From an uncultured Porphyromonadaceae bacterium (GTDB taxonomy: Bacteria; Bacteroidota; Bacteroidia; Bacteroidales; Muribaculaceae): a DNA stretch of 55,520 nt. Position numbers and translations under genes: made by a program. Each line of letters begins with the position of its first letter. The stretch's first letter is position 1. Below are positions 1 through 55,520 of the stretch, piece after piece. Location: the NCBI GenBank assembly GCA_947567425.1, contig CANOLV010000018.1, positions 1 through 55,520 of the forward strand. The letters are read 5' to 3'. The notes below the pieces were generated by a model. That model saw only the letters and a list, made by a program, of their open reading frames with translations. It had not been told where the DNA came from and ran no database searches.

Positions 1-2
1 GC

Positions 3-98
3 TTCGGTGTAGAAATAAGCGCGAGAAAGTGGAAAAATGTGGTAGAGTACCTGTCTTTCCGCAACCTCCGGTACGCAACAAGTGCCGAATCAAGTTAA
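3..98 (+). CDS. C-terminal end of an unidentified protein (partial)
   Basis: An open frame enters from the left edge and ends at TAA 96-98, giving 31 residues ending in RNLRYATSAESS. It is followed at once by a rho-independent terminator, which supports a real gene end on this strand. The fragment is too short to assign to a family. Confidence 0.35.
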   Translation, partial: FGVEISARKWKNVVEYLSFRNLRYATSAESS

Positions 99-132
99 AG
101 TCTCAGACTATCAGTTAGTTCTGAGGCTTTTC
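99..132 (+). terminator. Rho-independent terminator after the left-edge gene
   Basis: A 9-bp stem (AGTCTCAGA at 99-107 with TCTGAGGCT at 120-128, one G-U pair) is followed by TTTTCT. It starts one base after the TAA of the partial frame. Confidence 0.6.
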
Positions 133-403
133 TGTATGCTTGCAATCAGCCCGTCTGCCACCCAAATGCACGATTTTGGGGCACAAAGTAGGTTGTTTGG
201 TTTCATGTATTACAAATTTTATTCCATGAAGTAATACGTATAGAATTACCAAGATACTCATTAGACATTAAAATTTCTGTTGCTATATTAGTACACTAAA
301 AATTTTTGATGGCACTAATCGGTCGTACATTTATACGGTTAAAAGTTTTTGAATAATTTTATCTTTATAATTCAGGATATCCAAGCATGGAAAAGGCAGA
401 TTG
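133..403. other. Intergenic stretch without a gene
   Basis: This AT-rich stretch lies between the left-edge terminator and the end of the convergent acetyltransferase gene. The only structure seen is a 7-bp inverted pair, GTATTAC 207-213 and GTAATAC 231-237, with a 17-nt gap and no following T-run. It may help terminate the minus-strand gene. No reading frame here looks genuine. Confidence 0.4.
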
Positions 404-910
404 TCAGTCGTGGATGCTTTTGATGATCTTTGCGGGAGCGCCTCCTGCTATAATATCGGCCGGTACATCTTTCGTGACCACAGCACCCGCGGCTATAATG
501 GCGTTATCTCCGATTGTAACGCCTGCGGTTATGGTTACGTTCGCTCCTATCCACACGCCGTTACCTATGCGGATAGGTTTGTGCCGCAGATTCTGACGAC
601 GCGACGGCTCCGGGTCATGGTTGAGGGTCGCCAAGACCACGCAGTGGCCGATAAGGCAACCGTCGCCGATGAATATACCTCCCTGATCCTGAAAATGGCA
701 ACATGAGTTGATAAACACCCTTTTCCCGATATGGGTGTTGCGGCCGAAATCGGTATAAAACGGCGGAAACAGTGCAAAATCCTGATCCATCTTCTGACCG
801 ATAATCTCACCGAACAATTCACGTATCTCTTCAGGTGTATTATAATTGCAGTTGAGGTCAAACTGAATCCGACGTGAAATGTCGCTCTGTCCACGCATAA
901 ACTGAATCAT
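404..910 (-). CDS. Maltose/galactoside O-acetyltransferase family protein, N-terminus cut by an in-frame amber
   Basis: This is a left-handed beta-helix acyltransferase of the LacA/Maa (MAT/GAT) type, which moves acetyl from acetyl-CoA to a sugar hydroxyl in the cytoplasm. Hexapeptide repeats are clear ([42 protein letters not shown]), and the catalytic-type His lies in LNHDPEP. The C-terminal [11 protein letters not shown] is typical. The gene probably began at ATG 968-970, because a TAATTTTG box lies 22 bp upstream and that frame reads MTIEKFQSMIAGGEPL before TAG 920-922, then continues [10 protein letters not shown] in the same frame. The family normally has such an N-terminal helix. The intact part starting at ATG 910 (168 aa) keeps the whole beta-helix, so a shortened protein could still be made, but the gene may be decaying. 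Confidence 0.8.
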
Positions 911-991
911 CTCCTCGCCCTAAAGCGGTTCACCACCGGCTATCATACTTTGGAATTTCTCTATTGTCATAAATCCTTCTCTTTTACAATG

Positions 992-999
992 CAAAATTA
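992..999 (-). promoter_or_regulatory. -7 box for the acetyltransferase gene
   Basis: TAATTTTG on the minus strand matches the Bacteroidetes TAnnTTTG -7 element. It lies 22 bp before the upstream ATG (970), so the transcript should include the amber-containing leader codons. No clear -33 TTTG is seen. Confidence 0.5.
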
Positions 1000-1098
1000 C
1001 ACAGTCGAGATCTGCCTGAAGTGATTATTTTTCAGAAATGACAACCAAAATCACAGTTAAGCGAATGCTACGCCGGACGTAAAACACATACCTCGGAT

Positions 1099-1992
1099 TC
1101 AGATGCTGGCGAGATATTGCGAAGGGGTTATGCCTGTATGTTTCTTGAACATCCGGCTGAAATGCTGCGGATATTCAAAGCCAAGATCATAGGCCACTTG
1201 GGAGACATTGCCGCAAGCCATCAGCTTGTTCTTCGCCAATCTAACGATATGCTCGCGAATGAAATTGCTCGCATTTTCTCCGGTCGTCTTTTTAAGCATG
1301 TCGCTGAAATAATTTGGAGACATACAGAGTTTGCCGGCAAAATACTGGACTCCGGGAATTCCCTGCGACAACTGCATCCCACGGTCAAAATACTCATTCA
1401 GCAACGCGCTAAGCCTCACCAGAATATCATCGCTCGACTGGCGGATTTGGCTGAATTGGCGTGAATATGCACGGTTGCACAAATGAAGTATCACTGATAT
1501 ATAGCTTACTATAATAGCATTCTGTTCAATGTCCGGCGACCGTTCAGCTTCCGACTGAATGCTTTTTATCAAACCGACGATCGATTTCCGCTCATCCTCC
1601 TGAAGAAACAGAGCCTCGTTCGCACTGTAGTCGAAATATGAAAAACCTCTCATCTCTTTTTCAAGATAAGTTCCGGCTATAAGGTCGGGGTGAAACAGCA
1701 GCGCCCATCCGTCAATGTCAATAAGATCGCCGGCATCCTCCCTACCCCCGATCTGACCTGGCGCCACGCATATAAGGCTTCCTGACGCACCGCTAAAGGC
1801 ACCGCGCCCATAGCTCAGGTCGTCGCGCACTTTGGTGTGCATGAACAACCCATACACCCCGTAGTTATTCAGACTTGAACGTATCGGAGAAATCTTCTCG
1901 AAGTCGACGACACCCACAAGCGGATGCCGGCTTGCTGCACCTACATACGAGAGGTAATCTCCCGGCATGTTGACTTTGAGTATATTCTTCAT
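1099..1992 (-). CDS. AraC-family transcriptional regulator
   Basis: This is a one-component regulator. The N-terminal two thirds resemble the AraC-type effector/cupin half (SGSLICVAPGQIG followed by GWALLFHPDLI). The C-terminal roughly 100 residues hold the two helix-turn-helix motifs: GVQYFAGKLCMSPNYFSDMLKK, then VSQVAYDLGFEYPQHFSRMFK and the family end GITPSQYL. The start at ATG 1992 (MKNILKVN) was chosen because a TAAATTTG box sits at 2018-2011, and the longer frame would begin inside that promoter. The gene is divergent from the exported alpha/beta hydrolase, a frequent AraC-hydrolase arrangement in Bacteroidales, so that hydrolase is its likely target. The effector is unknown. Confidence 0.9.
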   Translation of the reverse strand: MKNILKVNMPGDYLSYVGAASRHPLVGVVDFEKISPIRSSLNNYGVYGLFMHTKVRDDLSYGRGAFSGASGSLICVAPGQIGGREDAGDLIDIDGWALLFHPDLIAGTYLEKEMRGFSYFDYSANEALFLQEDERKSIVGLIKSIQSEAERSPDIEQNAIIVSYISVILHLCNRAYSRQFSQIRQSSDDILVRLSALLNEYFDRGMQLSQGIPGVQYFAGKLCMSPNYFSDMLKKTTGENASNFIREHIVRLAKNKLMACGNVSQVAYDLGFEYPQHFSRMFKKHTGITPSQYLASI

Positions 1993-2010
1993 TATTATGC
2001 TATTCAATTG

Positions 2011-2018
2011 CAAATTTA
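2011..2018 (-). promoter_or_regulatory. -7 box for the AraC regulator
   Basis: TAAATTTG on the minus strand fits TAnnTTTG, 19 bp before ATG 1992. Confidence 0.5.
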
Positions 2019-2078
2019 ATAAAATTTTATATTGATGGAGTGGAGAATCGGAAATTTTGGTAGCGACAACAGAATTAT

Positions 2079-2094
2079 CGGTACGTCACTACCG
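2079..2094. promoter_or_regulatory. Inverted repeat, candidate operator of the hydrolase gene
   Basis: CGGTA (2079-2083) and TACCG (2090-2094) flank a 6-nt spacer, immediately upstream of the TAATTTTG box at 2106. Its position over the -33 region suits a regulator site, plausibly for the divergent AraC protein. Confidence 0.35.
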
Positions 2095-2105
2095 TATATT
2101 ACGCC

Positions 2106-2113
2106 TAATTTTG
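2106..2113 (+). promoter_or_regulatory. -7 box for the alpha/beta hydrolase
   Basis: TAATTTTG fits TAnnTTTG and lies 18 bp before ATG 2132. The inverted repeat 2079-2094 is just upstream. Confidence 0.5.
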
Positions 2114-2131
2114 CATCGACAAATCAATAAA

Positions 2132-3205
2132 ATGATGAAATTAAAAACAATATTGCCAGTAGCGCTCACCTTGAGCGCTCTGACCGTCAATTCTAAAAAC
2201 ATGGACAATTTAAACACCAACACGTCTTTGGCTCCCGCGGAGAAACTGGAGCTGACACAGGAATGGGACAAAGTCTTCCCCGCAAGCGACAAAGTGGACC
2301 ACCGTAAAGTCACATTCGTCAACCGCTACGGCGTGACTCTTGCCGCGGATATGTATATCCCCAGGAATGCTGCAGGTCAAATGCCGGCAATCGCCGTGAG
2401 CGGACCCTTCGGCGCTGTCAAGGAGCAGTCGAGCGGTCTGTATGCCCAGCAACTTGCCGAGCAAGGTTTCCTTACGATAGCCTTCGACCCGTCGTTTACG
2501 GGTGAAAGTGGCGGAATGCCGCGCCGTGTGGCATCGCCCGACATCAACACCGAGGACTTCTCGGCGGCGGTCGACTTTCTATCCGTGCAACCCGACGTAG
2601 ATGCTGAACGTATCGGCATTCTCGGTATATGCGGCTGGGGTGGAATAGCCATACAGGCCGCCATCAACGATCCGCGCATAAAAGCCACCGTAGCATCCAC
2701 AATGTACGATATGACCAGAGTGACCGCCAACGGATATTTCGACGCCGACAATTCGGCCGACAAGCGCAACGCTCTCCGCAAGACCCTTGCGGCTAAACGC
2801 ACTGACGACTACCGCCACGGCAAATATCAGCGCGCCGGGGGCGTAGTCGACCCCCTGCCGGACGAAGCACCGCAATTTGTCAAGGACTACCATGCCTACT
2901 ACAAGACACCTCGCGGATTCCATCTCCGGAGCGGCAACTCCACAGACGGCTGGAACTCGACCTCGTCGCTGCCGTTCATGAATTTCAAATTCTTCGAGTA
3001 TGCCGACGAACTTGAAAATGCCGTACTGATAGTCCACGGCGACAAAGCCCACTCCTACTACTTCGGGAAAGAGGCCTTCGCCCTGCTCAAAGGAGACAAC
3101 AAGCAGATGCTTACAGTCAAAGATGCCACCCACTGCGATCTGTACGATCAGCTTGATAAAATTCCATTCGACGAAATAGCCGCATTCTACAGCAAATATT
3201 TGTAA
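2132..3205 (+). CDS. Exported alpha/beta hydrolase with a Cys nucleophile
   Basis: This serine-hydrolase-fold protein (357 aa) begins with a weak hydrophobic N-terminus (MMKLKTILPVALTLSALTV), suggesting export or membrane attachment. The nucleophile elbow reads GICGWGG with Cys at about residue 167, where most relatives have Ser; a Cys is known from dienelactone hydrolases. The acid is probably Asp in VLIVHGDKAHS and the base His in DATHCDLYD near the C-terminus. The start at 2132 is chosen because the -7 box at 2106-2113 lies inside the longer frame. The neighbour is a divergent AraC regulator, with a terminator downstream, so it is transcribed alone. The substrate is unknown; small esters or lactones are likely for the fold. 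Confidence 0.85.
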   Translation: MMKLKTILPVALTLSALTVNSKNMDNLNTNTSLAPAEKLELTQEWDKVFPASDKVDHRKVTFVNRYGVTLAADMYIPRNAAGQMPAIAVSGPFGAVKEQSSGLYAQQLAEQGFLTIAFDPSFTGESGGMPRRVASPDINTEDFSAAVDFLSVQPDVDAERIGILGICGWGGIAIQAAINDPRIKATVASTMYDMTRVTANGYFDADNSADKRNALRKTLAAKRTDDYRHGKYQRAGGVVDPLPDEAPQFVKDYHAYYKTPRGFHLRSGNSTDGWNSTSSLPFMNFKFFEYADELENAVLIVHGDKAHSYYFGKEAFALLKGDNKQMLTVKDATHCDLYDQLDKIPFDEIAAFYSKYL

Positions 3206-3251
3206 TCCGGTAATAGCCCTACTGCTTAAAGATGCAGATTCGGAAAAGCAT

Positions 3252-3290
3252 GAGCCTGTCCCGCAATAATAACGGACAGGCTCTGCATTT
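3252..3290 (+). terminator. Terminator after the hydrolase gene
   Basis: A perfect 10-bp stem, GAGCCTGTCC 3252-3261 with GGACAGGCTC 3274-3283 and a 12-nt loop, is followed by a short T-rich stretch. Confidence 0.6.
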
Positions 3291-3420
3291 CATATCGACA
3301 TTTTAGCCGGAATTCAAATCCACCCATTATCTAAATTTAACTTTCACAAAAAGCTAATCGGTACAATTTAACATTATCTCAATATTAAAAACTTTTTTGC
3401 ACATTTTCGTCTTCAATCAC

Positions 3421-3449
3421 TTGTATTTTATTTTTTATTCATATCTTTG
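3421..3449 (+). promoter_or_regulatory. Promoter of the fimbria operon
   Basis: TATCTTTG (3442-3449) is a perfect TAnnTTTG -7 box, with TTG at 3421-3423 18 bp upstream as a possible -33 element. It lies 50 bp before the first gene. No flanking inverted repeats suggesting promoter inversion were seen. Confidence 0.6.
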
Positions 3450-3499
3450 CAGCCGGAAAATTAGAATTACTCCTTTTAGATCTGGTATTTTGTATCATT

Positions 3500-4744
3500 A
3501 TGAGACTCACAAATATTTGGCGCATATTACTGATTCTCTTGATGTCCAATATGTCTGTACACGCAATGGAGAATCGCACGGAGTTCAAAATCGACTTCCG
3601 TGTCAATGTCGTGCGTATAGAGCAGGACTTTTCCGACAATGCATCAAAAATAGAAGAGATCGTCTCCTATATCCGCAATCTCTGCGCCGACTCCACTCTG
3701 ACAATAACGTCTGTGACATTCAGCGGTACGGCCTCACCAGAGGGTCCATACGAGTGGAACCGTTACCTTGCCGGAGCGCGCTTGGCCTCACTCGAAAGAT
3801 TCATCCGTGACAAGGTCGACATACCCGACAGCATAATTTCGCATGACCACAGCTACATACCTTGGGACTACCTGCGGGAACAGCTCGTCAATTCAGACCA
3901 TCCATATAAGAACACCGTAATTTCAATCATTGACAATCAGCCGGAACTGGTAACAGACCCGGACAACGGCAAGCTGGTCGACCGACGTATCGTCAGACTG
4001 AAGCAGCTGGATAACCGAGCCGTCTGGAACCATCTTCTAAAGTCATACTTCAGCAAAATGAGAAACGCGGCGGCAATCATTATCTCATATAAAGAAGACA
4101 AAACGCGCATCTCACTCGTTCCGGTTGCAGATCCGTCGACTACACAACTCACGGCAAGCCCCCCGCCCGTTGCTCCAAACCACCTGCATATCACACGTCA
4201 GCAGGAGCGGCGGGAACACAAATTCATACCAATGGCCATATCCACAAACTTACTGTATGACGCATTGGCCGTGCCCAACCTCGGCATCGAATTCTATCTT
4301 GGCAAGAATTACAGCGTCAAAGCCAACTGGATGTATGCATGGTGGAGCAGAGATAACCGTCACCGCTACTGGCGGGCCTACGGCGGCGACCTCGATGTGC
4401 GCCGGTGGTTTGGAGGCACACGGCCGCTGACCGGCCACCACATAGGCATCTACGGCCAGATGCTGACCTACGACTTCGAGTTCGGAGGCAAAGGCTACCA
4501 AGGAGGCAAGTGGACATGGGGTGCAGGTCTATCCTACGGATATTCCCTGCCCGTGAGCCGACACTTCAACATAGACTTCACCATCGGATTAGGCTATCTT
4601 GGAGGAGAATACAAGAAGTATCACCCGGCCGACGGATGCTACGTGTGGGATTCCACTCACAGTTTGAACTGGTTTGGTCCTACCAAAGCAGAGGTGTCGT
4701 TCGTGTGGTACATCGGGCCTCAGAAGAAAGGAGGTGCGCGATGA
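3500..4744 (+). CDS. DUF3575 outer-membrane protein with OmpA-like N-terminal half
   Basis: A signal peptide (MRLTNIWRILLILLMSNMSVHA) is followed by a region resembling OmpA-type peptidoglycan-binding domains (FSGTASPEGPYEWNRYLAGARLASLERFI), a proline-rich linker near residue 220, and a C-terminal beta-barrel-like DUF3575 domain (STNLLYDALAVPNLGIEFYLG through WYIGPQKKGG). Proteins of this type open many Bacteroidales Mfa/fimbrillin operons. The role is probably structural, in outer-membrane anchoring or assembly. Its stop overlaps the next start by 4 bp (ATGA at 4741), showing translational coupling to the DUF5119 anchor gene. Confidence 0.85.
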   Translation: MRLTNIWRILLILLMSNMSVHAMENRTEFKIDFRVNVVRIEQDFSDNASKIEEIVSYIRNLCADSTLTITSVTFSGTASPEGPYEWNRYLAGARLASLERFIRDKVDIPDSIISHDHSYIPWDYLREQLVNSDHPYKNTVISIIDNQPELVTDPDNGKLVDRRIVRLKQLDNRAVWNHLLKSYFSKMRNAAAIIISYKEDKTRISLVPVADPSTTQLTASPPPVAPNHLHITRQQERREHKFIPMAISTNLLYDALAVPNLGIEFYLGKNYSVKANWMYAWWSRDNRHRYWRAYGGDLDVRRWFGGTRPLTGHHIGIYGQMLTYDFEFGGKGYQGGKWTWGAGLSYGYSLPVSRHFNIDFTIGLGYLGGEYKKYHPADGCYVWDSTHSLNWFGPTKAEVSFVWYIGPQKKGGAR

Positions 4745-5676
4745 ATAAACTCATGTCACGTCTTGCTCTCATAGCCGGATGCTCGGCGGCGATAACCATG
4801 ACAGGATGCGAACATAAGGACCTGTGCTACGACCACAGCCACAGTGCGGAGATTGAGATCCGATTCAATTGGGAAGCGGATCCCGATGCAGATCCGCAAA
4901 CGATGGCGGTCAACTTCTTCTCTCTTGACGGAAAATACATCACCTCGCGCGAATTCACCTCGCGCGACGGAGGAGTGACCAAAGTCGAAGCCGGAGAATA
5001 TAAGATACTGTTCCACAACGGAGAGATGGACAACGTTAAAGAAGTGGTGGACAGCTACGACAAATATGGCCTCAAGACTGTTGACGACGCGCTTCTGGCG
5101 CCTATGTCGCGCGATACGGAGTCGGCCCCGCGCCCGTCTGTATCGGCCAATGAGCCGGTACGCTCCACCGCCGAGACGGTCTGGGCCGGCAAGCATGACT
5201 ACGTTATGATCGAGCGCAACAAAGACGGGCAGATAATTGAACTATATCCCGAAGAAGCCACCGCCCACTATACCGTAGAGGTGGTCAATGTCGAAAATCT
5301 CCGCGACAATCTCGGCATAAGCGCCGCCCTGTCGGGACTGTCGGAGCGGCTCAATATCAGCGGAGGCAATCCGGAAGGGAAGCCTGTGACCGTGCCGTTT
5401 GCAGTCGAGCGCAAAAACGGCAATGCGCTTTATGCCCACTTCCTTACGTTCGGCCACTGTCCCGACGACAACACCGTGCCGCATATACTGTCGATCTACA
5501 CATCAAGCAAAAAATACTTCAACTTTGACGTATCCGGACAGGTCCACAGTGTACCTGACGAAAAGAACATATATATAAAGATAGAAGGACTCACACTGCC
5601 TACCGACGAGGAAGGGGTCACCCCCTCGATCGACGGCTGGGATGAAGTAGAGGATGTTGACATAAAAATGCAATAG
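4741..5676 (+). CDS. DUF5119 lipoprotein, fimbrial anchor-type (Mfa2/FimB-like)
   Basis: The lipobox is TMTGC-EHKDLCYDHSH, and the Cys- and His-rich start after the lipid Cys is characteristic of DUF5119 proteins. The domain (EIEIRFNWEADPDADPQTMAVNFFSLDG and on) belongs to the group of FimB/Mfa2-like proteins that cap or anchor fimbriae in the outer membrane. The start at ATG 4741 is fixed by the lipobox and the 4-bp overlap with the upstream gene; the frame is open further upstream, but that is antisense-like read-through. The operon also contains a second DUF5119 gene at 7006, so two anchors or regulators of length may exist. Confidence 0.82.
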   Translation: MNKLMSRLALIAGCSAAITMTGCEHKDLCYDHSHSAEIEIRFNWEADPDADPQTMAVNFFSLDGKYITSREFTSRDGGVTKVEAGEYKILFHNGEMDNVKEVVDSYDKYGLKTVDDALLAPMSRDTESAPRPSVSANEPVRSTAETVWAGKHDYVMIERNKDGQIIELYPEEATAHYTVEVVNVENLRDNLGISAALSGLSERLNISGGNPEGKPVTVPFAVERKNGNALYAHFLTFGHCPDDNTVPHILSIYTSSKKYFNFDVSGQVHSVPDEKNIYIKIEGLTLPTDEEGVTPSIDGWDEVEDVDIKMQ

Positions 5677-5716
5677 TCGAAATTTCAATTTGTTAAACAA
5701 TAAAAAAACAGTAATC

Positions 5717-7000
5717 ATGAAATCAAAAACCAAACTGTTAGGTCTTACCTCAGTCATGGCTCTTGGGCTTGTTTCATGTGCGAACGACGAGCTGAAAGAG
5801 GTCTACAACGGCGAGGAGATCGAATTTACCACCAGAGTGTCCCGCGCGACAATTACTGACAAATCAAACCTCAACGCCTTCCGGGTATACGCCGACGCCG
5901 ATGGATACTCTACCCTGTTGATCGACGGCAAAAAAGCCGAGAAAGTCAAGGACAAAGACTACTATGCCCTTGAACAGAAAGTCACCTGGCCTATAGATGT
6001 CAAGTCGATCCGCTTCTGAGCCTACGGACCGGATGGAGCAGTCGTCACTCCCGACATCAACGCCAGCACCCAGCAGTTAAGAAACTTCAAAGTCGATCAG
6101 AACCTCAATGAAGGAGGCAAGAACCACACAGATCTCGTTGTAGCCTATACAGACATCACCAGAGAGGGTGCATCCGGCATGCAGGTGCCGTTGACATTCA
6201 ATCACGCACTGTCGCAGATAGAGGTGAAAATCAAGAAAGGCGACGGATATGAGGAAGGCCGCGTAGTGAAAGTCAAAGGCGCGTGGATCATCAATGTGCA
6301 GAATTCCGGAGATCTCAGATTTGATGCCAACTCCGAGAACAACAACATGGTCTGGATCAACTCAACATCGTCCATGGCCAACTACGGACGCCTACTTAAT
6401 GATGGCCGACGGTTAGCCGATGGATTAAATATAATCAGCAACGAAAGAGGATCCGGCGAATCAAGCCTTATGGTGATCCCACAGAAGTTTGTAAAATGGG
6501 TGTTCCCGGAGCAAGAATCAGCCGCCTCCGAAAATCAGCCTACACAGGCTCCCTCAATACAAAACACTGTCGGCACATATATCCTGGTGCTATGTCGCGT
6601 TGAAACAGAGCATTTCTATCCCGCCACCTCCAGCGGTACAGCTGATAATCCGACCATCGGCGACCTGAAGGATGATAAAGGCGAAGTAATCGGACATGTC
6701 CACCAGCTGTTCCCCGTAGCAAAAGACAATGTCTATAACGAAAATGCTTACGGATATACATGCGTTCCCATCGAGGGCGAATGGCTCCCTGGCAAAAAAT
6801 ATGTCTACACCCTCGAATTCTGCGGCAAGGACAGTGGTGCCGGAGTCTATCCTCCCGAACCTAAACCCGACGGTCTGCCCGACGGTGAAGAACGCCCCGA
6901 CAACAAGAAACCCGGCGACCCAGTACTCGACGATCCTATCACATTCAGCGTGGAGGTAAGCGACTGGACTACAGATGACAAAACTACCCCGATGAACTAA
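5717..7000 (+). pseudogene. Fimbrillin-family lipoprotein interrupted by TGA
   Basis: The protein starts MKSKTKLLGLTSVMALGLVSCANDE (lipobox LVSC) and has the fimbrillin pattern of an N-terminal region with EIEFTTRVSRATI followed by long beta-rich segments. After codon 100 the frame meets TGA at 6017-6019 (SIRF-stop-AYGPDG), then continues in the same frame to TAA 6998-7000 without further stops, and the downstream part is clearly the rest of the protein (PLTFNHALSQIEVKIKK, a fimbrillin signature). Fimbrillins usually have an aromatic residue here (FFAYAP or FWAYGP), so TGG to TGA is the simplest explanation. Full length would be 426 residues. It is either a recent null mutation, a sequencing error, or read-through. 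Confidence 0.8.
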
Positions 7001-7005
7001 TCCGG

Positions 7006-8049
7006 ATGTCAGTCCCTGTACATAAACATATTATTCAAGCAGAGGCACACAATAGTCTATTGTGTGCCCTGCTTGTTATGCTGTGTACCGCCGCGGCATC
7101 GTGCGACGATCCGTCCGGCCCGACAGCCGGGAAGTCACAGGCGCGCATAGATGTAGACTGGAGCGGTTGCGGCGGCTATGTTCCGTCAGGGATGACAATA
7201 ATGATTCACCATGACACTTCGGGCGAGAATACCCGAATTATTGACAACGACATCACATCGGCCACCCTCAATATGTCGCCGGGGCGCCATTGGGCCACGG
7301 TGTTCAACCTGACCGAAGATGAATTCGACAATATCCGCTTCCGGGGACTTGACTCACCGGAGACAGCTGAGGCGTATGCCAGGGAATACGCCGGTTCCAG
7401 ATGGCATGACCGTCCGCTCGCGTCCGACAGCTATGTAGCCTGTCAGCCAGAACGGCTTGCCGCAGACACAATCCTGACGGCAGAGGTAAAGACCTTGCCA
7501 GACGGAACTCAACCCGAAATAAAAACAATCGGGACTCTCCATCCACAATTATTAACTTATACGCTCCATCTGTCCGTCAGCATCGAGAACATCAGCAGTC
7601 TGCGGGCCACGCGTGGAGCCGTGAGCGGACTTGCTTCCGCACGCCGTCTATCCGGCGACACATCCGACAGCCACGGCGCGACCGTCACCCAACTTATCGA
7701 GTCTGACTGCTGGACATGTTCGCGCACATCCGCATCCTCCGATCTGGGGGTCATAAAGGGCGACATCCGCTGCTTCGGACTGCCGGCAGGACATAAAGGC
7801 CTACCCGACGAAAACATATTTGAGCTGCAGCTGCTGCTCGCCGACGGCAAGACGGTGTTGAGACACGACATTCCGATAGGACACCTCATAAAGACATCCG
7901 CACCCCTGCCCGACCGTCCCGCCAACGACATTTATCTTGAACTGCATCTTGATTCCGCATTGCCCCCGACAGGCGAAGACGCAGGCGGAGGTGTCGACGT
8001 GTGGTTCTCCGACTGGGACGATTACGAAGACTTCAACATGCCGATATAA
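7006..8049 (+). CDS. Second DUF5119 lipoprotein of the fimbria operon
   Basis: The lipobox is AAASC-DDPSG after a long hydrophobic start (LLCALLVMLCTAAAS). The pattern ARIDVDWSGCGGYVPSGMTIMIH matches DUF5119 (WS near the start, then a strand with MTI). It is 347 residues long, beginning 5 bp after the stop of the broken fimbrillin, so clearly co-transcribed. It is probably a fimbrial anchor or accessory paralogous to the 4741 gene; the two differ enough that duplication is not recent. Confidence 0.75.
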   Translation: MSVPVHKHIIQAEAHNSLLCALLVMLCTAAASCDDPSGPTAGKSQARIDVDWSGCGGYVPSGMTIMIHHDTSGENTRIIDNDITSATLNMSPGRHWATVFNLTEDEFDNIRFRGLDSPETAEAYAREYAGSRWHDRPLASDSYVACQPERLAADTILTAEVKTLPDGTQPEIKTIGTLHPQLLTYTLHLSVSIENISSLRATRGAVSGLASARRLSGDTSDSHGATVTQLIESDCWTCSRTSASSDLGVIKGDIRCFGLPAGHKGLPDENIFELQLLLADGKTVLRHDIPIGHLIKTSAPLPDRPANDIYLELHLDSALPPTGEDAGGGVDVWFSDWDDYEDFNMPI

Positions 8050-8072
8050 TATATATTTTTCAGAAAAAGAGT

Positions 8073-9152
8073 ATGTATAGACCTAAATATCACCATATAA
8101 CCAAAATTTGCGCTCTTGCGGCACTCGCCATGACAGGCTGCGCCCAGGGCGACGAACCCGATCCCGTCAATCCGCCGTCGGATCCGGAGGACAAAGTCAT
8201 GTTCGGAGCCTACGTCTGGTCACGCGCTTCAGTGGCAGATATCGATTACCTGAAACGCAAAGGATTCGGCGTCTTTGCCTATCAGACAGGCAGTGATGAT
8301 TTCAATTCCGACACGGCCGATGGATACAAGCCGGACTTCATGTACAACCAGGAAGTAACGTGGAAAGTATCAAGCTCCGGAGAAATATGGTCATACGAGC
8401 CTGCCAAAGACTGGCCCGCATCAAAGCTGTCGTTCTTCGCCTATGCGCCATACACCTCCACTTTTGGCCCGACAGGCATCACCGGACTGTCCGACCGGAA
8501 TGCTTCGGGAAGTCCGAGGCTCACATTTACCCCCGACAGCGACGTAGACAAGCAAATCGACCTTCTTTTTGCCGATGCGGAACAGAATGTGAATCTCGTA
8601 AAAGCCGGACACGTACAGTTCCGCATGCGCCACGCCCTGTCGCGCATCGGATTCAAACGCGCCGCCGACGAGACAATATACAACAACACCACCGTCACGA
8701 TCAACAGCATCGTGTTCAAGTCCGCGGCTCTCGGCACCACAGCCGACCTGAATCTCTACACAGGCGCATGGGAGAACATCAGAACCTCCCAAATGGAGTA
8801 CGCTTTCACAACAGCCGACTTCAATCCATGGAGCAATGTAATCACCAACGCCGACGGAACCTCGACCGCCAATATGACTCCCGACGACAAGTATCTGATG
8901 ATCATTCCGTCAAACGAACCGGTGCCGGTGGAAATCACAGTAAACTATGATGTCGAGACCATCGACACCAATCTCACCGCAGGGAGCATCAAGATCAACA
9001 ACGAGATCACGACCTCCTTTGACTTCAACTTCAAAACCGGTGAAGCGTACTCATTCACACTGCGTTTAGGCTTGAAATCAGTCAAAATCGGTGCCGACAT
9101 AACCGACTGGGAAAATTCCGACTCCGGTTGGACTCCCGAAGAGGGCAAATAA
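8073..9152 (+). CDS. Fimbrillin-family lipoprotein
   Basis: The start MYRPKYHHITKICALAALAMTGC-AQGDEP is a lipoprotein signal. The body shows fimbrillin hallmarks: VMFGAYVWSRASVADIDYLKRKGFGVFAY, then WPASKLSFFAYAP, then VQFRMRHALSRIGFK and a C-terminal strand ending DITDWENSDSGW. Such proteins are exported as lipoproteins, cleaved by an Arg protease and polymerised by donor-strand exchange (family knowledge from P. gingivalis Mfa1/FimA). ATG 8073 is the first start consistent with the signal peptide, 23 bp after the DUF5119 gene. Confidence 0.87.
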   Translation: MYRPKYHHITKICALAALAMTGCAQGDEPDPVNPPSDPEDKVMFGAYVWSRASVADIDYLKRKGFGVFAYQTGSDDFNSDTADGYKPDFMYNQEVTWKVSSSGEIWSYEPAKDWPASKLSFFAYAPYTSTFGPTGITGLSDRNASGSPRLTFTPDSDVDKQIDLLFADAEQNVNLVKAGHVQFRMRHALSRIGFKRAADETIYNNTTVTINSIVFKSAALGTTADLNLYTGAWENIRTSQMEYAFTTADFNPWSNVITNADGTSTANMTPDDKYLMIIPSNEPVPVEITVNYDVETIDTNLTAGSIKINNEITTSFDFNFKTGEAYSFTLRLGLKSVKIGADITDWENSDSGWTPEEGK

Positions 9153-9192
9153 GCCGACTAATCGAAAATCACCCTAAAACTGAGTTACAGAC

Positions 9193-10326
9193 ATGAAAAG
9201 ATTTAAAGATATAGCCGCTATCTTCTCACTGGCCGCCCTACTGTTCAGCTGCGCTGAAAGCGTAGAAGAGGTAGCCGACACTCGACGGCCCATAACGTTT
9301 TCCTCGTCACTCGGCCGACCGGGCGAAGGCTCTCCGTCCAAAGCACAATCTCCGGAAGTATTCAGCCCCGGCGACGGGATCGGAGTGTTTGCCTGCTACA
9401 GCGGCCCGACAGCGGCCGGCCAATCATTCGACCCCAACTTCATGAACAATCAGCTCGTGAAGTTCAACGGCTCCGCCTGGACCTATTCACCGGTCAAATA
9501 CTGGCCCACCAACGGCACCTTGGAATTTTACGGATACTTCCCATATAACGAATCCGACGAAATCCGGACAGACGGTTCGATGCTCGTAACCCACAAATGC
9601 ATCACCGGACTGGAGCCGCGATATGCCGCACATACATCGGTCAAGGCCGAAAACGGCTCACTGTCCGGCTCCGGGATAAGCGACAACGGCAACCTCAGCC
9701 TTGGATTCACCCCCATACTCAACAAGGTCAACTTCACCGCCAAAGCCAAAGACGGCCTTTTTGACGAAGTGGAAAGCGAGGAATACAAGGACTGCCGCTT
9801 CCTTATAAGAGAATTCCGCGTATGGGGATTCTACAGTGAAGCCAAGGGCTCCATATCAGGCAACGGCGATGTGACATGGCAAAGAAAGAACTCAGCAAGG
9901 ATTTATACCCATAATAATCCGCTGGACATGACTCCCTATCTGGACTTCAGAAACACCGAAGAGGCAGTGCCCGGATATGAATACAATCCCGACAAAGGCT
10001 ACGACACCGACCGGGCGGTAGTGATAGAAGAGAGCCTGCCCTCCATCAATATCTTCGGAAAATCGGCCTACTTCATACCGATGAATGGTGTCTTATCAGG
10101 CAACAATCCTGGATTTGAGGTGGTCTACGTGGTACTGACCTCCAAACATGGAGAGAATGTCTACAAAGAGTCCGGCATAGTGACCCGCACCGGAAGCCTG
10201 CGTGAACCCTTTGCCGGCAACAACGGCCTGATCCGGAAGATTATCAATATCAATCTTGAATTCTCGATCGACGGAGTGACCGTGACCCGCAATCTTGTCG
10301 ACTACAATTATAAACCGATGTTCTAA
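9193..10326 (+). CDS. Fimbrillin-family lipoprotein
   Basis: The lipobox is ALLFSC-AESVEE. The fimbrillin core is seen in PITFSSSLGRPGEG, GDGIGVFACYSGP, YWPTNGTLEFYGYFPYN, LGFTPILNKVNFTAKAK and a final NINLEFSIDGVTVTRN strand. It is 377 residues long and 40 bp after the previous gene. It has little obvious identity with the 8073 product, so the operon encodes several different subunits, as in stalk plus accessory/tip arrangements. Confidence 0.87.
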   Translation: MKRFKDIAAIFSLAALLFSCAESVEEVADTRRPITFSSSLGRPGEGSPSKAQSPEVFSPGDGIGVFACYSGPTAAGQSFDPNFMNNQLVKFNGSAWTYSPVKYWPTNGTLEFYGYFPYNESDEIRTDGSMLVTHKCITGLEPRYAAHTSVKAENGSLSGSGISDNGNLSLGFTPILNKVNFTAKAKDGLFDEVESEEYKDCRFLIREFRVWGFYSEAKGSISGNGDVTWQRKNSARIYTHNNPLDMTPYLDFRNTEEAVPGYEYNPDKGYDTDRAVVIEESLPSINIFGKSAYFIPMNGVLSGNNPGFEVVYVVLTSKHGENVYKESGIVTRTGSLREPFAGNNGLIRKIININLEFSIDGVTVTRNLVDYNYKPMF

Positions 10327-10349
10327 CACTGCTTTAAACCGAATAATCT

Positions 10350-12062
10350 ATGAGACTCAAGCATACTTACAAAGCATTATTGACAGCCTTGACGCTTCTC
10401 GCTTCATGTGCCGAAGACAACGTAGTGCCCTCTGACGGCACGGCTGACGGCAGCGAACAGAACTATTCCTTCACCGCCATACTCGGCGAAGGCAAATCAA
10501 GAGTCAGCTATCTGGACGATCCCGACAGCAAGAATCTGAAGATGGTATGGGACGAAGGCGACGTCATACGCCTGTACCCCGACAAGTCCATGGGCGACAA
10601 AGTGGACTATTATGAATTCACGGCCAACACCGGTGCCGGAACCAACCATACAGTGTTTGTGCATCAAGGCTACATCCTCAACTGGGAACACTGGTCAGGC
10701 AAAGCCATATACGTATTTCCCGGCGAAGATAACATCGACGTAGAGGCCGATTCGCAGGACTTCCTCAGCAAAGCTTACATACAGAAAACTAACGGAAGCA
10801 CCGAACACCTCAAATACGCAGAACACCAACTGGACGCCGACGGCTCGAAACATTACACCGAATATTGGTCAGACAATCTCGTTGACGCCAACCTTAAGCA
10901 TGACCACAAGATGACATTCTCGCACCCGCATACCGTGGTCTACAAGGTGATGCTGCGCGGATTCATATTCGACATTCCCGGAGGCTCTCAGCTCCGGATG
11001 AGCGGCGAAGCATGGCCCGACGGCGAAGTGACCACCCTCACTTTAGGCGACAAGGACGACAAGGAGCCGTTTGTCAAGGTAGGAGAATACGGAAAGGACA
11101 ACTATGAAGACAATGTACTCACCGCATACATAGTCCGCCAGGTGGTCGGCGATGTAGACGGTAAGATAGGAACCGGGGGAAAGCTGAAGTTTGAGCTTCT
11201 TTGCTATGATGAACTTGACGGCACGGTAATGCCGCTCGATCCGGAGGACGAGATGAGGAATGATAATCCGGATTATGGTCCGCACTATCTCACCAATCTC
11301 CCCTGGGGCGACGAATATACATGGGATGTGACGGCAACAGCCGACATCGAATACAAAGCAGGCGATTTCGTAGTGGCCGACCTTACTGACACGTCCATGG
11401 ATTACGCATATCCGAAAGTAGCGGTCGACCTGGGGCTTCCTCTCAAGTGGGCCGCCTTCAACCTCGGTGCTAAAAAGATTGATGAATCAGGAGCATACGT
11501 TGTCTGGGGCTATACCAAACTGTTTTCGAATGGTGGAAAAGATTTGTACGATATATATAACGGTGAATGGGACTCTGGTGATCCGGAGCGTGATGCCGCT
11601 TCTTTTCACTGGGGGGACGAATGGAGAACTCCCACTGTCAATGAGTTTCTTGATCTCGTGCATTATGCAGAGTGGCTTGACAGCAATGACATAGAGGCAA
11701 CTGATGCCACGGCCAGATGGAAATTTGATTTGGCGATAGACGATCGAATCTATTATTTTGAAACGAATCCCGCGCGTGATATCAATGGTGTCAGTGTGGC
11801 ACTTGTCAAGTCAAAGGCCAATAGCAAGTATATATATATGCACATCGCCGGCAATGTGCGGGACGATAATGGTGTGAAAGCCACGGATAAAGCGTATTAT
11901 AATACTTCAAGTTCAAAGAATGACAGACTTATGATTATGGGCATTTTACAAGAGTCCTCTCATGCTGGCCTAAATTCAAACAAATACTACCTTGGATATA
12001 CAGACAATAATTATGGCCGTGTTTCAAAACTGGCTGCATCTATCAGGGGTGTCAAGAATTGA
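10350..12062 (+). CDS. Large fimbrillin-like lipoprotein with FISUMP-like C-terminal domain, probable tip protein
   Basis: The lipobox is LLASC-AEDNVV. Residues to about 350 look fimbrillin-like (YSFTAILGEGKSRVSYLDD, MVWDEGDVIRLYP, then VVYKVMLRGFIFDIPGG). From about residue 350 the sequence changes to the Fib_succ_major/FISUMP-like pattern (VDLGLPLKWAAFNLGAKK, SGAYVVWGY, then HWGDEWRTPTVNEFLDLVHYAEW), a C-type-lectin-like fold found in many Bacteroidetes surface proteins. Being last in the operon and the longest, it is a good tip-adhesin candidate. Codon use shifts with the domain: my hand count of Asp codons gives roughly 3:1 GAC over GAT before about 11470 and roughly 2:3 after, suggesting the C-terminal module was acquired separately. 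Confidence 0.8.
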   Translation: MRLKHTYKALLTALTLLASCAEDNVVPSDGTADGSEQNYSFTAILGEGKSRVSYLDDPDSKNLKMVWDEGDVIRLYPDKSMGDKVDYYEFTANTGAGTNHTVFVHQGYILNWEHWSGKAIYVFPGEDNIDVEADSQDFLSKAYIQKTNGSTEHLKYAEHQLDADGSKHYTEYWSDNLVDANLKHDHKMTFSHPHTVVYKVMLRGFIFDIPGGSQLRMSGEAWPDGEVTTLTLGDKDDKEPFVKVGEYGKDNYEDNVLTAYIVRQVVGDVDGKIGTGGKLKFELLCYDELDGTVMPLDPEDEMRNDNPDYGPHYLTNLPWGDEYTWDVTATADIEYKAGDFVVADLTDTSMDYAYPKVAVDLGLPLKWAAFNLGAKKIDESGAYVVWGYTKLFSNGGKDLYDIYNGEWDSGDPERDAASFHWGDEWRTPTVNEFLDLVHYAEWLDSNDIEATDATARWKFDLAIDDRIYYFETNPARDINGVSVALVKSKANSKYIYMHIAGNVRDDNGVKATDKAYYNTSSSKNDRLMIMGILQESSHAGLNSNKYYLGYTDNNYGRVSKLAASIRGVKN

Positions 12063-12094
12063 TGCCACTTTGAGAATCCATGCCGTAGGCCACA

Positions 12095-12399
12095 GCGGCA
12101 GAGCCGCGTAACAACGATAGCCCCAAGCAAGCGCGGTGGAGACGCGCACAGCTTGGGGTACAGCCATCCAACCCACAAAAAACGGCTACAGAGTAGCCGA
12201 ACAAACACCTCACCCGGATTTTGTGCGGCCGCGATGCGGCCGACAGAAAGGGTATGGTGTCCGATTTGACCACAAGCTTCGGCCGCCTACAGCGACCTCG
12301 CTTATGGCTACACATCTTCGCCGGCTCTGCCGGCGTGCCTACGGCATACCGCCATCTTCAGACTTAAGGCTTTGATGCAACCGATGTCCTGCGGACATC
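12095..12399. repeat. Cluster of short perfect hairpins with 3-nt loops
   Basis: Five perfect stem-loops, all with 3-nt loops, occur within 305 bp: GCGGC-aga-GCCGC (12095-12107), CGGCTAC-aga-GTAGCCG (12183-12199), CGGCCGC-gat-GCGGCCG (12226-12242), CGCCGGC-tct-GCCGGCG (12319-12335), GATGTCC-tgc-GGACATC (12383-12399), plus a smaller TGCC-tac-GGCA (12336-12346). A longer hairpin lies at 12121-12158. GC content is above the neighbours. Frames crossing the region lack any recognisable protein. It resembles REP/BIME-type palindromic DNA or remnants of a structured element; the type is unknown to me. Confidence 0.6.
12121..12158 (+). terminator. Large stem-loop after the fimbria operon
   Basis: CCCCAAGC (12121-12128) pairs with GCTTGGGG (12151-12158), and inside it GCGCG (12131-12135) pairs with CGCGC (12143-12147). 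It is 59 bp after the tip-protein stop. There is no T-run, so it may end or protect the transcript rather than be a classical terminator. Confidence 0.4.
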
Positions 12400-12518
12400 A
12401 CTATCCGTGTTGCCCTCACCAACCGGGCACATGTCGCCTCCCGGCTCCATGTACCCGGATACGTACCCTAATGATGTTAACGATTATTTTTTAACGTAAA
12501 AATACCTAATTTTAAGTA

Positions 12519-12549
12519 TTGCCAAGGGATAGCGTCTTGTCTAATTTTG
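12519..12549 (+). promoter_or_regulatory. Promoter of the porin-imelysin operon
   Basis: TTG 12519-12521 and TAATTTTG 12542-12549 are separated by 20 bp, a good match to the Bacteroidetes -33/-7 arrangement. The ATG follows 27 bp later. The preceding about 140 bp hold no gene. Confidence 0.65.
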
Positions 12550-12576
12550 CATTGGAAAAATTAACAACCAATCATT

Positions 12577-13812
12577 ATGAAGACAAGATTTACAGCATTA
12601 TTGGCAGGTATGGCCGTAGCGTTCAGCACTTCGGCCCAACTGACAATAGGCGGCTATGGTGAGGCTACCTATTCTTACAACTCTTATTCCGATGCATGGA
12701 ACCGCTACAAGACACCCGAAAACTTTAAAGACGACCATCATTCACGCGTAGACCTTCCCCACGTAGTGCTATATCTGGGCTATGGATTCGGCAACGGCTG
12801 GAGCCTTGGCACTGAGATCGAATTTGAACACGGAGGAGTGGAGACTGCCGTAGAAATGGAGGATGACGAGGGCGGAGAATATGAATCGGAGGTAGAACGG
12901 GGCGGAGAAGTAGCCCTTGAGCAATTTTGGATCCAAAAGACATTTTCGAAAGCGGTCAATCTACGCATGGGCCACATGGTCGTTCCGGTAGGATCGACAA
13001 ACCGCGCACACATGCCCACAGAATTTTTTGGGGTCTACCGTCCGGAAGGCGATGCATCCATAATACCCTGCACCTGGCATGAGACCGGCATAAGCCTTTG
13101 GGGCCGCATAGGCGACTGGCGTTACGAGGCAATGCTCGTTCCCGGACTCGATTCCGACCGGTTCGGACGCGACAATTGGGTCGGAGGCGCGTCGGGCAGT
13201 CCTTACGAATTCAAGATTGCCAACGCACTCGCAGGTGCCGCGAGAATCGACAACTACTCTGTAAAAGGACTTCGTCTCGGACTGAGCGGCTACGTGGGAA
13301 ACACATTCAGCAACACACTATCCCATCCCAACCAAAACTGGGAGAAAGTTAAAGGCACCCTCGCCATCGGAGCATTCGACTTCGACTATTCCGGCTATGA
13401 CATAATAGCACGCGGAGGTGTGATCTACGGACACCTGACCGATTCCGACCAAATCACGGCCTATAATAAAAAGATGCGCAACGACTCCCCTTCTCCTAAA
13501 ACCAATGTGGCCTCCGACGCCATATCTGCCGGAGTGGAAATTGGCTACAATATCCTGGCCCGCACCAAACTCACCGACCAGAAGCTCTACATATTCGGAC
13601 GATATGACTACTACGACACCATGCACAAGACCGCCAGCGGCATCCTGAAGTATGACTGGTGCGGTCGTTCGCGCCTGGCCGCCGGAGTCAACTACTATCC
13701 TCTCAAGCAGATAGTCATAAAAGGGGAATACTCGCTCGGACTTATGCGCGATCCCTACAACAACGAACCCTCCATTTCTCTCGGTGTAGCATACGCCGGA
13801 TTCTTCAAATAG
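12577..13812 (+). CDS. Outer-membrane porin-like beta-barrel protein
   Basis: A signal peptide (MKTRFTALLAGMAVAFSTSAQ) is followed by repeated amphipathic strands typical of OprP/phosphate-selective-type porins (LTIGGYGEATYSYNSY, HVVLYLGYGFGNGWSLGTEIEFEH, VNLRMGHMVVPVG) and ends with an aromatic C-terminus (SLGVAYAGFFK). A strongly acidic loop occurs around residues 90-115 (EMEDDEGGEYESEVERGGE). It is first in an operon with imelysin, DHOR and CcsBA, 38 bp before the imelysin gene. Its role is probably passage of the metal or small complex used by these partners; the acidic loop could be a cation-attracting vestibule (inference). Confidence 0.8.
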   Translation: MKTRFTALLAGMAVAFSTSAQLTIGGYGEATYSYNSYSDAWNRYKTPENFKDDHHSRVDLPHVVLYLGYGFGNGWSLGTEIEFEHGGVETAVEMEDDEGGEYESEVERGGEVALEQFWIQKTFSKAVNLRMGHMVVPVGSTNRAHMPTEFFGVYRPEGDASIIPCTWHETGISLWGRIGDWRYEAMLVPGLDSDRFGRDNWVGGASGSPYEFKIANALAGAARIDNYSVKGLRLGLSGYVGNTFSNTLSHPNQNWEKVKGTLAIGAFDFDYSGYDIIARGGVIYGHLTDSDQITAYNKKMRNDSPSPKTNVASDAISAGVEIGYNILARTKLTDQKLYIFGRYDYYDTMHKTASGILKYDWCGRSRLAAGVNYYPLKQIVIKGEYSLGLMRDPYNNEPSISLGVAYAGFFK

Positions 13813-13850
13813 ACATATCCAAAAAATTAACTCATAAATTTAACACTGAA

Positions 13851-15083
13851 ATGAACATGACATTAAAAACCATCGCCGGATGCATGCTTGTCGCTTTGAC
13901 CGCTACCGGATGTTCGGATGACAAAAAGACTGTCCTCGACCACGAAAACGACGCACAGGAAGAAGCATTGAAAGCCATCGTAAAGGACTATGTCGACTGC
14001 ACTGTCGTGCCGACCTACAGAGGCCTGGCCGACGCATCCATACGGCTTGCCGAAGTATGCGACGAGATGTGCGCCACCGGAGCCGCCAATCTGACAAGCG
14101 AACAGGTGGAACGCGCAGGAAAGTGCTGGATTGAAGCACGCCGCTATTGGGAACTCAGCGAAGCCTGGCTCTACGGTGCGGCCGGCGACTACAACATCGA
14201 CCCGCATATCGACACATGGCCTCTCGACAAGACCGCCATGGATGCCATGCTCGGCAACGCCGCACAGATGGCACAGATGAGCGACCGCGAAAGTGCCGGA
14301 GAATACGTCGGATCGTCGCTCGGACAAGGATTGCTCGGATTTCATGCGATCGAATACATGATCTTCGAACCTTCATCTTCCACCACAGCCATCACATCGC
14401 CCCGACCCGTCGGCCGGTTCACGCAAAATGAGCTGTACTACCTCGCCGCGGTAGCCGACGATCTTCGCAACTGCTGCCTGCGACTTGAAGCATCTTGGGC
14501 CGATGAAGGCACCGTAAGTCAAAGCAAACTCGACATACTCGACGATGCAGAACTATCTTACGCCACCAACTACGGAGCTTATATGAAAAATGCGGGCCAG
14601 GCAGGAAGCATTTACGTGAACTATGCCGAAGCTGTACAGGAACTGATTGTAGGTGCCCAGGACATAGCCGACGAAGTTGGAAACCAGAAAATCGGCAATC
14701 CCGTAGGTTCCGGACTTGAAGCCGATCCCGACTACATCGAATCGCCATACGCATTGAATTCAATCACCGACTTTATCGACAATATACGCTCCGTGCGCCA
14801 TGCCTACATGGGCTACACTCCAGTGACCGGTGAGACAGAGACCTATCTTAAGACCCCTGCACATACACTGAGCGCCTACGTAGCTACAATCGACGCAGAC
14901 CTCGACACCCGCATCCGCGAGGCGCTCGACCACGCCACTGAAGCCATAGCCAAGATGCGTGAACCTTTTGCCTCTACATCTCAGGACGCCTCCATGAAGC
15001 AGATCAACTTCGCCGCCGTGGATGCATGCAATGACCTCAACGACATTCTGGACGAACTAATCGACTTAATCCACAAAAACTAA
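13851..15083 (+). CDS. Imelysin-family (peptidase M75-like) lipoprotein
   Basis: The lipobox is TATGC-SDDKKT after MNMTLKTIAGCMLVALTA, with acidic residues right after the Cys that suggest surface export in Bacteroidetes. The imelysin signature GxHxxE is seen as GFHAIE (H165, E168), preceded by ARRYWELSEAWLYG and IDPHIDTWPLD, which are typical of the family. Imelysin proteins (EfeO, IrpA, Algp7 relatives) are periplasmic or surface proteins tied to iron uptake; despite the M75 name a protease role is doubtful. The gene is 410 codons; start 13851 is set by the signal peptide and the 38-bp spacing from the porin. It is followed after 8 bp by a DHOR protein, a pair also known from Fur-controlled loci of Proteobacteria. 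Confidence 0.9.
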   Translation: MNMTLKTIAGCMLVALTATGCSDDKKTVLDHENDAQEEALKAIVKDYVDCTVVPTYRGLADASIRLAEVCDEMCATGAANLTSEQVERAGKCWIEARRYWELSEAWLYGAAGDYNIDPHIDTWPLDKTAMDAMLGNAAQMAQMSDRESAGEYVGSSLGQGLLGFHAIEYMIFEPSSSTTAITSPRPVGRFTQNELYYLAAVADDLRNCCLRLEASWADEGTVSQSKLDILDDAELSYATNYGAYMKNAGQAGSIYVNYAEAVQELIVGAQDIADEVGNQKIGNPVGSGLEADPDYIESPYALNSITDFIDNIRSVRHAYMGYTPVTGETETYLKTPAHTLSAYVATIDADLDTRIREALDHATEAIAKMREPFASTSQDASMKQINFAAVDACNDLNDILDELIDLIHKN

Positions 15084-15091
15084 AGCATCTA

Positions 15092-16750
15092 ATGAAACTG
15101 ATACCTTATCTGATAGCTTCGGCTACGGTGTGTACATTAATGGCGTGTTCGGAAGAGAACACGCCGGATGTGCCGCCAACCGACGGCGAGGCTTCGGAAA
15201 TGCCCGAGTGGTACTACAGCGGAGGACAACTCGGAACATCCTTCATAACCACATCGGCCGCCTTCGAGCAACCCACAGCAAGCGTGGAAAATGCCGGTAT
15301 GCTCGCTTCGTTCAAACGAGGAGAACAACTATTTGAAAAAAACTACGTCAGCAACAACAGCGGAATCCGAAACGGACTTGGCCCCATGTACATCAGATCG
15401 TCATGCATGCACTGCCATCCGGGATACGGACACGGAAAGTCGCAGCCTGACGGTCCGTTCAAGACCACGGAAACCGGCAACGGATACCTTCTTGTGGTTT
15501 ACAATCCGGCCACACAAGGCTATGTCAACTGGCTCGCAGGCATGCCGCAGGGACATGCCGTGGCACCATTCAAGGCTCCGCTCGACGAGAGCCAGGTCAT
15601 CATCAAATGGCATGAGCACACCGACCTTTTCGGCAACAGATTTGACGACGGCGAGACATATTCACTACGATATCCGGAAGTGACCATGCCACGTACCGCC
15701 GTATACGCCTACCGACAAGGCATCCTTTCCGAAGAACAGATGGGCGACTATGAGGTCAAACTCGAATCAACCATCGGGATATACGGCACAGGACTTCTCG
15801 ATGCCATATCAGATGCCGACCTCAAAGCCCAATATGCCAAGGAGGAAGCCGACGGATATATGACCAACGGATTGAATCCGGCGATATTCAACGGCGGAGA
15901 CTGGACCGGCCAATACACCTCAAAAGAGACTACATCCGACAATAAGCCATATCCGCTGCGATACACATACGCGCTTACAAGAGGTCCGCTTCAAGACGCG
16001 GCCGGAGCCAACGCATACTGGAACATCACAAACGTGACCCGCTCAGACAGAAGATACCACTATAAAGATGCCGGAGGCTACTATGCAAAAGCTTCCGCCA
16101 AAGACCAGGATGTACAGGCAGCCTTCGCTGACTATATCATAGAAGTGGATCCTGATATGGAGCACCAAGAGTGGTTTACAGAAGACATGGAGCAGAACAT
16201 CCTTAACTACATCAACTCCACCACCCTACCGGTTGAAGCCACCGACCAGAACTATATCGACCTTATGGTCTGGCATCGAGGTCTGGCGGTGCCTGCGGTT
16301 AGAAACGTCAATGACCCCGACATCAAAAAAGGCAAAGAACTGTTTGAGCAGATAGGATGCGCCTACTGCCACCGTCCGTCGTGGGTGACCGGCAACGATG
16401 AAGTGCGCGACCCTGCCCAGTTCTTCGTCTACGGAAATGAACTTCCGCGCTATCCCAACCAGACTATATGGCCATACACCGACATGGTACAGCATAAACT
16501 GCACATGGTCAACGACATCAGAAACGGATGGTGCCGCACCACTCCCTTGTGGGGACGAGGACTCCACAAGAAAGTCACAGGTTCGCAGTATGACGACAGA
16601 ATGCACGACTGCCGCGCCCGCACCACTCTCGAAGCCATAATGTGGCACGGCGTATCGGAACAAAGCGATGCATACGAGACCACGGTACGTTTCCGTGCCC
16701 TCTCCAAAGAAGATCGCGACGCCGTGGTGAAATTCCTTGACGCAATCTGA
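15092..16750 (+). CDS. Di-haem oxidoreductase-like (DHOR/DUF1111) lipoprotein
   Basis: The lipobox is LMAC-SEENTP. There are two c-type haem attachment motifs, CMHCH at residues 105-109 and CAYCH at 423-427, consistent with the DHOR family (distant from MauG/cytochrome c peroxidases), once called thiol oxidoreductase. It is 552 residues long. Family-typical stretches include GLGPMYIRSSCMHCH, YRQGILSEEQMGDYEV and the C-terminal ALSKEDRDAVVKFLDAI. It probably performs a redox step on the metal or ligand handled by the imelysin partner at the cell surface or in the periplasm. Only one base separates it from the downstream CcsBA gene, which can supply its covalent haems. Confidence 0.9.
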   Translation: MKLIPYLIASATVCTLMACSEENTPDVPPTDGEASEMPEWYYSGGQLGTSFITTSAAFEQPTASVENAGMLASFKRGEQLFEKNYVSNNSGIRNGLGPMYIRSSCMHCHPGYGHGKSQPDGPFKTTETGNGYLLVVYNPATQGYVNWLAGMPQGHAVAPFKAPLDESQVIIKWHEHTDLFGNRFDDGETYSLRYPEVTMPRTAVYAYRQGILSEEQMGDYEVKLESTIGIYGTGLLDAISDADLKAQYAKEEADGYMTNGLNPAIFNGGDWTGQYTSKETTSDNKPYPLRYTYALTRGPLQDAAGANAYWNITNVTRSDRRYHYKDAGGYYAKASAKDQDVQAAFADYIIEVDPDMEHQEWFTEDMEQNILNYINSTTLPVEATDQNYIDLMVWHRGLAVPAVRNVNDPDIKKGKELFEQIGCAYCHRPSWVTGNDEVRDPAQFFVYGNELPRYPNQTIWPYTDMVQHKLHMVNDIRNGWCRTTPLWGRGLHKKVTGSQYDDRMHDCRARTTLEAIMWHGVSEQSDAYETTVRFRALSKEDRDAVVKFLDAI

Positions 16751-16751
16751 C

Positions 16752-18749
16752 ATGATATCTTTCATAATACTTGCCTTAATAATCATAGCTCTTGCCACAA
16801 TCAGCTGTCTGCCCGACAGCGACCGGCTCTACACTTCGCTCCCCATGACTATCCTGTGGGGAGCGTTGATCATATCATCGGCATGGTACTTCGTAACGCG
16901 CAGACTTTACAAAAAGCCGAAGATATTCTGTCTCCATGCCGCATTCATAATCATCCTGGCAGGAGCGGCCATAACGCACTTAAGCTCAACATCGGTTCAG
17001 CTCCATCTGCGTGTCGGACAGACATCGACCATTGGTGACTTGACTGTGTGTCTACAGAATTTTGAGGTAAAATATTATCCCGGCACTGCCGCACCACGCG
17101 ACTTCATAAGCCATCTGACAGTCGACGGCAACAATTATGAGGTGGCGATGAACAAAATAGCCCGCGTCAAGAACTACAGATTCTTTCAGACGGCATGCGA
17201 CACAGATCTTAAAGGCTCGACTTTGACCGTGGCGCACGACCCCTTCGGCATAACGGTCACCTATACCGGCTACGCCATACTCATTATATTTATATGTGTC
17301 ATACTGATACCTCACAAGAAACTGAAAGCGACTTTGCCGGCTACGGTGCTCCTGACATTACCGTCAGTATCAGATGCTGCGACATCCCCGGTGTCAATAC
17401 CTGACGATGTGGCATCGCATATCGGACAGCTCTACGTCTACCATAACGACCGCATAGCTCCTGTGTCAACCCTGGCCGACGGATTTACCCGTAAGCTTAC
17501 AGGATCGCGGACATACCGCGGGCTGTCGCCCGAGCAGGTGCTTACAGGCTGGCTCTTCTATTACGACTCATGGAAAAACGAACCCTGCATAACAGTTAAG
17601 GACAAATCCACGCGAAAGGAATTAAATGGGAGATCGTCAGTGGCTCTCACTGACTTTTTCGGTCCGGAAGGCTACCTATTCCCTGACAGCCGGCATCAGG
17701 AAGTCAATGAAAAATTCGCCCTGGCATCCGCGGCATCTACCGGCTTGATCTGGAAGATATTTCCATACACAGACTCCGACAGCACTCTTACTTGGCTGTC
17801 GCCTGTCGACAATCTGCCCGAATCAATGTCCGTCGAAGAGTGGCATGTCACAAGGCATACACTTAACTATCTCGCTCAACTGATCGAAGAACGCGATTGG
17901 CAGCAGGCTATAAGTGTTATAGACAAAATAGCGGAATATCAACGCAGACATGCAGGTGAATATCTACCGTCAAAACTACAGACAGTCTGCGAGAAATACT
18001 ATCTCAGATTGGCATCCACTCCATGGGGTCCTGTCATAATGCTGCTTGGCGGAATCATCCTGCTGGCATTCAACAACGTGACCGTGGCGAAAACATCAAC
18101 CGCAGCGGCCATCATCTGGACCGGATCCATAATAACGCTCAACTGGATAGCCTCAAACCATCCACCGATGTCAAACGGAGAAGAGACCATGCAATGGATG
18201 GCTTTCTGTGCACTTGCAACGTCCATATTCCTGTACAGACGAAATATCTCGATAATGCCTCTGGGGCTAATCGTAGCATCAATGGCCCTGTTCGTGTCAG
18301 TAATGGGACAACGCACTCCGCAGGTGACCCAACTGATGCCTGTGCTTAACTCGCCGCTTTTGAGCATCCACGTTCTCACTGTGATGTTGGCTTATGCACT
18401 GTTCGCCCTTATGGCTATGTCGGGAATCTTGTGGGCCTGTGGCAGAAAAGATATGGTCACACTGTCGCGCGAAATGCTCCGGCCGGCCGTGTTTCTGCTG
18501 ACAGCCGGCATATTTGTCGGAGCCGTGTGGGCCAACGTGTCATGGGGACGCTACTGGGGATGGGATCCCAAAGAGGTCTGGGCGCTGATCACAATGCTGA
18601 TCTACTCATTTCCTCTTCACGAGCACATATTTCCGGCATTCCGCAGAGACAGAGTGTTCGCCTCCTTCTGCATCATAGCCTTTGTCAGCGTGCTTATGAC
18701 TTACTTCGGGGTAAACTTCATACTCGGCGGAATGCATTCATACAGCTGA
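16752..18749 (+). CDS. Fused CcsB-CcsA (ResB-ResC) cytochrome c synthase
   Basis: This 665-residue multi-pass membrane protein represents System II cytochrome c maturation. The N-terminal third is ResB-like (three early transmembrane helices, then a periplasmic domain with DLTVCLQNFEVKYYPGTAAPRDFIS). The C-terminal third is CcsA-like with the tryptophan-rich haem-handling motif WGRYWGWDPKEVW near residues 598-610 and flanking helices with conserved His (LSIHVLTVMLAYALF and SFPLHEHIFPAF). It would export haem and attach it to CxxCH sites, here most obviously the two in the upstream DHOR protein. ATG 16752 follows the previous TGA by one base, so translation is coupled; a terminator follows. 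Confidence 0.9.
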   Translation: MISFIILALIIIALATISCLPDSDRLYTSLPMTILWGALIISSAWYFVTRRLYKKPKIFCLHAAFIIILAGAAITHLSSTSVQLHLRVGQTSTIGDLTVCLQNFEVKYYPGTAAPRDFISHLTVDGNNYEVAMNKIARVKNYRFFQTACDTDLKGSTLTVAHDPFGITVTYTGYAILIIFICVILIPHKKLKATLPATVLLTLPSVSDAATSPVSIPDDVASHIGQLYVYHNDRIAPVSTLADGFTRKLTGSRTYRGLSPEQVLTGWLFYYDSWKNEPCITVKDKSTRKELNGRSSVALTDFFGPEGYLFPDSRHQEVNEKFALASAASTGLIWKIFPYTDSDSTLTWLSPVDNLPESMSVEEWHVTRHTLNYLAQLIEERDWQQAISVIDKIAEYQRRHAGEYLPSKLQTVCEKYYLRLASTPWGPVIMLLGGIILLAFNNVTVAKTSTAAAIIWTGSIITLNWIASNHPPMSNGEETMQWMAFCALATSIFLYRRNISIMPLGLIVASMALFVSVMGQRTPQVTQLMPVLNSPLLSIHVLTVMLAYALFALMAMSGILWACGRKDMVTLSREMLRPAVFLLTAGIFVGAVWANVSWGRYWGWDPKEVWALITMLIYSFPLHEHIFPAFRRDRVFASFCIIAFVSVLMTYFGVNFILGGMHSYS

Positions 18750-18770
18750 CATATATCCCGTAAACTATTA

Positions 18771-18813
18771 AGTCCGGACGATGCGCTGTCAAATCGCATT
18801 GTCCGGACTTTTC
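18771..18813 (+). terminator. Strong terminator after the imelysin operon
   Basis: AGTCCGGAC (18771-18779) pairs with GTCCGGACT (18801-18809), extended inside by ATGCG (18781-18785) and CGCAT (18795-18799). A TTTTC run follows. It may also serve the convergent minus-strand unit ending at 18848. Confidence 0.75.
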
Positions 18814-18847
18814 AATCCAATTCAGAGTGGAGTTAACCTCTGATATT

Positions 18848-21436
18848 CTATTTGTCGGCGATCACGGGCCAGCCATCCTGCCAATGGATCTCACGCAGGA
18901 AAAGCTTGCTCGCACCGCGGCGGCTCTTGTCATAGCCGTGGGCCGCTATATACCACTTGCCGTTGAATTCATAGACACTGCAATGCCCTACGCCGCTATA
19001 CTTGTCGCTCTCGCCCACAAGCACAGTACCGCCGGTAGAGGCCATGTCCTTACCATCCTTGTCAAGATATGGTCCGGCGACATCCTTGCTTCGTCCGACA
19101 ACGGTCTTGTAGTTACTGCTCAAGCCCTTGCAACAGTAGTCGTAGCTCACAAACAGATAGTAGTATCCGTCATGGTAAGTGATGAACGGAGCTTCTATGG
19201 CATTCGTATTGGCGGTAGGTTGCAAGTGGGCCACAGACCACGGATTGCGGCGGCGCGCCACAGTCTTAGGCTCGCCTACAGGTGTCTTCATATCCTTCTT
19301 AAGCTGCACGAGCTGAATGCCGTCCCAGAACGATCCGAACGTCATCCACGGATTGCCCTTCTTGTCGATGATCACGTTAGGGTCGATCGCGTTCCAGTCA
19401 TTGACGCCGGGAGCCGACATTATGACCATGCCGAGATCCTCCCACTTATAGTCGGGCGATTCGGGATTAAGGGTCTTGTTAGTGGCCACTCCGATAGCCG
19501 ATATATTCTTATAGAATGTCGAGCAACTGTAGTAGAGATACCACTTGTCACCCACTTTAATGATGTCGGGAGCCCATGTGTGGCCCTGATAGCCCGGCAC
19601 AGGAGTCTTGGGCCATTCGGGAATCGGATCAAGCGGAGCCTTCTCCGGCTTCCAGTTAACCAGATCCTTCGACGACATCAATCCGATGCCGAAACCGGTG
19701 GTAAACATATAATATGTGCCATCCTCGTATGCCATGACGGGATCATGCACATCCGGATTGGTTGAATCAAACTCATGGCGCATCATGCGTCTGTCGCGAG
19801 GCTTCGACAGCGTGCGGTTGACAAACTCCATTATGCCGGCCGTGGCCTTTTCATGGTGGGCATAGTTGGAAAAACCATGGTCGCCGCCGGGAATCACCAA
19901 AGTCTGCACTTTATCATATTTAGAAGCACCCTTGTCTACACCTCCGGCCACAATCATATCGCGGTCACCATAGACGATGAACACGTCGCCCTTGTAATTT
20001 CCGATAGTGCCCATGACATCCATGCCGTCGATCGTTTCATAATACCGGCGTCCGAGCTTCATGCCCATAAGCTCCTGAGGCTTGCCGCCGTCGGCATCAA
20101 ACCGCTTCAACATCATCGGAGCAGTGTCCGGTATTGTAAGAGCCGGATACACGAGTATCAGCGACTTGAACATGTCAGGATTGGCCGCGGCCGTCATAGC
20201 AGCCACGAGTCCGCCCTGGCTGCAACCCAGGAGAGCCACACGGTCGGCATCGACAAAATCCCACGACTTTACCGCACGGGCTATGTCCTCGACATTCTCC
20301 TGTTCGGTCAATATGGTCATTTCCGTGGTCACTCCGTCGCTCTTACTGTGGTTGCCGCCTCCGCAGAAATCAAAGATGAAACTTGCCACACCCTGCATGG
20401 CCAAAGTTTCGGCGTATGCCTGAGGTTCAAGATGTGTGCCGTTATAGCCATGAGCCATTATGACCATCGGCTTTTTGGCTTCCTCAGTGTTCGGGATATA
20501 GACTTTTCCCCAGAGGTTCTTCCCGTCGCGCATTTTCAAATTCATCTCCTTAACGGTAAACGGATCGTTTGAATCAGGGAAGTTCTTCGCCTTCATAGTG
20601 TAGTCGGGGAATTCACGCAGACGATTGCGGAGAAATACGTCGATGTTTGAACGTTGGTCCTTAAACTGCCAGCTCAGCCATGCACGCACCATCGGAGAAA
20701 ATGATCCTCCGTAAGGCTCATGGAACGTACCGCCATGACCCACACGGACCTGATTGGCAAATGCCACAGGGACATTGTCAATCCGCTCATAGTCGAGTTC
20801 GGCGTTACGGTAGGCTATATCTCCCTCTCCGCCGATCAGATATAGAATTGGGCCGTGCAGATTCTTCAAGGATTCCTTGCTCGCGCCCGCCATAGTAATA
20901 TCGCCCATTCCGGAATTAATCATAAGGTATGTCTTGACTCGTGGGTCGGCGCAATTGGCCAATGTCTGTGCTCCGCCACAGCTCTGGCCTCCCAATGCCA
21001 CATACTCAAGATCGACGTTCTTATAGTAGTCGCTCGACGGAATGCCATTCTGCACTTCCGCCCAATCTATAGCCTTTATCATATCTGAATCGGGCGACTT
21101 CCTCAACGGACGATCATTGATGCTGTCCTGCATTTCGCCCAAAGCCACAACGAGGTAGCCGTATGACGCCACATCATTGAGCAATTTTTCATGTGGCAAT
21201 GATGTATCGTTGCAGGCACCGTTGGCGAATACAAACAAGGGCAACGGACCCTCATGCACCACTGCTTCCTTGATGTCGGCAGGACGGTAAACCACGAATC
21301 CTGGCAAAGTGGGATCAGATATAGCCTCGGCCTTATACGGACCGCTGCCCCCCTCGTCGATAATTTTTTTCGTAGGTGCCGCAGTCAATGCAAGAGCCGA
21401 CGCGGCCAACGAGATTGATAAGATAAACTGTTTCAT
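18848..21436 (-). CDS. Three-module protein: alpha/beta hydrolase, feruloyl-esterase-like hydrolase, GH43 arabinanase
   Basis: This exported protein of 862 residues has a signal peptide (MKQFILSISLAASALALTAA). Module 1 (about 20-290) is an alpha/beta hydrolase with nucleophile elbow GGQSCGG (S152). Module 2 (about 300-545) is a second hydrolase with MAHGYNGTHLEPQA, FDFCGGGNHSKSDG and elbow GCSQGG (S406), the pattern of cinnamoyl/feruloyl esterases such as Est1E/LJ0536. Module 3 (about 550-862) is GH43, most like the endo-1,5-alpha-L-arabinanase subfamily, with D565 (VHDPVM), D685 (NAIDPNV), E748 (AIEAPF), the CCKG loop and GHCSVY. All three catalytic sites look intact. It is last of a unit with GH51, a carboxylesterase and DUF3237. 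Together these suggest attack on feruloylated arabinan (inference). Confidence 0.88.
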   Translation of the reverse strand: MKQFILSISLAASALALTAAPTKKIIDEGGSGPYKAEAISDPTLPGFVVYRPADIKEAVVHEGPLPLFVFANGACNDTSLPHEKLLNDVASYGYLVVALGEMQDSINDRPLRKSPDSDMIKAIDWAEVQNGIPSSDYYKNVDLEYVALGGQSCGGAQTLANCADPRVKTYLMINSGMGDITMAGASKESLKNLHGPILYLIGGEGDIAYRNAELDYERIDNVPVAFANQVRVGHGGTFHEPYGGSFSPMVRAWLSWQFKDQRSNIDVFLRNRLREFPDYTMKAKNFPDSNDPFTVKEMNLKMRDGKNLWGKVYIPNTEEAKKPMVIMAHGYNGTHLEPQAYAETLAMQGVASFIFDFCGGGNHSKSDGVTTEMTILTEQENVEDIARAVKSWDFVDADRVALLGCSQGGLVAAMTAAANPDMFKSLILVYPALTIPDTAPMMLKRFDADGGKPQELMGMKLGRRYYETIDGMDVMGTIGNYKGDVFIVYGDRDMIVAGGVDKGASKYDKVQTLVIPGGDHGFSNYAHHEKATAGIMEFVNRTLSKPRDRRMMRHEFDSTNPDVHDPVMAYEDGTYYMFTTGFGIGLMSSKDLVNWKPEKAPLDPIPEWPKTPVPGYQGHTWAPDIIKVGDKWYLYYSCSTFYKNISAIGVATNKTLNPESPDYKWEDLGMVIMSAPGVNDWNAIDPNVIIDKKGNPWMTFGSFWDGIQLVQLKKDMKTPVGEPKTVARRRNPWSVAHLQPTANTNAIEAPFITYHDGYYYLFVSYDYCCKGLSSNYKTVVGRSKDVAGPYLDKDGKDMASTGGTVLVGESDKYSGVGHCSVYEFNGKWYIAAHGYDKSRRGASKLFLREIHWQDGWPVIADK

Positions 21437-21463
21437 TTAAATAGAATATGGTAGTTAAATAGG

Positions 21464-21967
21464 TTAATGTCTTGAATCGCACACTCTCCAGACTTTAAGG
21501 ATGATGCTTCCGTCAGAAAACCCGGCAGGATGGCAAACGTAAAGAGCATCGTTAAGCCATGAGTATTTGCTGTCGGATGGAGCCTCAAATCTTGGAGCCG
21601 CATAAAAATACGTGCCGGAACCATTGTCGACAATGAGTCCGCGGTTACGTACGTGGATATTGATTCCATCATCAGTCTGTATGCAGTATACCGCCTCCAG
21701 TTCAGTTCGTCCCGCGGAATCGTCGACGAGCTGATAATCGGCTCCTCCGGGCAACACTATGCCCGCGATGTCCGGTCCTGAAAACGTCCCGCCGGTAATC
21801 GGAATGACCACTCGCCTGCCATGGGACGTAGGCCCTACATCTACGGGCGTCCCTATCGCGACTTTAAGTTCAAGCACATACTCCAACTCAGGCGCATCGG
21901 CCGAGGCGGCCGCAGTCAGGCAAGTCAATATTGACAATACGGCAATGATGAAATTTTTCAGCCACAT
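21464..21967 (-). CDS. Secreted DUF3237 protein
   Basis: A signal peptide (MWLKNFIIAVLSILTCLTAAASA) precedes a DUF3237 domain: ELEYVLELKVAIGTPVDVGPTSHGRRVVIPITGGTFSGPDIAG, then GGADYQLV and LEAVYCIQTDDG, ending in YVCHPAGF. It has 167 residues, the usual domain size plus a signal. The function is unknown; the small beta-barrel fold has been seen next to esterase genes. The gene lies 27 bp before the three-module esterase-GH43 gene and 8 bp after the carboxylesterase, so all are probably co-transcribed and act in the periplasm. Confidence 0.85.
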   Translation of the reverse strand: MWLKNFIIAVLSILTCLTAAASADAPELEYVLELKVAIGTPVDVGPTSHGRRVVIPITGGTFSGPDIAGIVLPGGADYQLVDDSAGRTELEAVYCIQTDDGINIHVRNRGLIVDNGSGTYFYAAPRFEAPSDSKYSWLNDALYVCHPAGFSDGSIILKVWRVCDSRH

Positions 21968-21975
21968 ACTTTACA

Positions 21976-23430
21976 TTATTTTTTGCGAAGATAGCTTTTA
22001 TTTTCGAAAATCATCGTAGGTTCACTGACCGAATTATACGCTTCCCATTTGGGTAATTCCTTCGTATTTGGATTTCCGGTCTTGATAAATGCTATCCAAG
22101 CGGAACTCATCTTGTCAGCAAGTTTGTAGGCATCTTCAGTGGCACCGGTCATCTCCGGCTGCAGGTCGATATTGTTAAACATGAACGGTAGTTCCATGCC
22201 GTGGCATGCACCAAGGGTGTTTCCCGCCGGCTTCCAGTTGAACATGTAGAGATATACATCGGCTGTGCCTTGACCGGCCTTCATTTTCGCCTGATTTATG
22301 GCTCCGTCGCGGAACATCTTATCTTCCTTCCCTCCGACAAAATCGAACTCATTGAAATTCCATCCGATAAGCATGGGGACATTCTTGCTCACCTCCGGTG
22401 CTCCGTTCTCAAAACCGGGAGCCACGACATACTTTCCGTCAAGCACCGGACCCATCATGCCTCCCGACGGACGCTTGCCCTGCGACATCAGTGTCTTGTT
22501 GACAATGCGTGTGCTCTTATTGACCGCATCGACAAGTCTTTCGTAAGGAACAGCATTAAGGCCTTCTACATCGTCCACACTCAAGCCAAGCTCGTCAAGG
22601 AGCGCCTGGGCATAAAGTTTGCCATATTCATTTACATTCTGACGTGCAAACGAGCCACTCTGCACTATCGCCTTGTGGAACAAACCTTCGGCAGATGGCA
22701 TCATCATTACAGTGGACACTTTTCCTCCGCCGCCGGACTGGCCGCCGATAGTCACATTCCCCGGGTCGCCGCCGAAAGCCTCTATATTATTGTGGACCCA
22801 TTCCAATGACTTTACGAGATCCTGCATTCCGAGATTGGCGGATTCGCTGTAACGTCCGCCCAGACCTGACATGTCGAAATAGCCCGGCACGTTCAATCGG
22901 TGGTTGACAGTGACCACTACTATGTCGCCCTTTTCAGCCAAAGCACGGCCCTCGTAGCACGGAAGGTCGTGACCGGAGCCGGTGGCAAAACCGCCACCAT
23001 GGAACCATACGAACACCGGACGCTTCAGGCCATCATTGATACCCTTGGACCACACATTGAGCACCAGACTATTATATTCATCCATCGGCTCAAGATTAAA
23101 CTGGAATCCGAAGTCATTGTCGCTTTGCGGATTGCCCTTGAATTTCAGATTCTGATTCTGCATAGCCTTCGGACCATAGTTACGGCATTTCAGAATCCCT
23201 TCGTGAGGCAATGGTTTCTGCGGAGGCATAAACCGTTCAGCCCTTGCATAAGGTATGCCCTTGAATGTATAGATATCACCATCCCGATAGCCTTGTATGC
23301 TACCGGCTTCCGTAGCGACCACTGTGCTTTCATCAGAAATCACCGGTCCGACTTCCCGCGCAATGACAGTAACGCAAGATGCCATCATCATGCATGAGGA
23401 AAAAATCACGGTCTTAATAAATTTACTCAT
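21976..23430 (-). CDS. Type-B carboxylesterase, secreted
   Basis: A signal peptide (MSKFIKTVIFSSCMMMASCVTVIA) is followed by the COesterase fold: GSIQGYRDGDIYTFKGIPYARAERF, oxyanion-hole VWFHGGGFATG, nucleophile GGQSGGGG (S232), VQSGSFA, a possible acid in NFNEFDF, and catalytic His in ACHGMELPFMF. The product is 484 residues with all expected motifs. ATG 23430 is chosen over 23466 because it starts a clean signal peptide. The family hydrolyses carboxylic esters broadly; here it probably removes acetyl or phenolic esters from arabinose-containing oligosaccharides. It follows the GH51 gene by 77 bp containing a hairpin. Confidence 0.9.
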   Translation of the reverse strand: MSKFIKTVIFSSCMMMASCVTVIAREVGPVISDESTVVATEAGSIQGYRDGDIYTFKGIPYARAERFMPPQKPLPHEGILKCRNYGPKAMQNQNLKFKGNPQSDNDFGFQFNLEPMDEYNSLVLNVWSKGINDGLKRPVFVWFHGGGFATGSGHDLPCYEGRALAEKGDIVVVTVNHRLNVPGYFDMSGLGGRYSESANLGMQDLVKSLEWVHNNIEAFGGDPGNVTIGGQSGGGGKVSTVMMMPSAEGLFHKAIVQSGSFARQNVNEYGKLYAQALLDELGLSVDDVEGLNAVPYERLVDAVNKSTRIVNKTLMSQGKRPSGGMMGPVLDGKYVVAPGFENGAPEVSKNVPMLIGWNFNEFDFVGGKEDKMFRDGAINQAKMKAGQGTADVYLYMFNWKPAGNTLGACHGMELPFMFNNIDLQPEMTGATEDAYKLADKMSSAWIAFIKTGNPNTKELPKWEAYNSVSEPTMIFENKSYLRKK

Positions 23431-23461
23431 AAAAACATTATTATTTAAGGTTGTGGAGATA

Positions 23462-23496
23462 GACACCGGCTACCGGCAAATCCAGCAACCGATGTC
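23462..23496 (-). other. Intercistronic hairpin between GH51 and carboxylesterase genes
   Basis: GACACCGG (23462-23469) and CCGATGTC (23489-23496) form an 8-bp stem with one G-U pair on the minus-strand RNA, loop 19 nt. There is no T-run, so an RNA-stability or processing site is more likely than a terminator. Confidence 0.35.
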
Positions 23497-23507
23497 TCGA
23501 ATATTGC

Positions 23508-26024
23508 TTACTTGCCGGCTTTTACACGCAGGATAGTAAATGAATTTGGCTTGAACACATAGTTGAATTTACTCCCGAAACCATCGTATTCCACATCTAC
23601 CGGAACAATCTTCTCGGGATTATCCATTGAATTTTCATCGGCCTTGCTTTCAGAATGAAGAGTTATTACCCGGCCTATAGGCTCTACCGACGGAGCATTC
23701 AAGGATATCGAGGCAGCATAATCCGTATCCTTGGCATTGATCACCTTAATGATAATCTCACGGGCATCTTCATCATATCCCGCAACCATATAGTGGCCGG
23801 AGGGAGCACTGGCAATCTGCTCAAACACCTTATTGCCGTCGAGATATACGCTGACCATATTGTCGGATCCAAAATCAACTTTCACATGATACCACTTATT
23901 GCCTTCCATCTGCAGACTTCCCCCGCCGGGATTATGGTCGACATTGGCCTCTCCGTTTGTAGCGCGGCTCATAGTTATGACCTTGCGGTCACCCACTATC
24001 TGAGGCAGATTGATGGTAAAGTAATCATTGACTCCCTTATTATATCCAAAAACGAGCGACGGTGAAGTCAATCTCTTTACAGGCGCTCTGTTGACATCAA
24101 ATCTGGATGCCGGCATCTCCTTTTCAACCAACTGAATGTCAAATTCCACAGAACCACCGTTAACGTCGACTCCTTCAAGCATGTTCAGCACAACCGGTCC
24201 ACCCCAACGACGCGAATTCTGAAGTTCGAGCGACTTCAGATCGGCAACTTCAGCGGTAGACACGGTCTGTCCGGCGACATTTTTAACGGAGATATTACGT
24301 ACCATACCGGGGACGTCCGCGCCGGTAAATCCGATAGCACCCTTTGTCAGATTGAGCTTAGGTTCGGTGGAAGCAATCTCCACGTTATAGTCGGGGCGAT
24401 TTTGAGCATACATCTGCTGCACATAATATGATGCCCGCCCCATGGTCTTTTCATTATTTATCCAGATCAGGTTTGTCGGCCAGTCGCGCCTGTTGTTGTT
24501 TTCAAACAGAGGTGCGTATGATGCCATCTTCACCAGATCCGAATTACGCTCCACTCCTGTCAGGAATGCGGCTTCGGCAAGCGCGGCATTCATGTTTGAT
24601 TCTGAAATGACAGCATATTCACCGATATAAATGTCATATTTACCCCGCTCCATATTATCGAACAGATGGTCATTTTCGTAGAAGAACCCTGAATTGACAT
24701 ACCAGTGCGGATCAATCATATCGGCCTTCTCAAGTTTCTCGCGGCTTGGCGAGAGCTGCAATGTAGATATGAACGTGATGTCTGGATATTTTTCCTTCAA
24801 TATACGATAAAAATAATTGTAGCGCTCAGCATAGTGGTCGCCGACCTGTTCATTTCCAAGTTCGACATACTTCAGATTGAACGGTTCGGGATGACCGGCT
24901 TCGGCACGCAAGGCTCCCCAAGGATTATCAACCGGTGCGGTGGCATAATCTATGGCATCGATGATGTCCTGAAGAAACGGCTCATAGTCCTCCGACCAGT
25001 CGCCGTTGCGCACCGAACATGAAAGTCCCACATTGGCAACAAACATGCCTGCCGCACCGATATCCTCGCAAAATTGCAAAAACTCATGGTAACCGAATCC
25101 CCACGAACAATGGTAATTCCAAAGTATCCACTCGCTCCTTCTTTTCATCGGATCACCGATGGTCTCCTTCCATTTTGCACGGTTTTCCAAAGTTGCGCCC
25201 TCAGCAATACATCCTCCGGGCCAACGTACAAAACCAGGTTTAAGATCGGCTATCTTCTGTGCCACATCCGGACGAAGTCCGTTCTTGTGGCCTTTGAAAG
25301 TATTCTGCGGGAATAACGACACGTAGTCCACATAAACGACTCCAGGATTGTCAAACACAAGCTGAAGTACAGATTTATAATCGGTAGACTTAGGAGTCAG
25401 TACCGCGGTAAACTCCTGCCATTTGTCGGCCTTCCCCACCTTAAAAGTCTCCTGTGCCAATACTTTTCCTTTCTCTGAGACTATCTTTGCCGTCACAGAA
25501 CCGGTATAGTCCACCGGATTAATATAGAACCGCAAGTCGTAATTATCCTTTCCGATAATTCTCATGCCCCAATATCCTTCATTTTCAAGAACCACATTCT
25601 TGGAATTCATATCCAGACGCAACGCATTGGGCGTAGCCGGATCAAGCTGATTCTCTGAAGTGACATCAAACACGGCATCACCCGACACAGTCCATCCGTC
25701 CATCTTAAGAGAGTCCATGTCCCACCTGATTTTCCAATCACGATAACCTCCATGCTCGTAATTCAAGCTATGGGGAGCCACCGCATAACCATCCCTATAA
25801 GTCATGCCTGACGGAATCACATGCTCTTCAAAATTTCGGTTTCGCACCAGCTCGGCATAAATTCCACCGTCGCCGGCATGATTGATCTCCTCAAAGAATA
25901 CACCGTACAGACTGCCGTCCACAGGATTGCCCTTCTTGCTGACATCCACATTAATCTCCTGTGCGGATACTCCCGCACAAAGCGACATGAATGCGACGAT
26001 ACTGATCATTTTTAATTTGCACAT
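23508..26024 (-). CDS. GH51 alpha-L-arabinofuranosidase, exported
   Basis: This enzyme hydrolyses terminal alpha-L-arabinofuranosyl residues. Signal peptide: MCKLKMISIVAFMSLCAGVSAQ. The domain order is an N-terminal beta region (SLYGVFFEEINHAGDGGIYAELVRNRNFE), a carbohydrate-binding-like insertion (about 100-245), then the TIM barrel with FVRWPGGCIAEG, acid/base KYVELGNEQ (E392) and nucleophile YIGEYAV (E469). A C-terminal beta domain follows, into which a LamG-like segment is inserted (WYHVKVDFGSDNMVSVYLDGNKV). With 838 residues it is longer than plain cytosolic GH51 but normal for exported Bacteroidales forms. ATG 26024 was chosen because upstream codons lie in the promoter. It is first of a unit with two esterase genes and a GH43, divergent from a regulator. 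Confidence 0.93.
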   Translation of the reverse strand: MCKLKMISIVAFMSLCAGVSAQEINVDVSKKGNPVDGSLYGVFFEEINHAGDGGIYAELVRNRNFEEHVIPSGMTYRDGYAVAPHSLNYEHGGYRDWKIRWDMDSLKMDGWTVSGDAVFDVTSENQLDPATPNALRLDMNSKNVVLENEGYWGMRIIGKDNYDLRFYINPVDYTGSVTAKIVSEKGKVLAQETFKVGKADKWQEFTAVLTPKSTDYKSVLQLVFDNPGVVYVDYVSLFPQNTFKGHKNGLRPDVAQKIADLKPGFVRWPGGCIAEGATLENRAKWKETIGDPMKRRSEWILWNYHCSWGFGYHEFLQFCEDIGAAGMFVANVGLSCSVRNGDWSEDYEPFLQDIIDAIDYATAPVDNPWGALRAEAGHPEPFNLKYVELGNEQVGDHYAERYNYFYRILKEKYPDITFISTLQLSPSREKLEKADMIDPHWYVNSGFFYENDHLFDNMERGKYDIYIGEYAVISESNMNAALAEAAFLTGVERNSDLVKMASYAPLFENNNRRDWPTNLIWINNEKTMGRASYYVQQMYAQNRPDYNVEIASTEPKLNLTKGAIGFTGADVPGMVRNISVKNVAGQTVSTAEVADLKSLELQNSRRWGGPVVLNMLEGVDVNGGSVEFDIQLVEKEMPASRFDVNRAPVKRLTSPSLVFGYNKGVNDYFTINLPQIVGDRKVITMSRATNGEANVDHNPGGGSLQMEGNKWYHVKVDFGSDNMVSVYLDGNKVFEQIASAPSGHYMVAGYDEDAREIIIKVINAKDTDYAASISLNAPSVEPIGRVITLHSESKADENSMDNPEKIVPVDVEYDGFGSKFNYVFKPNSFTILRVKAGK

Positions 26025-26054
26025 ATTTTTAGGTATTAAGCAAAGTTTGTATAA

Positions 26055-26062
26055 CAAAATTA
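26055..26062 (-). promoter_or_regulatory. -7 box of the GH51 operon
   Basis: TAATTTTG on the minus strand fits TAnnTTTG, about 30 bp before ATG 26024. The palindrome 26077-26088 lies 14 bp upstream, a good position for a regulator. Confidence 0.55.
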
Positions 26063-26076
26063 TAATGGACAAGCCA

Positions 26077-26088
26077 CAGATTAATCTG
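26077..26088. promoter_or_regulatory. 12-bp perfect palindrome between divergent promoters
   Basis: CAGATTAATCTG is a perfect palindrome midway between the GH51 -7 box (26055-26062, minus) and the regulator -7 box (26120-26127, plus). It is a candidate operator for the divergent AraC-type regulator or another factor. Confidence 0.45.
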
Positions 26089-26119
26089 CTGTTTGTCTAA
26101 TTATATCGGTCAAATGTAT

Positions 26120-26127
26120 TATTTTTG
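26120..26127 (+). promoter_or_regulatory. -7 box of the dwarf HTCS-type regulator
   Basis: TATTTTTG fits TAnnTTTG, 24 bp before ATG 26152. TTTG at 26092-26095 lies 24 bp upstream, slightly too far for a standard -33. Confidence 0.5.
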
Positions 26128-26151
26128 TACCAATAATAGATATGTAAAAAA

Positions 26152-27687
26152 ATGAAGTCATTGACTGTATATCTTATGGTGTTCATTTTAGTAATAATTT
26201 GTCCACCACGTGTCAGATCGGATAATTTTACTCCGCACACAAAAATTATAGGTATATGGGCCTATGCTGACGAACTTACCGATTCAACACATCTGACATA
26301 TAAGCAGAACAACCTCAGATTCTTTTGCGGTACTGAAGAGGATTTGCCCTCTGACTCATTGGAATACAGATTTTGGCTTAAAGGGCACGACAATGACTGG
26401 GTGACTGCATTCAAAGGCGGGTGGTACTTTTACACAGACCTTTCGCCTGGCAACTATGAATTCATGGCACAAAGCCGTCTAAACGAAGGGACATGGGGGC
26501 CGGTCAGTATCCATGAGTTTTCCATAGAGTCGCCGTGGTGGTTAACATGGCAGGCTATAACTCTGTATATTCTGTCGGGAACCGGAATAATCATATATAT
26601 ATACTACCTGATACGCTCGCGCATCAGAATCCACAATCAGCTTATAGTGGAACGAAGCAACCAACGCTTTAAAACCGACTTTATCATACATGCCGGCAGG
26701 GAATTCCGCATACCGCTCACAATAATCTTATCGACCATCGAAAAGATGAGGGAAGGAATGCCTACATACAGACCCACCAGAACCGACATACAGCATCTAC
26801 GCAACAGCAGCCGCATGTTGATGCAGATGGTAGAGCAACTTGTAGACTTCAACAAAGAGGAGCAGGACATACCCTACACAAGCAAGGGCGACGTAATTGA
26901 AATGGCCGACATACCGATCAATAAGGATACTACCGTAATGATAATCGAGCCTAACAGGCAACTTGCTGACGTAATCAGACGGGATATTCTCAGATTTATG
27001 AAAGCCGAATTCGCGGAAGGGAATAATAGCGATATCGTCGAAAAAGTGACACACAGCAGACCCGACGCGGTCATACTGGACACCGAATTGCCGGAAGCCA
27101 ACGCATACGAAATTTTGAGCGAGATAAAGAAAAATCCCGACACGGGAGGAATACCCATAATTCTGGTCTCGAATTTTGACGACAGCAGAAGCCTGCTGAG
27201 GGCCATCCGCTCGGAAGCCGACGACTATATATCCAAACCATTCAACTGCAAAGTACTTACTGCCCTGGTAATGAAAAAGATCCGCACACACAGGGAATTG
27301 AACGCAGTATATCCTCGCTCCCAGACTGCCTATACGGCAAGACCGCTCATCGAACGCCGTGGCGACAAACTGTTCATAGACCGTCTCGACAAAGCGGTAT
27401 TTGAGAATCTCGCCGACCCCGAATTCGACGTAAATGCACTCGCTTCCGCCATGAACATGAGCAGAAGCCAGCTCTACAACAAGATTAAGGAACTCAAAGG
27501 CCTTGCACCCGTGGAATATATCAGGGAAATCAGACTGAACAAAGCGTCGGAACTGCTTAGAGAGTACAGGACATCCATAAAAGAGATCCGGGCTATGGTA
27601 GGTATGCCCGACCCTACAAATTTCAACCGCCGCTTCAAGGAGAAGTTCACGGTATCACCGACAGACTATCGCCAAAGTCCAATTTAA
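26152..27687 (+). CDS. Dwarf, degenerate hybrid two-component-type regulator (Y_Y_Y - TM - HisKA remnant - REC - AraC)
   Basis: The layout is a signal/TM start, a single Y_Y_Y domain (about 30-128; EYRFWLKGHDNDWV, YTDLSPGNYEFMAQSR), a TM helix at about 131-154, a short HisKA-like helix pair (about 172-235), a receiver domain (about 260-375) and an AraC helix-turn-helix (about 415-511; FDVNALASAMNMSRSQLYNKIKELKG). Full HTCS proteins are about 1300-1400 residues; this has 511 and lacks both the beta-propeller sensor repeats and the HATPase domain. The H-box reads GREFRIPL, with Arg183 in the place of the phosphorylated His of SHEFRTPL. The receiver keeps Asp310 (VILDTELPE), a Ser in LVS and Lys362 (SKPF), but one acidic residue of the N-terminal pair is Pro (IIEPN). 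It probably works as a membrane-bound one-component regulator or by phosphate from another kinase. It is divergent from the GH51 operon, its likely target. Confidence 0.85.
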   Translation: MKSLTVYLMVFILVIICPPRVRSDNFTPHTKIIGIWAYADELTDSTHLTYKQNNLRFFCGTEEDLPSDSLEYRFWLKGHDNDWVTAFKGGWYFYTDLSPGNYEFMAQSRLNEGTWGPVSIHEFSIESPWWLTWQAITLYILSGTGIIIYIYYLIRSRIRIHNQLIVERSNQRFKTDFIIHAGREFRIPLTIILSTIEKMREGMPTYRPTRTDIQHLRNSSRMLMQMVEQLVDFNKEEQDIPYTSKGDVIEMADIPINKDTTVMIIEPNRQLADVIRRDILRFMKAEFAEGNNSDIVEKVTHSRPDAVILDTELPEANAYEILSEIKKNPDTGGIPIILVSNFDDSRSLLRAIRSEADDYISKPFNCKVLTALVMKKIRTHRELNAVYPRSQTAYTARPLIERRGDKLFIDRLDKAVFENLADPEFDVNALASAMNMSRSQLYNKIKELKGLAPVEYIREIRLNKASELLREYRTSIKEIRAMVGMPDPTNFNRRFKEKFTVSPTDYRQSPI

Positions 27688-28228
27688 GAACCAACGAACC
27701 TTCAGCCCGCAGAATCCTACGTTTTCGCTCCACACCCCACCGATAGCCACCCATCGATCCATCGGAACGCACAATCCGATGGCACGGAATCAATACCGCC
27801 ACAGGATTGGCGCCGACAGCATTGCCGACAGCCCTGTATGCAACGGCGCGGCCGACAACACATGACAAACTTTTATACGACATCAGCGACCCGGACGGAA
27901 TATCAAGCAATGCCCTCCATACACAGTGCTGAAAGTCTGTACCAAAAACATGCAGCCGACATACTTTATCGTCCAAATGCCCGCATCCACCGTCAACCCT
28001 CACAAGATCATCCCGACCCATACGCTTACTTATCCTACTCAGGACCGGACAAGCGTCATCGCCGTCGTCAGCAAACTCCAAGGCACATATCCCCTTATCC
28101 GTATAAGCTATGACTGCCGTTCCGAATTCTGTATCCGAGAGGCAATATCTTATCGGCATTACGCTCCTCTCCTCCTCCGTCATAGGGATAATAGACATAC
28201 ATTTGCCCGCATAATCCAATATTCTCAT
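27647..28228 (-). CDS. ogt: Methylated-DNA-protein cysteine methyltransferase
   Basis: This suicide repair protein transfers the alkyl group from O6-alkylguanine to its own Cys. The active site is VLIPCHRIV (C149), preceded by AVGNAVGANP and followed by GSMGGYRWGVERKRRIL, all classic Ogt/MGMT features; the N-terminal part is the short variable domain. The frame from ATG 28228 gives 193 residues; an internal ATG at 28198 is possible. Its 3' end overlaps the convergent regulator gene by 41 bp. It is unrelated in function to its neighbours. Confidence 0.9.
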   Translation of the reverse strand: MRILDYAGKCMSIIPMTEEERSVMPIRYCLSDTEFGTAVIAYTDKGICALEFADDGDDACPVLSRISKRMGRDDLVRVDGGCGHLDDKVCRLHVFGTDFQHCVWRALLDIPSGSLMSYKSLSCVVGRAVAYRAVGNAVGANPVAVLIPCHRIVRSDGSMGGYRWGVERKRRILRAEGSLVLKLDFGDSLSVIP

Positions 28229-28323
28229 AGAGCGAATATAACAAATTAAGAATGTTTCTAATACAGCGAGAGCCGGATTATATGCCCGACCCTCACCACA
28301 ATCAAATAATAAAATCTACGGTA

Positions 28324-29244
28324 TTATCGCATTTCAAGATAAGTCACCTTATCCATGTCGCCATAATCAAGGTTTTCACCTCCCATACCCCAGATGAACA
28401 TATAGTTGCTGGTACCAGCGGCGGCATGAATCGACCATTCGGGCGACATTACAGCCTGCTCGTTGTGGAGCCAGATCAAACGGTTTTCCTGCGGTTCGCC
28501 CATAAGATGGCAGATGGCGTTTCCTTCAGGAACATTGAAATAAAAGTATGCCTCCACACGACGGTCGTGAGTGTGTGCAGGCATCGTGTTCCACACGCTT
28601 CCGGGCATAAGCTCAGTCAGACCCATCTGCAACTGGCAAGGTCCCTCTTCAAGCACATTGGACACTATCAGCTGATTGATCACACGGTCATTGCTCTCCT
28701 CCATTTTACCGGCATGGAACGAATTGGCCTTTATACTGCCTTTGCGGCCGTCAATAGTCACAAGCTGAGTCTTATATGCCTTATGTGCAGTGGTCGAATT
28801 GATATAGAACTTTGCGGGATTAGAGGCATCCTTACTGCGGAAAGTGACATTTTTATTACCACGTCCCACATACAGCGCGTCCTTGAAGTGAAGCTCATAG
28901 TCCTTGCCGTCGACATTTACCACACCGTCGCCTCCGACATTGATCACACCAAGTTCACGACGTTCAAGAAAATACTCTGCCTTAAGGGGGTCTATCGTCT
29001 CCAAAGTCATAGTCTTATTGACCGGGACCACGCCTCCGAATATCAGACGGTCATAGAGCGAGTAAGTGAGATTGATCTTGTCCTGCTCCATCACCTTTGG
29101 CATCATAAAATGACTGCGAAGCTGATTCGTGTCGTAATTTTTCACATCGTCAGGATGACATGCACGCATAATCGTGTAGTCTGTCTGAGCCATGGAAGTC
29201 AATGAAGCCACAGCCAGAGCGATAGTCAATAAAGTCTTCTTCAT
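28324..29244 (-). CDS. kduI: 5-dehydro-4-deoxy-D-glucuronate isomerase with signal peptide
   Basis: KduI converts 4-deoxy-L-threo-5-hexosulose uronate (from unsaturated uronate of pectin or glycosaminoglycan breakdown) into 3-deoxy-D-glycero-2,5-hexodiulosonate. The Zn site is intact: H224, H226 ([10 protein letters not shown]) and E231, H273 (EWSIHAAAG). The family normally begins directly with a segment like [18 protein letters not shown]. Here that is preceded by [20 protein letters not shown], a textbook signal peptide with cleavage after SMA. The enzyme therefore appears to be periplasmic, whereas KduI is normally cytosolic and its partner KduD here has no signal. It is last of the kduD-DUF4861-EIIC-kduI unit, 3 bp after the EIIC gene. 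Confidence 0.93.
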
Positions 29245-29247
29245 ATT

Positions 29248-30651
29248 TTAATCATTGTTTGTTTTAGTAAGCTCACGTTGAGTCTTGATAATGTTGATTC
29301 GGTTCCATACCACAAGTGCCATGGTGCCGAGCGTCAAAACGGCCACTCCCACATACTTAAGATTTTGGCAACACTGGAATATAATCCACGCCAAAGGACT
29401 TCCGGCAAAGTCAAGACTTCCACCTTCAAAACCCTCAGGAATAGCCACTGCGGCATCGCCAGTATTGGCATATACATCGCGTGCGGCCAATGTGAACCAT
29501 GATGCAAGCGTAGTCACCATATATAGAGACAGCACCATCATCACAAGACCTACTATAAAGCTCTTAAGCACATTGCCCTTAGTATAAGGCAATACGAGGG
29601 GAAACACATAGAACATACCTGCCAAAGAAGCTAAGGGCAAAAACTGGTTGCCGGGAAGAGCCACAGCCAACAGCAAAGTGACCGGAATAAGCAGAAGCGA
29701 CACCACCAAAGTAGTGGGATGACCGATCACCAAAGCCGGACTCATTCCGATAGAAAGACCCTCGGCTCCCTTAAACTTACGGGCTATCAGACTGCGGGTG
29801 GAATCGGATATCGGTTTCAATCCTTCGATAAAGAGCACCGTTATACGGGGAATCAGCTCCATAACCGCACCCATTTTTATGCCCAGGCCGAGTATGTAAG
29901 GAATCTTGTCAACCATCTCTTCACCCGTGCGGCAGGTCAGACATCCGATGACAATACCTACTATTACACCTAAAAAGAGCGGTTCGCCGAGCACTCCGAA
30001 CTTTTTCTTCATACCTTCAGCATCGATCTCAAGCTTGTCAAATCCGGGAATTTTATCCAGAATCCAATTGATGGCCCATGCAAACGGGGCAAATCCGGCG
30101 CAGAATGGCTGCGGGATAGATATGCCCTCCATGCCTTCATAAAAACCTTGGAACTTCTTTGCCGTTATGTCGGCAAGCACCAGAGTGACAATATAGCAGA
30201 TGACCGCGGCAAAGAATCCCCACAGAATGGACCCGCTTGCAAAATAGACCACGGCACCGATAAATGCAAAATGCCAATAATTCCAAAGGTCAATATTAAC
30301 GGTCCTGGTGGTCTTGGTAAGAAGCATCAGGATATTGACACCGAGACATACAGGTATGATAAATGCTCCGACAGCAGTGTTGTAGGCAACAGCGGCGGCC
30401 GCCGGCCATCCCATGTCAAACACGTGCAATTGAAGATCATATATGCCCACCACGCTGTCAAGCGCAGGGCCGAGACTTGAAGTAAGCAAAGCGGTCACGA
30501 TGGAAAGACCTACGAAACCCACACCGACTTTTAGTCCGCTCTTCAGGGCATTACCGAACCTGATACCTATGCATACACCCAATATGGTGAAGATAATCGG
30601 CATCATCACGGCCGCACCAAGCCCGATTATATACTTAAATACTGCTTCCAT
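29248..30651 (-). CDS. Orphan PTS galactitol-type EIIC (GatC family) permease
   Basis: This integral membrane protein of 467 residues has about ten hydrophobic segments and strong GatC-type patterns: MEAVFKYIIGLGAAVMMPIIFTILGVCIGIRFGNALKSGLKVGVGFVGLS near the start, LLTKTTRTVNIDLWNYWHF, and GHPTTLVVSLLLIP. Family members move a polyol or sugar and need EIIA, EIIB, HPr and EI for phosphorylation. None of these is encoded in this window, and Bacteroidetes generally lack the PTS phosphorelay. It probably acts as a facilitator or ion-coupled carrier. Its position between a DUF4861 gene (1 bp gap) and kduI (3 bp gap) points to a 4-deoxy uronate-derived sugar as substrate (inference). Confidence 0.85.
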   Translation of the reverse strand: MEAVFKYIIGLGAAVMMPIIFTILGVCIGIRFGNALKSGLKVGVGFVGLSIVTALLTSSLGPALDSVVGIYDLQLHVFDMGWPAAAAVAYNTAVGAFIIPVCLGVNILMLLTKTTRTVNIDLWNYWHFAFIGAVVYFASGSILWGFFAAVICYIVTLVLADITAKKFQGFYEGMEGISIPQPFCAGFAPFAWAINWILDKIPGFDKLEIDAEGMKKKFGVLGEPLFLGVIVGIVIGCLTCRTGEEMVDKIPYILGLGIKMGAVMELIPRITVLFIEGLKPISDSTRSLIARKFKGAEGLSIGMSPALVIGHPTTLVVSLLLIPVTLLLAVALPGNQFLPLASLAGMFYVFPLVLPYTKGNVLKSFIVGLVMMVLSLYMVTTLASWFTLAARDVYANTGDAAVAIPEGFEGGSLDFAGSPLAWIIFQCCQNLKYVGVAVLTLGTMALVVWNRINIIKTQRELTKTNND

Positions 30652-30652
30652 A

Positions 30653-31879
30653 TCAATCGATAGTCACTGTTAGCGGATTCTTAACACGAGAAGAAAAATC
30701 TGCAAGATAATCTGTCCAGTCCTTATAGGAATCTACGCCGCCCTTACTCCAGCCGGAACCCCAATAATAGACATACTTGCCGCCAGGATTGTAAACAGAC
30801 TCCGCAATCACGTGACCCAAAGCATCTCCTGCCGGCTCGGTAAACGGAAGCATGCGTGCGTTGCCATAGCCTTCGGGAACCACGGCGCCGATATATATGA
30901 CTCCATTGTCTTTGCGGGTATTATCTGTAGAATCGGCGTAAGATATCATCGAGCAGTCTTTGTTCCAATCATATCCGTCGGGATTCTGCTTATGCACCAC
31001 TATACCTGTAGCGATAGGAGCTGATTTGGTCAAGCCGTCATAGACAAGCTCAGTACGGTTAAGATGAGAACCGGCATCGAGCGAAATAAGCCTTGTCTCC
31101 ACCACAGCACTGTCCGCTCCCACTGCCATAGGATTATATACCATCCTTACAGTAAACCTCAGCGGGCCGTTGTCAAGAATTTCGTATTCCTTGTATGCGT
31201 AAGGATAGACCAAGGCGGAGTCGACCATGAGAGCCGAGGCACCACCTCCAAGAGTCGGCCCGACGGTATATACATCCATTCCGTTGCCGTGGTCCACATG
31301 GTAAGAGAACAGATCGACCAGACTGTCAGCCTCTTGATGACGTCCTTCTTTGCGCAATGCATTAGGGCGCTCCCAGTTGGCAGGGTCGAGTTCGAGCTGA
31401 TAGCGATGATCCACCACAGGATAGTCGACGCTTTTAGTGAACACGTCGTAGCCATACACCCGTTCACCGCGCCTCTGCGTTCCCGGACCGTATGCACGAT
31501 AGGCGGCTTTGTCATTTTCCCAGGCAATATCATCCTGTCGATGCTCATAATAATAGCCTACCGCCACCGTATCGACAGCCTCGGGCACACCTTGCAATAA
31601 TGTATAAGCCACAGTGGTGTCGGCCGGGACCGATGCACGGAATATAACCTTATTATCGTAAGTTATCTGGTACAGCACCTCATTGTCGGCGGCATCAACG
31701 ATCCTGAACTGATCGCCCACACGCCCTTTGACATCTTCAAGGCTCAATTCAACCATCTCGCCGTCACGATCAAAAGACAGTTCATTTGTAACCTTTACAG
31801 TCATCCCCTTTGAGCAACCGGTAAGCATCGCCGCCACACCGGCAACAAAAGGAACGGCATATATAAATATTTTATTCAT
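30653..31879 (-). CDS. DUF4861 lipoprotein
   Basis: The lipobox is AAMLTGC-SKGMTVKV. The 408-residue protein matches the DUF4861 pattern: VTNELSFDRDGEMVELSL, DDIAWENDKAAYRAYGPGTQ, DYPVVDHRY, VDHGNGMDVYTVGPTLGGG and a C-terminal YYWGSGWSKGGVDSYKDWTDYL. The function is not established to my knowledge. The family often sits beside kduI/kduD, and the conserved Trp, Asp and His residues would suit a sugar-acid-binding or lyase/isomerase-like enzyme, but this is a guess. No acidic run follows the lipid Cys, so it is probably periplasm-facing. Confidence 0.8.
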   Translation of the reverse strand: MNKIFIYAVPFVAGVAAMLTGCSKGMTVKVTNELSFDRDGEMVELSLEDVKGRVGDQFRIVDAADNEVLYQITYDNKVIFRASVPADTTVAYTLLQGVPEAVDTVAVGYYYEHRQDDIAWENDKAAYRAYGPGTQRRGERVYGYDVFTKSVDYPVVDHRYQLELDPANWERPNALRKEGRHQEADSLVDLFSYHVDHGNGMDVYTVGPTLGGGASALMVDSALVYPYAYKEYEILDNGPLRFTVRMVYNPMAVGADSAVVETRLISLDAGSHLNRTELVYDGLTKSAPIATGIVVHKQNPDGYDWNKDCSMISYADSTDNTRKDNGVIYIGAVVPEGYGNARMLPFTEPAGDALGHVIAESVYNPGGKYVYYWGSGWSKGGVDSYKDWTDYLADFSSRVKNPLTVTID

Positions 31880-31901
31880 TAGCCAAAAGTCAGACGGTTA
31901 A

Positions 31902-32696
31902 TCATTTAGGTTGCTTACCGATATAGGCAAGGATTCCACCATCGACATACAATACATGGCCATTGACGAAATCAGAAGCCTCGGAGGCAAGGAACAGTGC
32001 CGGACCCTTAAGATCGTCGGGTGTACCCCAACGTGCGGCCGGAGTCTTAGCGATGATAAACTGGTCAAAAGGATGACGCGATCCGTCAGGTTGGATCTCA
32101 CGCAACGGAGCGGTCTGCTCTGTGGCGATATAACCCGGGCCGATACCGTTGCACTGTATGTTATATTCACCATACTCTGAAGCGATGTTCCGTGTGAGCA
32201 TCTTCAGCCCACCCTTGGCGGCGGCATAAGCCGACACAGTCTCACGTCCGAGTTCCGACATCATGGAACATACATTTATGATTTTGCCGGCACCCTTCTT
32301 AATCATACCGGGCAATACAGCCTTTGACATGATAAACGGACCTACAAGATCCACATCGATAACGCGCTCGAAGTCAGCCACAGACATTTCCGTCATCGGT
32401 ATACGCTTTATTATGCCAGCATTGTTTACAAGAATGTCCACAATGCCTACCTCGGCCTCGATTTTAGCTATCATATCCTTTACGGAAGCCTCATCGGTCA
32501 CGTCGCAGACATAACCTTTGGCATCTATGCCAAGCTCTTTATATGCCTTCATACCGCGATCGACAGTCTCCTGACGAGAGCAGTTAAACACCACTTTAGC
32601 ACCAGCCTCTGCATAAGCCTGTGCTATGGCCAGTCCGATACCGTATGCGGCACCGGTGACAAGCGCCACCTTTCCTTCTAATGAAAAATTTACCAT
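31902..32696 (-). CDS. kduD: 2-deoxy-D-gluconate 3-dehydrogenase / KduD-type short-chain dehydrogenase
   Basis: This classical SDR has 264 residues: NAD-binding TGAAYGIG near residue 16, NNAG motif (VNNAGII), catalytic Ser in NVCSMMSELG, Tyr and Lys in YAAAKGG, and the KduD-like C-terminus VDGGILAYIGKQP. KduD reduces 3-deoxy-D-glycero-2,5-hexodiulosonate to 2-keto-3-deoxygluconate. It has no signal peptide, so it acts in the cytoplasm. It is first of a four-gene unit with DUF4861, EIIC and kduI, which makes the KduD assignment better than gluconate 5-dehydrogenase. Confidence 0.9.
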   Translation of the reverse strand: MVNFSLEGKVALVTGAAYGIGLAIAQAYAEAGAKVVFNCSRQETVDRGMKAYKELGIDAKGYVCDVTDEASVKDMIAKIEAEVGIVDILVNNAGIIKRIPMTEMSVADFERVIDVDLVGPFIMSKAVLPGMIKKGAGKIINVCSMMSELGRETVSAYAAAKGGLKMLTRNIASEYGEYNIQCNGIGPGYIATEQTAPLREIQPDGSRHPFDQFIIAKTPAARWGTPDDLKGPALFLASEASDFVNGHVLYVDGGILAYIGKQPK

Positions 32697-32921
32697 ACTA
32701 CAATGTATATTATTCTGGTTATTAAGTATTCGATATTAAGATATACGAAAGACTCTGAAAATTTACTCAATCTGTTTATGGAGCCTGTAGCCAATGGGGC
32801 TTTCACCGGCCCGCTACAAAATTAACGAAATTTTATCGATAATGTACGTTCCATCTCCTATTTTTTGTAATCCGGACATAAAAGCAGGCCGACCGACCTC
32901 TTTTACATCGAAATTTCTCCT

Positions 32922-32929
32922 TATCTTTG
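32922..32929 (+). promoter_or_regulatory. -7 box of the M20 deacetylase gene
   Basis: TATCTTTG is a perfect TAnnTTTG, 40 bp before ATG 32970. The divergent kduD start at 32696 has no equally good match on the minus strand. Confidence 0.55.
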
Positions 32930-32969
32930 CCAATGTATCAGGCATTAGCCCAATAAACACAAAGACGAT

Positions 32970-34037
32970 ATGGATGAACTATATTACATGGCAGTGGATC
33001 TGCTCAAACAACTCATATCTACCCCGTCGGTCAGCAAAAATGAAAAAGATGCCGCGGATATTATAGAAAAATTTCTCCAGACCAATGAATGCAATACAAT
33101 ACGCCATGGCAACAATGTCTGGGCTATAGCACCGGGATATGACCCAACATTGCCGACCTTATTGCTAAATTCACATATCGACACCGTAAAGCCTACCGAG
33201 GCCTGGACCCGCAATCCGTATTTACCTGAAATCACCGAAGATGGGGTGCTGTACGGACTTGGGAGCAATGATGCAGGCGCGTCGGTAGTGTCATTGGCCG
33301 CCGCGTTTCTGCATTTGTCAACAATAGTCCGCAGATATAATTTGGTGTATCTCGCATCGTGCGAGGAAGAGGTAAGTGGCCGCGACGGGATAGAGTCTGT
33401 AATTTCCAGACTACCGAAAATCGATGTCGCCATAGTCGGCGAACCGACCGGTATGCATCCGGCCATCGCGGAAAAAGGTCTTATGGTGCTTGACATCGAG
33501 GTGGAAGGCAAGGCCGGACATGCAGCCCGAAACGAAGGCATAAATGCCATCTATCGCGCAATCCCGGTAATTGAAGCATTGCGGGATTTCAAATTTACCA
33601 AAGAATCCCCGACTTTAGGACCGATTAAAATAAGTGTCACACAGATTGATGCCGGAACTCAGCACAATGTAGTTCCGCCAATATGCAAGATGGTGGCCGA
33701 CGTGCGCACCACAGATGCATATTCCAATGAAGAGACTCTTGCCGTGCTTCGTGCAAAAATCACCGGATGCAAAATGACTCCTCGTTCCACGAGACTCAAT
33801 TCGTCGTCGATACCACACGATCATTCGATAGTCAACCGACTGGGAATGATGGGCTACGAACCTTTCGGATCCCCTACCCTCAGCGACCAGGCTCTTATGC
33901 CCTGGCCGTCGGTTAAAATAGGACCCGGGGATTCGTCACGCTCACATTCTGCCGACGAATATATTAAATTGTCGGAAATCCGCGATGCCATAAGCATCTA
34001 CGTCAAGGTGCTCACGGGATTAAATCTGCAACCATAG
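32970..34037 (+). CDS. argE: M20 family deacetylase, ArgE-type
   Basis: This zinc peptidase-fold deacetylase (355 aa) shows metal ligands in order: NSHIDTVKP (His, and the Asp beside it), GSNDAGAS (bridging Asp), CEEEVSG (catalytic Glu pair), GEPTG (Asp/Glu ligand region), and the C-terminal SRSHSADEY (His). The start (YYMAVDLLKQLISTPSVSKNEKDAADII) and NDAGASVVSLAAAF match Bacteroidetes acetylornithine deacetylases, which in this phylum act on N-succinylated or N-acetylated ornithine/citrulline in arginine biosynthesis. It is cytoplasmic, with its own promoter and a perfect terminator, so it is a housekeeping gene between the glycan units. Confidence 0.87.
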   Translation: MDELYYMAVDLLKQLISTPSVSKNEKDAADIIEKFLQTNECNTIRHGNNVWAIAPGYDPTLPTLLLNSHIDTVKPTEAWTRNPYLPEITEDGVLYGLGSNDAGASVVSLAAAFLHLSTIVRRYNLVYLASCEEEVSGRDGIESVISRLPKIDVAIVGEPTGMHPAIAEKGLMVLDIEVEGKAGHAARNEGINAIYRAIPVIEALRDFKFTKESPTLGPIKISVTQIDAGTQHNVVPPICKMVADVRTTDAYSNEETLAVLRAKITGCKMTPRSTRLNSSSIPHDHSIVNRLGMMGYEPFGSPTLSDQALMPWPSVKIGPGDSSRSHSADEYIKLSEIRDAISIYVKVLTGLNLQP

Positions 34038-34064
34038 CCGTTGAAGGACAGGCCATAAATAACA

Positions 34065-34106
34065 CCGGGAGGCCGCATGGACGATTCCATGCGGCCTCCC
34101 GGATAT
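34065..34106. terminator. Strong, probably bidirectional terminator
   Basis: A perfect 16-bp stem, CCGGGAGGCCGCATGG (34065-34080) with CCATGCGGCCTCCCGG (34087-34102) and a 6-nt loop, lies between convergent argE and the last gene of the large minus-strand unit (ends 34124). Confidence 0.8.
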
Positions 34107-34123
34107 AAAAACAAGATCCGAAA

Positions 34124-35413
34124 TCAAATATCACCTCGCTGAGGAATAGTCTTTGACAGAGGGAGTTCGTGGCGAAGCATCCGCGCGGCCTGACCGGTCA
34201 ACCATAAGTAATGGTCGCTCGGCATTCCGTCCATACCTACAAACTGAATGTCTTTCCCGACCGGCGGATTATCCGTACATTTAAAGATTGCGGTGCCTTC
34301 ATTCACCTCATCAAACATAGCTACATAAAGCATCGTGGCTCCCGAGTTCAGGGCAGTATAAATTTGCTGCCAGTAAAACCGACCACCCTGACGCGGTATG
34401 GATCCAGCAGGTTTTATGTCATCAGGGAATTCAAACCGGCTCAGATTGTGCCAGCTGAATCCAGGAGTTACCACAGGCACATATCCCAGACCATGCTCTC
34501 CACACCACTTTATGTCGCCCATAACCACATCGCGCAAACGATCCATGTCGTTGTGAAGCAACGGCGTAAACCGCTGCACCATCCACGGAAGCACAATGTC
34601 GCACTTACAGATCAGATCATGCAGATACGGATCGCTTATACAGTCCGAGTTAAGGCTGCGCCAAAATGTAGGTACTCCGATCATTATACTGCAACCTCCA
34701 TATTCAGGATCATTCTTAAGAAACTCTATGAAGCGTTCCAACCCTATATTGCGGATATTATAGGGACGGTCCGGAAATCCCACACCCCATATCGTGACAA
34801 GCGGGCGACCATTGTAAAATACATAAGTGTTGTCCTCACCGGGATTAGTCACCTTCAATGAATCAACCAGATATTTCCAATCGTCAATAAGCATCGAACA
34901 GTTGTCAGTCTTAGGATTAAGTCCTGACAGGTCATACATCACCCCAATAGCCCGTCCATTGTCGCGTGCGGCGTCCATAGCATAACGCAGCACATTGCTG
35001 TTCTTACGCGCATTAGGCTTTGCCGCACCCCAGAAACGTTGCATGAACACACCGTCCAGACCATAATCCTTCATCCACTTGAAGTGGACTTTCACCGTCT
35101 GTTCATCATCGGAAGAAAAGAAATGCGCCACCGAACCATCGGCATGTTTAAGCCCGGTAGGATACGTTTTCTCGTATTCGCTTACATCAGGCCACATATC
35201 TATCCTCACATTATCCTCGGAACCGAACCAAGTACCTTTGGCCGGCTTGTGAAACCAACCTTGATATCCGGCCATCACAAGCCCTTCGTATGACGGATAC
35301 TTTGTCTCTGGCGAATGCTTGCTCCCAGTCGACGCATATCCTACGGACACACCGGCACACAATATACCGGCCAATATCTGCTTGACAGCATTTTTTATAA
35401 ACACATTTTTCAT
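34124..35413 (-). CDS. GH71/GH99-like protein, exported
   Basis: A signal peptide (MKNVFIKNAVKQILAGILCAGVSVGYA) is followed by a single TIM-barrel-type domain of the GH71/99-like group: YEGLVMAGYQGWFHKP, VHFKWMKDYGLDGVFMQRFWG, RAIGVMYDLSG, RPLVTIWGVGFPDRPY, YVAMFDEVNEGTAIF and DHYLWLTGQAARML. It has 429 residues. GH99 members cleave alpha-mannan and GH71 members alpha-1,3-glucan; this uncharacterised branch is often found in Bacteroidetes hemicellulose/pectin loci, so its linkage is unknown. A longer paralog lies at 45772. It is last gene of the unit, 22 bp after the GH2 gene. Confidence 0.87.
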   Translation of the reverse strand: MKNVFIKNAVKQILAGILCAGVSVGYASTGSKHSPETKYPSYEGLVMAGYQGWFHKPAKGTWFGSEDNVRIDMWPDVSEYEKTYPTGLKHADGSVAHFFSSDDEQTVKVHFKWMKDYGLDGVFMQRFWGAAKPNARKNSNVLRYAMDAARDNGRAIGVMYDLSGLNPKTDNCSMLIDDWKYLVDSLKVTNPGEDNTYVFYNGRPLVTIWGVGFPDRPYNIRNIGLERFIEFLKNDPEYGGCSIMIGVPTFWRSLNSDCISDPYLHDLICKCDIVLPWMVQRFTPLLHNDMDRLRDVVMGDIKWCGEHGLGYVPVVTPGFSWHNLSRFEFPDDIKPAGSIPRQGGRFYWQQIYTALNSGATMLYVAMFDEVNEGTAIFKCTDNPPVGKDIQFVGMDGMPSDHYLWLTGQAARMLRHELPLSKTIPQRGDI

Positions 35414-35435
35414 CTATGACACACGTTTATTTCTA

Positions 35436-38400
35436 TTAATAATTTTCTTTATATGACGCATTCATCAGCGGAATATACTCTGCGTTATTATTGCATTTAA
35501 AGCTTCCGTCAAAATCATTCCTGTCATTCTCGCCAATCTCTATAGTCAACTTGTTCCAGCCCTGCTTCAACGGCAATTCGTAAAAACGCGCTTCATTGAC
35601 ACCCTGCTTGGGAGCCACAGCCACATCGCCAATCTTGAGCGCGGCTTTTTTAGCCTTGACCTCAAGTTCAAGTTTAGGCACATTCGGTTCGATAAGCAGG
35701 TCATCGAGCGGACGTGGACTGAACACGTAGAACACCATCTGCCAACCATTGCCGGTACGTGTGAGATGCTCCTTTGCCGAAGATGGGAAAGCTACGATAC
35801 CGTCACGCTTAAAGAATACGTCATTGGCTTCAATCTCCGGTTTGGAACATTTCACTCCGGCATTCTTCAATATGGCAGCAAGCGTGTTGTACCCCTTTTC
35901 CGAATTGGTGAATTCTTTAAGTGTGCTTATGTATAGATCCCCGTTATTGCCCGCATATTTGACAAATACCGGAAGTGCGGCCGTGCATTCATTTTCCGAA
36001 CGGACAGTAGCGGCAGTCTTAATCTCCTCAGGACGCTTATTCCAGCGTCGCCAGTCTGTACGACAGGCATTGAGGAGTACTTCTCCATTGTCGACAAGTT
36101 CTCCTGAAAGAGTAAAGTTTGATGCGTCAGCTTTCTGAAGCTCACAGAAATACAGCTCGCTATTGTTCAGGCCTCGTGTCCATGAACGCTGTTCCGGAAT
36201 ATACGATGAACGATTAAGCCTCTCGACCGTCAGTCCATAAGGCATCAGCGTATTGAAAGACGACGCCGTTTCAGGAGTGATGCCCCAAATCCATATATCC
36301 GCACCCTTGGCCTGCGCCTTTGATAAATCGCCGATAGATTTAGCATCAGGAACTACCGACCCGTCAACAATAACCAATGCCTGAACCGGCGACTTGATTG
36401 ATTTTGACCACTGTACACCCTGCGCATCCATTATAGCCTTCACTTTGCTGTCCGGCGCGCCTATGTATATCACTTCCTTATACGGGACGGCCGGGTTGGC
36501 TTGCGGAGCTTCATAGCGTGTCTTGTCAATCACAGCCCATTCACTATAAGCAGGGCCTTCGGGAGCATTCGCGGATCTGAGCGCTGCAAACAGGGGCCAC
36601 TCTTCATAAAGCGGCAGATTCGGATCATAACCAGGATTGAATGTGGTGCAATACGGACCTACACGTTCAGGCTGTACACCTGGAACACCCTCGACAAATT
36701 CATTAAAGAATATACCGTCGGCCTCAACCGTAGGTGCCACAGTCAGGTCCTCTTTACCAAGAGGAAGCGGCTTCAATCCATACCATGCCATATTGAAAAT
36801 CGTACTGAAGCTTGCTCCCATGTCACGCTGATCCTTAATCAGATTATAGCCCTCGTTAGCAAGACCCTCCATACGTCCTTCCTGCGATTCGTAGGCGCGC
36901 TCTCCATTATATTTGGCCACCTGTTCCGGTGTTCCGTAATAGGCCATACCGTGTTCGCCCATTCCCCAAGGCTTGCCGATTGCTTTCCACTGGTTCATGG
37001 AATTCTTATCTCCATAGTGGCCAACTGTCACAGGTAGAATCCCGTCGCCGTCATCCTCACCGTCGGAAGATATCCACGGACGGGTAGGATCAAGGGTCCG
37101 GACCAAATCGCGCCATTCCTCCCATGCCTTCATCTGCTGAGGCATAAGATCAGGACGGTTATAAACGTATAAGATCACCGGCTTATTTTCATTGCTGACC
37201 GACCACCCGAATACCGACGCATGATTGCGGTCGCGTCTTACGAAACGTGCCAGATGATCTTTGGAATTTTCCCAGAAAAGCTCGGAATCGAGTTTGGGAC
37301 CGCCATCGCTGGCCCAGTTTGCCGTCTCGTCCAATACACATATACCCATCTCATCTGCCATGTCAAGATAAAAACGCGGATATATCTGTGCATGCGGACG
37401 CACGGCATTGCCGTTCATGTCTTTTATAGCTTTAAACCAAGCCCAGGCATATCGGCGTGTCATCTGCGGTATGCCCTGGAAGTGCCAAGAATCACTGCGG
37501 AGAGCATAAGGCTTGCCGTTAAGGCACTGCTTGTCGCCGACGAGAGACCATTGACGCCATCCAAAACGTTCATACTTCTTATCGATGATCCTCTTTTTAT
37601 CGGCCACATTCAGTACAAGGCCGTAAAGATTCGGAGTTTCAGGCGACCAGAGATCCAACCGACCGTCGACCTTGACATCAAGGGTGGTCTTTACCGACGA
37701 ATTAGCAGATATGCTGACAGCCTCAGGGGTTATAGCAATGACCCGATCGCCAAGTATCGAAGAGGGAACAGGGGCGGAATTCACATCATTTCCCGCGGTA
37801 TTGATCCAGCGGGATACATCACCGCCAATCGACACTTTGACATCCTTGTCTGTAGAGTTTGTCAATTCTACCTCTACCTCAAGCATATCCTTGTCGACCA
37901 AAGGTTTCACAAATACGTCGCTTACATATACTTTTGGCTCTGCAAGCAGATATACGTCCTGCCATATACCGTTGATATGGTAGCCCCACATGGATCCGGC
38001 AGGTACAATGCGGCGTCCAACCGTAGAATTATCCTCAAACAACTTCTGACTTCTGACTCCGACGAGCACTTCAGCCTCCTGACCCGGCACCACAACATCT
38101 GTCACATCGCATGAAAAGGGAAGAAATAGATCGAAATTCTCACCCACTTTCTTACCATTGACATAAACAACGGCCTGTCCGGCTACAGCCTCAAAATACA
38201 GCCGTATATTCTCCCCGGCCCAGTCGGCAGGCACTTTAACTTTCTTCTTAAGCCATCCCATAAGCGCCTTCTCCCATTCTTTAGGATAGGACGGGTAGTT
38301 ACGATGGTCCGGACCATCAAGTTCGCGATAGCCGAAATCATTGATGTTCCATGGAGATGGAATCTTAATTTTAGTCTTACTCCATCCATCGGCCACAGGG

Positions 38401-38633
38401 GCAGACAGTGCGGGAGCCACACCGCCACCCTGCCGATAGTCAGAAGGAAGTGCTACCGGCTGAAAATCCCAATATCCATTTAGACACAATTCCTGACGGA
38501 ACGGGCGCTCCGAATCGTTCACGATGCCCTTTGACGGAGCAAACGTGAACGGATAAACCGTCTTGCCCGACACAGGCAAAACCCAAAATGCCATTGCAAT
38601 AAGAATTACGCAACGAGTCAAAATACGTTTCAT
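35436..38633 (-). CDS. GH2 family glycoside hydrolase, large, exported
   Basis: Signal peptide: MKRILTRCVILIAMAFWVLPVSG. The order is a sugar-binding jelly roll (about 35-230; LCLNGYWDF, VYVNGKKVG), an Ig-like domain, then the TIM barrel with GNAVRPHAQIYP, acid/base in WSVSNENKP (E482) and probable nucleophile in GEHGMAYYG. A further 350 residues at the C-terminus form beta domains, ending in a jelly-roll-like segment (LKQGWNKLTIEIGENDRNDFDG). The 1065-residue length matches Bacteroidales GH2 enzymes of unsettled specificity (beta-galactosidase, beta-glucuronidase or arabinopyranosidase types). It is co-transcribed with the sialate O-acetylesterase-like gene. Confidence 0.9.
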   Translation of the reverse strand: MKRILTRCVILIAMAFWVLPVSGKTVYPFTFAPSKGIVNDSERPFRQELCLNGYWDFQPVALPSDYRQGGGVAPALSAPVADGWSKTKIKIPSPWNINDFGYRELDGPDHRNYPSYPKEWEKALMGWLKKKVKVPADWAGENIRLYFEAVAGQAVVYVNGKKVGENFDLFLPFSCDVTDVVVPGQEAEVLVGVRSQKLFEDNSTVGRRIVPAGSMWGYHINGIWQDVYLLAEPKVYVSDVFVKPLVDKDMLEVEVELTNSTDKDVKVSIGGDVSRWINTAGNDVNSAPVPSSILGDRVIAITPEAVSISANSSVKTTLDVKVDGRLDLWSPETPNLYGLVLNVADKKRIIDKKYERFGWRQWSLVGDKQCLNGKPYALRSDSWHFQGIPQMTRRYAWAWFKAIKDMNGNAVRPHAQIYPRFYLDMADEMGICVLDETANWASDGGPKLDSELFWENSKDHLARFVRRDRNHASVFGWSVSNENKPVILYVYNRPDLMPQQMKAWEEWRDLVRTLDPTRPWISSDGEDDGDGILPVTVGHYGDKNSMNQWKAIGKPWGMGEHGMAYYGTPEQVAKYNGERAYESQEGRMEGLANEGYNLIKDQRDMGASFSTIFNMAWYGLKPLPLGKEDLTVAPTVEADGIFFNEFVEGVPGVQPERVGPYCTTFNPGYDPNLPLYEEWPLFAALRSANAPEGPAYSEWAVIDKTRYEAPQANPAVPYKEVIYIGAPDSKVKAIMDAQGVQWSKSIKSPVQALVIVDGSVVPDAKSIGDLSKAQAKGADIWIWGITPETASSFNTLMPYGLTVERLNRSSYIPEQRSWTRGLNNSELYFCELQKADASNFTLSGELVDNGEVLLNACRTDWRRWNKRPEEIKTAATVRSENECTAALPVFVKYAGNNGDLYISTLKEFTNSEKGYNTLAAILKNAGVKCSKPEIEANDVFFKRDGIVAFPSSAKEHLTRTGNGWQMVFYVFSPRPLDDLLIEPNVPKLELEVKAKKAALKIGDVAVAPKQGVNEARFYELPLKQGWNKLTIEIGENDRNDFDGSFKCNNNAEYIPLMNASYKENY

Positions 38634-38685
38634 TTTTATTGATTGGTTTTATGTTAAAGAAATTTAATTTATAAGACGTTGAATC

Positions 38686-40128
38686 CTACCATTTATCAGA
38701 CCGGAAGGGCAACAACGGTAATCCATAGGTGTCAAAGACTGTCGCTTTGGGATAATTACGGTAAGCATAGCGCACAGCCACCGGATCAGGCACACTGTCG
38801 CTCCATACCATCAGACGGCACGACGATGTCTCTATTTCGGCTTTGGCCGGATAGAACACCTTATCATCTCCGGCTATTTCGAATCCATCAAGCTCCGTCC
38901 ACATCGGAGACAATCCATGTGGAGCATTTTCGACATTCACATACACTTTACCACCCTGAATATCAAGCGAACTGTACAGGGGTGACTTTACGCCGTAGCC
39001 CGACTGACCGTAAGTGTCCACAAGAGCCAACCTGGCCAGACGCGAAGCCACAGTCGATTTGTCAGTCGGATGAATAAACACCGGATGTCCTACGTCAAGC
39101 GTTGACACAATCTCACATTTCGGAGTCGACTTAGCTATATCCGACTGAACCTCTCTAAAGCGAGCCGCGGAAATCCCGTCAGGACCTTCGTAGTTGAAGG
39201 GTGCTATTTCCACAAAGTACACAGGAAATTCACCACAACCCCACGACTTACGGTAGTCGTCAATCATCGCCGGCATCATTCGTCCATACAAGTCGGGGTT
39301 GTCACGATTGCTTTCGCCCTGATACCACAGCATCCCTCTGATAGGAAAATTCTGAAGCGGAGCTACTTTTGCATTATACAGCACACACGCGTCATTGTGA
39401 ATATTCTTGATTTCCCCATCAGGAAGAAGATGCGACTTAGATATTTCCGGATAAAGCGATGCTACGTCTTCGCTAAGCCATGCCTCGATTCTCGATCCAC
39501 CGAGAGTGCTGACAAGAACGCCGACAGGGACATCCAGAACCTCGTTAAGATAATCGGCAAACAGATATGCTATGGCACTGACATCAGCCACTTTGCCCGG
39601 AGTGTTGACCACCCACTCCCCCTTAATATCGTCCATAGGCTTCTTTGAAAATTGGCGAATCCAATGACCATCTTCCGAGTCGGTGACAAAAGCGCGGATT
39701 TGCTTCGTGGGTTTAGCCTTTGAGATAAAGTCGGAGGCATTATCCATCGGTTGGCGGTCGAAACCTCGAACCGGCATCTCCATATTTGATTGACCGGAGC
39801 AAAACCATACCTCACCCACAAGCACATTGTCAAGTACGAGTTTGTCGCCATCGCTTAACGTTATTGTATATGGACCTCCGGCGGCAGGAGTCGACAAGTC
39901 GACCGTCCAACGTCCTTCCGCATCTGCCGTGGCCGCAATGTTGCCGGAATTCCATGACGGAGCTACTGAGACTTTAGCATTAGGTTTAGCCGTACCACGC
40001 ATACGGACTACAGTGTTCTGCTGGAGCACCATGTTGTCGGAAAAGACGGCAGGAAGTCTGACCTCGGCAAATGCCGAAGAAACCACACACATAGCCCCGG
40101 CAAAGATGTTAATCACTTTTATATTCAT
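38686..40128 (-). CDS. Sialate O-acetylesterase-like SGNH hydrolase
   Basis: Signal peptide: MNIKVINIFAGAMCVVSSAFA. Family hallmarks are VRLPAVFSDNMVLQQNTVV, catalytic block CSGQSNMEMPVRG (Ser), RGMLWYQGESN, and the C-terminal IHPTDKSTVASRLARLAL holding the catalytic His. It has 480 residues, the usual size. Despite the name, plant-glycan loci of Bacteroidetes use these enzymes to remove acetyl groups from xylan or pectin side chains. It starts a new transcript: a terminator and then a TATTTTTG box lie between it and the GH3 gene. Confidence 0.9.
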   Translation of the reverse strand: MNIKVINIFAGAMCVVSSAFAEVRLPAVFSDNMVLQQNTVVRMRGTAKPNAKVSVAPSWNSGNIAATADAEGRWTVDLSTPAAGGPYTITLSDGDKLVLDNVLVGEVWFCSGQSNMEMPVRGFDRQPMDNASDFISKAKPTKQIRAFVTDSEDGHWIRQFSKKPMDDIKGEWVVNTPGKVADVSAIAYLFADYLNEVLDVPVGVLVSTLGGSRIEAWLSEDVASLYPEISKSHLLPDGEIKNIHNDACVLYNAKVAPLQNFPIRGMLWYQGESNRDNPDLYGRMMPAMIDDYRKSWGCGEFPVYFVEIAPFNYEGPDGISAARFREVQSDIAKSTPKCEIVSTLDVGHPVFIHPTDKSTVASRLARLALVDTYGQSGYGVKSPLYSSLDIQGGKVYVNVENAPHGLSPMWTELDGFEIAGDDKVFYPAKAEIETSSCRLMVWSDSVPDPVAVRYAYRNYPKATVFDTYGLPLLPFRSDKW

Positions 40129-40171
40129 AAGGTTAAGCTTTAATATATACCTACTGGCAATTTTATGGACA

Positions 40172-40179
40172 CAAAAATA
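40172..40179 (-). promoter_or_regulatory. Internal promoter of the acetylesterase-GH2-GH71/99 unit
   Basis: TATTTTTG on the minus strand fits TAnnTTTG, 43 bp before ATG 40128 and directly after the terminator of the GH3 transcript. Confidence 0.5.
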
Positions 40180-40181
40180 GC

Positions 40182-40226
40182 AAGCCCCAATTAATATTAG
40201 TTGTAATAACCAATTAATTGGGGCTT
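40182..40226 (-). terminator. Terminator after GH3
   Basis: A perfect 14-bp stem, AAGCCCCAATTAAT (40182-40195) with ATTAATTGGGGCTT (40213-40226) and a 17-nt loop. On the minus-strand RNA it is followed by GCTATTTTTG, so the T-run overlaps the next -7 box. Confidence 0.7.
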
Positions 40227-40261
40227 CAATCTTAAATATGCCGAGATTTATTCCAAATGCA

Positions 40262-42874
40262 TCACTTTAGAGTGACACGGGCGCTCTTCAATGCGCTGTC
40301 GTCGGAGGTCCCGCCATAAAGTATCTCATACTCGCCGGGAACTATGACCATCTGCTCAGAGTTGCGGTCGTAGGATTCAAATGCCGAACGCGGCAATTCA
40401 AAGCTTGCCGTATGCATGGTGCCGGCAGCTATAGGAACCCGTCGGAAAGCCTTTAATGACTTAATCGGTCCGGAAGGGTTCTGCAGATTGCGCACATATA
40501 TTTGAATAACCTCTTCTCCGTCCATCTTTCCAGTGTTTTTCACCGGTACGGAGAGGTTGAACACATCGCCTTTTTGCTTGACGACAATGTCGCCATACCC
40601 GAATGTGGTATAACTAAGCCCATGTCCGAAGGGGAACAAAGGCCGCCCTTTAAAGAACCTGTATGTGCGGTTGTCCATAAAATAATCCTCAAAATCTGGC
40701 AGGTCGGCAGTCGATGCATAGTAAGTGACCGGCAGACGGCCTGCAGGATTATAGTCGCCCGACAGTACATCGGCAAGCGCCGTACCTCCGGCTTCGCCCG
40801 GATAGAAGAGGTTAATTATTGCATCGCAGTTTTCAGCGGCCCATGGCGACGCTACCGCGCTACCTGTACAGAGAACGAACACCAAGGGGCGGCCTGTCGC
40901 CTTAAGAGCCTTAAGCATATGCTCCTGCACCAACGGAAGTTCAATGGCAGTACGGTCGCCGCCACGGAATCCAGGGAGATAGACGCCCATTTCCTCGCCT
41001 TCAAGATGCGGAGTAAGACCTCCGGCAAATATAATAACGTCGGCATCAGACACTGTCGAAGCGACAGCGTCGTAGTCGACTGTAGCAGGTTTACCCAAGT
41101 CAAACTTCAGCTCCGCACCGCCGCCTTTTTGGTAATACTCGATGACGACATCATACTTCTTACCTTTAACGGCATCAAGTTCATATATCTGCTCAGACTT
41201 CTTGCCGTCGCGCCACGAATCGAGCACAGTCTTTCCGTCAATCATAATGCGGTAGCCGTCATCGCCTTCGATACTAAGCGACACCGGACCCGACTTTTCC
41301 GGGACAAACTGACCTTCAAAACGAGCAGAGAAATTCAGCACCGGCACATCAGGAGCAAACGCCGTCTCGCCATTGTTGGTCAGATTGAGCGGTGTGGTAA
41401 ACTGTCTGACGCGAATCGGCTTCCCTTTCATTTCGGGATTATTCCAGAATGTACCGCGCAATCCGGTCATTCCATCTGCCGACAGCTTGTCATACTCGCT
41501 TATCATGGCCTTTTCCGTAACATAGTCGCATCCTTTAACGTAAGTCACATCAGCATTGGGATATTTGTCGCGGATGCCCTGAAGCACAGTCACTGACGAC
41601 TTCGGGAAACCGTTGTAATTGCCCCACATCATCAATGAATCGTCGGCGTTAGGGCCAAGCACTGCTATTTTACGTATTTTGTAGCGGTCGAGCGGAAGAG
41701 TATTGTTCCGGTTAGACAGAAGCACAATGCTCTTGCGGGCCATGTCCAATGCCTTAGCACGATGGGCACCGCAAGCTACAAGCGAATCGGGAAGATTCCA
41801 CCATGGGGTCAGTTTATCGTCATACAGATTGCCAAGTTGGAATCTGGCACGAAGCAACCTAAATACAGATCGGTCGATGTCAGCCTCGGTTATCAGACCC
41901 GCCGCAAGGCTTTCGCGCAGTTTAGGAAATGCCCGGTCGCCACATTCGAGATCGTTGCCGGTAAGAAGCGCATCAGCGGCGGCATCGGCCGCTGACTTAT
42001 GCGTACCGTGACCATGGGGTTCAGGATTATAGAAATCGCCGAGCGCTCCGCAGTCGGACAAGACTACGTCATCGAATCCCCATTGATCGCGAAGTATCTG
42101 TTTCAAAAGTTTTGAGCTGGAGCAACAAGGCTCGTCGTCATATCTGTTGTAAGCACACATGACCTCCTTGACATCTGCATCCTTCACGGCAACTTCAAAT
42201 GCCGGCAGATATGTCTCCCATAGATCTTCAGGAGGGATGTCAGTAGCATTATAAGTGTGTCTGTTCCATTCCGGGCCACTGTGTACGGCAAAATGCTTGG
42301 CACAAGCATGAAGCTTGTCATACTTTCCGTCGCCCTCACCATAACCCTGGAGACCGCGTATGACAGCAAGCCCCATCATGCCGGTCAGGTGAGGATCCTC
42401 GCCGTAAGTCTCCTGGCCACGGCCCCAACGTGGATCACGGAATATGTTGATATTAGGAGTCCAATATGTCAGTCCGCGATATTGACCTCTGTTATTACCT
42501 CTGACCGACTGGTTATACTTGATTCTCGCTTCATCGGAAATCATGCTGAAACTCTCATACACACCTTTGTCGTCAAAAGTGGCGGCCAAAGCTATCGCCT
42601 GAGGAAATACTGTGGCCGTGCCTGAACGTCCCACACCGTGGAGAGCCTCATTCCACCAGTTATACTCCGGTATACCAAGCCTCTCGATAGCCGGCGAGCC
42701 GTTGGTCATCATACTGATCTTCTCGTCAAGAGTCAGGCGAGACAGAAGATCCTTAGCACGTTCGTCGGCAGACAGTGAACTGTCGAGATACGGCAACACC
42801 TGTCCGGAGACAGGTGTCACAATAACTATCGACGAAAGCACAATAAAACACTTAATTAATAAACTTTTAGCCAT
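40262..42874 (-). CDS. GH3 beta-xylosidase/glucosidase-type enzyme with PA14 insert
   Basis: A signal peptide (MAKSLLIKCFIVLSSIVIVTPVSG) is followed by the GH3 N-domain (LTLDEKISMMTNGSPAIERLGIPEYNWWNEALHGVGR, FRDPRWGRGQETYGEDP) and nucleophile Asp in VLSDCGALGD (D274). A PA14 domain (about 460-590; FEGQFVPEKSGPVSLSIEGDDGYRIMIDG) is inserted in the second domain, and a fibronectin-III-like tail ends the protein. It has 870 residues. YNWWNEALHGVGR is typical of the xylan 1,4-beta-xylosidase/alpha-arabinofuranosidase branch of GH3. It has its own -7 box at 42931 and a downstream terminator, so it can be expressed alone. Confidence 0.92.
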   Translation of the reverse strand: MAKSLLIKCFIVLSSIVIVTPVSGQVLPYLDSSLSADERAKDLLSRLTLDEKISMMTNGSPAIERLGIPEYNWWNEALHGVGRSGTATVFPQAIALAATFDDKGVYESFSMISDEARIKYNQSVRGNNRGQYRGLTYWTPNINIFRDPRWGRGQETYGEDPHLTGMMGLAVIRGLQGYGEGDGKYDKLHACAKHFAVHSGPEWNRHTYNATDIPPEDLWETYLPAFEVAVKDADVKEVMCAYNRYDDEPCCSSSKLLKQILRDQWGFDDVVLSDCGALGDFYNPEPHGHGTHKSAADAAADALLTGNDLECGDRAFPKLRESLAAGLITEADIDRSVFRLLRARFQLGNLYDDKLTPWWNLPDSLVACGAHRAKALDMARKSIVLLSNRNNTLPLDRYKIRKIAVLGPNADDSLMMWGNYNGFPKSSVTVLQGIRDKYPNADVTYVKGCDYVTEKAMISEYDKLSADGMTGLRGTFWNNPEMKGKPIRVRQFTTPLNLTNNGETAFAPDVPVLNFSARFEGQFVPEKSGPVSLSIEGDDGYRIMIDGKTVLDSWRDGKKSEQIYELDAVKGKKYDVVIEYYQKGGGAELKFDLGKPATVDYDAVASTVSDADVIIFAGGLTPHLEGEEMGVYLPGFRGGDRTAIELPLVQEHMLKALKATGRPLVFVLCTGSAVASPWAAENCDAIINLFYPGEAGGTALADVLSGDYNPAGRLPVTYYASTADLPDFEDYFMDNRTYRFFKGRPLFPFGHGLSYTTFGYGDIVVKQKGDVFNLSVPVKNTGKMDGEEVIQIYVRNLQNPSGPIKSLKAFRRVPIAAGTMHTASFELPRSAFESYDRNSEQMVIVPGEYEILYGGTSDDSALKSARVTLK

Positions 42875-42930
42875 AGAAGTTCTGATTGGTTACTATACAT
42901 TAAGTAGCGCACTTTCGATATTGCGTCATA

Positions 42931-42938
42931 CAAAGATA
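42931..42938 (-). promoter_or_regulatory. Internal promoter before GH3
   Basis: TATCTTTG on the minus strand, 56 bp before ATG 42874, in the 114-bp gap after the GH43 gene. No clear -33 was found. Confidence 0.5.
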
Positions 42939-42988
42939 ACAAAATTATCCATTAATTCATTAAATGTCAACCATTTATTCGGAGGACA

Positions 42989-43978
42989 TCAAAGAGTCTG
43001 CTCGACCATCCGTATGGTGCCGTCCTCATTGTAATAGAGTTTATCGGCACATATAGAACGAAGCCAGTCGTGACCGGACAACTTGCTGTTGTGGTAGAAC
43101 GCAAACCACTGTCCTTTGAACTTAACGATCGAACCATGGTTGGTGTAGCTGTCCGTCGGATTCATATATACTCCCATGTGTGTCCATGGACCCAGAGGCG
43201 AATCGCTTATAGCATAACGCATACGGTTATCACCTTTCAGGCCGTCGTTCCAACCTTCGTCATGATTGTCGGAATATGACAGATAGTACTTGCCATTGTA
43301 CTTATGTACCCATGTAGCTTCATGGAAGTCTATCAGGCCTTTCATCTCGCGCATCGGGCCGTCGAGTTCAGTCATATTGTCCTTCAGACGGCCGCCCATG
43401 CACTTGCCGCCACCACCATTGTATATATAAGCTTTACCGTCGTCGTCAACAAATACACATGGATCAATCAACGGTTCCATGCCCTCGATATATCCGAGTA
43501 CCTCAAAGTTTGCGGCCGGTTCGTCGCTTACAGCCACACCGACTTTCCAACTGTCGTTCCAATCAGATTCGCTCGGATGCGGGAAATAAAAATAGTACTT
43601 GCCGTTCTTATAAGCACAATCAGGAGCCCACATGAAGCCACCTTCAGGACGCCCCCACTCCACCTGCGAAGAGTTCAGGATCTCACCGTGGTCCGTCCAA
43701 TTAACCATATCGTCGGTAGAAAACACATGATAACGGTCCATCAAGTCGCATCCTCTCGGCGGATCAATGTCATGTGAAGCATACACATACAGACGACCGT
43801 CATCCCATACGTGTGCCGACGGGTCGGCCGTATACATGTGGGTTATAAACGGATTTTGTGCGATGACGTCAAAATTGGCAACAACCTCTTCCTGTGCCAC
43901 ATCCGACTTTGCGGAACTGCACGCTAAAAATAAACCTCCGGACAATAGCATTCCGGAATATAATGCAATCTTATTCAT
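42989..43978 (-). CDS. GH43 family lipoprotein
   Basis: The lipobox is GLFLAC-SSAKSD. It is a five-bladed propeller enzyme with the three GH43 acids in order: YTADPSAHVW (Asp base), EPLIDPCVFVDDDG (Asp) and FHEATWVHKYNGKYYL (Glu acid). It has 329 residues with no extra module. ATG 43978 is chosen over 44029 because it gives a clean lipoprotein signal and avoids overlap with the upstream gene, which ends at 43989. Subfamily members include arabinofuranosidases and galactanase-like enzymes, so the linkage is open. It is directly downstream of a second GH43 gene. Confidence 0.92.
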   Translation of the reverse strand: MNKIALYSGMLLSGGLFLACSSAKSDVAQEEVVANFDVIAQNPFITHMYTADPSAHVWDDGRLYVYASHDIDPPRGCDLMDRYHVFSTDDMVNWTDHGEILNSSQVEWGRPEGGFMWAPDCAYKNGKYYFYFPHPSESDWNDSWKVGVAVSDEPAANFEVLGYIEGMEPLIDPCVFVDDDGKAYIYNGGGGKCMGGRLKDNMTELDGPMREMKGLIDFHEATWVHKYNGKYYLSYSDNHDEGWNDGLKGDNRMRYAISDSPLGPWTHMGVYMNPTDSYTNHGSIVKFKGQWFAFYHNSKLSGHDWLRSICADKLYYNEDGTIRMVEQTL

Positions 43979-43988
43979 ATCTATAATA

Positions 43989-45737
43989 TTAATCATTGTA
44001 GTAAATAGTCTCACCAAGGCCATTCTCATTAAACGGCGTTATCGAAAACCGATAGTCACTGTCACGATTAAAGTAACGGGCTTCATACTTATTGTCGTAG
44101 ACAACCATGGAGTGAGTCAACGCATCTTCGCCGATACCCCATCGGAGCACATATCCGTCGGCACCTTCGGATGGATCCCAGGAAAAACTCCAAGCACGGC
44201 GATCGTCACTGTCGCGGACAGCCTTAAATCCCTCAACGGCGGCAGGAACTACACCCCCGCCATTGCCAAAGACCCTCAGATCAAACAGAGAGAAACTGCC
44301 GTCGAGATTACCGTCGTTCACGACTCTCACGTAGCGGGTCTCCACCGGCGAATCCAGCACAAACAGCTCATGCGGCGAATCTATCGAATCATTGTCACTC
44401 CTGTCGGCAATAACCGACCACGACTCTCCATCGGACGATGTCTCTACATGATATCGGTATACTACCGGGCCATGGGGTGGACGTACATTGAAATTATGGT
44501 CGGCAAAATTGACCTGAACAGCATTAAGGCGCATAGGCTTGCCAAGATCTATAGCCAGCCACTCACCGGGATTGCCCGTAGTGCCGGCCCACCAAGTCTC
44601 GACCTTCTCATCATTTGCATTGGAAGGCGAATGGCCCGGCAGACTCGACGATGCACTCATCTTCTTGTTGTACGACAATAAATTCCATCCCAAATAAGGA
44701 CTTTCAGTGCTGAAATCAACCTTCCCGCATGGAATCGCAAACGGGTAGTCGGACCACTCCGTCAAAGCGTATATACCCTTTTCAGGATCAAATACGACAG
44801 GGAACAGACCTAAACGTCTTTCAAACCAATGACGTGAAGCAATGGTCATCGATGCCACGTGCCAGAAATTTCCATATTTGTCACGGAAAGTATGTCCATG
44901 ACCTGCTCCTCCAATAAAACCGCCGGGCTTGAATGACATCGGGTTATTCTCCATATATTCAAATGGACCCAAAGGCGAATCGCCTACATATATTCCGTCG
45001 CCGTATATGCGGTACTGCGTGCCCGGCGCGGCATAATGGAGATAATAGCGTCCATCATGCTTCAACATGCATGGTCCCTCATTCCAACCCTGCCGAGGCT
45101 CCTCGTTGTTGACACCCGGTACTTCCCATCCATATTTATCGACATTGTGACGAATCAGCTCAACCGGTTTCCCGATTTCACGGAATCCATCTTTAGGGTC
45201 AACCTCGACACCCATTATAGGTTCGACATCAGAACATCCCCAATATAAATAGACCCTACCGTCATCATCAAGGTAGAACGCCGGATCATGGCCCTTAATC
45301 GTAAGCTTAGAATCAATCTCAACCCAACTGTCACGCTGAGGAGTGGCGTTTTTGAAAATCCTTGGATTATCGGATCCGAGATAATAAAGCGTGTCGCCCA
45401 ATGCAAGAATGGTCGGTGCATAATCCTCAATCGTCTCTATTGTGGCAGATGGGATATAATCCCAGTCCTTAAGATTCTCAGAACGCCAATAGCCGCCGGA
45501 TTTGGAAGCAAACAAATAGTAAGCATCCTTAAACCACTCACATACCGGATCCGCCGCCTCGCGACGAACAGAGTCAGGCTCAGGCTGGAATCTATAATTA
45601 AGCGACATAGGATTGGCCACAATCAATGACGCATCACCGGTGCCAACACCCGCTATCTTAGAACGCCGGTTATGCACGGCGACGGCCACAACAGCCGCCA
45701 CCAGCACAACCAGAACTGCAAAAACCTTAAACTTCAA
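43989..45737 (-). CDS. GH43 with F5/8-type C (discoidin) and FN3 domains, TTG start likely
   Basis: A hydrophobic start (LKFKVFAVLVVLVAAVVAVAV) acts as signal anchor. The GH43 propeller has REAADPVCEW (Asp), KGHDPAFYLDDDG (Asp) and GWNEGPCMLKHDGRYYLH (Glu). A discoidin/CBM32-like domain follows (about 375-505; WLAIDLGKPMRLNAVQVNFADH, TRYVRVVNDGN), then a fibronectin-III domain (FSWDPSEGADGYVLRWG). The only upstream ATG (45815) would add 26 unlike residues and overlap the preceding gene by 44 bp; TTG 45737 starts directly at the hydrophobic stretch, so I prefer it. Residue numbers count from the ATG. It is probably an arabinosidase-type enzyme held at the membrane. Confidence 0.85.
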   Translation of the reverse strand: MKFKVFAVLVVLVAAVVAVAVHNRRSKIAGVGTGDASLIVANPMSLNYRFQPEPDSVRREAADPVCEWFKDAYYLFASKSGGYWRSENLKDWDYIPSATIETIEDYAPTILALGDTLYYLGSDNPRIFKNATPQRDSWVEIDSKLTIKGHDPAFYLDDDGRVYLYWGCSDVEPIMGVEVDPKDGFREIGKPVELIRHNVDKYGWEVPGVNNEEPRQGWNEGPCMLKHDGRYYLHYAAPGTQYRIYGDGIYVGDSPLGPFEYMENNPMSFKPGGFIGGAGHGHTFRDKYGNFWHVASMTIASRHWFERRLGLFPVVFDPEKGIYALTEWSDYPFAIPCGKVDFSTESPYLGWNLLSYNKKMSASSSLPGHSPSNANDEKVETWWAGTTGNPGEWLAIDLGKPMRLNAVQVNFADHNFNVRPPHGPVVYRYHVETSSDGESWSVIADRSDNDSIDSPHELFVLDSPVETRYVRVVNDGNLDGSFSLFDLRVFGNGGGVVPAAVEGFKAVRDSDDRRAWSFSWDPSEGADGYVLRWGIGEDALTHSMVVYDNKYEARYFNRDSDYRFSITPFNENGLGETIYYND

Positions 45738-45771
45738 TTTAGATTCTATTAAATATGTCCAATATTTACTC

Positions 45772-47352
45772 TTACTCTCGAGCCGGGATCTCTGCCGACA
45801 TAGGAATTTGCGCATTCAGCATCTTCCGGGCCATACCGGTCAGCCATAGATAGTAGTCAGTGGGCAGATCGTCGTCTATACCTTCGAAAGTAATGCCCAT
45901 CTGACTCTGAAGCTGGCACCATCCATCGGTAGGAACCGGGTCGACGGCTGATTTCGCCATAAATACCGTATTAGTAGTGTTGGCTCCGAATCCGTTCATA
46001 TTAGTATAGCGCACCTGCTCATTCTTAGGATTATAGACCACATAGTAGTCTTCATCTGGCTCATTGCTCGGCACCTTGCTCTTGTTCATCACCTTGTAGA
46101 TGGCGGTACCTTCATCCATTTCATCAAACATAGCTATATAAAGCATCTCGCAGCCCTTGCTTATGGCTCCGTACATTTGATTCCAGAAGAAATTGCCGTG
46201 CTCTCGGCTACCTCTTGAATAGTAAGGATGCATATTCAGGTCGGAAGCACCGGGGAAACAGTGCGGAGCAAAGTTGACATTGACACCCTCCTGCAGGCTC
46301 GCGGTCTTACACCAGTCAAGATCCTTGCTTATCATGTTCGGGAATCCTCCTTCATTTCCTCCTGTAGCATACTCGACGCTGTTGCTGTAACGGCCTACAT
46401 ACCAAGGCATCACAACGTCGGCACTCTTAATCAACGCATGCAGGGCCTGAAGGTCGGGAGTATAAGTATCGCCACCGCCGGCACGCCAATAAGTGCTGAC
46501 ACCGAGCATTATGCTATAGCCCATCTTCTTCAGTTCATCCACAAGAGTCTGAATGTCGCCGTTTGTATAGTTGCGCTCAACCGGATTAAATCCAACACCC
46601 CAAAGGGCTATCATCGGCTTTCCGTTTTCATGCAGATAGTACTTCTGCTTTGACGCATAAGTGTCATAGATCCATCTTGCATCATTAAGCACCTTATCAA
46701 AACGTCCGGTGTTATAACCACCCAAATCATACATCACTGCGATAGCTCTCTGATACTGGTCGGAACCCTTCATGGCACTCGACAGCACTTTATTAAAATG
46801 GTCCTCGCCCTGAGGATTGTCGATAACCTCGCCGACAAAACGCTGCATAAACGCGCCGTCGATGCCGTAGTCCTTCATCCATTTGAAGTGCAGGAGAACG
46901 GACGATTCATCGTAAGCACTGTAGACCTGAGCCGTAGAACCGTCGGGGAACACAAAGTCCGTGTCATACTTCTTGGTATACTCCGTCATGTCGGGCCAAA
47001 GATCGATCGAATTGCGGAGCACCCCGGGCTTAAACATCTCGCTTTCGCGATAGTGGTACCATACTGTGTTGGGAGCATCGTTGTGGGAACAACCGTCGCC
47101 CGGAGCTCCGAACCACCCCTGATAACCTGCCATGACAAGTCCGCGATATGAATCATAAGGTTCGCCGTCGACGTGCGGCGTAAAAGCTATCTCATTGAAT
47201 GTCTCGTCATCGGGAGTCGACGGATCGTCAGGATTCTCGATTTCATCCAAGGCCGGCGGGATGAAATCCTTATCGTCGTCACTGCATCCGGTGAACATTG
47301 CGCCGATTGCCATAGCACAACCCAGCGTAAGAATATATTTAAGTTTAAACAT
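45772..47352 (-). CDS. GH71/GH99-like lipoprotein, probably surface-exposed
   Basis: The lipobox is MFTGC-SDDDKDF, and the acidic run after the Cys is the Bacteroidetes surface-export signature. The domain parallels that at 34124 (YRGLVMAGYQGWFGAPGDG, LHFKWMKDYGIDGAFMQRFVG, YIAMFDEMDEGTAIY, DYYLWLTGMARKML) with insertions; length 526. Start ATG 47352 is set by the lipoprotein signal. It is placed just after the DUF3823 gene, in the position where SusE/surface glycan-binding or endo-acting enzymes usually sit, so it may be the surface endo-enzyme of this unit (inference). Confidence 0.88.
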   Translation of the reverse strand: MFKLKYILTLGCAMAIGAMFTGCSDDDKDFIPPALDEIENPDDPSTPDDETFNEIAFTPHVDGEPYDSYRGLVMAGYQGWFGAPGDGCSHNDAPNTVWYHYRESEMFKPGVLRNSIDLWPDMTEYTKKYDTDFVFPDGSTAQVYSAYDESSVLLHFKWMKDYGIDGAFMQRFVGEVIDNPQGEDHFNKVLSSAMKGSDQYQRAIAVMYDLGGYNTGRFDKVLNDARWIYDTYASKQKYYLHENGKPMIALWGVGFNPVERNYTNGDIQTLVDELKKMGYSIMLGVSTYWRAGGGDTYTPDLQALHALIKSADVVMPWYVGRYSNSVEYATGGNEGGFPNMISKDLDWCKTASLQEGVNVNFAPHCFPGASDLNMHPYYSRGSREHGNFFWNQMYGAISKGCEMLYIAMFDEMDEGTAIYKVMNKSKVPSNEPDEDYYVVYNPKNEQVRYTNMNGFGANTTNTVFMAKSAVDPVPTDGWCQLQSQMGITFEGIDDDLPTDYYLWLTGMARKMLNAQIPMSAEIPARE

Positions 47353-47441
47353 AAATGTCGAATTAAAAAACCGGAGGAGGTGAACCACATCCTCCGGTCA
47401 AAACATGATTATAAAATTATTATTAAATCAGAAGCAAACGA

Positions 47442-48176
47442 TTAAAGCGGAATGTCGATAGTCTTGATTTCCGAATAGTTGTAATTATGGAATTCATCAT
47501 CGACGTATGCGCCCATTCGTACAAAGTAGAAATAGCCCTTCTTGACTGGAAGCCGGAATTCGTATGGCATAGAGTTTCCATCTTCAGCCTTAGGGATTCT
47601 GGCCCAGCTTGAATTCATGTCAGCCTTGTACTCATCGTAGTTTGCATATTCGCCGATACAGCTGTTGGCACCGCAGAACTGATTCAAGCTCAGGAACGGG
47701 CGCACGCTTCTGATATTGGGCAGACCCTCAGTGATAGGAGCATTCAGACGGCAGGAGACGATCAACTCGTTGGCCTCGGCATCATACTCCATATTGAAGT
47801 CGATGATGTGCAGATAAGGAGTCACTTCGATGATGTCCTTCTCAGTCTTGCGGCCGATGGGCACACGATGCTTCTCTACCGGCCACCAAGCCCCACGGGG
47901 CTGCACGTCATACGTGCCGTTGAAGAGTTTCGAGTTGTTGAAAGTGCCGTCCTGCTTCACAGGTATGTCCTGAGGAGAAGGATTAAGACTGTAGCTCATC
48001 TCCCACAGACGCACTTTGCACTCACCCTGGCTCGCCAGAACCGGCTCGCCGGTAGTACGGTCAATTATCGTACCGTGATAACGCGCCTCGGGTTCGTCAA
48101 AGTTGTCAACATCCATGCAGGAAGTCGAGCAAAGAGCCATTGAGCTTACAAGAATGGTATATAAAATCTTTTTCAT
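47442..48176 (-). CDS. DUF3823 lipoprotein
   Basis: The lipobox is CSTSC-MDVDNFDEPE. The 244-residue protein matches DUF3823 (YHGTIIDRTTGEPVLASQGECKVRLWEMSY, NSKLFNGTYDVQPRGAWWPVE), two beta-sandwich domains usually encoded directly after susD. Its role is probably glycan binding or support of the SusCD complex at the surface. ATG 48176 fits the signal peptide; the gap to susD is 19 bp. Confidence 0.87.
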   Translation of the reverse strand: MKKILYTILVSSMALCSTSCMDVDNFDEPEARYHGTIIDRTTGEPVLASQGECKVRLWEMSYSLNPSPQDIPVKQDGTFNNSKLFNGTYDVQPRGAWWPVEKHRVPIGRKTEKDIIEVTPYLHIIDFNMEYDAEANELIVSCRLNAPITEGLPNIRSVRPFLSLNQFCGANSCIGEYANYDEYKADMNSSWARIPKAEDGNSMPYEFRLPVKKGYFYFVRMGAYVDDEFHNYNYSEIKTIDIPL

Positions 48177-48195
48177 TTTGATATCCTTTATCATA

Positions 48196-50184
48196 TTAAT
48201 AACCGTCATTGCGGATAAGATTAGGATTCTTGCTTATCTCGCCACCAGGTATTTGTTCGTAATAGTTTCTCTTTTCAAATGTCACCTTACGTCCCTGACC
48301 GTCGACTTCGTTAAGGAATATCCATTTGCCTTCGTCAAGCACGTAATATGCAGAGAGAGTATGGCTGAATTTTCCGTCAAGGAACATCTGGTCTGCCACA
48401 CGCCAACGGCGGAGGTCAAAGACACGATGGTTCTCGAACGCAAGTTCACGTGCACGCTCATCGCGTATGAACTGCAGATTCTCGTCGACTTTGAATCCAT
48501 ATATCGGAGTACCTATATCCTCCGGAGTAGCCTTGTAGGTATAAGGCTTGGCACCTGCACGGTCACGAAGCTCATTGACATGGTCTATAGCCTCCTCCAT
48601 CAGAGATGAATTCGAGGTCATCTCACCGAGTTCGTAAGCGGCCTCGGCCCAATTGCAGAGAATCTCACCATAGCGGAACACCTTGAAAGATGTCTTACAA
48701 TACATAAGATCCTGACGTCCGACCTTGTCCGAAGTGCTCACATATTTACGGATGAAAGCACCGGTGTAGCCATAACCTTCGTCGCCACGACCGTCGGCCA
48801 TTCCGTAAGGTCCGTTGATTTTCACATTCGTATATCCCGAAACGTCCTGATATGTACTCGGTTGCTGTGCGCGTACACGGTATGCGTCGGTATAGTCGCT
48901 GACACTCCTCACTGACTCGGCAGTACCGTCGGCCGCAGTACCGGGATACGAGATATAGACACCCGCCTGCTGGTCGAGGACTTCGCCCGACAAAGGCTCA
49001 GTCATGCCGGAGAAGAAGAATGTGGCGCGTGCACGCGGTTCAAGCTGATCGGTGTTCCAGAAATCCTCCATATTATCGAATCTGACAGGCTTGCCGTCCT
49101 CGTCGATAATGGCGGGATGATCGTAGAGCGACATCAGTTCCCATGTAGGCTGTATGGCGCATCCGACGGCCGACGACAATCCATTGCCCAAAGGCAAGGT
49201 CATCACGTCCCAGCAATGGAACAGCGATGTGTCCCAGATAGCGTCTGAGCGGTCGGTGTACTGCTTGACGAAAATATCCTCTTCAGCGCAGTCCTGAGTG
49301 AACACCTCCACAAAAGCGGCTTCCTTGTCGCCACCGGTATGGAGTGCGAAACCGGACTCTTTAAGGAACTTACAAGCATCGTAGGCATACTGGTAGAACT
49401 CCTCAGCCTTCGACACCGGCATACCCATCAGACCGGTCGATGTAGCTTCGCCGGAAGTGATTATGTAGCCGCTGTACTTCGCGATCGAACCAGCATAGAG
49501 CATAGCCCTCGACATCAACGCGGCCGCGGCATAGCGGTTGGCGCGACCATGGCTCTTGGTGGTACGTCCGTTCTCCATAGCGAACTTCAGATCATCGTAG
49601 ATGAACTTCCAGCAGTCATATTCGGTGTTTCGCTTCACACGCAACTCCTCGATCGGAGCGGTAGGATCCTGCACCTTATCCACGATGGGCACACCACCAT
49701 AGCGCTTAACCATACCGAAATAATAGAGCGCACGCAGGAAACGTCCTTCAGCCTCATATTCGAGCACTTCCTGCTCGGTAAAGTTGGATGCATACTCAGG
49801 AAGCTTCTCAAGGAAGTTGTTGATGTCATGGATACGACCGTAAGGCCAGTAGCCCCAACCATCGCCGTAGGACGTCGCACGGCCTACGGCTTCCTGTGCA
49901 CAGGAAGCCGGGCTTGATTTCTGAGGCTGCCACCTGTTACCGCCGTGCCATCCACCGTTGTCGTCAACGGCATAGCCCTTCTGGTCGCCGTTCTGACCAT
50001 AGTTGAAGTCCTCGATAGGAGCATCCTGATACATCAGCGCAAGATATTTCTTAATACCTTCTTCCGACTTGAGGAGCGTGTTTTCGCCAAGGATACCTTT
50101 CGGCTCCAGATCCATGTCGACGCATGATGTAGTCATCAGGCCGAACGCGGCTGCCACACATATATATTTATAAATGGTATTCAT
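48196..50184 (-). CDS. susD: SusD/RagB-family glycan-binding lipoprotein
   Basis: The lipobox is LMTTSC-VDMDLEPKG. The protein has the SusD N-terminal pattern (LEPKGILGENTLLKSEEGIKKYLALMYQ), TPR-like helices (YEAEGRFLRALYYFGMVKRYGGVPIVDKV) and the C-terminal block RDERARELAFENHRVFDLRRWRVADQ. It has 662 residues. It forms the lid over the SusC pore and captures oligosaccharides. It is preceded by susC with an 18-bp gap and followed by DUF3823. The gene name denotes the family, not starch use. Confidence 0.95.
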   Translation of the reverse strand: MNTIYKYICVAAAFGLMTTSCVDMDLEPKGILGENTLLKSEEGIKKYLALMYQDAPIEDFNYGQNGDQKGYAVDDNGGWHGGNRWQPQKSSPASCAQEAVGRATSYGDGWGYWPYGRIHDINNFLEKLPEYASNFTEQEVLEYEAEGRFLRALYYFGMVKRYGGVPIVDKVQDPTAPIEELRVKRNTEYDCWKFIYDDLKFAMENGRTTKSHGRANRYAAAALMSRAMLYAGSIAKYSGYIITSGEATSTGLMGMPVSKAEEFYQYAYDACKFLKESGFALHTGGDKEAAFVEVFTQDCAEEDIFVKQYTDRSDAIWDTSLFHCWDVMTLPLGNGLSSAVGCAIQPTWELMSLYDHPAIIDEDGKPVRFDNMEDFWNTDQLEPRARATFFFSGMTEPLSGEVLDQQAGVYISYPGTAADGTAESVRSVSDYTDAYRVRAQQPSTYQDVSGYTNVKINGPYGMADGRGDEGYGYTGAFIRKYVSTSDKVGRQDLMYCKTSFKVFRYGEILCNWAEAAYELGEMTSNSSLMEEAIDHVNELRDRAGAKPYTYKATPEDIGTPIYGFKVDENLQFIRDERARELAFENHRVFDLRRWRVADQMFLDGKFSHTLSAYYVLDEGKWIFLNEVDGQGRKVTFEKRNYYEQIPGGEISKNPNLIRNDGY

Positions 50185-50202
50185 ATAGTTTGATTCCTTT
50201 CT

Positions 50203-53200
50203 TTAGAATTTCAGAGTAGCACCGACATTGTATGTACGGTTTATAGGATAGTTATAGAAAGCGATACCACCGGTACTTGCACCGCCAGAAGAACCCGGAC
50301 GTTCCGGATCCATATTCTTCATACCCGTGATGGTCCAAAGGTTGTAGGCGTTGAAGTAAATGCGGAGATCTTTTACACCTGCAGGCTTAAGCCATTTCTG
50401 CGGCAATGTATAGCCGACTTCGAGAGTCTTCAGACGCAGATACGAAGCATTGTGAATGCCGGTAGTTCCGGTGTTGAAGCTATGTCCTGTAGCCGGGTAT
50501 TCGCCCTTTACCCACTGAGTGTGGGGGTTCCACGGATCGTCGGTTATATTGGCTGTGTGCCAACGGTCGGTGTAGTATGACAGCGACGCTCCGCCGTTGA
50601 ACGGACCTACCTCGGTAAACACCTCGTCATAGGCACTGTAGACTCCGGCCACACCTTGCCATGTAGTGGCGAGGTCTATGCCCTTCCAAGCGGCACCGAT
50701 GGTGAATCCATAGTTGAACACGGGGAGATTATATGTAGCCACCGGATGGCTGTCGTTGCCGTCGATCACACCGTCGCCGTTCCAGTCTTTGTAATAATAG
50801 TCGCCGGGGAGAGTCTGCTGGCCTACGTCGCCGAGAGTACCGTGATAGCGGATGTCATTATAATTGCCGTAACGTCCACCCTCTTCGTATGACCACCAAA
50901 TATCCTTGTTACGTCCAGAGACGTTTCCACGGCGCCAGTACTCCATAGAATTGGATGCTGCACCGTCAAGGTAGTGGTCCCAACGGTTCTTGGTGGCGGA
51001 GATCTGACCTGTCACCCAATAGTGTACACCTGCCACGGTATTGCGGTGGCTAAGGCTGATTTCATAGCCGAAAGTCATGTCTGAGTTTATATTCTCCTGA
51101 GGCATGCTGACACCTACAGTTCCGGGGATGACGGCGGCGCTTGTAGCGAACAGACCGTCGCGCTTACGCTTGAACACTTCGACCGTACCGGACAGCATCG
51201 ATCCCCAAAGGTCGAAGTCGATACCGGCATTATAAGTCTCGGCTGTGTACCATGTCAAGTTCGGATTAGGAACACCTGTCGGCGATACGCCTCCAATAAG
51301 AGTGCCGTCATATATCCAACCGAGCTTGCGCTGATTCAGCGAATAGCCGACTACAGTGGGAGGATAAGTGCCACAACCGCTGTCATCACCCATCTTACCG
51401 TAAGAAGCACGGATCTTAAGGTTGGTCAATACCGGCGAGAACAGATTCATAAACGACTCTTCGCTGATACGCCATCCGGCAGATACGGCAGGGAAGAATC
51501 CCCAGCGGGAGCTCTTCGGGAAGCTTGACGAGCAGTCCTCACGGAAAGAGAAGTCAACCATATATTTACCACGGAAGTCATAGCTCAGACGGCCTACTAC
51601 CGCACGGCGCGACTTGTCCCAAATGCTTGGCGAACCGGTCTCCTGACCATCTGTCTCACCATATATCAGATATTCACCGTCGAGGAGCATGTTACGCTTT
51701 GCATAGAAGCTGTCGTAATTGTTATACTGTTCTTCGTACAACGCCATGGCAGTCACCGAATGGTCGCCGAAACGATGGTTGTAGTTCAGCGAAAGCTGCA
51801 TCACGGTTCCGTAGGAAGGATAGTTGGTACGCTGCAGGAATGAGTCGGGGTTACGGTCGAAAGTCACCAAAGTTCCGTCGGCATTTTTACGGTAGAGCTG
51901 ATAGCCGCGTTTGTAGCGGGTGTCGTTTGTAGCATAATAGTCGTAGCTATAGAAAGCCTTGGCATTCAATCCTTTTACCCAAGGTATATCATACTGGAGA
52001 GTAAGTGCGCCGTTGAAGTTATAGTGGCGTTCCTTGTTATAACCGGTAAATGCGGCATTTGTAGTGGCCACGGGATTTTCGGTATTCGAGCCAAGCTCGG
52101 CATCGTAGGCAGGCAGATTGTGGTCGCCGTCGACCCATGCCTCGGCCGTGGTCGGGTATGTCCATGCCATCTTATAGACGGTCCACATATCGGTAGCGGG
52201 CTGGTTCTTTTCGTCCATATAGCCGCTGAGCTGTACAATAGCCTTAAGATTCTTGGTGATCTGCGCGTCGACATTGCTACGGAAGTTCCAACGGTTATAG
52301 TTGAGCGAACCGCTCTTGTATGCGCCCTCCTGCTTCATATAGCCGAGGTTGAAGAAGTACTGGATACGGTCGGAACCGCCGTTCAAAGTAACATTGTACT
52401 GCTCCTGCGGAACATTGCTCTTGAACAGTTCGTCAGACCAGTTGGTGCTCTTCTTTCTACCAGAGCTATACTCCAGCATCTGCTCCCAGGTATATCTCGG
52501 ATCGGCCTTCACAAAATAGTTTCCTCCGAAATTGTTGTTGAGATGCTTCTCGTTCATAAGAAGCATGTGGGTGGCAGCGTCAGCTGTCTCAGGAGTGTAG
52601 AGGAAGTTCTGCCAACCGTAGTTGAAAGAGAAAGTGATGTCGAACTTACCTTGCTGGCTCGATCCATGCTTGGTGGTCACGAGCAAAACGCCGTTGGCGG
52701 CACGCACACCATAGATAGAAGCCGAAGCATCCTTCAGAACCGACACCGACTCGATTTCGCTCGGGTCCATGCGCGAGAAGTAGCCTTTGTCGCGTGGAAT
52801 ACCGTCGACCACGAAGAGGGGTTCACCCATACCGCGGATGTCGATGGCATTGTCAAACTCACCGGGCTGGGCACTGCGCTGTGAGATGCGCACACCGGGA
52901 ATCTTACCCGAAAGCATATTGACTACGTTCTCATTCTTGGTAACGGAGATCTCTTTGTTGGAAATCTGGGAAACGGCACCGGTCAATGTAGCTTTACGCT
53001 GAGTACCGTAACCAACGACTACGACTTCGTCAAGGTCCTGGCTGTCGCTTTCCATCTGAACTGTAATGTCTGTCTTTGCGGCCGACACCGATACGGGCTT
53101 AAACCCGATATAATTAATGGTTATGGTGGCGTTAGGAGCCGCCTCAATTGCAAACTTACCATCAACGTCAGTGGCTACCGCATTTGTAGTGCCTTTGACC

Positions 53201-53370
53201 TTGACAGTCGCTCCAATCACGGGCTCACTGTCGGGATCGAGGACCGTACCTCTGACAAGGCGCGTCTGCGCCTGCACCGACAGTACCGTCAGGAAGCATA
53301 TAAGCGCCGTCACCGAAATCTTCCATATCCGGGAGACACTTAGTTTTTGTATGTAATTATGATAATTCAT
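50203..53370 (-). CDS. susC: SusC/RagA-family TonB-dependent outer-membrane transporter
   Basis: Signal peptide: near MNYHNYIQKLSVSRIWKISVTALICFLTVLSVQAQ. The order is a carboxypeptidase-regulatory-like domain (VRGTVLDPDSEPVIGATVKVKG), the TonB box region DEVVVVGYGTQRKATLTGAVS, the plug (GKIPGVRISQRS, IRGMGEPLFVVDGIPRD, SVLKDASASIYGVRAANGVLLVTTK) and a 22-strand barrel ending YNVGATLKF. It has 1055 residues. No STN domain precedes, so control by an ECF sigma/anti-sigma pair is unlikely. It imports oligosaccharides with TonB energy together with SusD. Confidence 0.96.
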   Translation of the reverse strand: MNYHNYIQKLSVSRIWKISVTALICFLTVLSVQAQTRLVRGTVLDPDSEPVIGATVKVKGTTNAVATDVDGKFAIEAAPNATITINYIGFKPVSVSAAKTDITVQMESDSQDLDEVVVVGYGTQRKATLTGAVSQISNKEISVTKNENVVNMLSGKIPGVRISQRSAQPGEFDNAIDIRGMGEPLFVVDGIPRDKGYFSRMDPSEIESVSVLKDASASIYGVRAANGVLLVTTKHGSSQQGKFDITFSFNYGWQNFLYTPETADAATHMLLMNEKHLNNNFGGNYFVKADPRYTWEQMLEYSSGRKKSTNWSDELFKSNVPQEQYNVTLNGGSDRIQYFFNLGYMKQEGAYKSGSLNYNRWNFRSNVDAQITKNLKAIVQLSGYMDEKNQPATDMWTVYKMAWTYPTTAEAWVDGDHNLPAYDAELGSNTENPVATTNAAFTGYNKERHYNFNGALTLQYDIPWVKGLNAKAFYSYDYYATNDTRYKRGYQLYRKNADGTLVTFDRNPDSFLQRTNYPSYGTVMQLSLNYNHRFGDHSVTAMALYEEQYNNYDSFYAKRNMLLDGEYLIYGETDGQETGSPSIWDKSRRAVVGRLSYDFRGKYMVDFSFREDCSSSFPKSSRWGFFPAVSAGWRISEESFMNLFSPVLTNLKIRASYGKMGDDSGCGTYPPTVVGYSLNQRKLGWIYDGTLIGGVSPTGVPNPNLTWYTAETYNAGIDFDLWGSMLSGTVEVFKRKRDGLFATSAAVIPGTVGVSMPQENINSDMTFGYEISLSHRNTVAGVHYWVTGQISATKNRWDHYLDGAASNSMEYWRRGNVSGRNKDIWWSYEEGGRYGNYNDIRYHGTLGDVGQQTLPGDYYYKDWNGDGVIDGNDSHPVATYNLPVFNYGFTIGAAWKGIDLATTWQGVAGVYSAYDEVFTEVGPFNGGASLSYYTDRWHTANITDDPWNPHTQWVKGEYPATGHSFNTGTTGIHNASYLRLKTLEVGYTLPQKWLKPAGVKDLRIYFNAYNLWTITGMKNMDPERPGSSGGASTGGIAFYNYPINRTYNVGATLKF

Positions 53371-53420
53371 TATTTAGATTTTCTTATTGGTAAAAAATCT
53401 TCTTGGAAATTTGGCTTAAT

Positions 53421-53457
53421 CCGGAGCGGATACCGCAGTATTCTGTCACCGCTCCGG
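53421..53457 (-). other. Intercistronic hairpin before susC
   Basis: A perfect 9-bp stem, CCGGAGCGG (53421-53429) with CCGCTCCGG (53449-53457) and a 19-nt loop, lies in the 113-bp gap. No T-run follows on the minus-strand RNA and no good -7 box lies between it and susC, so a partial attenuator or stability element is more likely than a full terminator. Confidence 0.5.
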
Positions 53458-53483
53458 AAAGAGCTATGAAAGGAGTTTAGTGA

Positions 53484-55235
53484 TTACTTTTTGTCGCTCG
53501 CAGGCATTGTAGCGCCTTCCGGAGACACTCGGCGGTTGAAGAAGAGCATACCCATCTGGTCACCACCGTCGGTAGAGATGTCCTTAACACCATAAAGATA
53601 TTCATAACCGCAACCGATAGCCAAGCGGAATCCCCATCCGGTATAACTGTCGGGAGTGATCAGTTCACCCGTCTTCTCATCAAGCTTAAGTCCGAGATAA
53701 AGTGCCGTTGCAGGATAGAAGTCTTCAAATGCGGAGTTGCAGAAATTATATGCAGTGCCCATCCACATATCGTTGCCATTGACATAATCGCCGTAGCCTT
53801 CGCCACCGTCTTTCCATTCCTTACCGTTCTCGTCGGTATATGGAGCCATGTTTTCGGGCAGACGGATCGACAGACCGCGATAGAACCATACGATACCGCG
53901 GCAGAGATCCTCCGGAGCATATTTCTGTCCGAGCGCGTCAAGGATAAGTTTGGTACCGTTGCAGAACAGCACGGGATCACCGTTGGCATCATTGATCGAA
54001 AGATTCGGCCATGCCTGGAAGAATTGATCTGAATCACCATGACGGATAGTGATGTCGGTCTCATAGTTGGCAAAAGCCTTCTGAATGTCGATACGCTGTG
54101 CACCGAGAGCAAGAGCTTTCTCACGTCCACCCCACTCGGCCTCAAACACCACGGGGTTAACTCCGAAGTTGATGGCGGCGATCTTGTCGTCAATCTTCAC
54201 GTAGGTCTTGGCAACCACAGTCTCGCCACGCTTAACGTTAACAAGGAATCCGGTGTCGCCGAAGTTTGTTCCCGGACGTGAAGCGAACTTGAACTTTCCG
54301 TCGGCGCTCAAAGAAGCCGCAAGGATAGCACGCTTTGCGGCATCGGCAGCATCGCCCACCTGCTTTCCGGCAGAAGCGATTTCGAAATAGTCGCCGTCCT
54401 TAAGGCCGGAGAATGCAGTGGCAAAGTCGTAACCGGCACCGAATTCAGCACCGTCGACAGTAAATGTATAAGCCTTTGTATCGGCATCCTGCGTAGCACC
54501 GGCAGCTGTCACGGTAATAGCGGGGTCGATCTCCTCGCTATTGAAAGAGAACTCGGAAGCGACGTCGATAGTGAAATAGTTGGATCCAATGACTGCACCC
54601 TTATAATTCATCTGGATTGATGCGGCATGCTTCGTGCCGGCCAGATCGCCGTTGATACAGATTACTGTCAAATTTACAAATCCGTCAACCAATTCGGCGT
54701 TAGACACCTTGAAGTCCTCCTCGCCCATGGCGCGTGATTTCAGTTCATGCGATTCGGCCACTGTAAAGACAGCTCCGTCGATGTCGTTAAGAGCGGGACG
54801 GGCAAGGAACTTAACCACAGCACCTTGAGTGTCGCTTATACGTACTTCACCGTCGAGATATTCCGGACTATATATTAATGAATTCACAGCAGATCCGAGA
54901 GGAAGCTTGTATTCAGTGTCGCCGACTTTAATTATAGCTTCAGTGTCGGTAAGCGTCACGCTGACATTGGCACCGCCACCAGTGCCCGGCTTAATAGTAA
55001 GCACCTGACCGTCGCTCAATGTAAGCACATAAGTCCCTTCATTTTCCTGAACGTTTGTTATGCTCGCTCCTACAGTAAGGGCTTTGTTGATCTGAGTCTG
55101 TAGATCAGCCAAAGCAGTTTCGAGCACTGAGATTCGGGTGTCATAGTTGTCATCATCATCGCAAGACGTAAACGCACCCGCTGAAACGGCAAGAACGGCT
55201 CCGCAAAGGAGCATGTTTTTGAATCTTTTATTCAT
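53484..55235 (-). CDS. Surface lipoprotein with PL29-N/DUF4988-like N-terminus
   Basis: The lipobox is AFTSC-DDDDNYD, a very strong surface-export signal. A short coiled coil follows (ISVLETALADLQTQINKAL), then a beta region NVQENEGTYVLTLSDGQVLTIKPG with a Gly-rich turn, as in the N-terminal region (DUF4988) of PL29-type and other Bacteroidetes surface proteins. The remaining about 400 residues hold repeated beta segments (EFSFNSEEIDPAITVTAAG) and a Trp/Tyr-rich C-terminus (GEGYGDYVNGNDMWMGTAYNFC), for which I recognise no catalytic motif. It is first in the susC unit, in the place of a typical sensor or SGBP, so it is probably a glycan-binding surface protein rather than a lyase. Confidence 0.75.
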   Translation of the reverse strand: MNKRFKNMLLCGAVLAVSAGAFTSCDDDDNYDTRISVLETALADLQTQINKALTVGASITNVQENEGTYVLTLSDGQVLTIKPGTGGGANVSVTLTDTEAIIKVGDTEYKLPLGSAVNSLIYSPEYLDGEVRISDTQGAVVKFLARPALNDIDGAVFTVAESHELKSRAMGEEDFKVSNAELVDGFVNLTVICINGDLAGTKHAASIQMNYKGAVIGSNYFTIDVASEFSFNSEEIDPAITVTAAGATQDADTKAYTFTVDGAEFGAGYDFATAFSGLKDGDYFEIASAGKQVGDAADAAKRAILAASLSADGKFKFASRPGTNFGDTGFLVNVKRGETVVAKTYVKIDDKIAAINFGVNPVVFEAEWGGREKALALGAQRIDIQKAFANYETDITIRHGDSDQFFQAWPNLSINDANGDPVLFCNGTKLILDALGQKYAPEDLCRGIVWFYRGLSIRLPENMAPYTDENGKEWKDGGEGYGDYVNGNDMWMGTAYNFCNSAFEDFYPATALYLGLKLDEKTGELITPDSYTGWGFRLAIGCGYEYLYGVKDISTDGGDQMGMLFFNRRVSPEGATMPASDKK

Positions 55236-55322
55236 GTGAATAATGTTTAGTTAGGGAGTGGTACAGATAGTGGTTAACTTCAACTGTCGTCCTCCATTGT
55301 TATTAAATAAGGTTATTTTCCG

Positions 55323-55330
55323 CAAAGTAA
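55323..55330 (-). promoter_or_regulatory. Weak candidate -7 box upstream of the SusCD unit
   Basis: TTACTTTG on the minus strand matches five of the six fixed positions of TAnnTTTG, 87 bp before ATG 55235. It is the best match in the 285-bp upstream stretch. Confidence 0.3.
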
Positions 55331-55476
55331 GCGTGTCCAGATTAAAAAAAACATTAAAAAGAGGTTATTTTTAGGCTCGGAAACGTGAAAAAATCGGGGT
55401 CCGGAGCAGTTTTAACAATTAAAGTTCCCGACCCCATTAAATTAATCTTAAATTTTCTGCTTTACGTATAATCGCA

Positions 55477-55520
55477 AAAACGAAACGTACAACTTTCTAA
55501 AACGAAACGTACAATTTTCA
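55477..55520. repeat. Two tandem 22-bp direct repeats at the window edge
   Basis: The 22-mer at 55477-55498 and that at 55499-55520 begin with the same AAAACGAAACGTACAA and differ at only two positions near the end. They may continue beyond the edge. Spacing of two helical turns suits a regulator bound to one DNA face; the position, 240-285 bp upstream of the first gene of the SusCD unit, is distant for a promoter-proximal operator. Confidence 0.55.

Follow-up and report, generated by a model that had tools for sequence, protein, structure and literature searches.

The regulator analyzed here is encoded at 26152..27687 (plus strand) of the window, the whole 55,520-nucleotide stretch of DNA that was analyzed, as a single intact frame of 511 aa. 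On the evidence of its ORF, its Pfam matches and two orthologues (L033 and L034), it is a kinase-less, HTCS-derived transmembrane regulator. A GH51-type alpha-L-arabinofuranosidase gene (23508..26024, minus strand) lies divergently from it across an intergenic space of 127 bp, with its start codon at 26024 (ATG; the ORF called mechanically extends to 26072). Further genes on that strand were assigned through Pfam to the carboxylesterase family (21976..23466), to DUF3237 (21464..21967) and to an esterase-GH43 fusion (18848..21436). The terms "arabinan" and "GH51 operon", used in the first-pass annotation of this DNA, are putative labels taken from the enzyme families only. On the other side of the regulator a galactitol-type PTS EIIC gene (29248-30651, minus strand; PF03611; TIGR00827 at 396.6 bits, below the cut-off of 542.2) sits between KduI/IolB-family and BT3233-family genes, and no EIIA or EIIB was found among the window ORFs scanned.

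Domain layout and receiver chemistry

The protein begins with a predicted signal peptide (about aa 1-23, 26152..26220, by hydropathy and inspection), followed by a Y_Y_Y domain (aa 67-125, 26350..26526; PF07495, E 3e-12) and a TM helix (about aa 135-154, 26554..26613), hydropathy exceeding 1.6 solely in windows starting at residues 1-4 and 135-136. Beyond the helix are a HisKA/DHp remnant (aa 175-238, 26674..26865), recognized by alignment and by a Pfam score of 21.6 bits (below the cut-off of 26.9), a receiver domain (aa 263-372, 26938..27267; PF00072 Response_reg, E 3e-14) that keeps D310 (27079-27081) and K362 (27235-27237), and an AraC-type DNA-binding domain, HTH_18 (aa 430-508, 27439..27675; PF12833, E 2.5e-19), all on the plus strand. 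Neither HATPase_c nor the propeller family Reg_prop gave a match in the regulator (Pfam, E 0.01), and alignment places Arg183 (26698-26700) at the position of the H-box His. The first-pass annotation had read the protein in this way, as 511 residues with one Y_Y_Y domain, one TM helix, a receiver with D310 and K362, an AraC domain and Arg183 at the H-box, and with the beta-propellers and HATPase domain gone. Its picture of kinase loss holds for the catalytic ATPase domain and the phospho-His, but the DHp dimerization helices are still recognizable.

Position comparisons were made in an alignment with 69 other receiver-AraC sequences (70 rows). The distance from the H-box to the receiver is 63 aa in the regulator; among the 58 of 70 rows where the script located an H-box, it is 58-71 aa in seven kinase-less rows (regulator included) and 225-266 aa in the other 51. 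Over the receiver and AraC domains the top match among solved chains was 12aw, named as a hybrid two-component system protein (E 7e-27). The Y_Y_Y stretch matched HTCS sensor 3v9f at its C-terminal end (E 9e-9); a match to 4a2l was weak (E 0.004). A single-sequence structure prediction had a mean pLDDT of 36.6 and a pTM of 0.23, and no conclusion was drawn from it.

The receiver retains D310, S340 and K362 of the phosphorylation set, but its pocket is altered. At the position of the acidic D/E-D pair of HTCS receivers lies E266-P267 (26947..26952), so the receiver of the first-pass annotation stands in its D310 and K362 but not as an unaltered domain. The second residue of the pair is the site that we take, from its role in CheY, to bind Mg; it is Pro in the regulator and in L033 and Ala in L034. 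Of the 57 rows outside the kinase-less group that have a residue there, 55 have Asp; a 58th row has a gap. The rows without it, L044 and L047, carry Ala at this site and Asn at the H-box, and their kinases look degenerate; in L044, the one of the two that was scanned, HATPase scored 19.4 bits (cut-off 26.4). The kinase region of both proteins (HTCS-like, from G330 and G443, respectively) has the usual length but looks dead.

The H-box Arg, D310, S340 and K362 are invariant in the window regulator, L033 and L034, as the first-pass annotation had asked of Arg183 and D310. As D310 and K362 are invariant in all three, phosphate transfer from another HTCS is possible, but unlikely. In the three family pairs the N half of the receiver, which holds the Mg pocket, shows identities of 25, 25 and 23%, and the alpha4-beta5-alpha5 half shows 68, 64 and 68%. 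Among HTCS pairs that are intact and similar in overall identity the halves differ by 14.5 points on average, and a difference of at least 35 points was seen in 8 of 878 such pairs, which are not independent of one another.

The REC-DBD lock is also changed. In the work of Gao, Wu and Stock (2024, PMC11253607), as excerpted, the S/CH of the S/CHIP motif packs on the DNA-binding domain in HTCSs. At the aligned position the regulator has GGIP (332-335, 27145..27156), the lock pair being GG here, AD in L033 and NE in L034; the lock partners D405 and K444 are kept, and the complete S/CHIP-DK lock is absent. The same excerpts report that fragments of BT4124 and BT4663 bind DNA without phosphorylation once CH is changed to AG or AD, and L033 carries naturally the very AD pair that those authors made in the laboratory. 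Outside the kinase-less and degenerate groups S/CHIP was found in 44 of 56 rows and His at its second position in 49 of 56. The remaining seven of the 56 lack the lock His, several of them beside an intact-looking kinase, and hence loss of the lock alone is no proof of phosphate independence.

Orthologues, neighbours and promoter

Orthologues of the regulator were found in two other genera of the same family: L033 in G238 (48% identical, a 499-aa protein) and L034 in G087 (45% identical). L034 is 389 aa at a contig end, with 125 C-terminal aa on another contig, the end of which overlaps the first by 55 identical bases. A clear orthologue was seen in three of 397 family genomes, namely the window's own genome, G238 and G087 (best three candidates per genome), and the other 16 matching genomes gave weaker HTCS-like matches; the genome samples drawn for the family searches partly overlap. 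None of 13 other species of the window's genus had the gene at E 1e-60, and no orthologue was found outside the family among 393 order genomes (best three candidates per genome scored). Among the 12 loci returned from the genome contigs no close relative of the regulator appeared, the best segments being 25-40% identical.

At the G238 locus the divergent neighbours are conserved: the GH51, carboxylesterase and esterase-GH43 genes are 72, 78 and 75% identical to those of the window, and DUF3237 had no match there. The regulator, at 48% against 72-78% for these enzymes, has diverged more rapidly than the genes beside it. Between the orthologues, identity is 52 and 52% in the Y_Y_Y domain and 56 and 42% in the DHp helices. 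At the G087 locus just two matches remain, one to the final 198 aa of GH51, which is reduced there to its C-terminal part, and one to the esterase half of the esterase-GH43 fusion. G003 likewise carries the esterase half only, the matches at both loci (L038 in G087, L109 in G003) spanning that half and ending there.

Within the intergenic space three-locus comparison revealed a conserved promoter block (26092..26127, plus strand; TTTGT-N16-WWTGTATTANNTTTG), a candidate operator built as a 21-bp direct repeat. Its self-similarity peaks at a 21-bp offset (17 of 27; next best 14), and 21 bp is the average period of predicted HTCS sites given in the excerpted text of PMC3878776. The block lies at the equivalent place in G238 and G087. 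It was found nowhere else among 113 loci (the five matching loci being three places: the window, G238 and G087), and since the pattern was drawn from those three, the absences alone count as a test. The end of the block is formed by the regulator's own TAnnTTTG box (26120-26127, plus strand), and a second such box (26055..26062, minus strand) faces GH51 at 37, 38 and 37 bp from the block in the three loci, with TTCG for TTTG in G087. TAnnTTTG we take to be the Bacteroides -7 consensus. A gapless 15+15 inverted repeat, 80% complementary (26068-26097), overlaps the first half of the block and by eye was not visible as such in the orthologue loci.

A search of the whole genome gave one exact block match plus four with two mismatches, as against two for the reversed control, and on these counts a genome-wide regulon was not seen. 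These counts suggest a local regulator with one predicted divergent target. Nor does GH51 always need the regulator: G208 and G110 carry GH51 relatives (71-75% identical), and the stretches fetched from these genomes gave no match to the regulator. The esterase-GH43 gene occurs in seven further genomes (69-81% identical; best two candidates per genome scored), and in their stretches of 8.8-19 kb there was no regulator, GH51 or carboxylesterase match at E 1e-6.

Kinase loss in other HTCS-like proteins

Several other proteins of the 70-row set also lack HATPase. L035 and L036 (full genes of 1185 and 1186 aa, in L039 and L040) are HTCS-like with propellers present, the H-box His kept and the receiver Asp changed to Gly. 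L041 is HTCS-like with propellers, and L043 (412 aa) has no Pfam sensor domain. Four loci of one genus (L060, L064, L068 and L071) have a periplasmic binding protein sensor and open frames of 739-748 aa, and L074 has the same kind of sensor in an 853-aa frame. The Pfam scan covered L039, L040, L041, L043, L064 and L074, and not L060, L068 and L071. The four loci keep the H-box His, the receiver D-D, D, T and K and the S/CHIP lock, and from these residues we infer that they could still take phosphate from elsewhere. The lock His is kept in these other kinase-less proteins, unlike the window family.

On a maximum-likelihood tree of the 70 rows the kinase-less label required five changes, four of which are forced by well-supported branches (the bootstrap was unsettled, at 0.987). 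Kinase loss thus recurred, HTCS-like proteins without HATPase having arisen at least four times in the sample. The 70 rows omit the duplicate loci L008, L009, L010, L013 and L015 and loci with a match covering fewer than 240 query positions. The 12 kinase-less rows among the 70 are no frequency, as the queries themselves were kinase-less, and with the best two, three or five candidates per genome scored such proteins may be under-counted. Loss of the Mg-binding Asp was seen in 7 of 12 kinase-less rows versus 2 of 57 others, but across independent pairs, in a sample too small for this correlation, its association with kinase loss was not significant (median p 0.5; p 0.25 with L044 and L047 counted as kinase-less).

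Two further proteins gave no HisKA, HATPase or receiver match. L011, in the window's own genome (G000:C9), has the order Reg_prop-Y_Y_Y-AraC and, judged by these domains, is a further step of HTCS reduction. L073 (G417) joins a periplasmic-binding-protein sensor to AraC in a 554-aa frame, and its sensor is 64% identical to that of the kinase-less L064.

Proposed signaling without phosphate and known systems

We favor, with a confidence somewhat above even, the reading that the regulator is a functional transmembrane HTCS descendant that works without phosphorylation and acts on its own divergent promoter. HATPase, the H-box His, the Mg-binding Asp and the canonical lock have been lost, and the Y_Y_Y domain, DHp helices, alpha4-beta5-alpha5 face, AraC domain and promoter have been conserved, a pattern that argues for phosphate independence. 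The Y_Y_Y domain and DHp helices would hold the dimer, the geometry of which would shift with a periplasmic ligand or partner, and the receiver would serve as a passive spacer with a conserved dimer face. The unlocked AraC domains could then occupy the 21-bp direct repeat, activate the GH51 side, whose -7 box lies at a distance of 37 bp, and cover the -7 box of the regulator itself. Counted against this reading are the invariance of D310 and K362 in all three family members, the missing HTCS sensor propellers, the GH51 relatives of G208 and G110 that have no adjoining regulator and, from the excerpts of PMC11253607, the finding that AG and AD variants of BT4663 still gain from phosphorylation.

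As the propellers are missing, the Y_Y_Y domain would itself have to bind a ligand or partner; otherwise the protein would be signal-blind. In the latter case a constitutive, membrane-anchored dimer would sit on the promoter and set its own level and basal expression of the GH51 genes, which would fit the lost lock pair, the single exact genomic site and the overlap of the block with the regulator's -7 box. We consider this unlikely, in that the Y_Y_Y domain is conserved on par with the other domains (52 and 52%), which exceeds the needs of an anchor. The first-pass annotation had offered dimerization alone, phosphate from another HTCS, or a dominant-negative partnership. Of these, dimerization alone is favored and phosphate from another HTCS is weakened by Arg183, the lost Mg-binding Asp and the diverged pocket half. 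The genome does have six other REC-AraC places with open frames of about 1290-1470 aa, and D310, S340 and K362 are invariant, yet all three family members have Arg in place of the H-box His and lack the Mg-binding Asp; together with the poorly conserved pocket half this makes an orphan receiver phosphorylated at D310 by another HTCS of the cell distinctly unlikely.

Conserved DHp helices (56 and 42%) would also allow pairing with a full HTCS as a heterodimer partner or dominant-negative form. We regard this as very unlikely, given the regulator's own conserved divergent promoter and neighbours, with no HTCS gene recognized alongside in the window ORFs scanned. Hardest to credit is a decay product of a full HTCS. 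Lost catalytic residues and the faster change of the protein than of its enzyme neighbours would be expected of decay, but the frame is intact, its boundaries and promoter are shared with two orthologues from other genera, and with the divergent GH51 gene starting 127 bp away there is no room for a lost 5' part. Recent decay, too, is unlikely, because the orthologues keep the architecture, the Arg, Asp310, Lys362 and the divergent promoter towards the GH51 gene. The search for the same domain order without HATPase that the first-pass annotation proposed returned two orthologues in other genera that share it, and decay, which a full HTCS in close strains was to reveal, is left unsupported in genomes sampled at the species level and above.

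More generally, HTCSs in this order may repeatedly have shed the kinase to become phosphate-free transmembrane regulators, of which the window family would be the most reduced receiver-bearing Y_Y_Y form seen here, one member having naturally reached the lock-breaking AD pair; we hold this tentatively, a little short of an even chance. In HTCS models it is phosphorylation that sets the DNA-binding domain free. In this family the sensor domain, dimerization helices, receiver and AraC domain are in place and the chemistry is not, which makes it testable whether dimer geometry suffices to carry the signal and whether proteins retain the REC-DBD lock only if there is phosphate to open it. The persistence of the regulator as an intact gene despite kinase loss suggests that switches of this type are able to work phosphate-free. 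At 511 aa it may offer a compact scaffold for glycan sensors, and HTCS counts based on receiver-AraC matches can include kinase-less proteins.

We found no description of HTCSs without HATPase in the open-access literature, a scope that leaves most subscription papers and all preprints outside, and the excerpts of PMC3404733, PMC8534201, PMC13037399, PMC8002723 and PMC4395418 contain nothing on kinase-less HTCSs. According to the excerpted PMC3243724, two propellers precede Y_Y_Y in known HTCS sensors and "most" HTCSs have all cytoplasmic domains, and PMC3878776, in the part available, states that all HTCSs identified in B. thetaiotaomicron carry the kinase domain. Like the Bacteroides HTCSs BT4663, BT4124 and BT0366, the regulator has a periplasmic Y_Y_Y domain, TM helix, DHp, receiver and AraC domain in one chain, and its gene likewise lies beside glycan enzymes. 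Unlike them, it has no two-propeller sensor and no HATPase_c, has Arg for the phospho-accepting His, has lost the Mg-binding Asp, and carries GGIP rather than S/CHIP.

The regulator fits the definition of hybrid TTRs given in PMC10269533 (a TM helix, a DNA-binding domain and one or more two-component core domains), but that definition, as excerpted, lumps intact with kinase-less proteins and does not single out the latter. With aspartate-less receivers (PMC4395418, in the excerpts) it shares a receiver kept with an altered pocket and a dimer face; however, its phospho-acceptor D310 is present, and among its relatives L035 and L036 alone, with Asp changed to Gly, fit the name. Closest in idea is BT4236, which has Gln at the H-box and the lock CSIP, and for which the authors of PMC11253607 suggest a phosphorylation-independent mode; an HTCS operating without phosphate is therefore an idea already in print. 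Compared by description, BT4236 resembles the regulator in its lost phospho-His and off-consensus lock, but it is counted among the HTCSs, and of its changes the excerpted paper mentions no more than those in the His and the lock.
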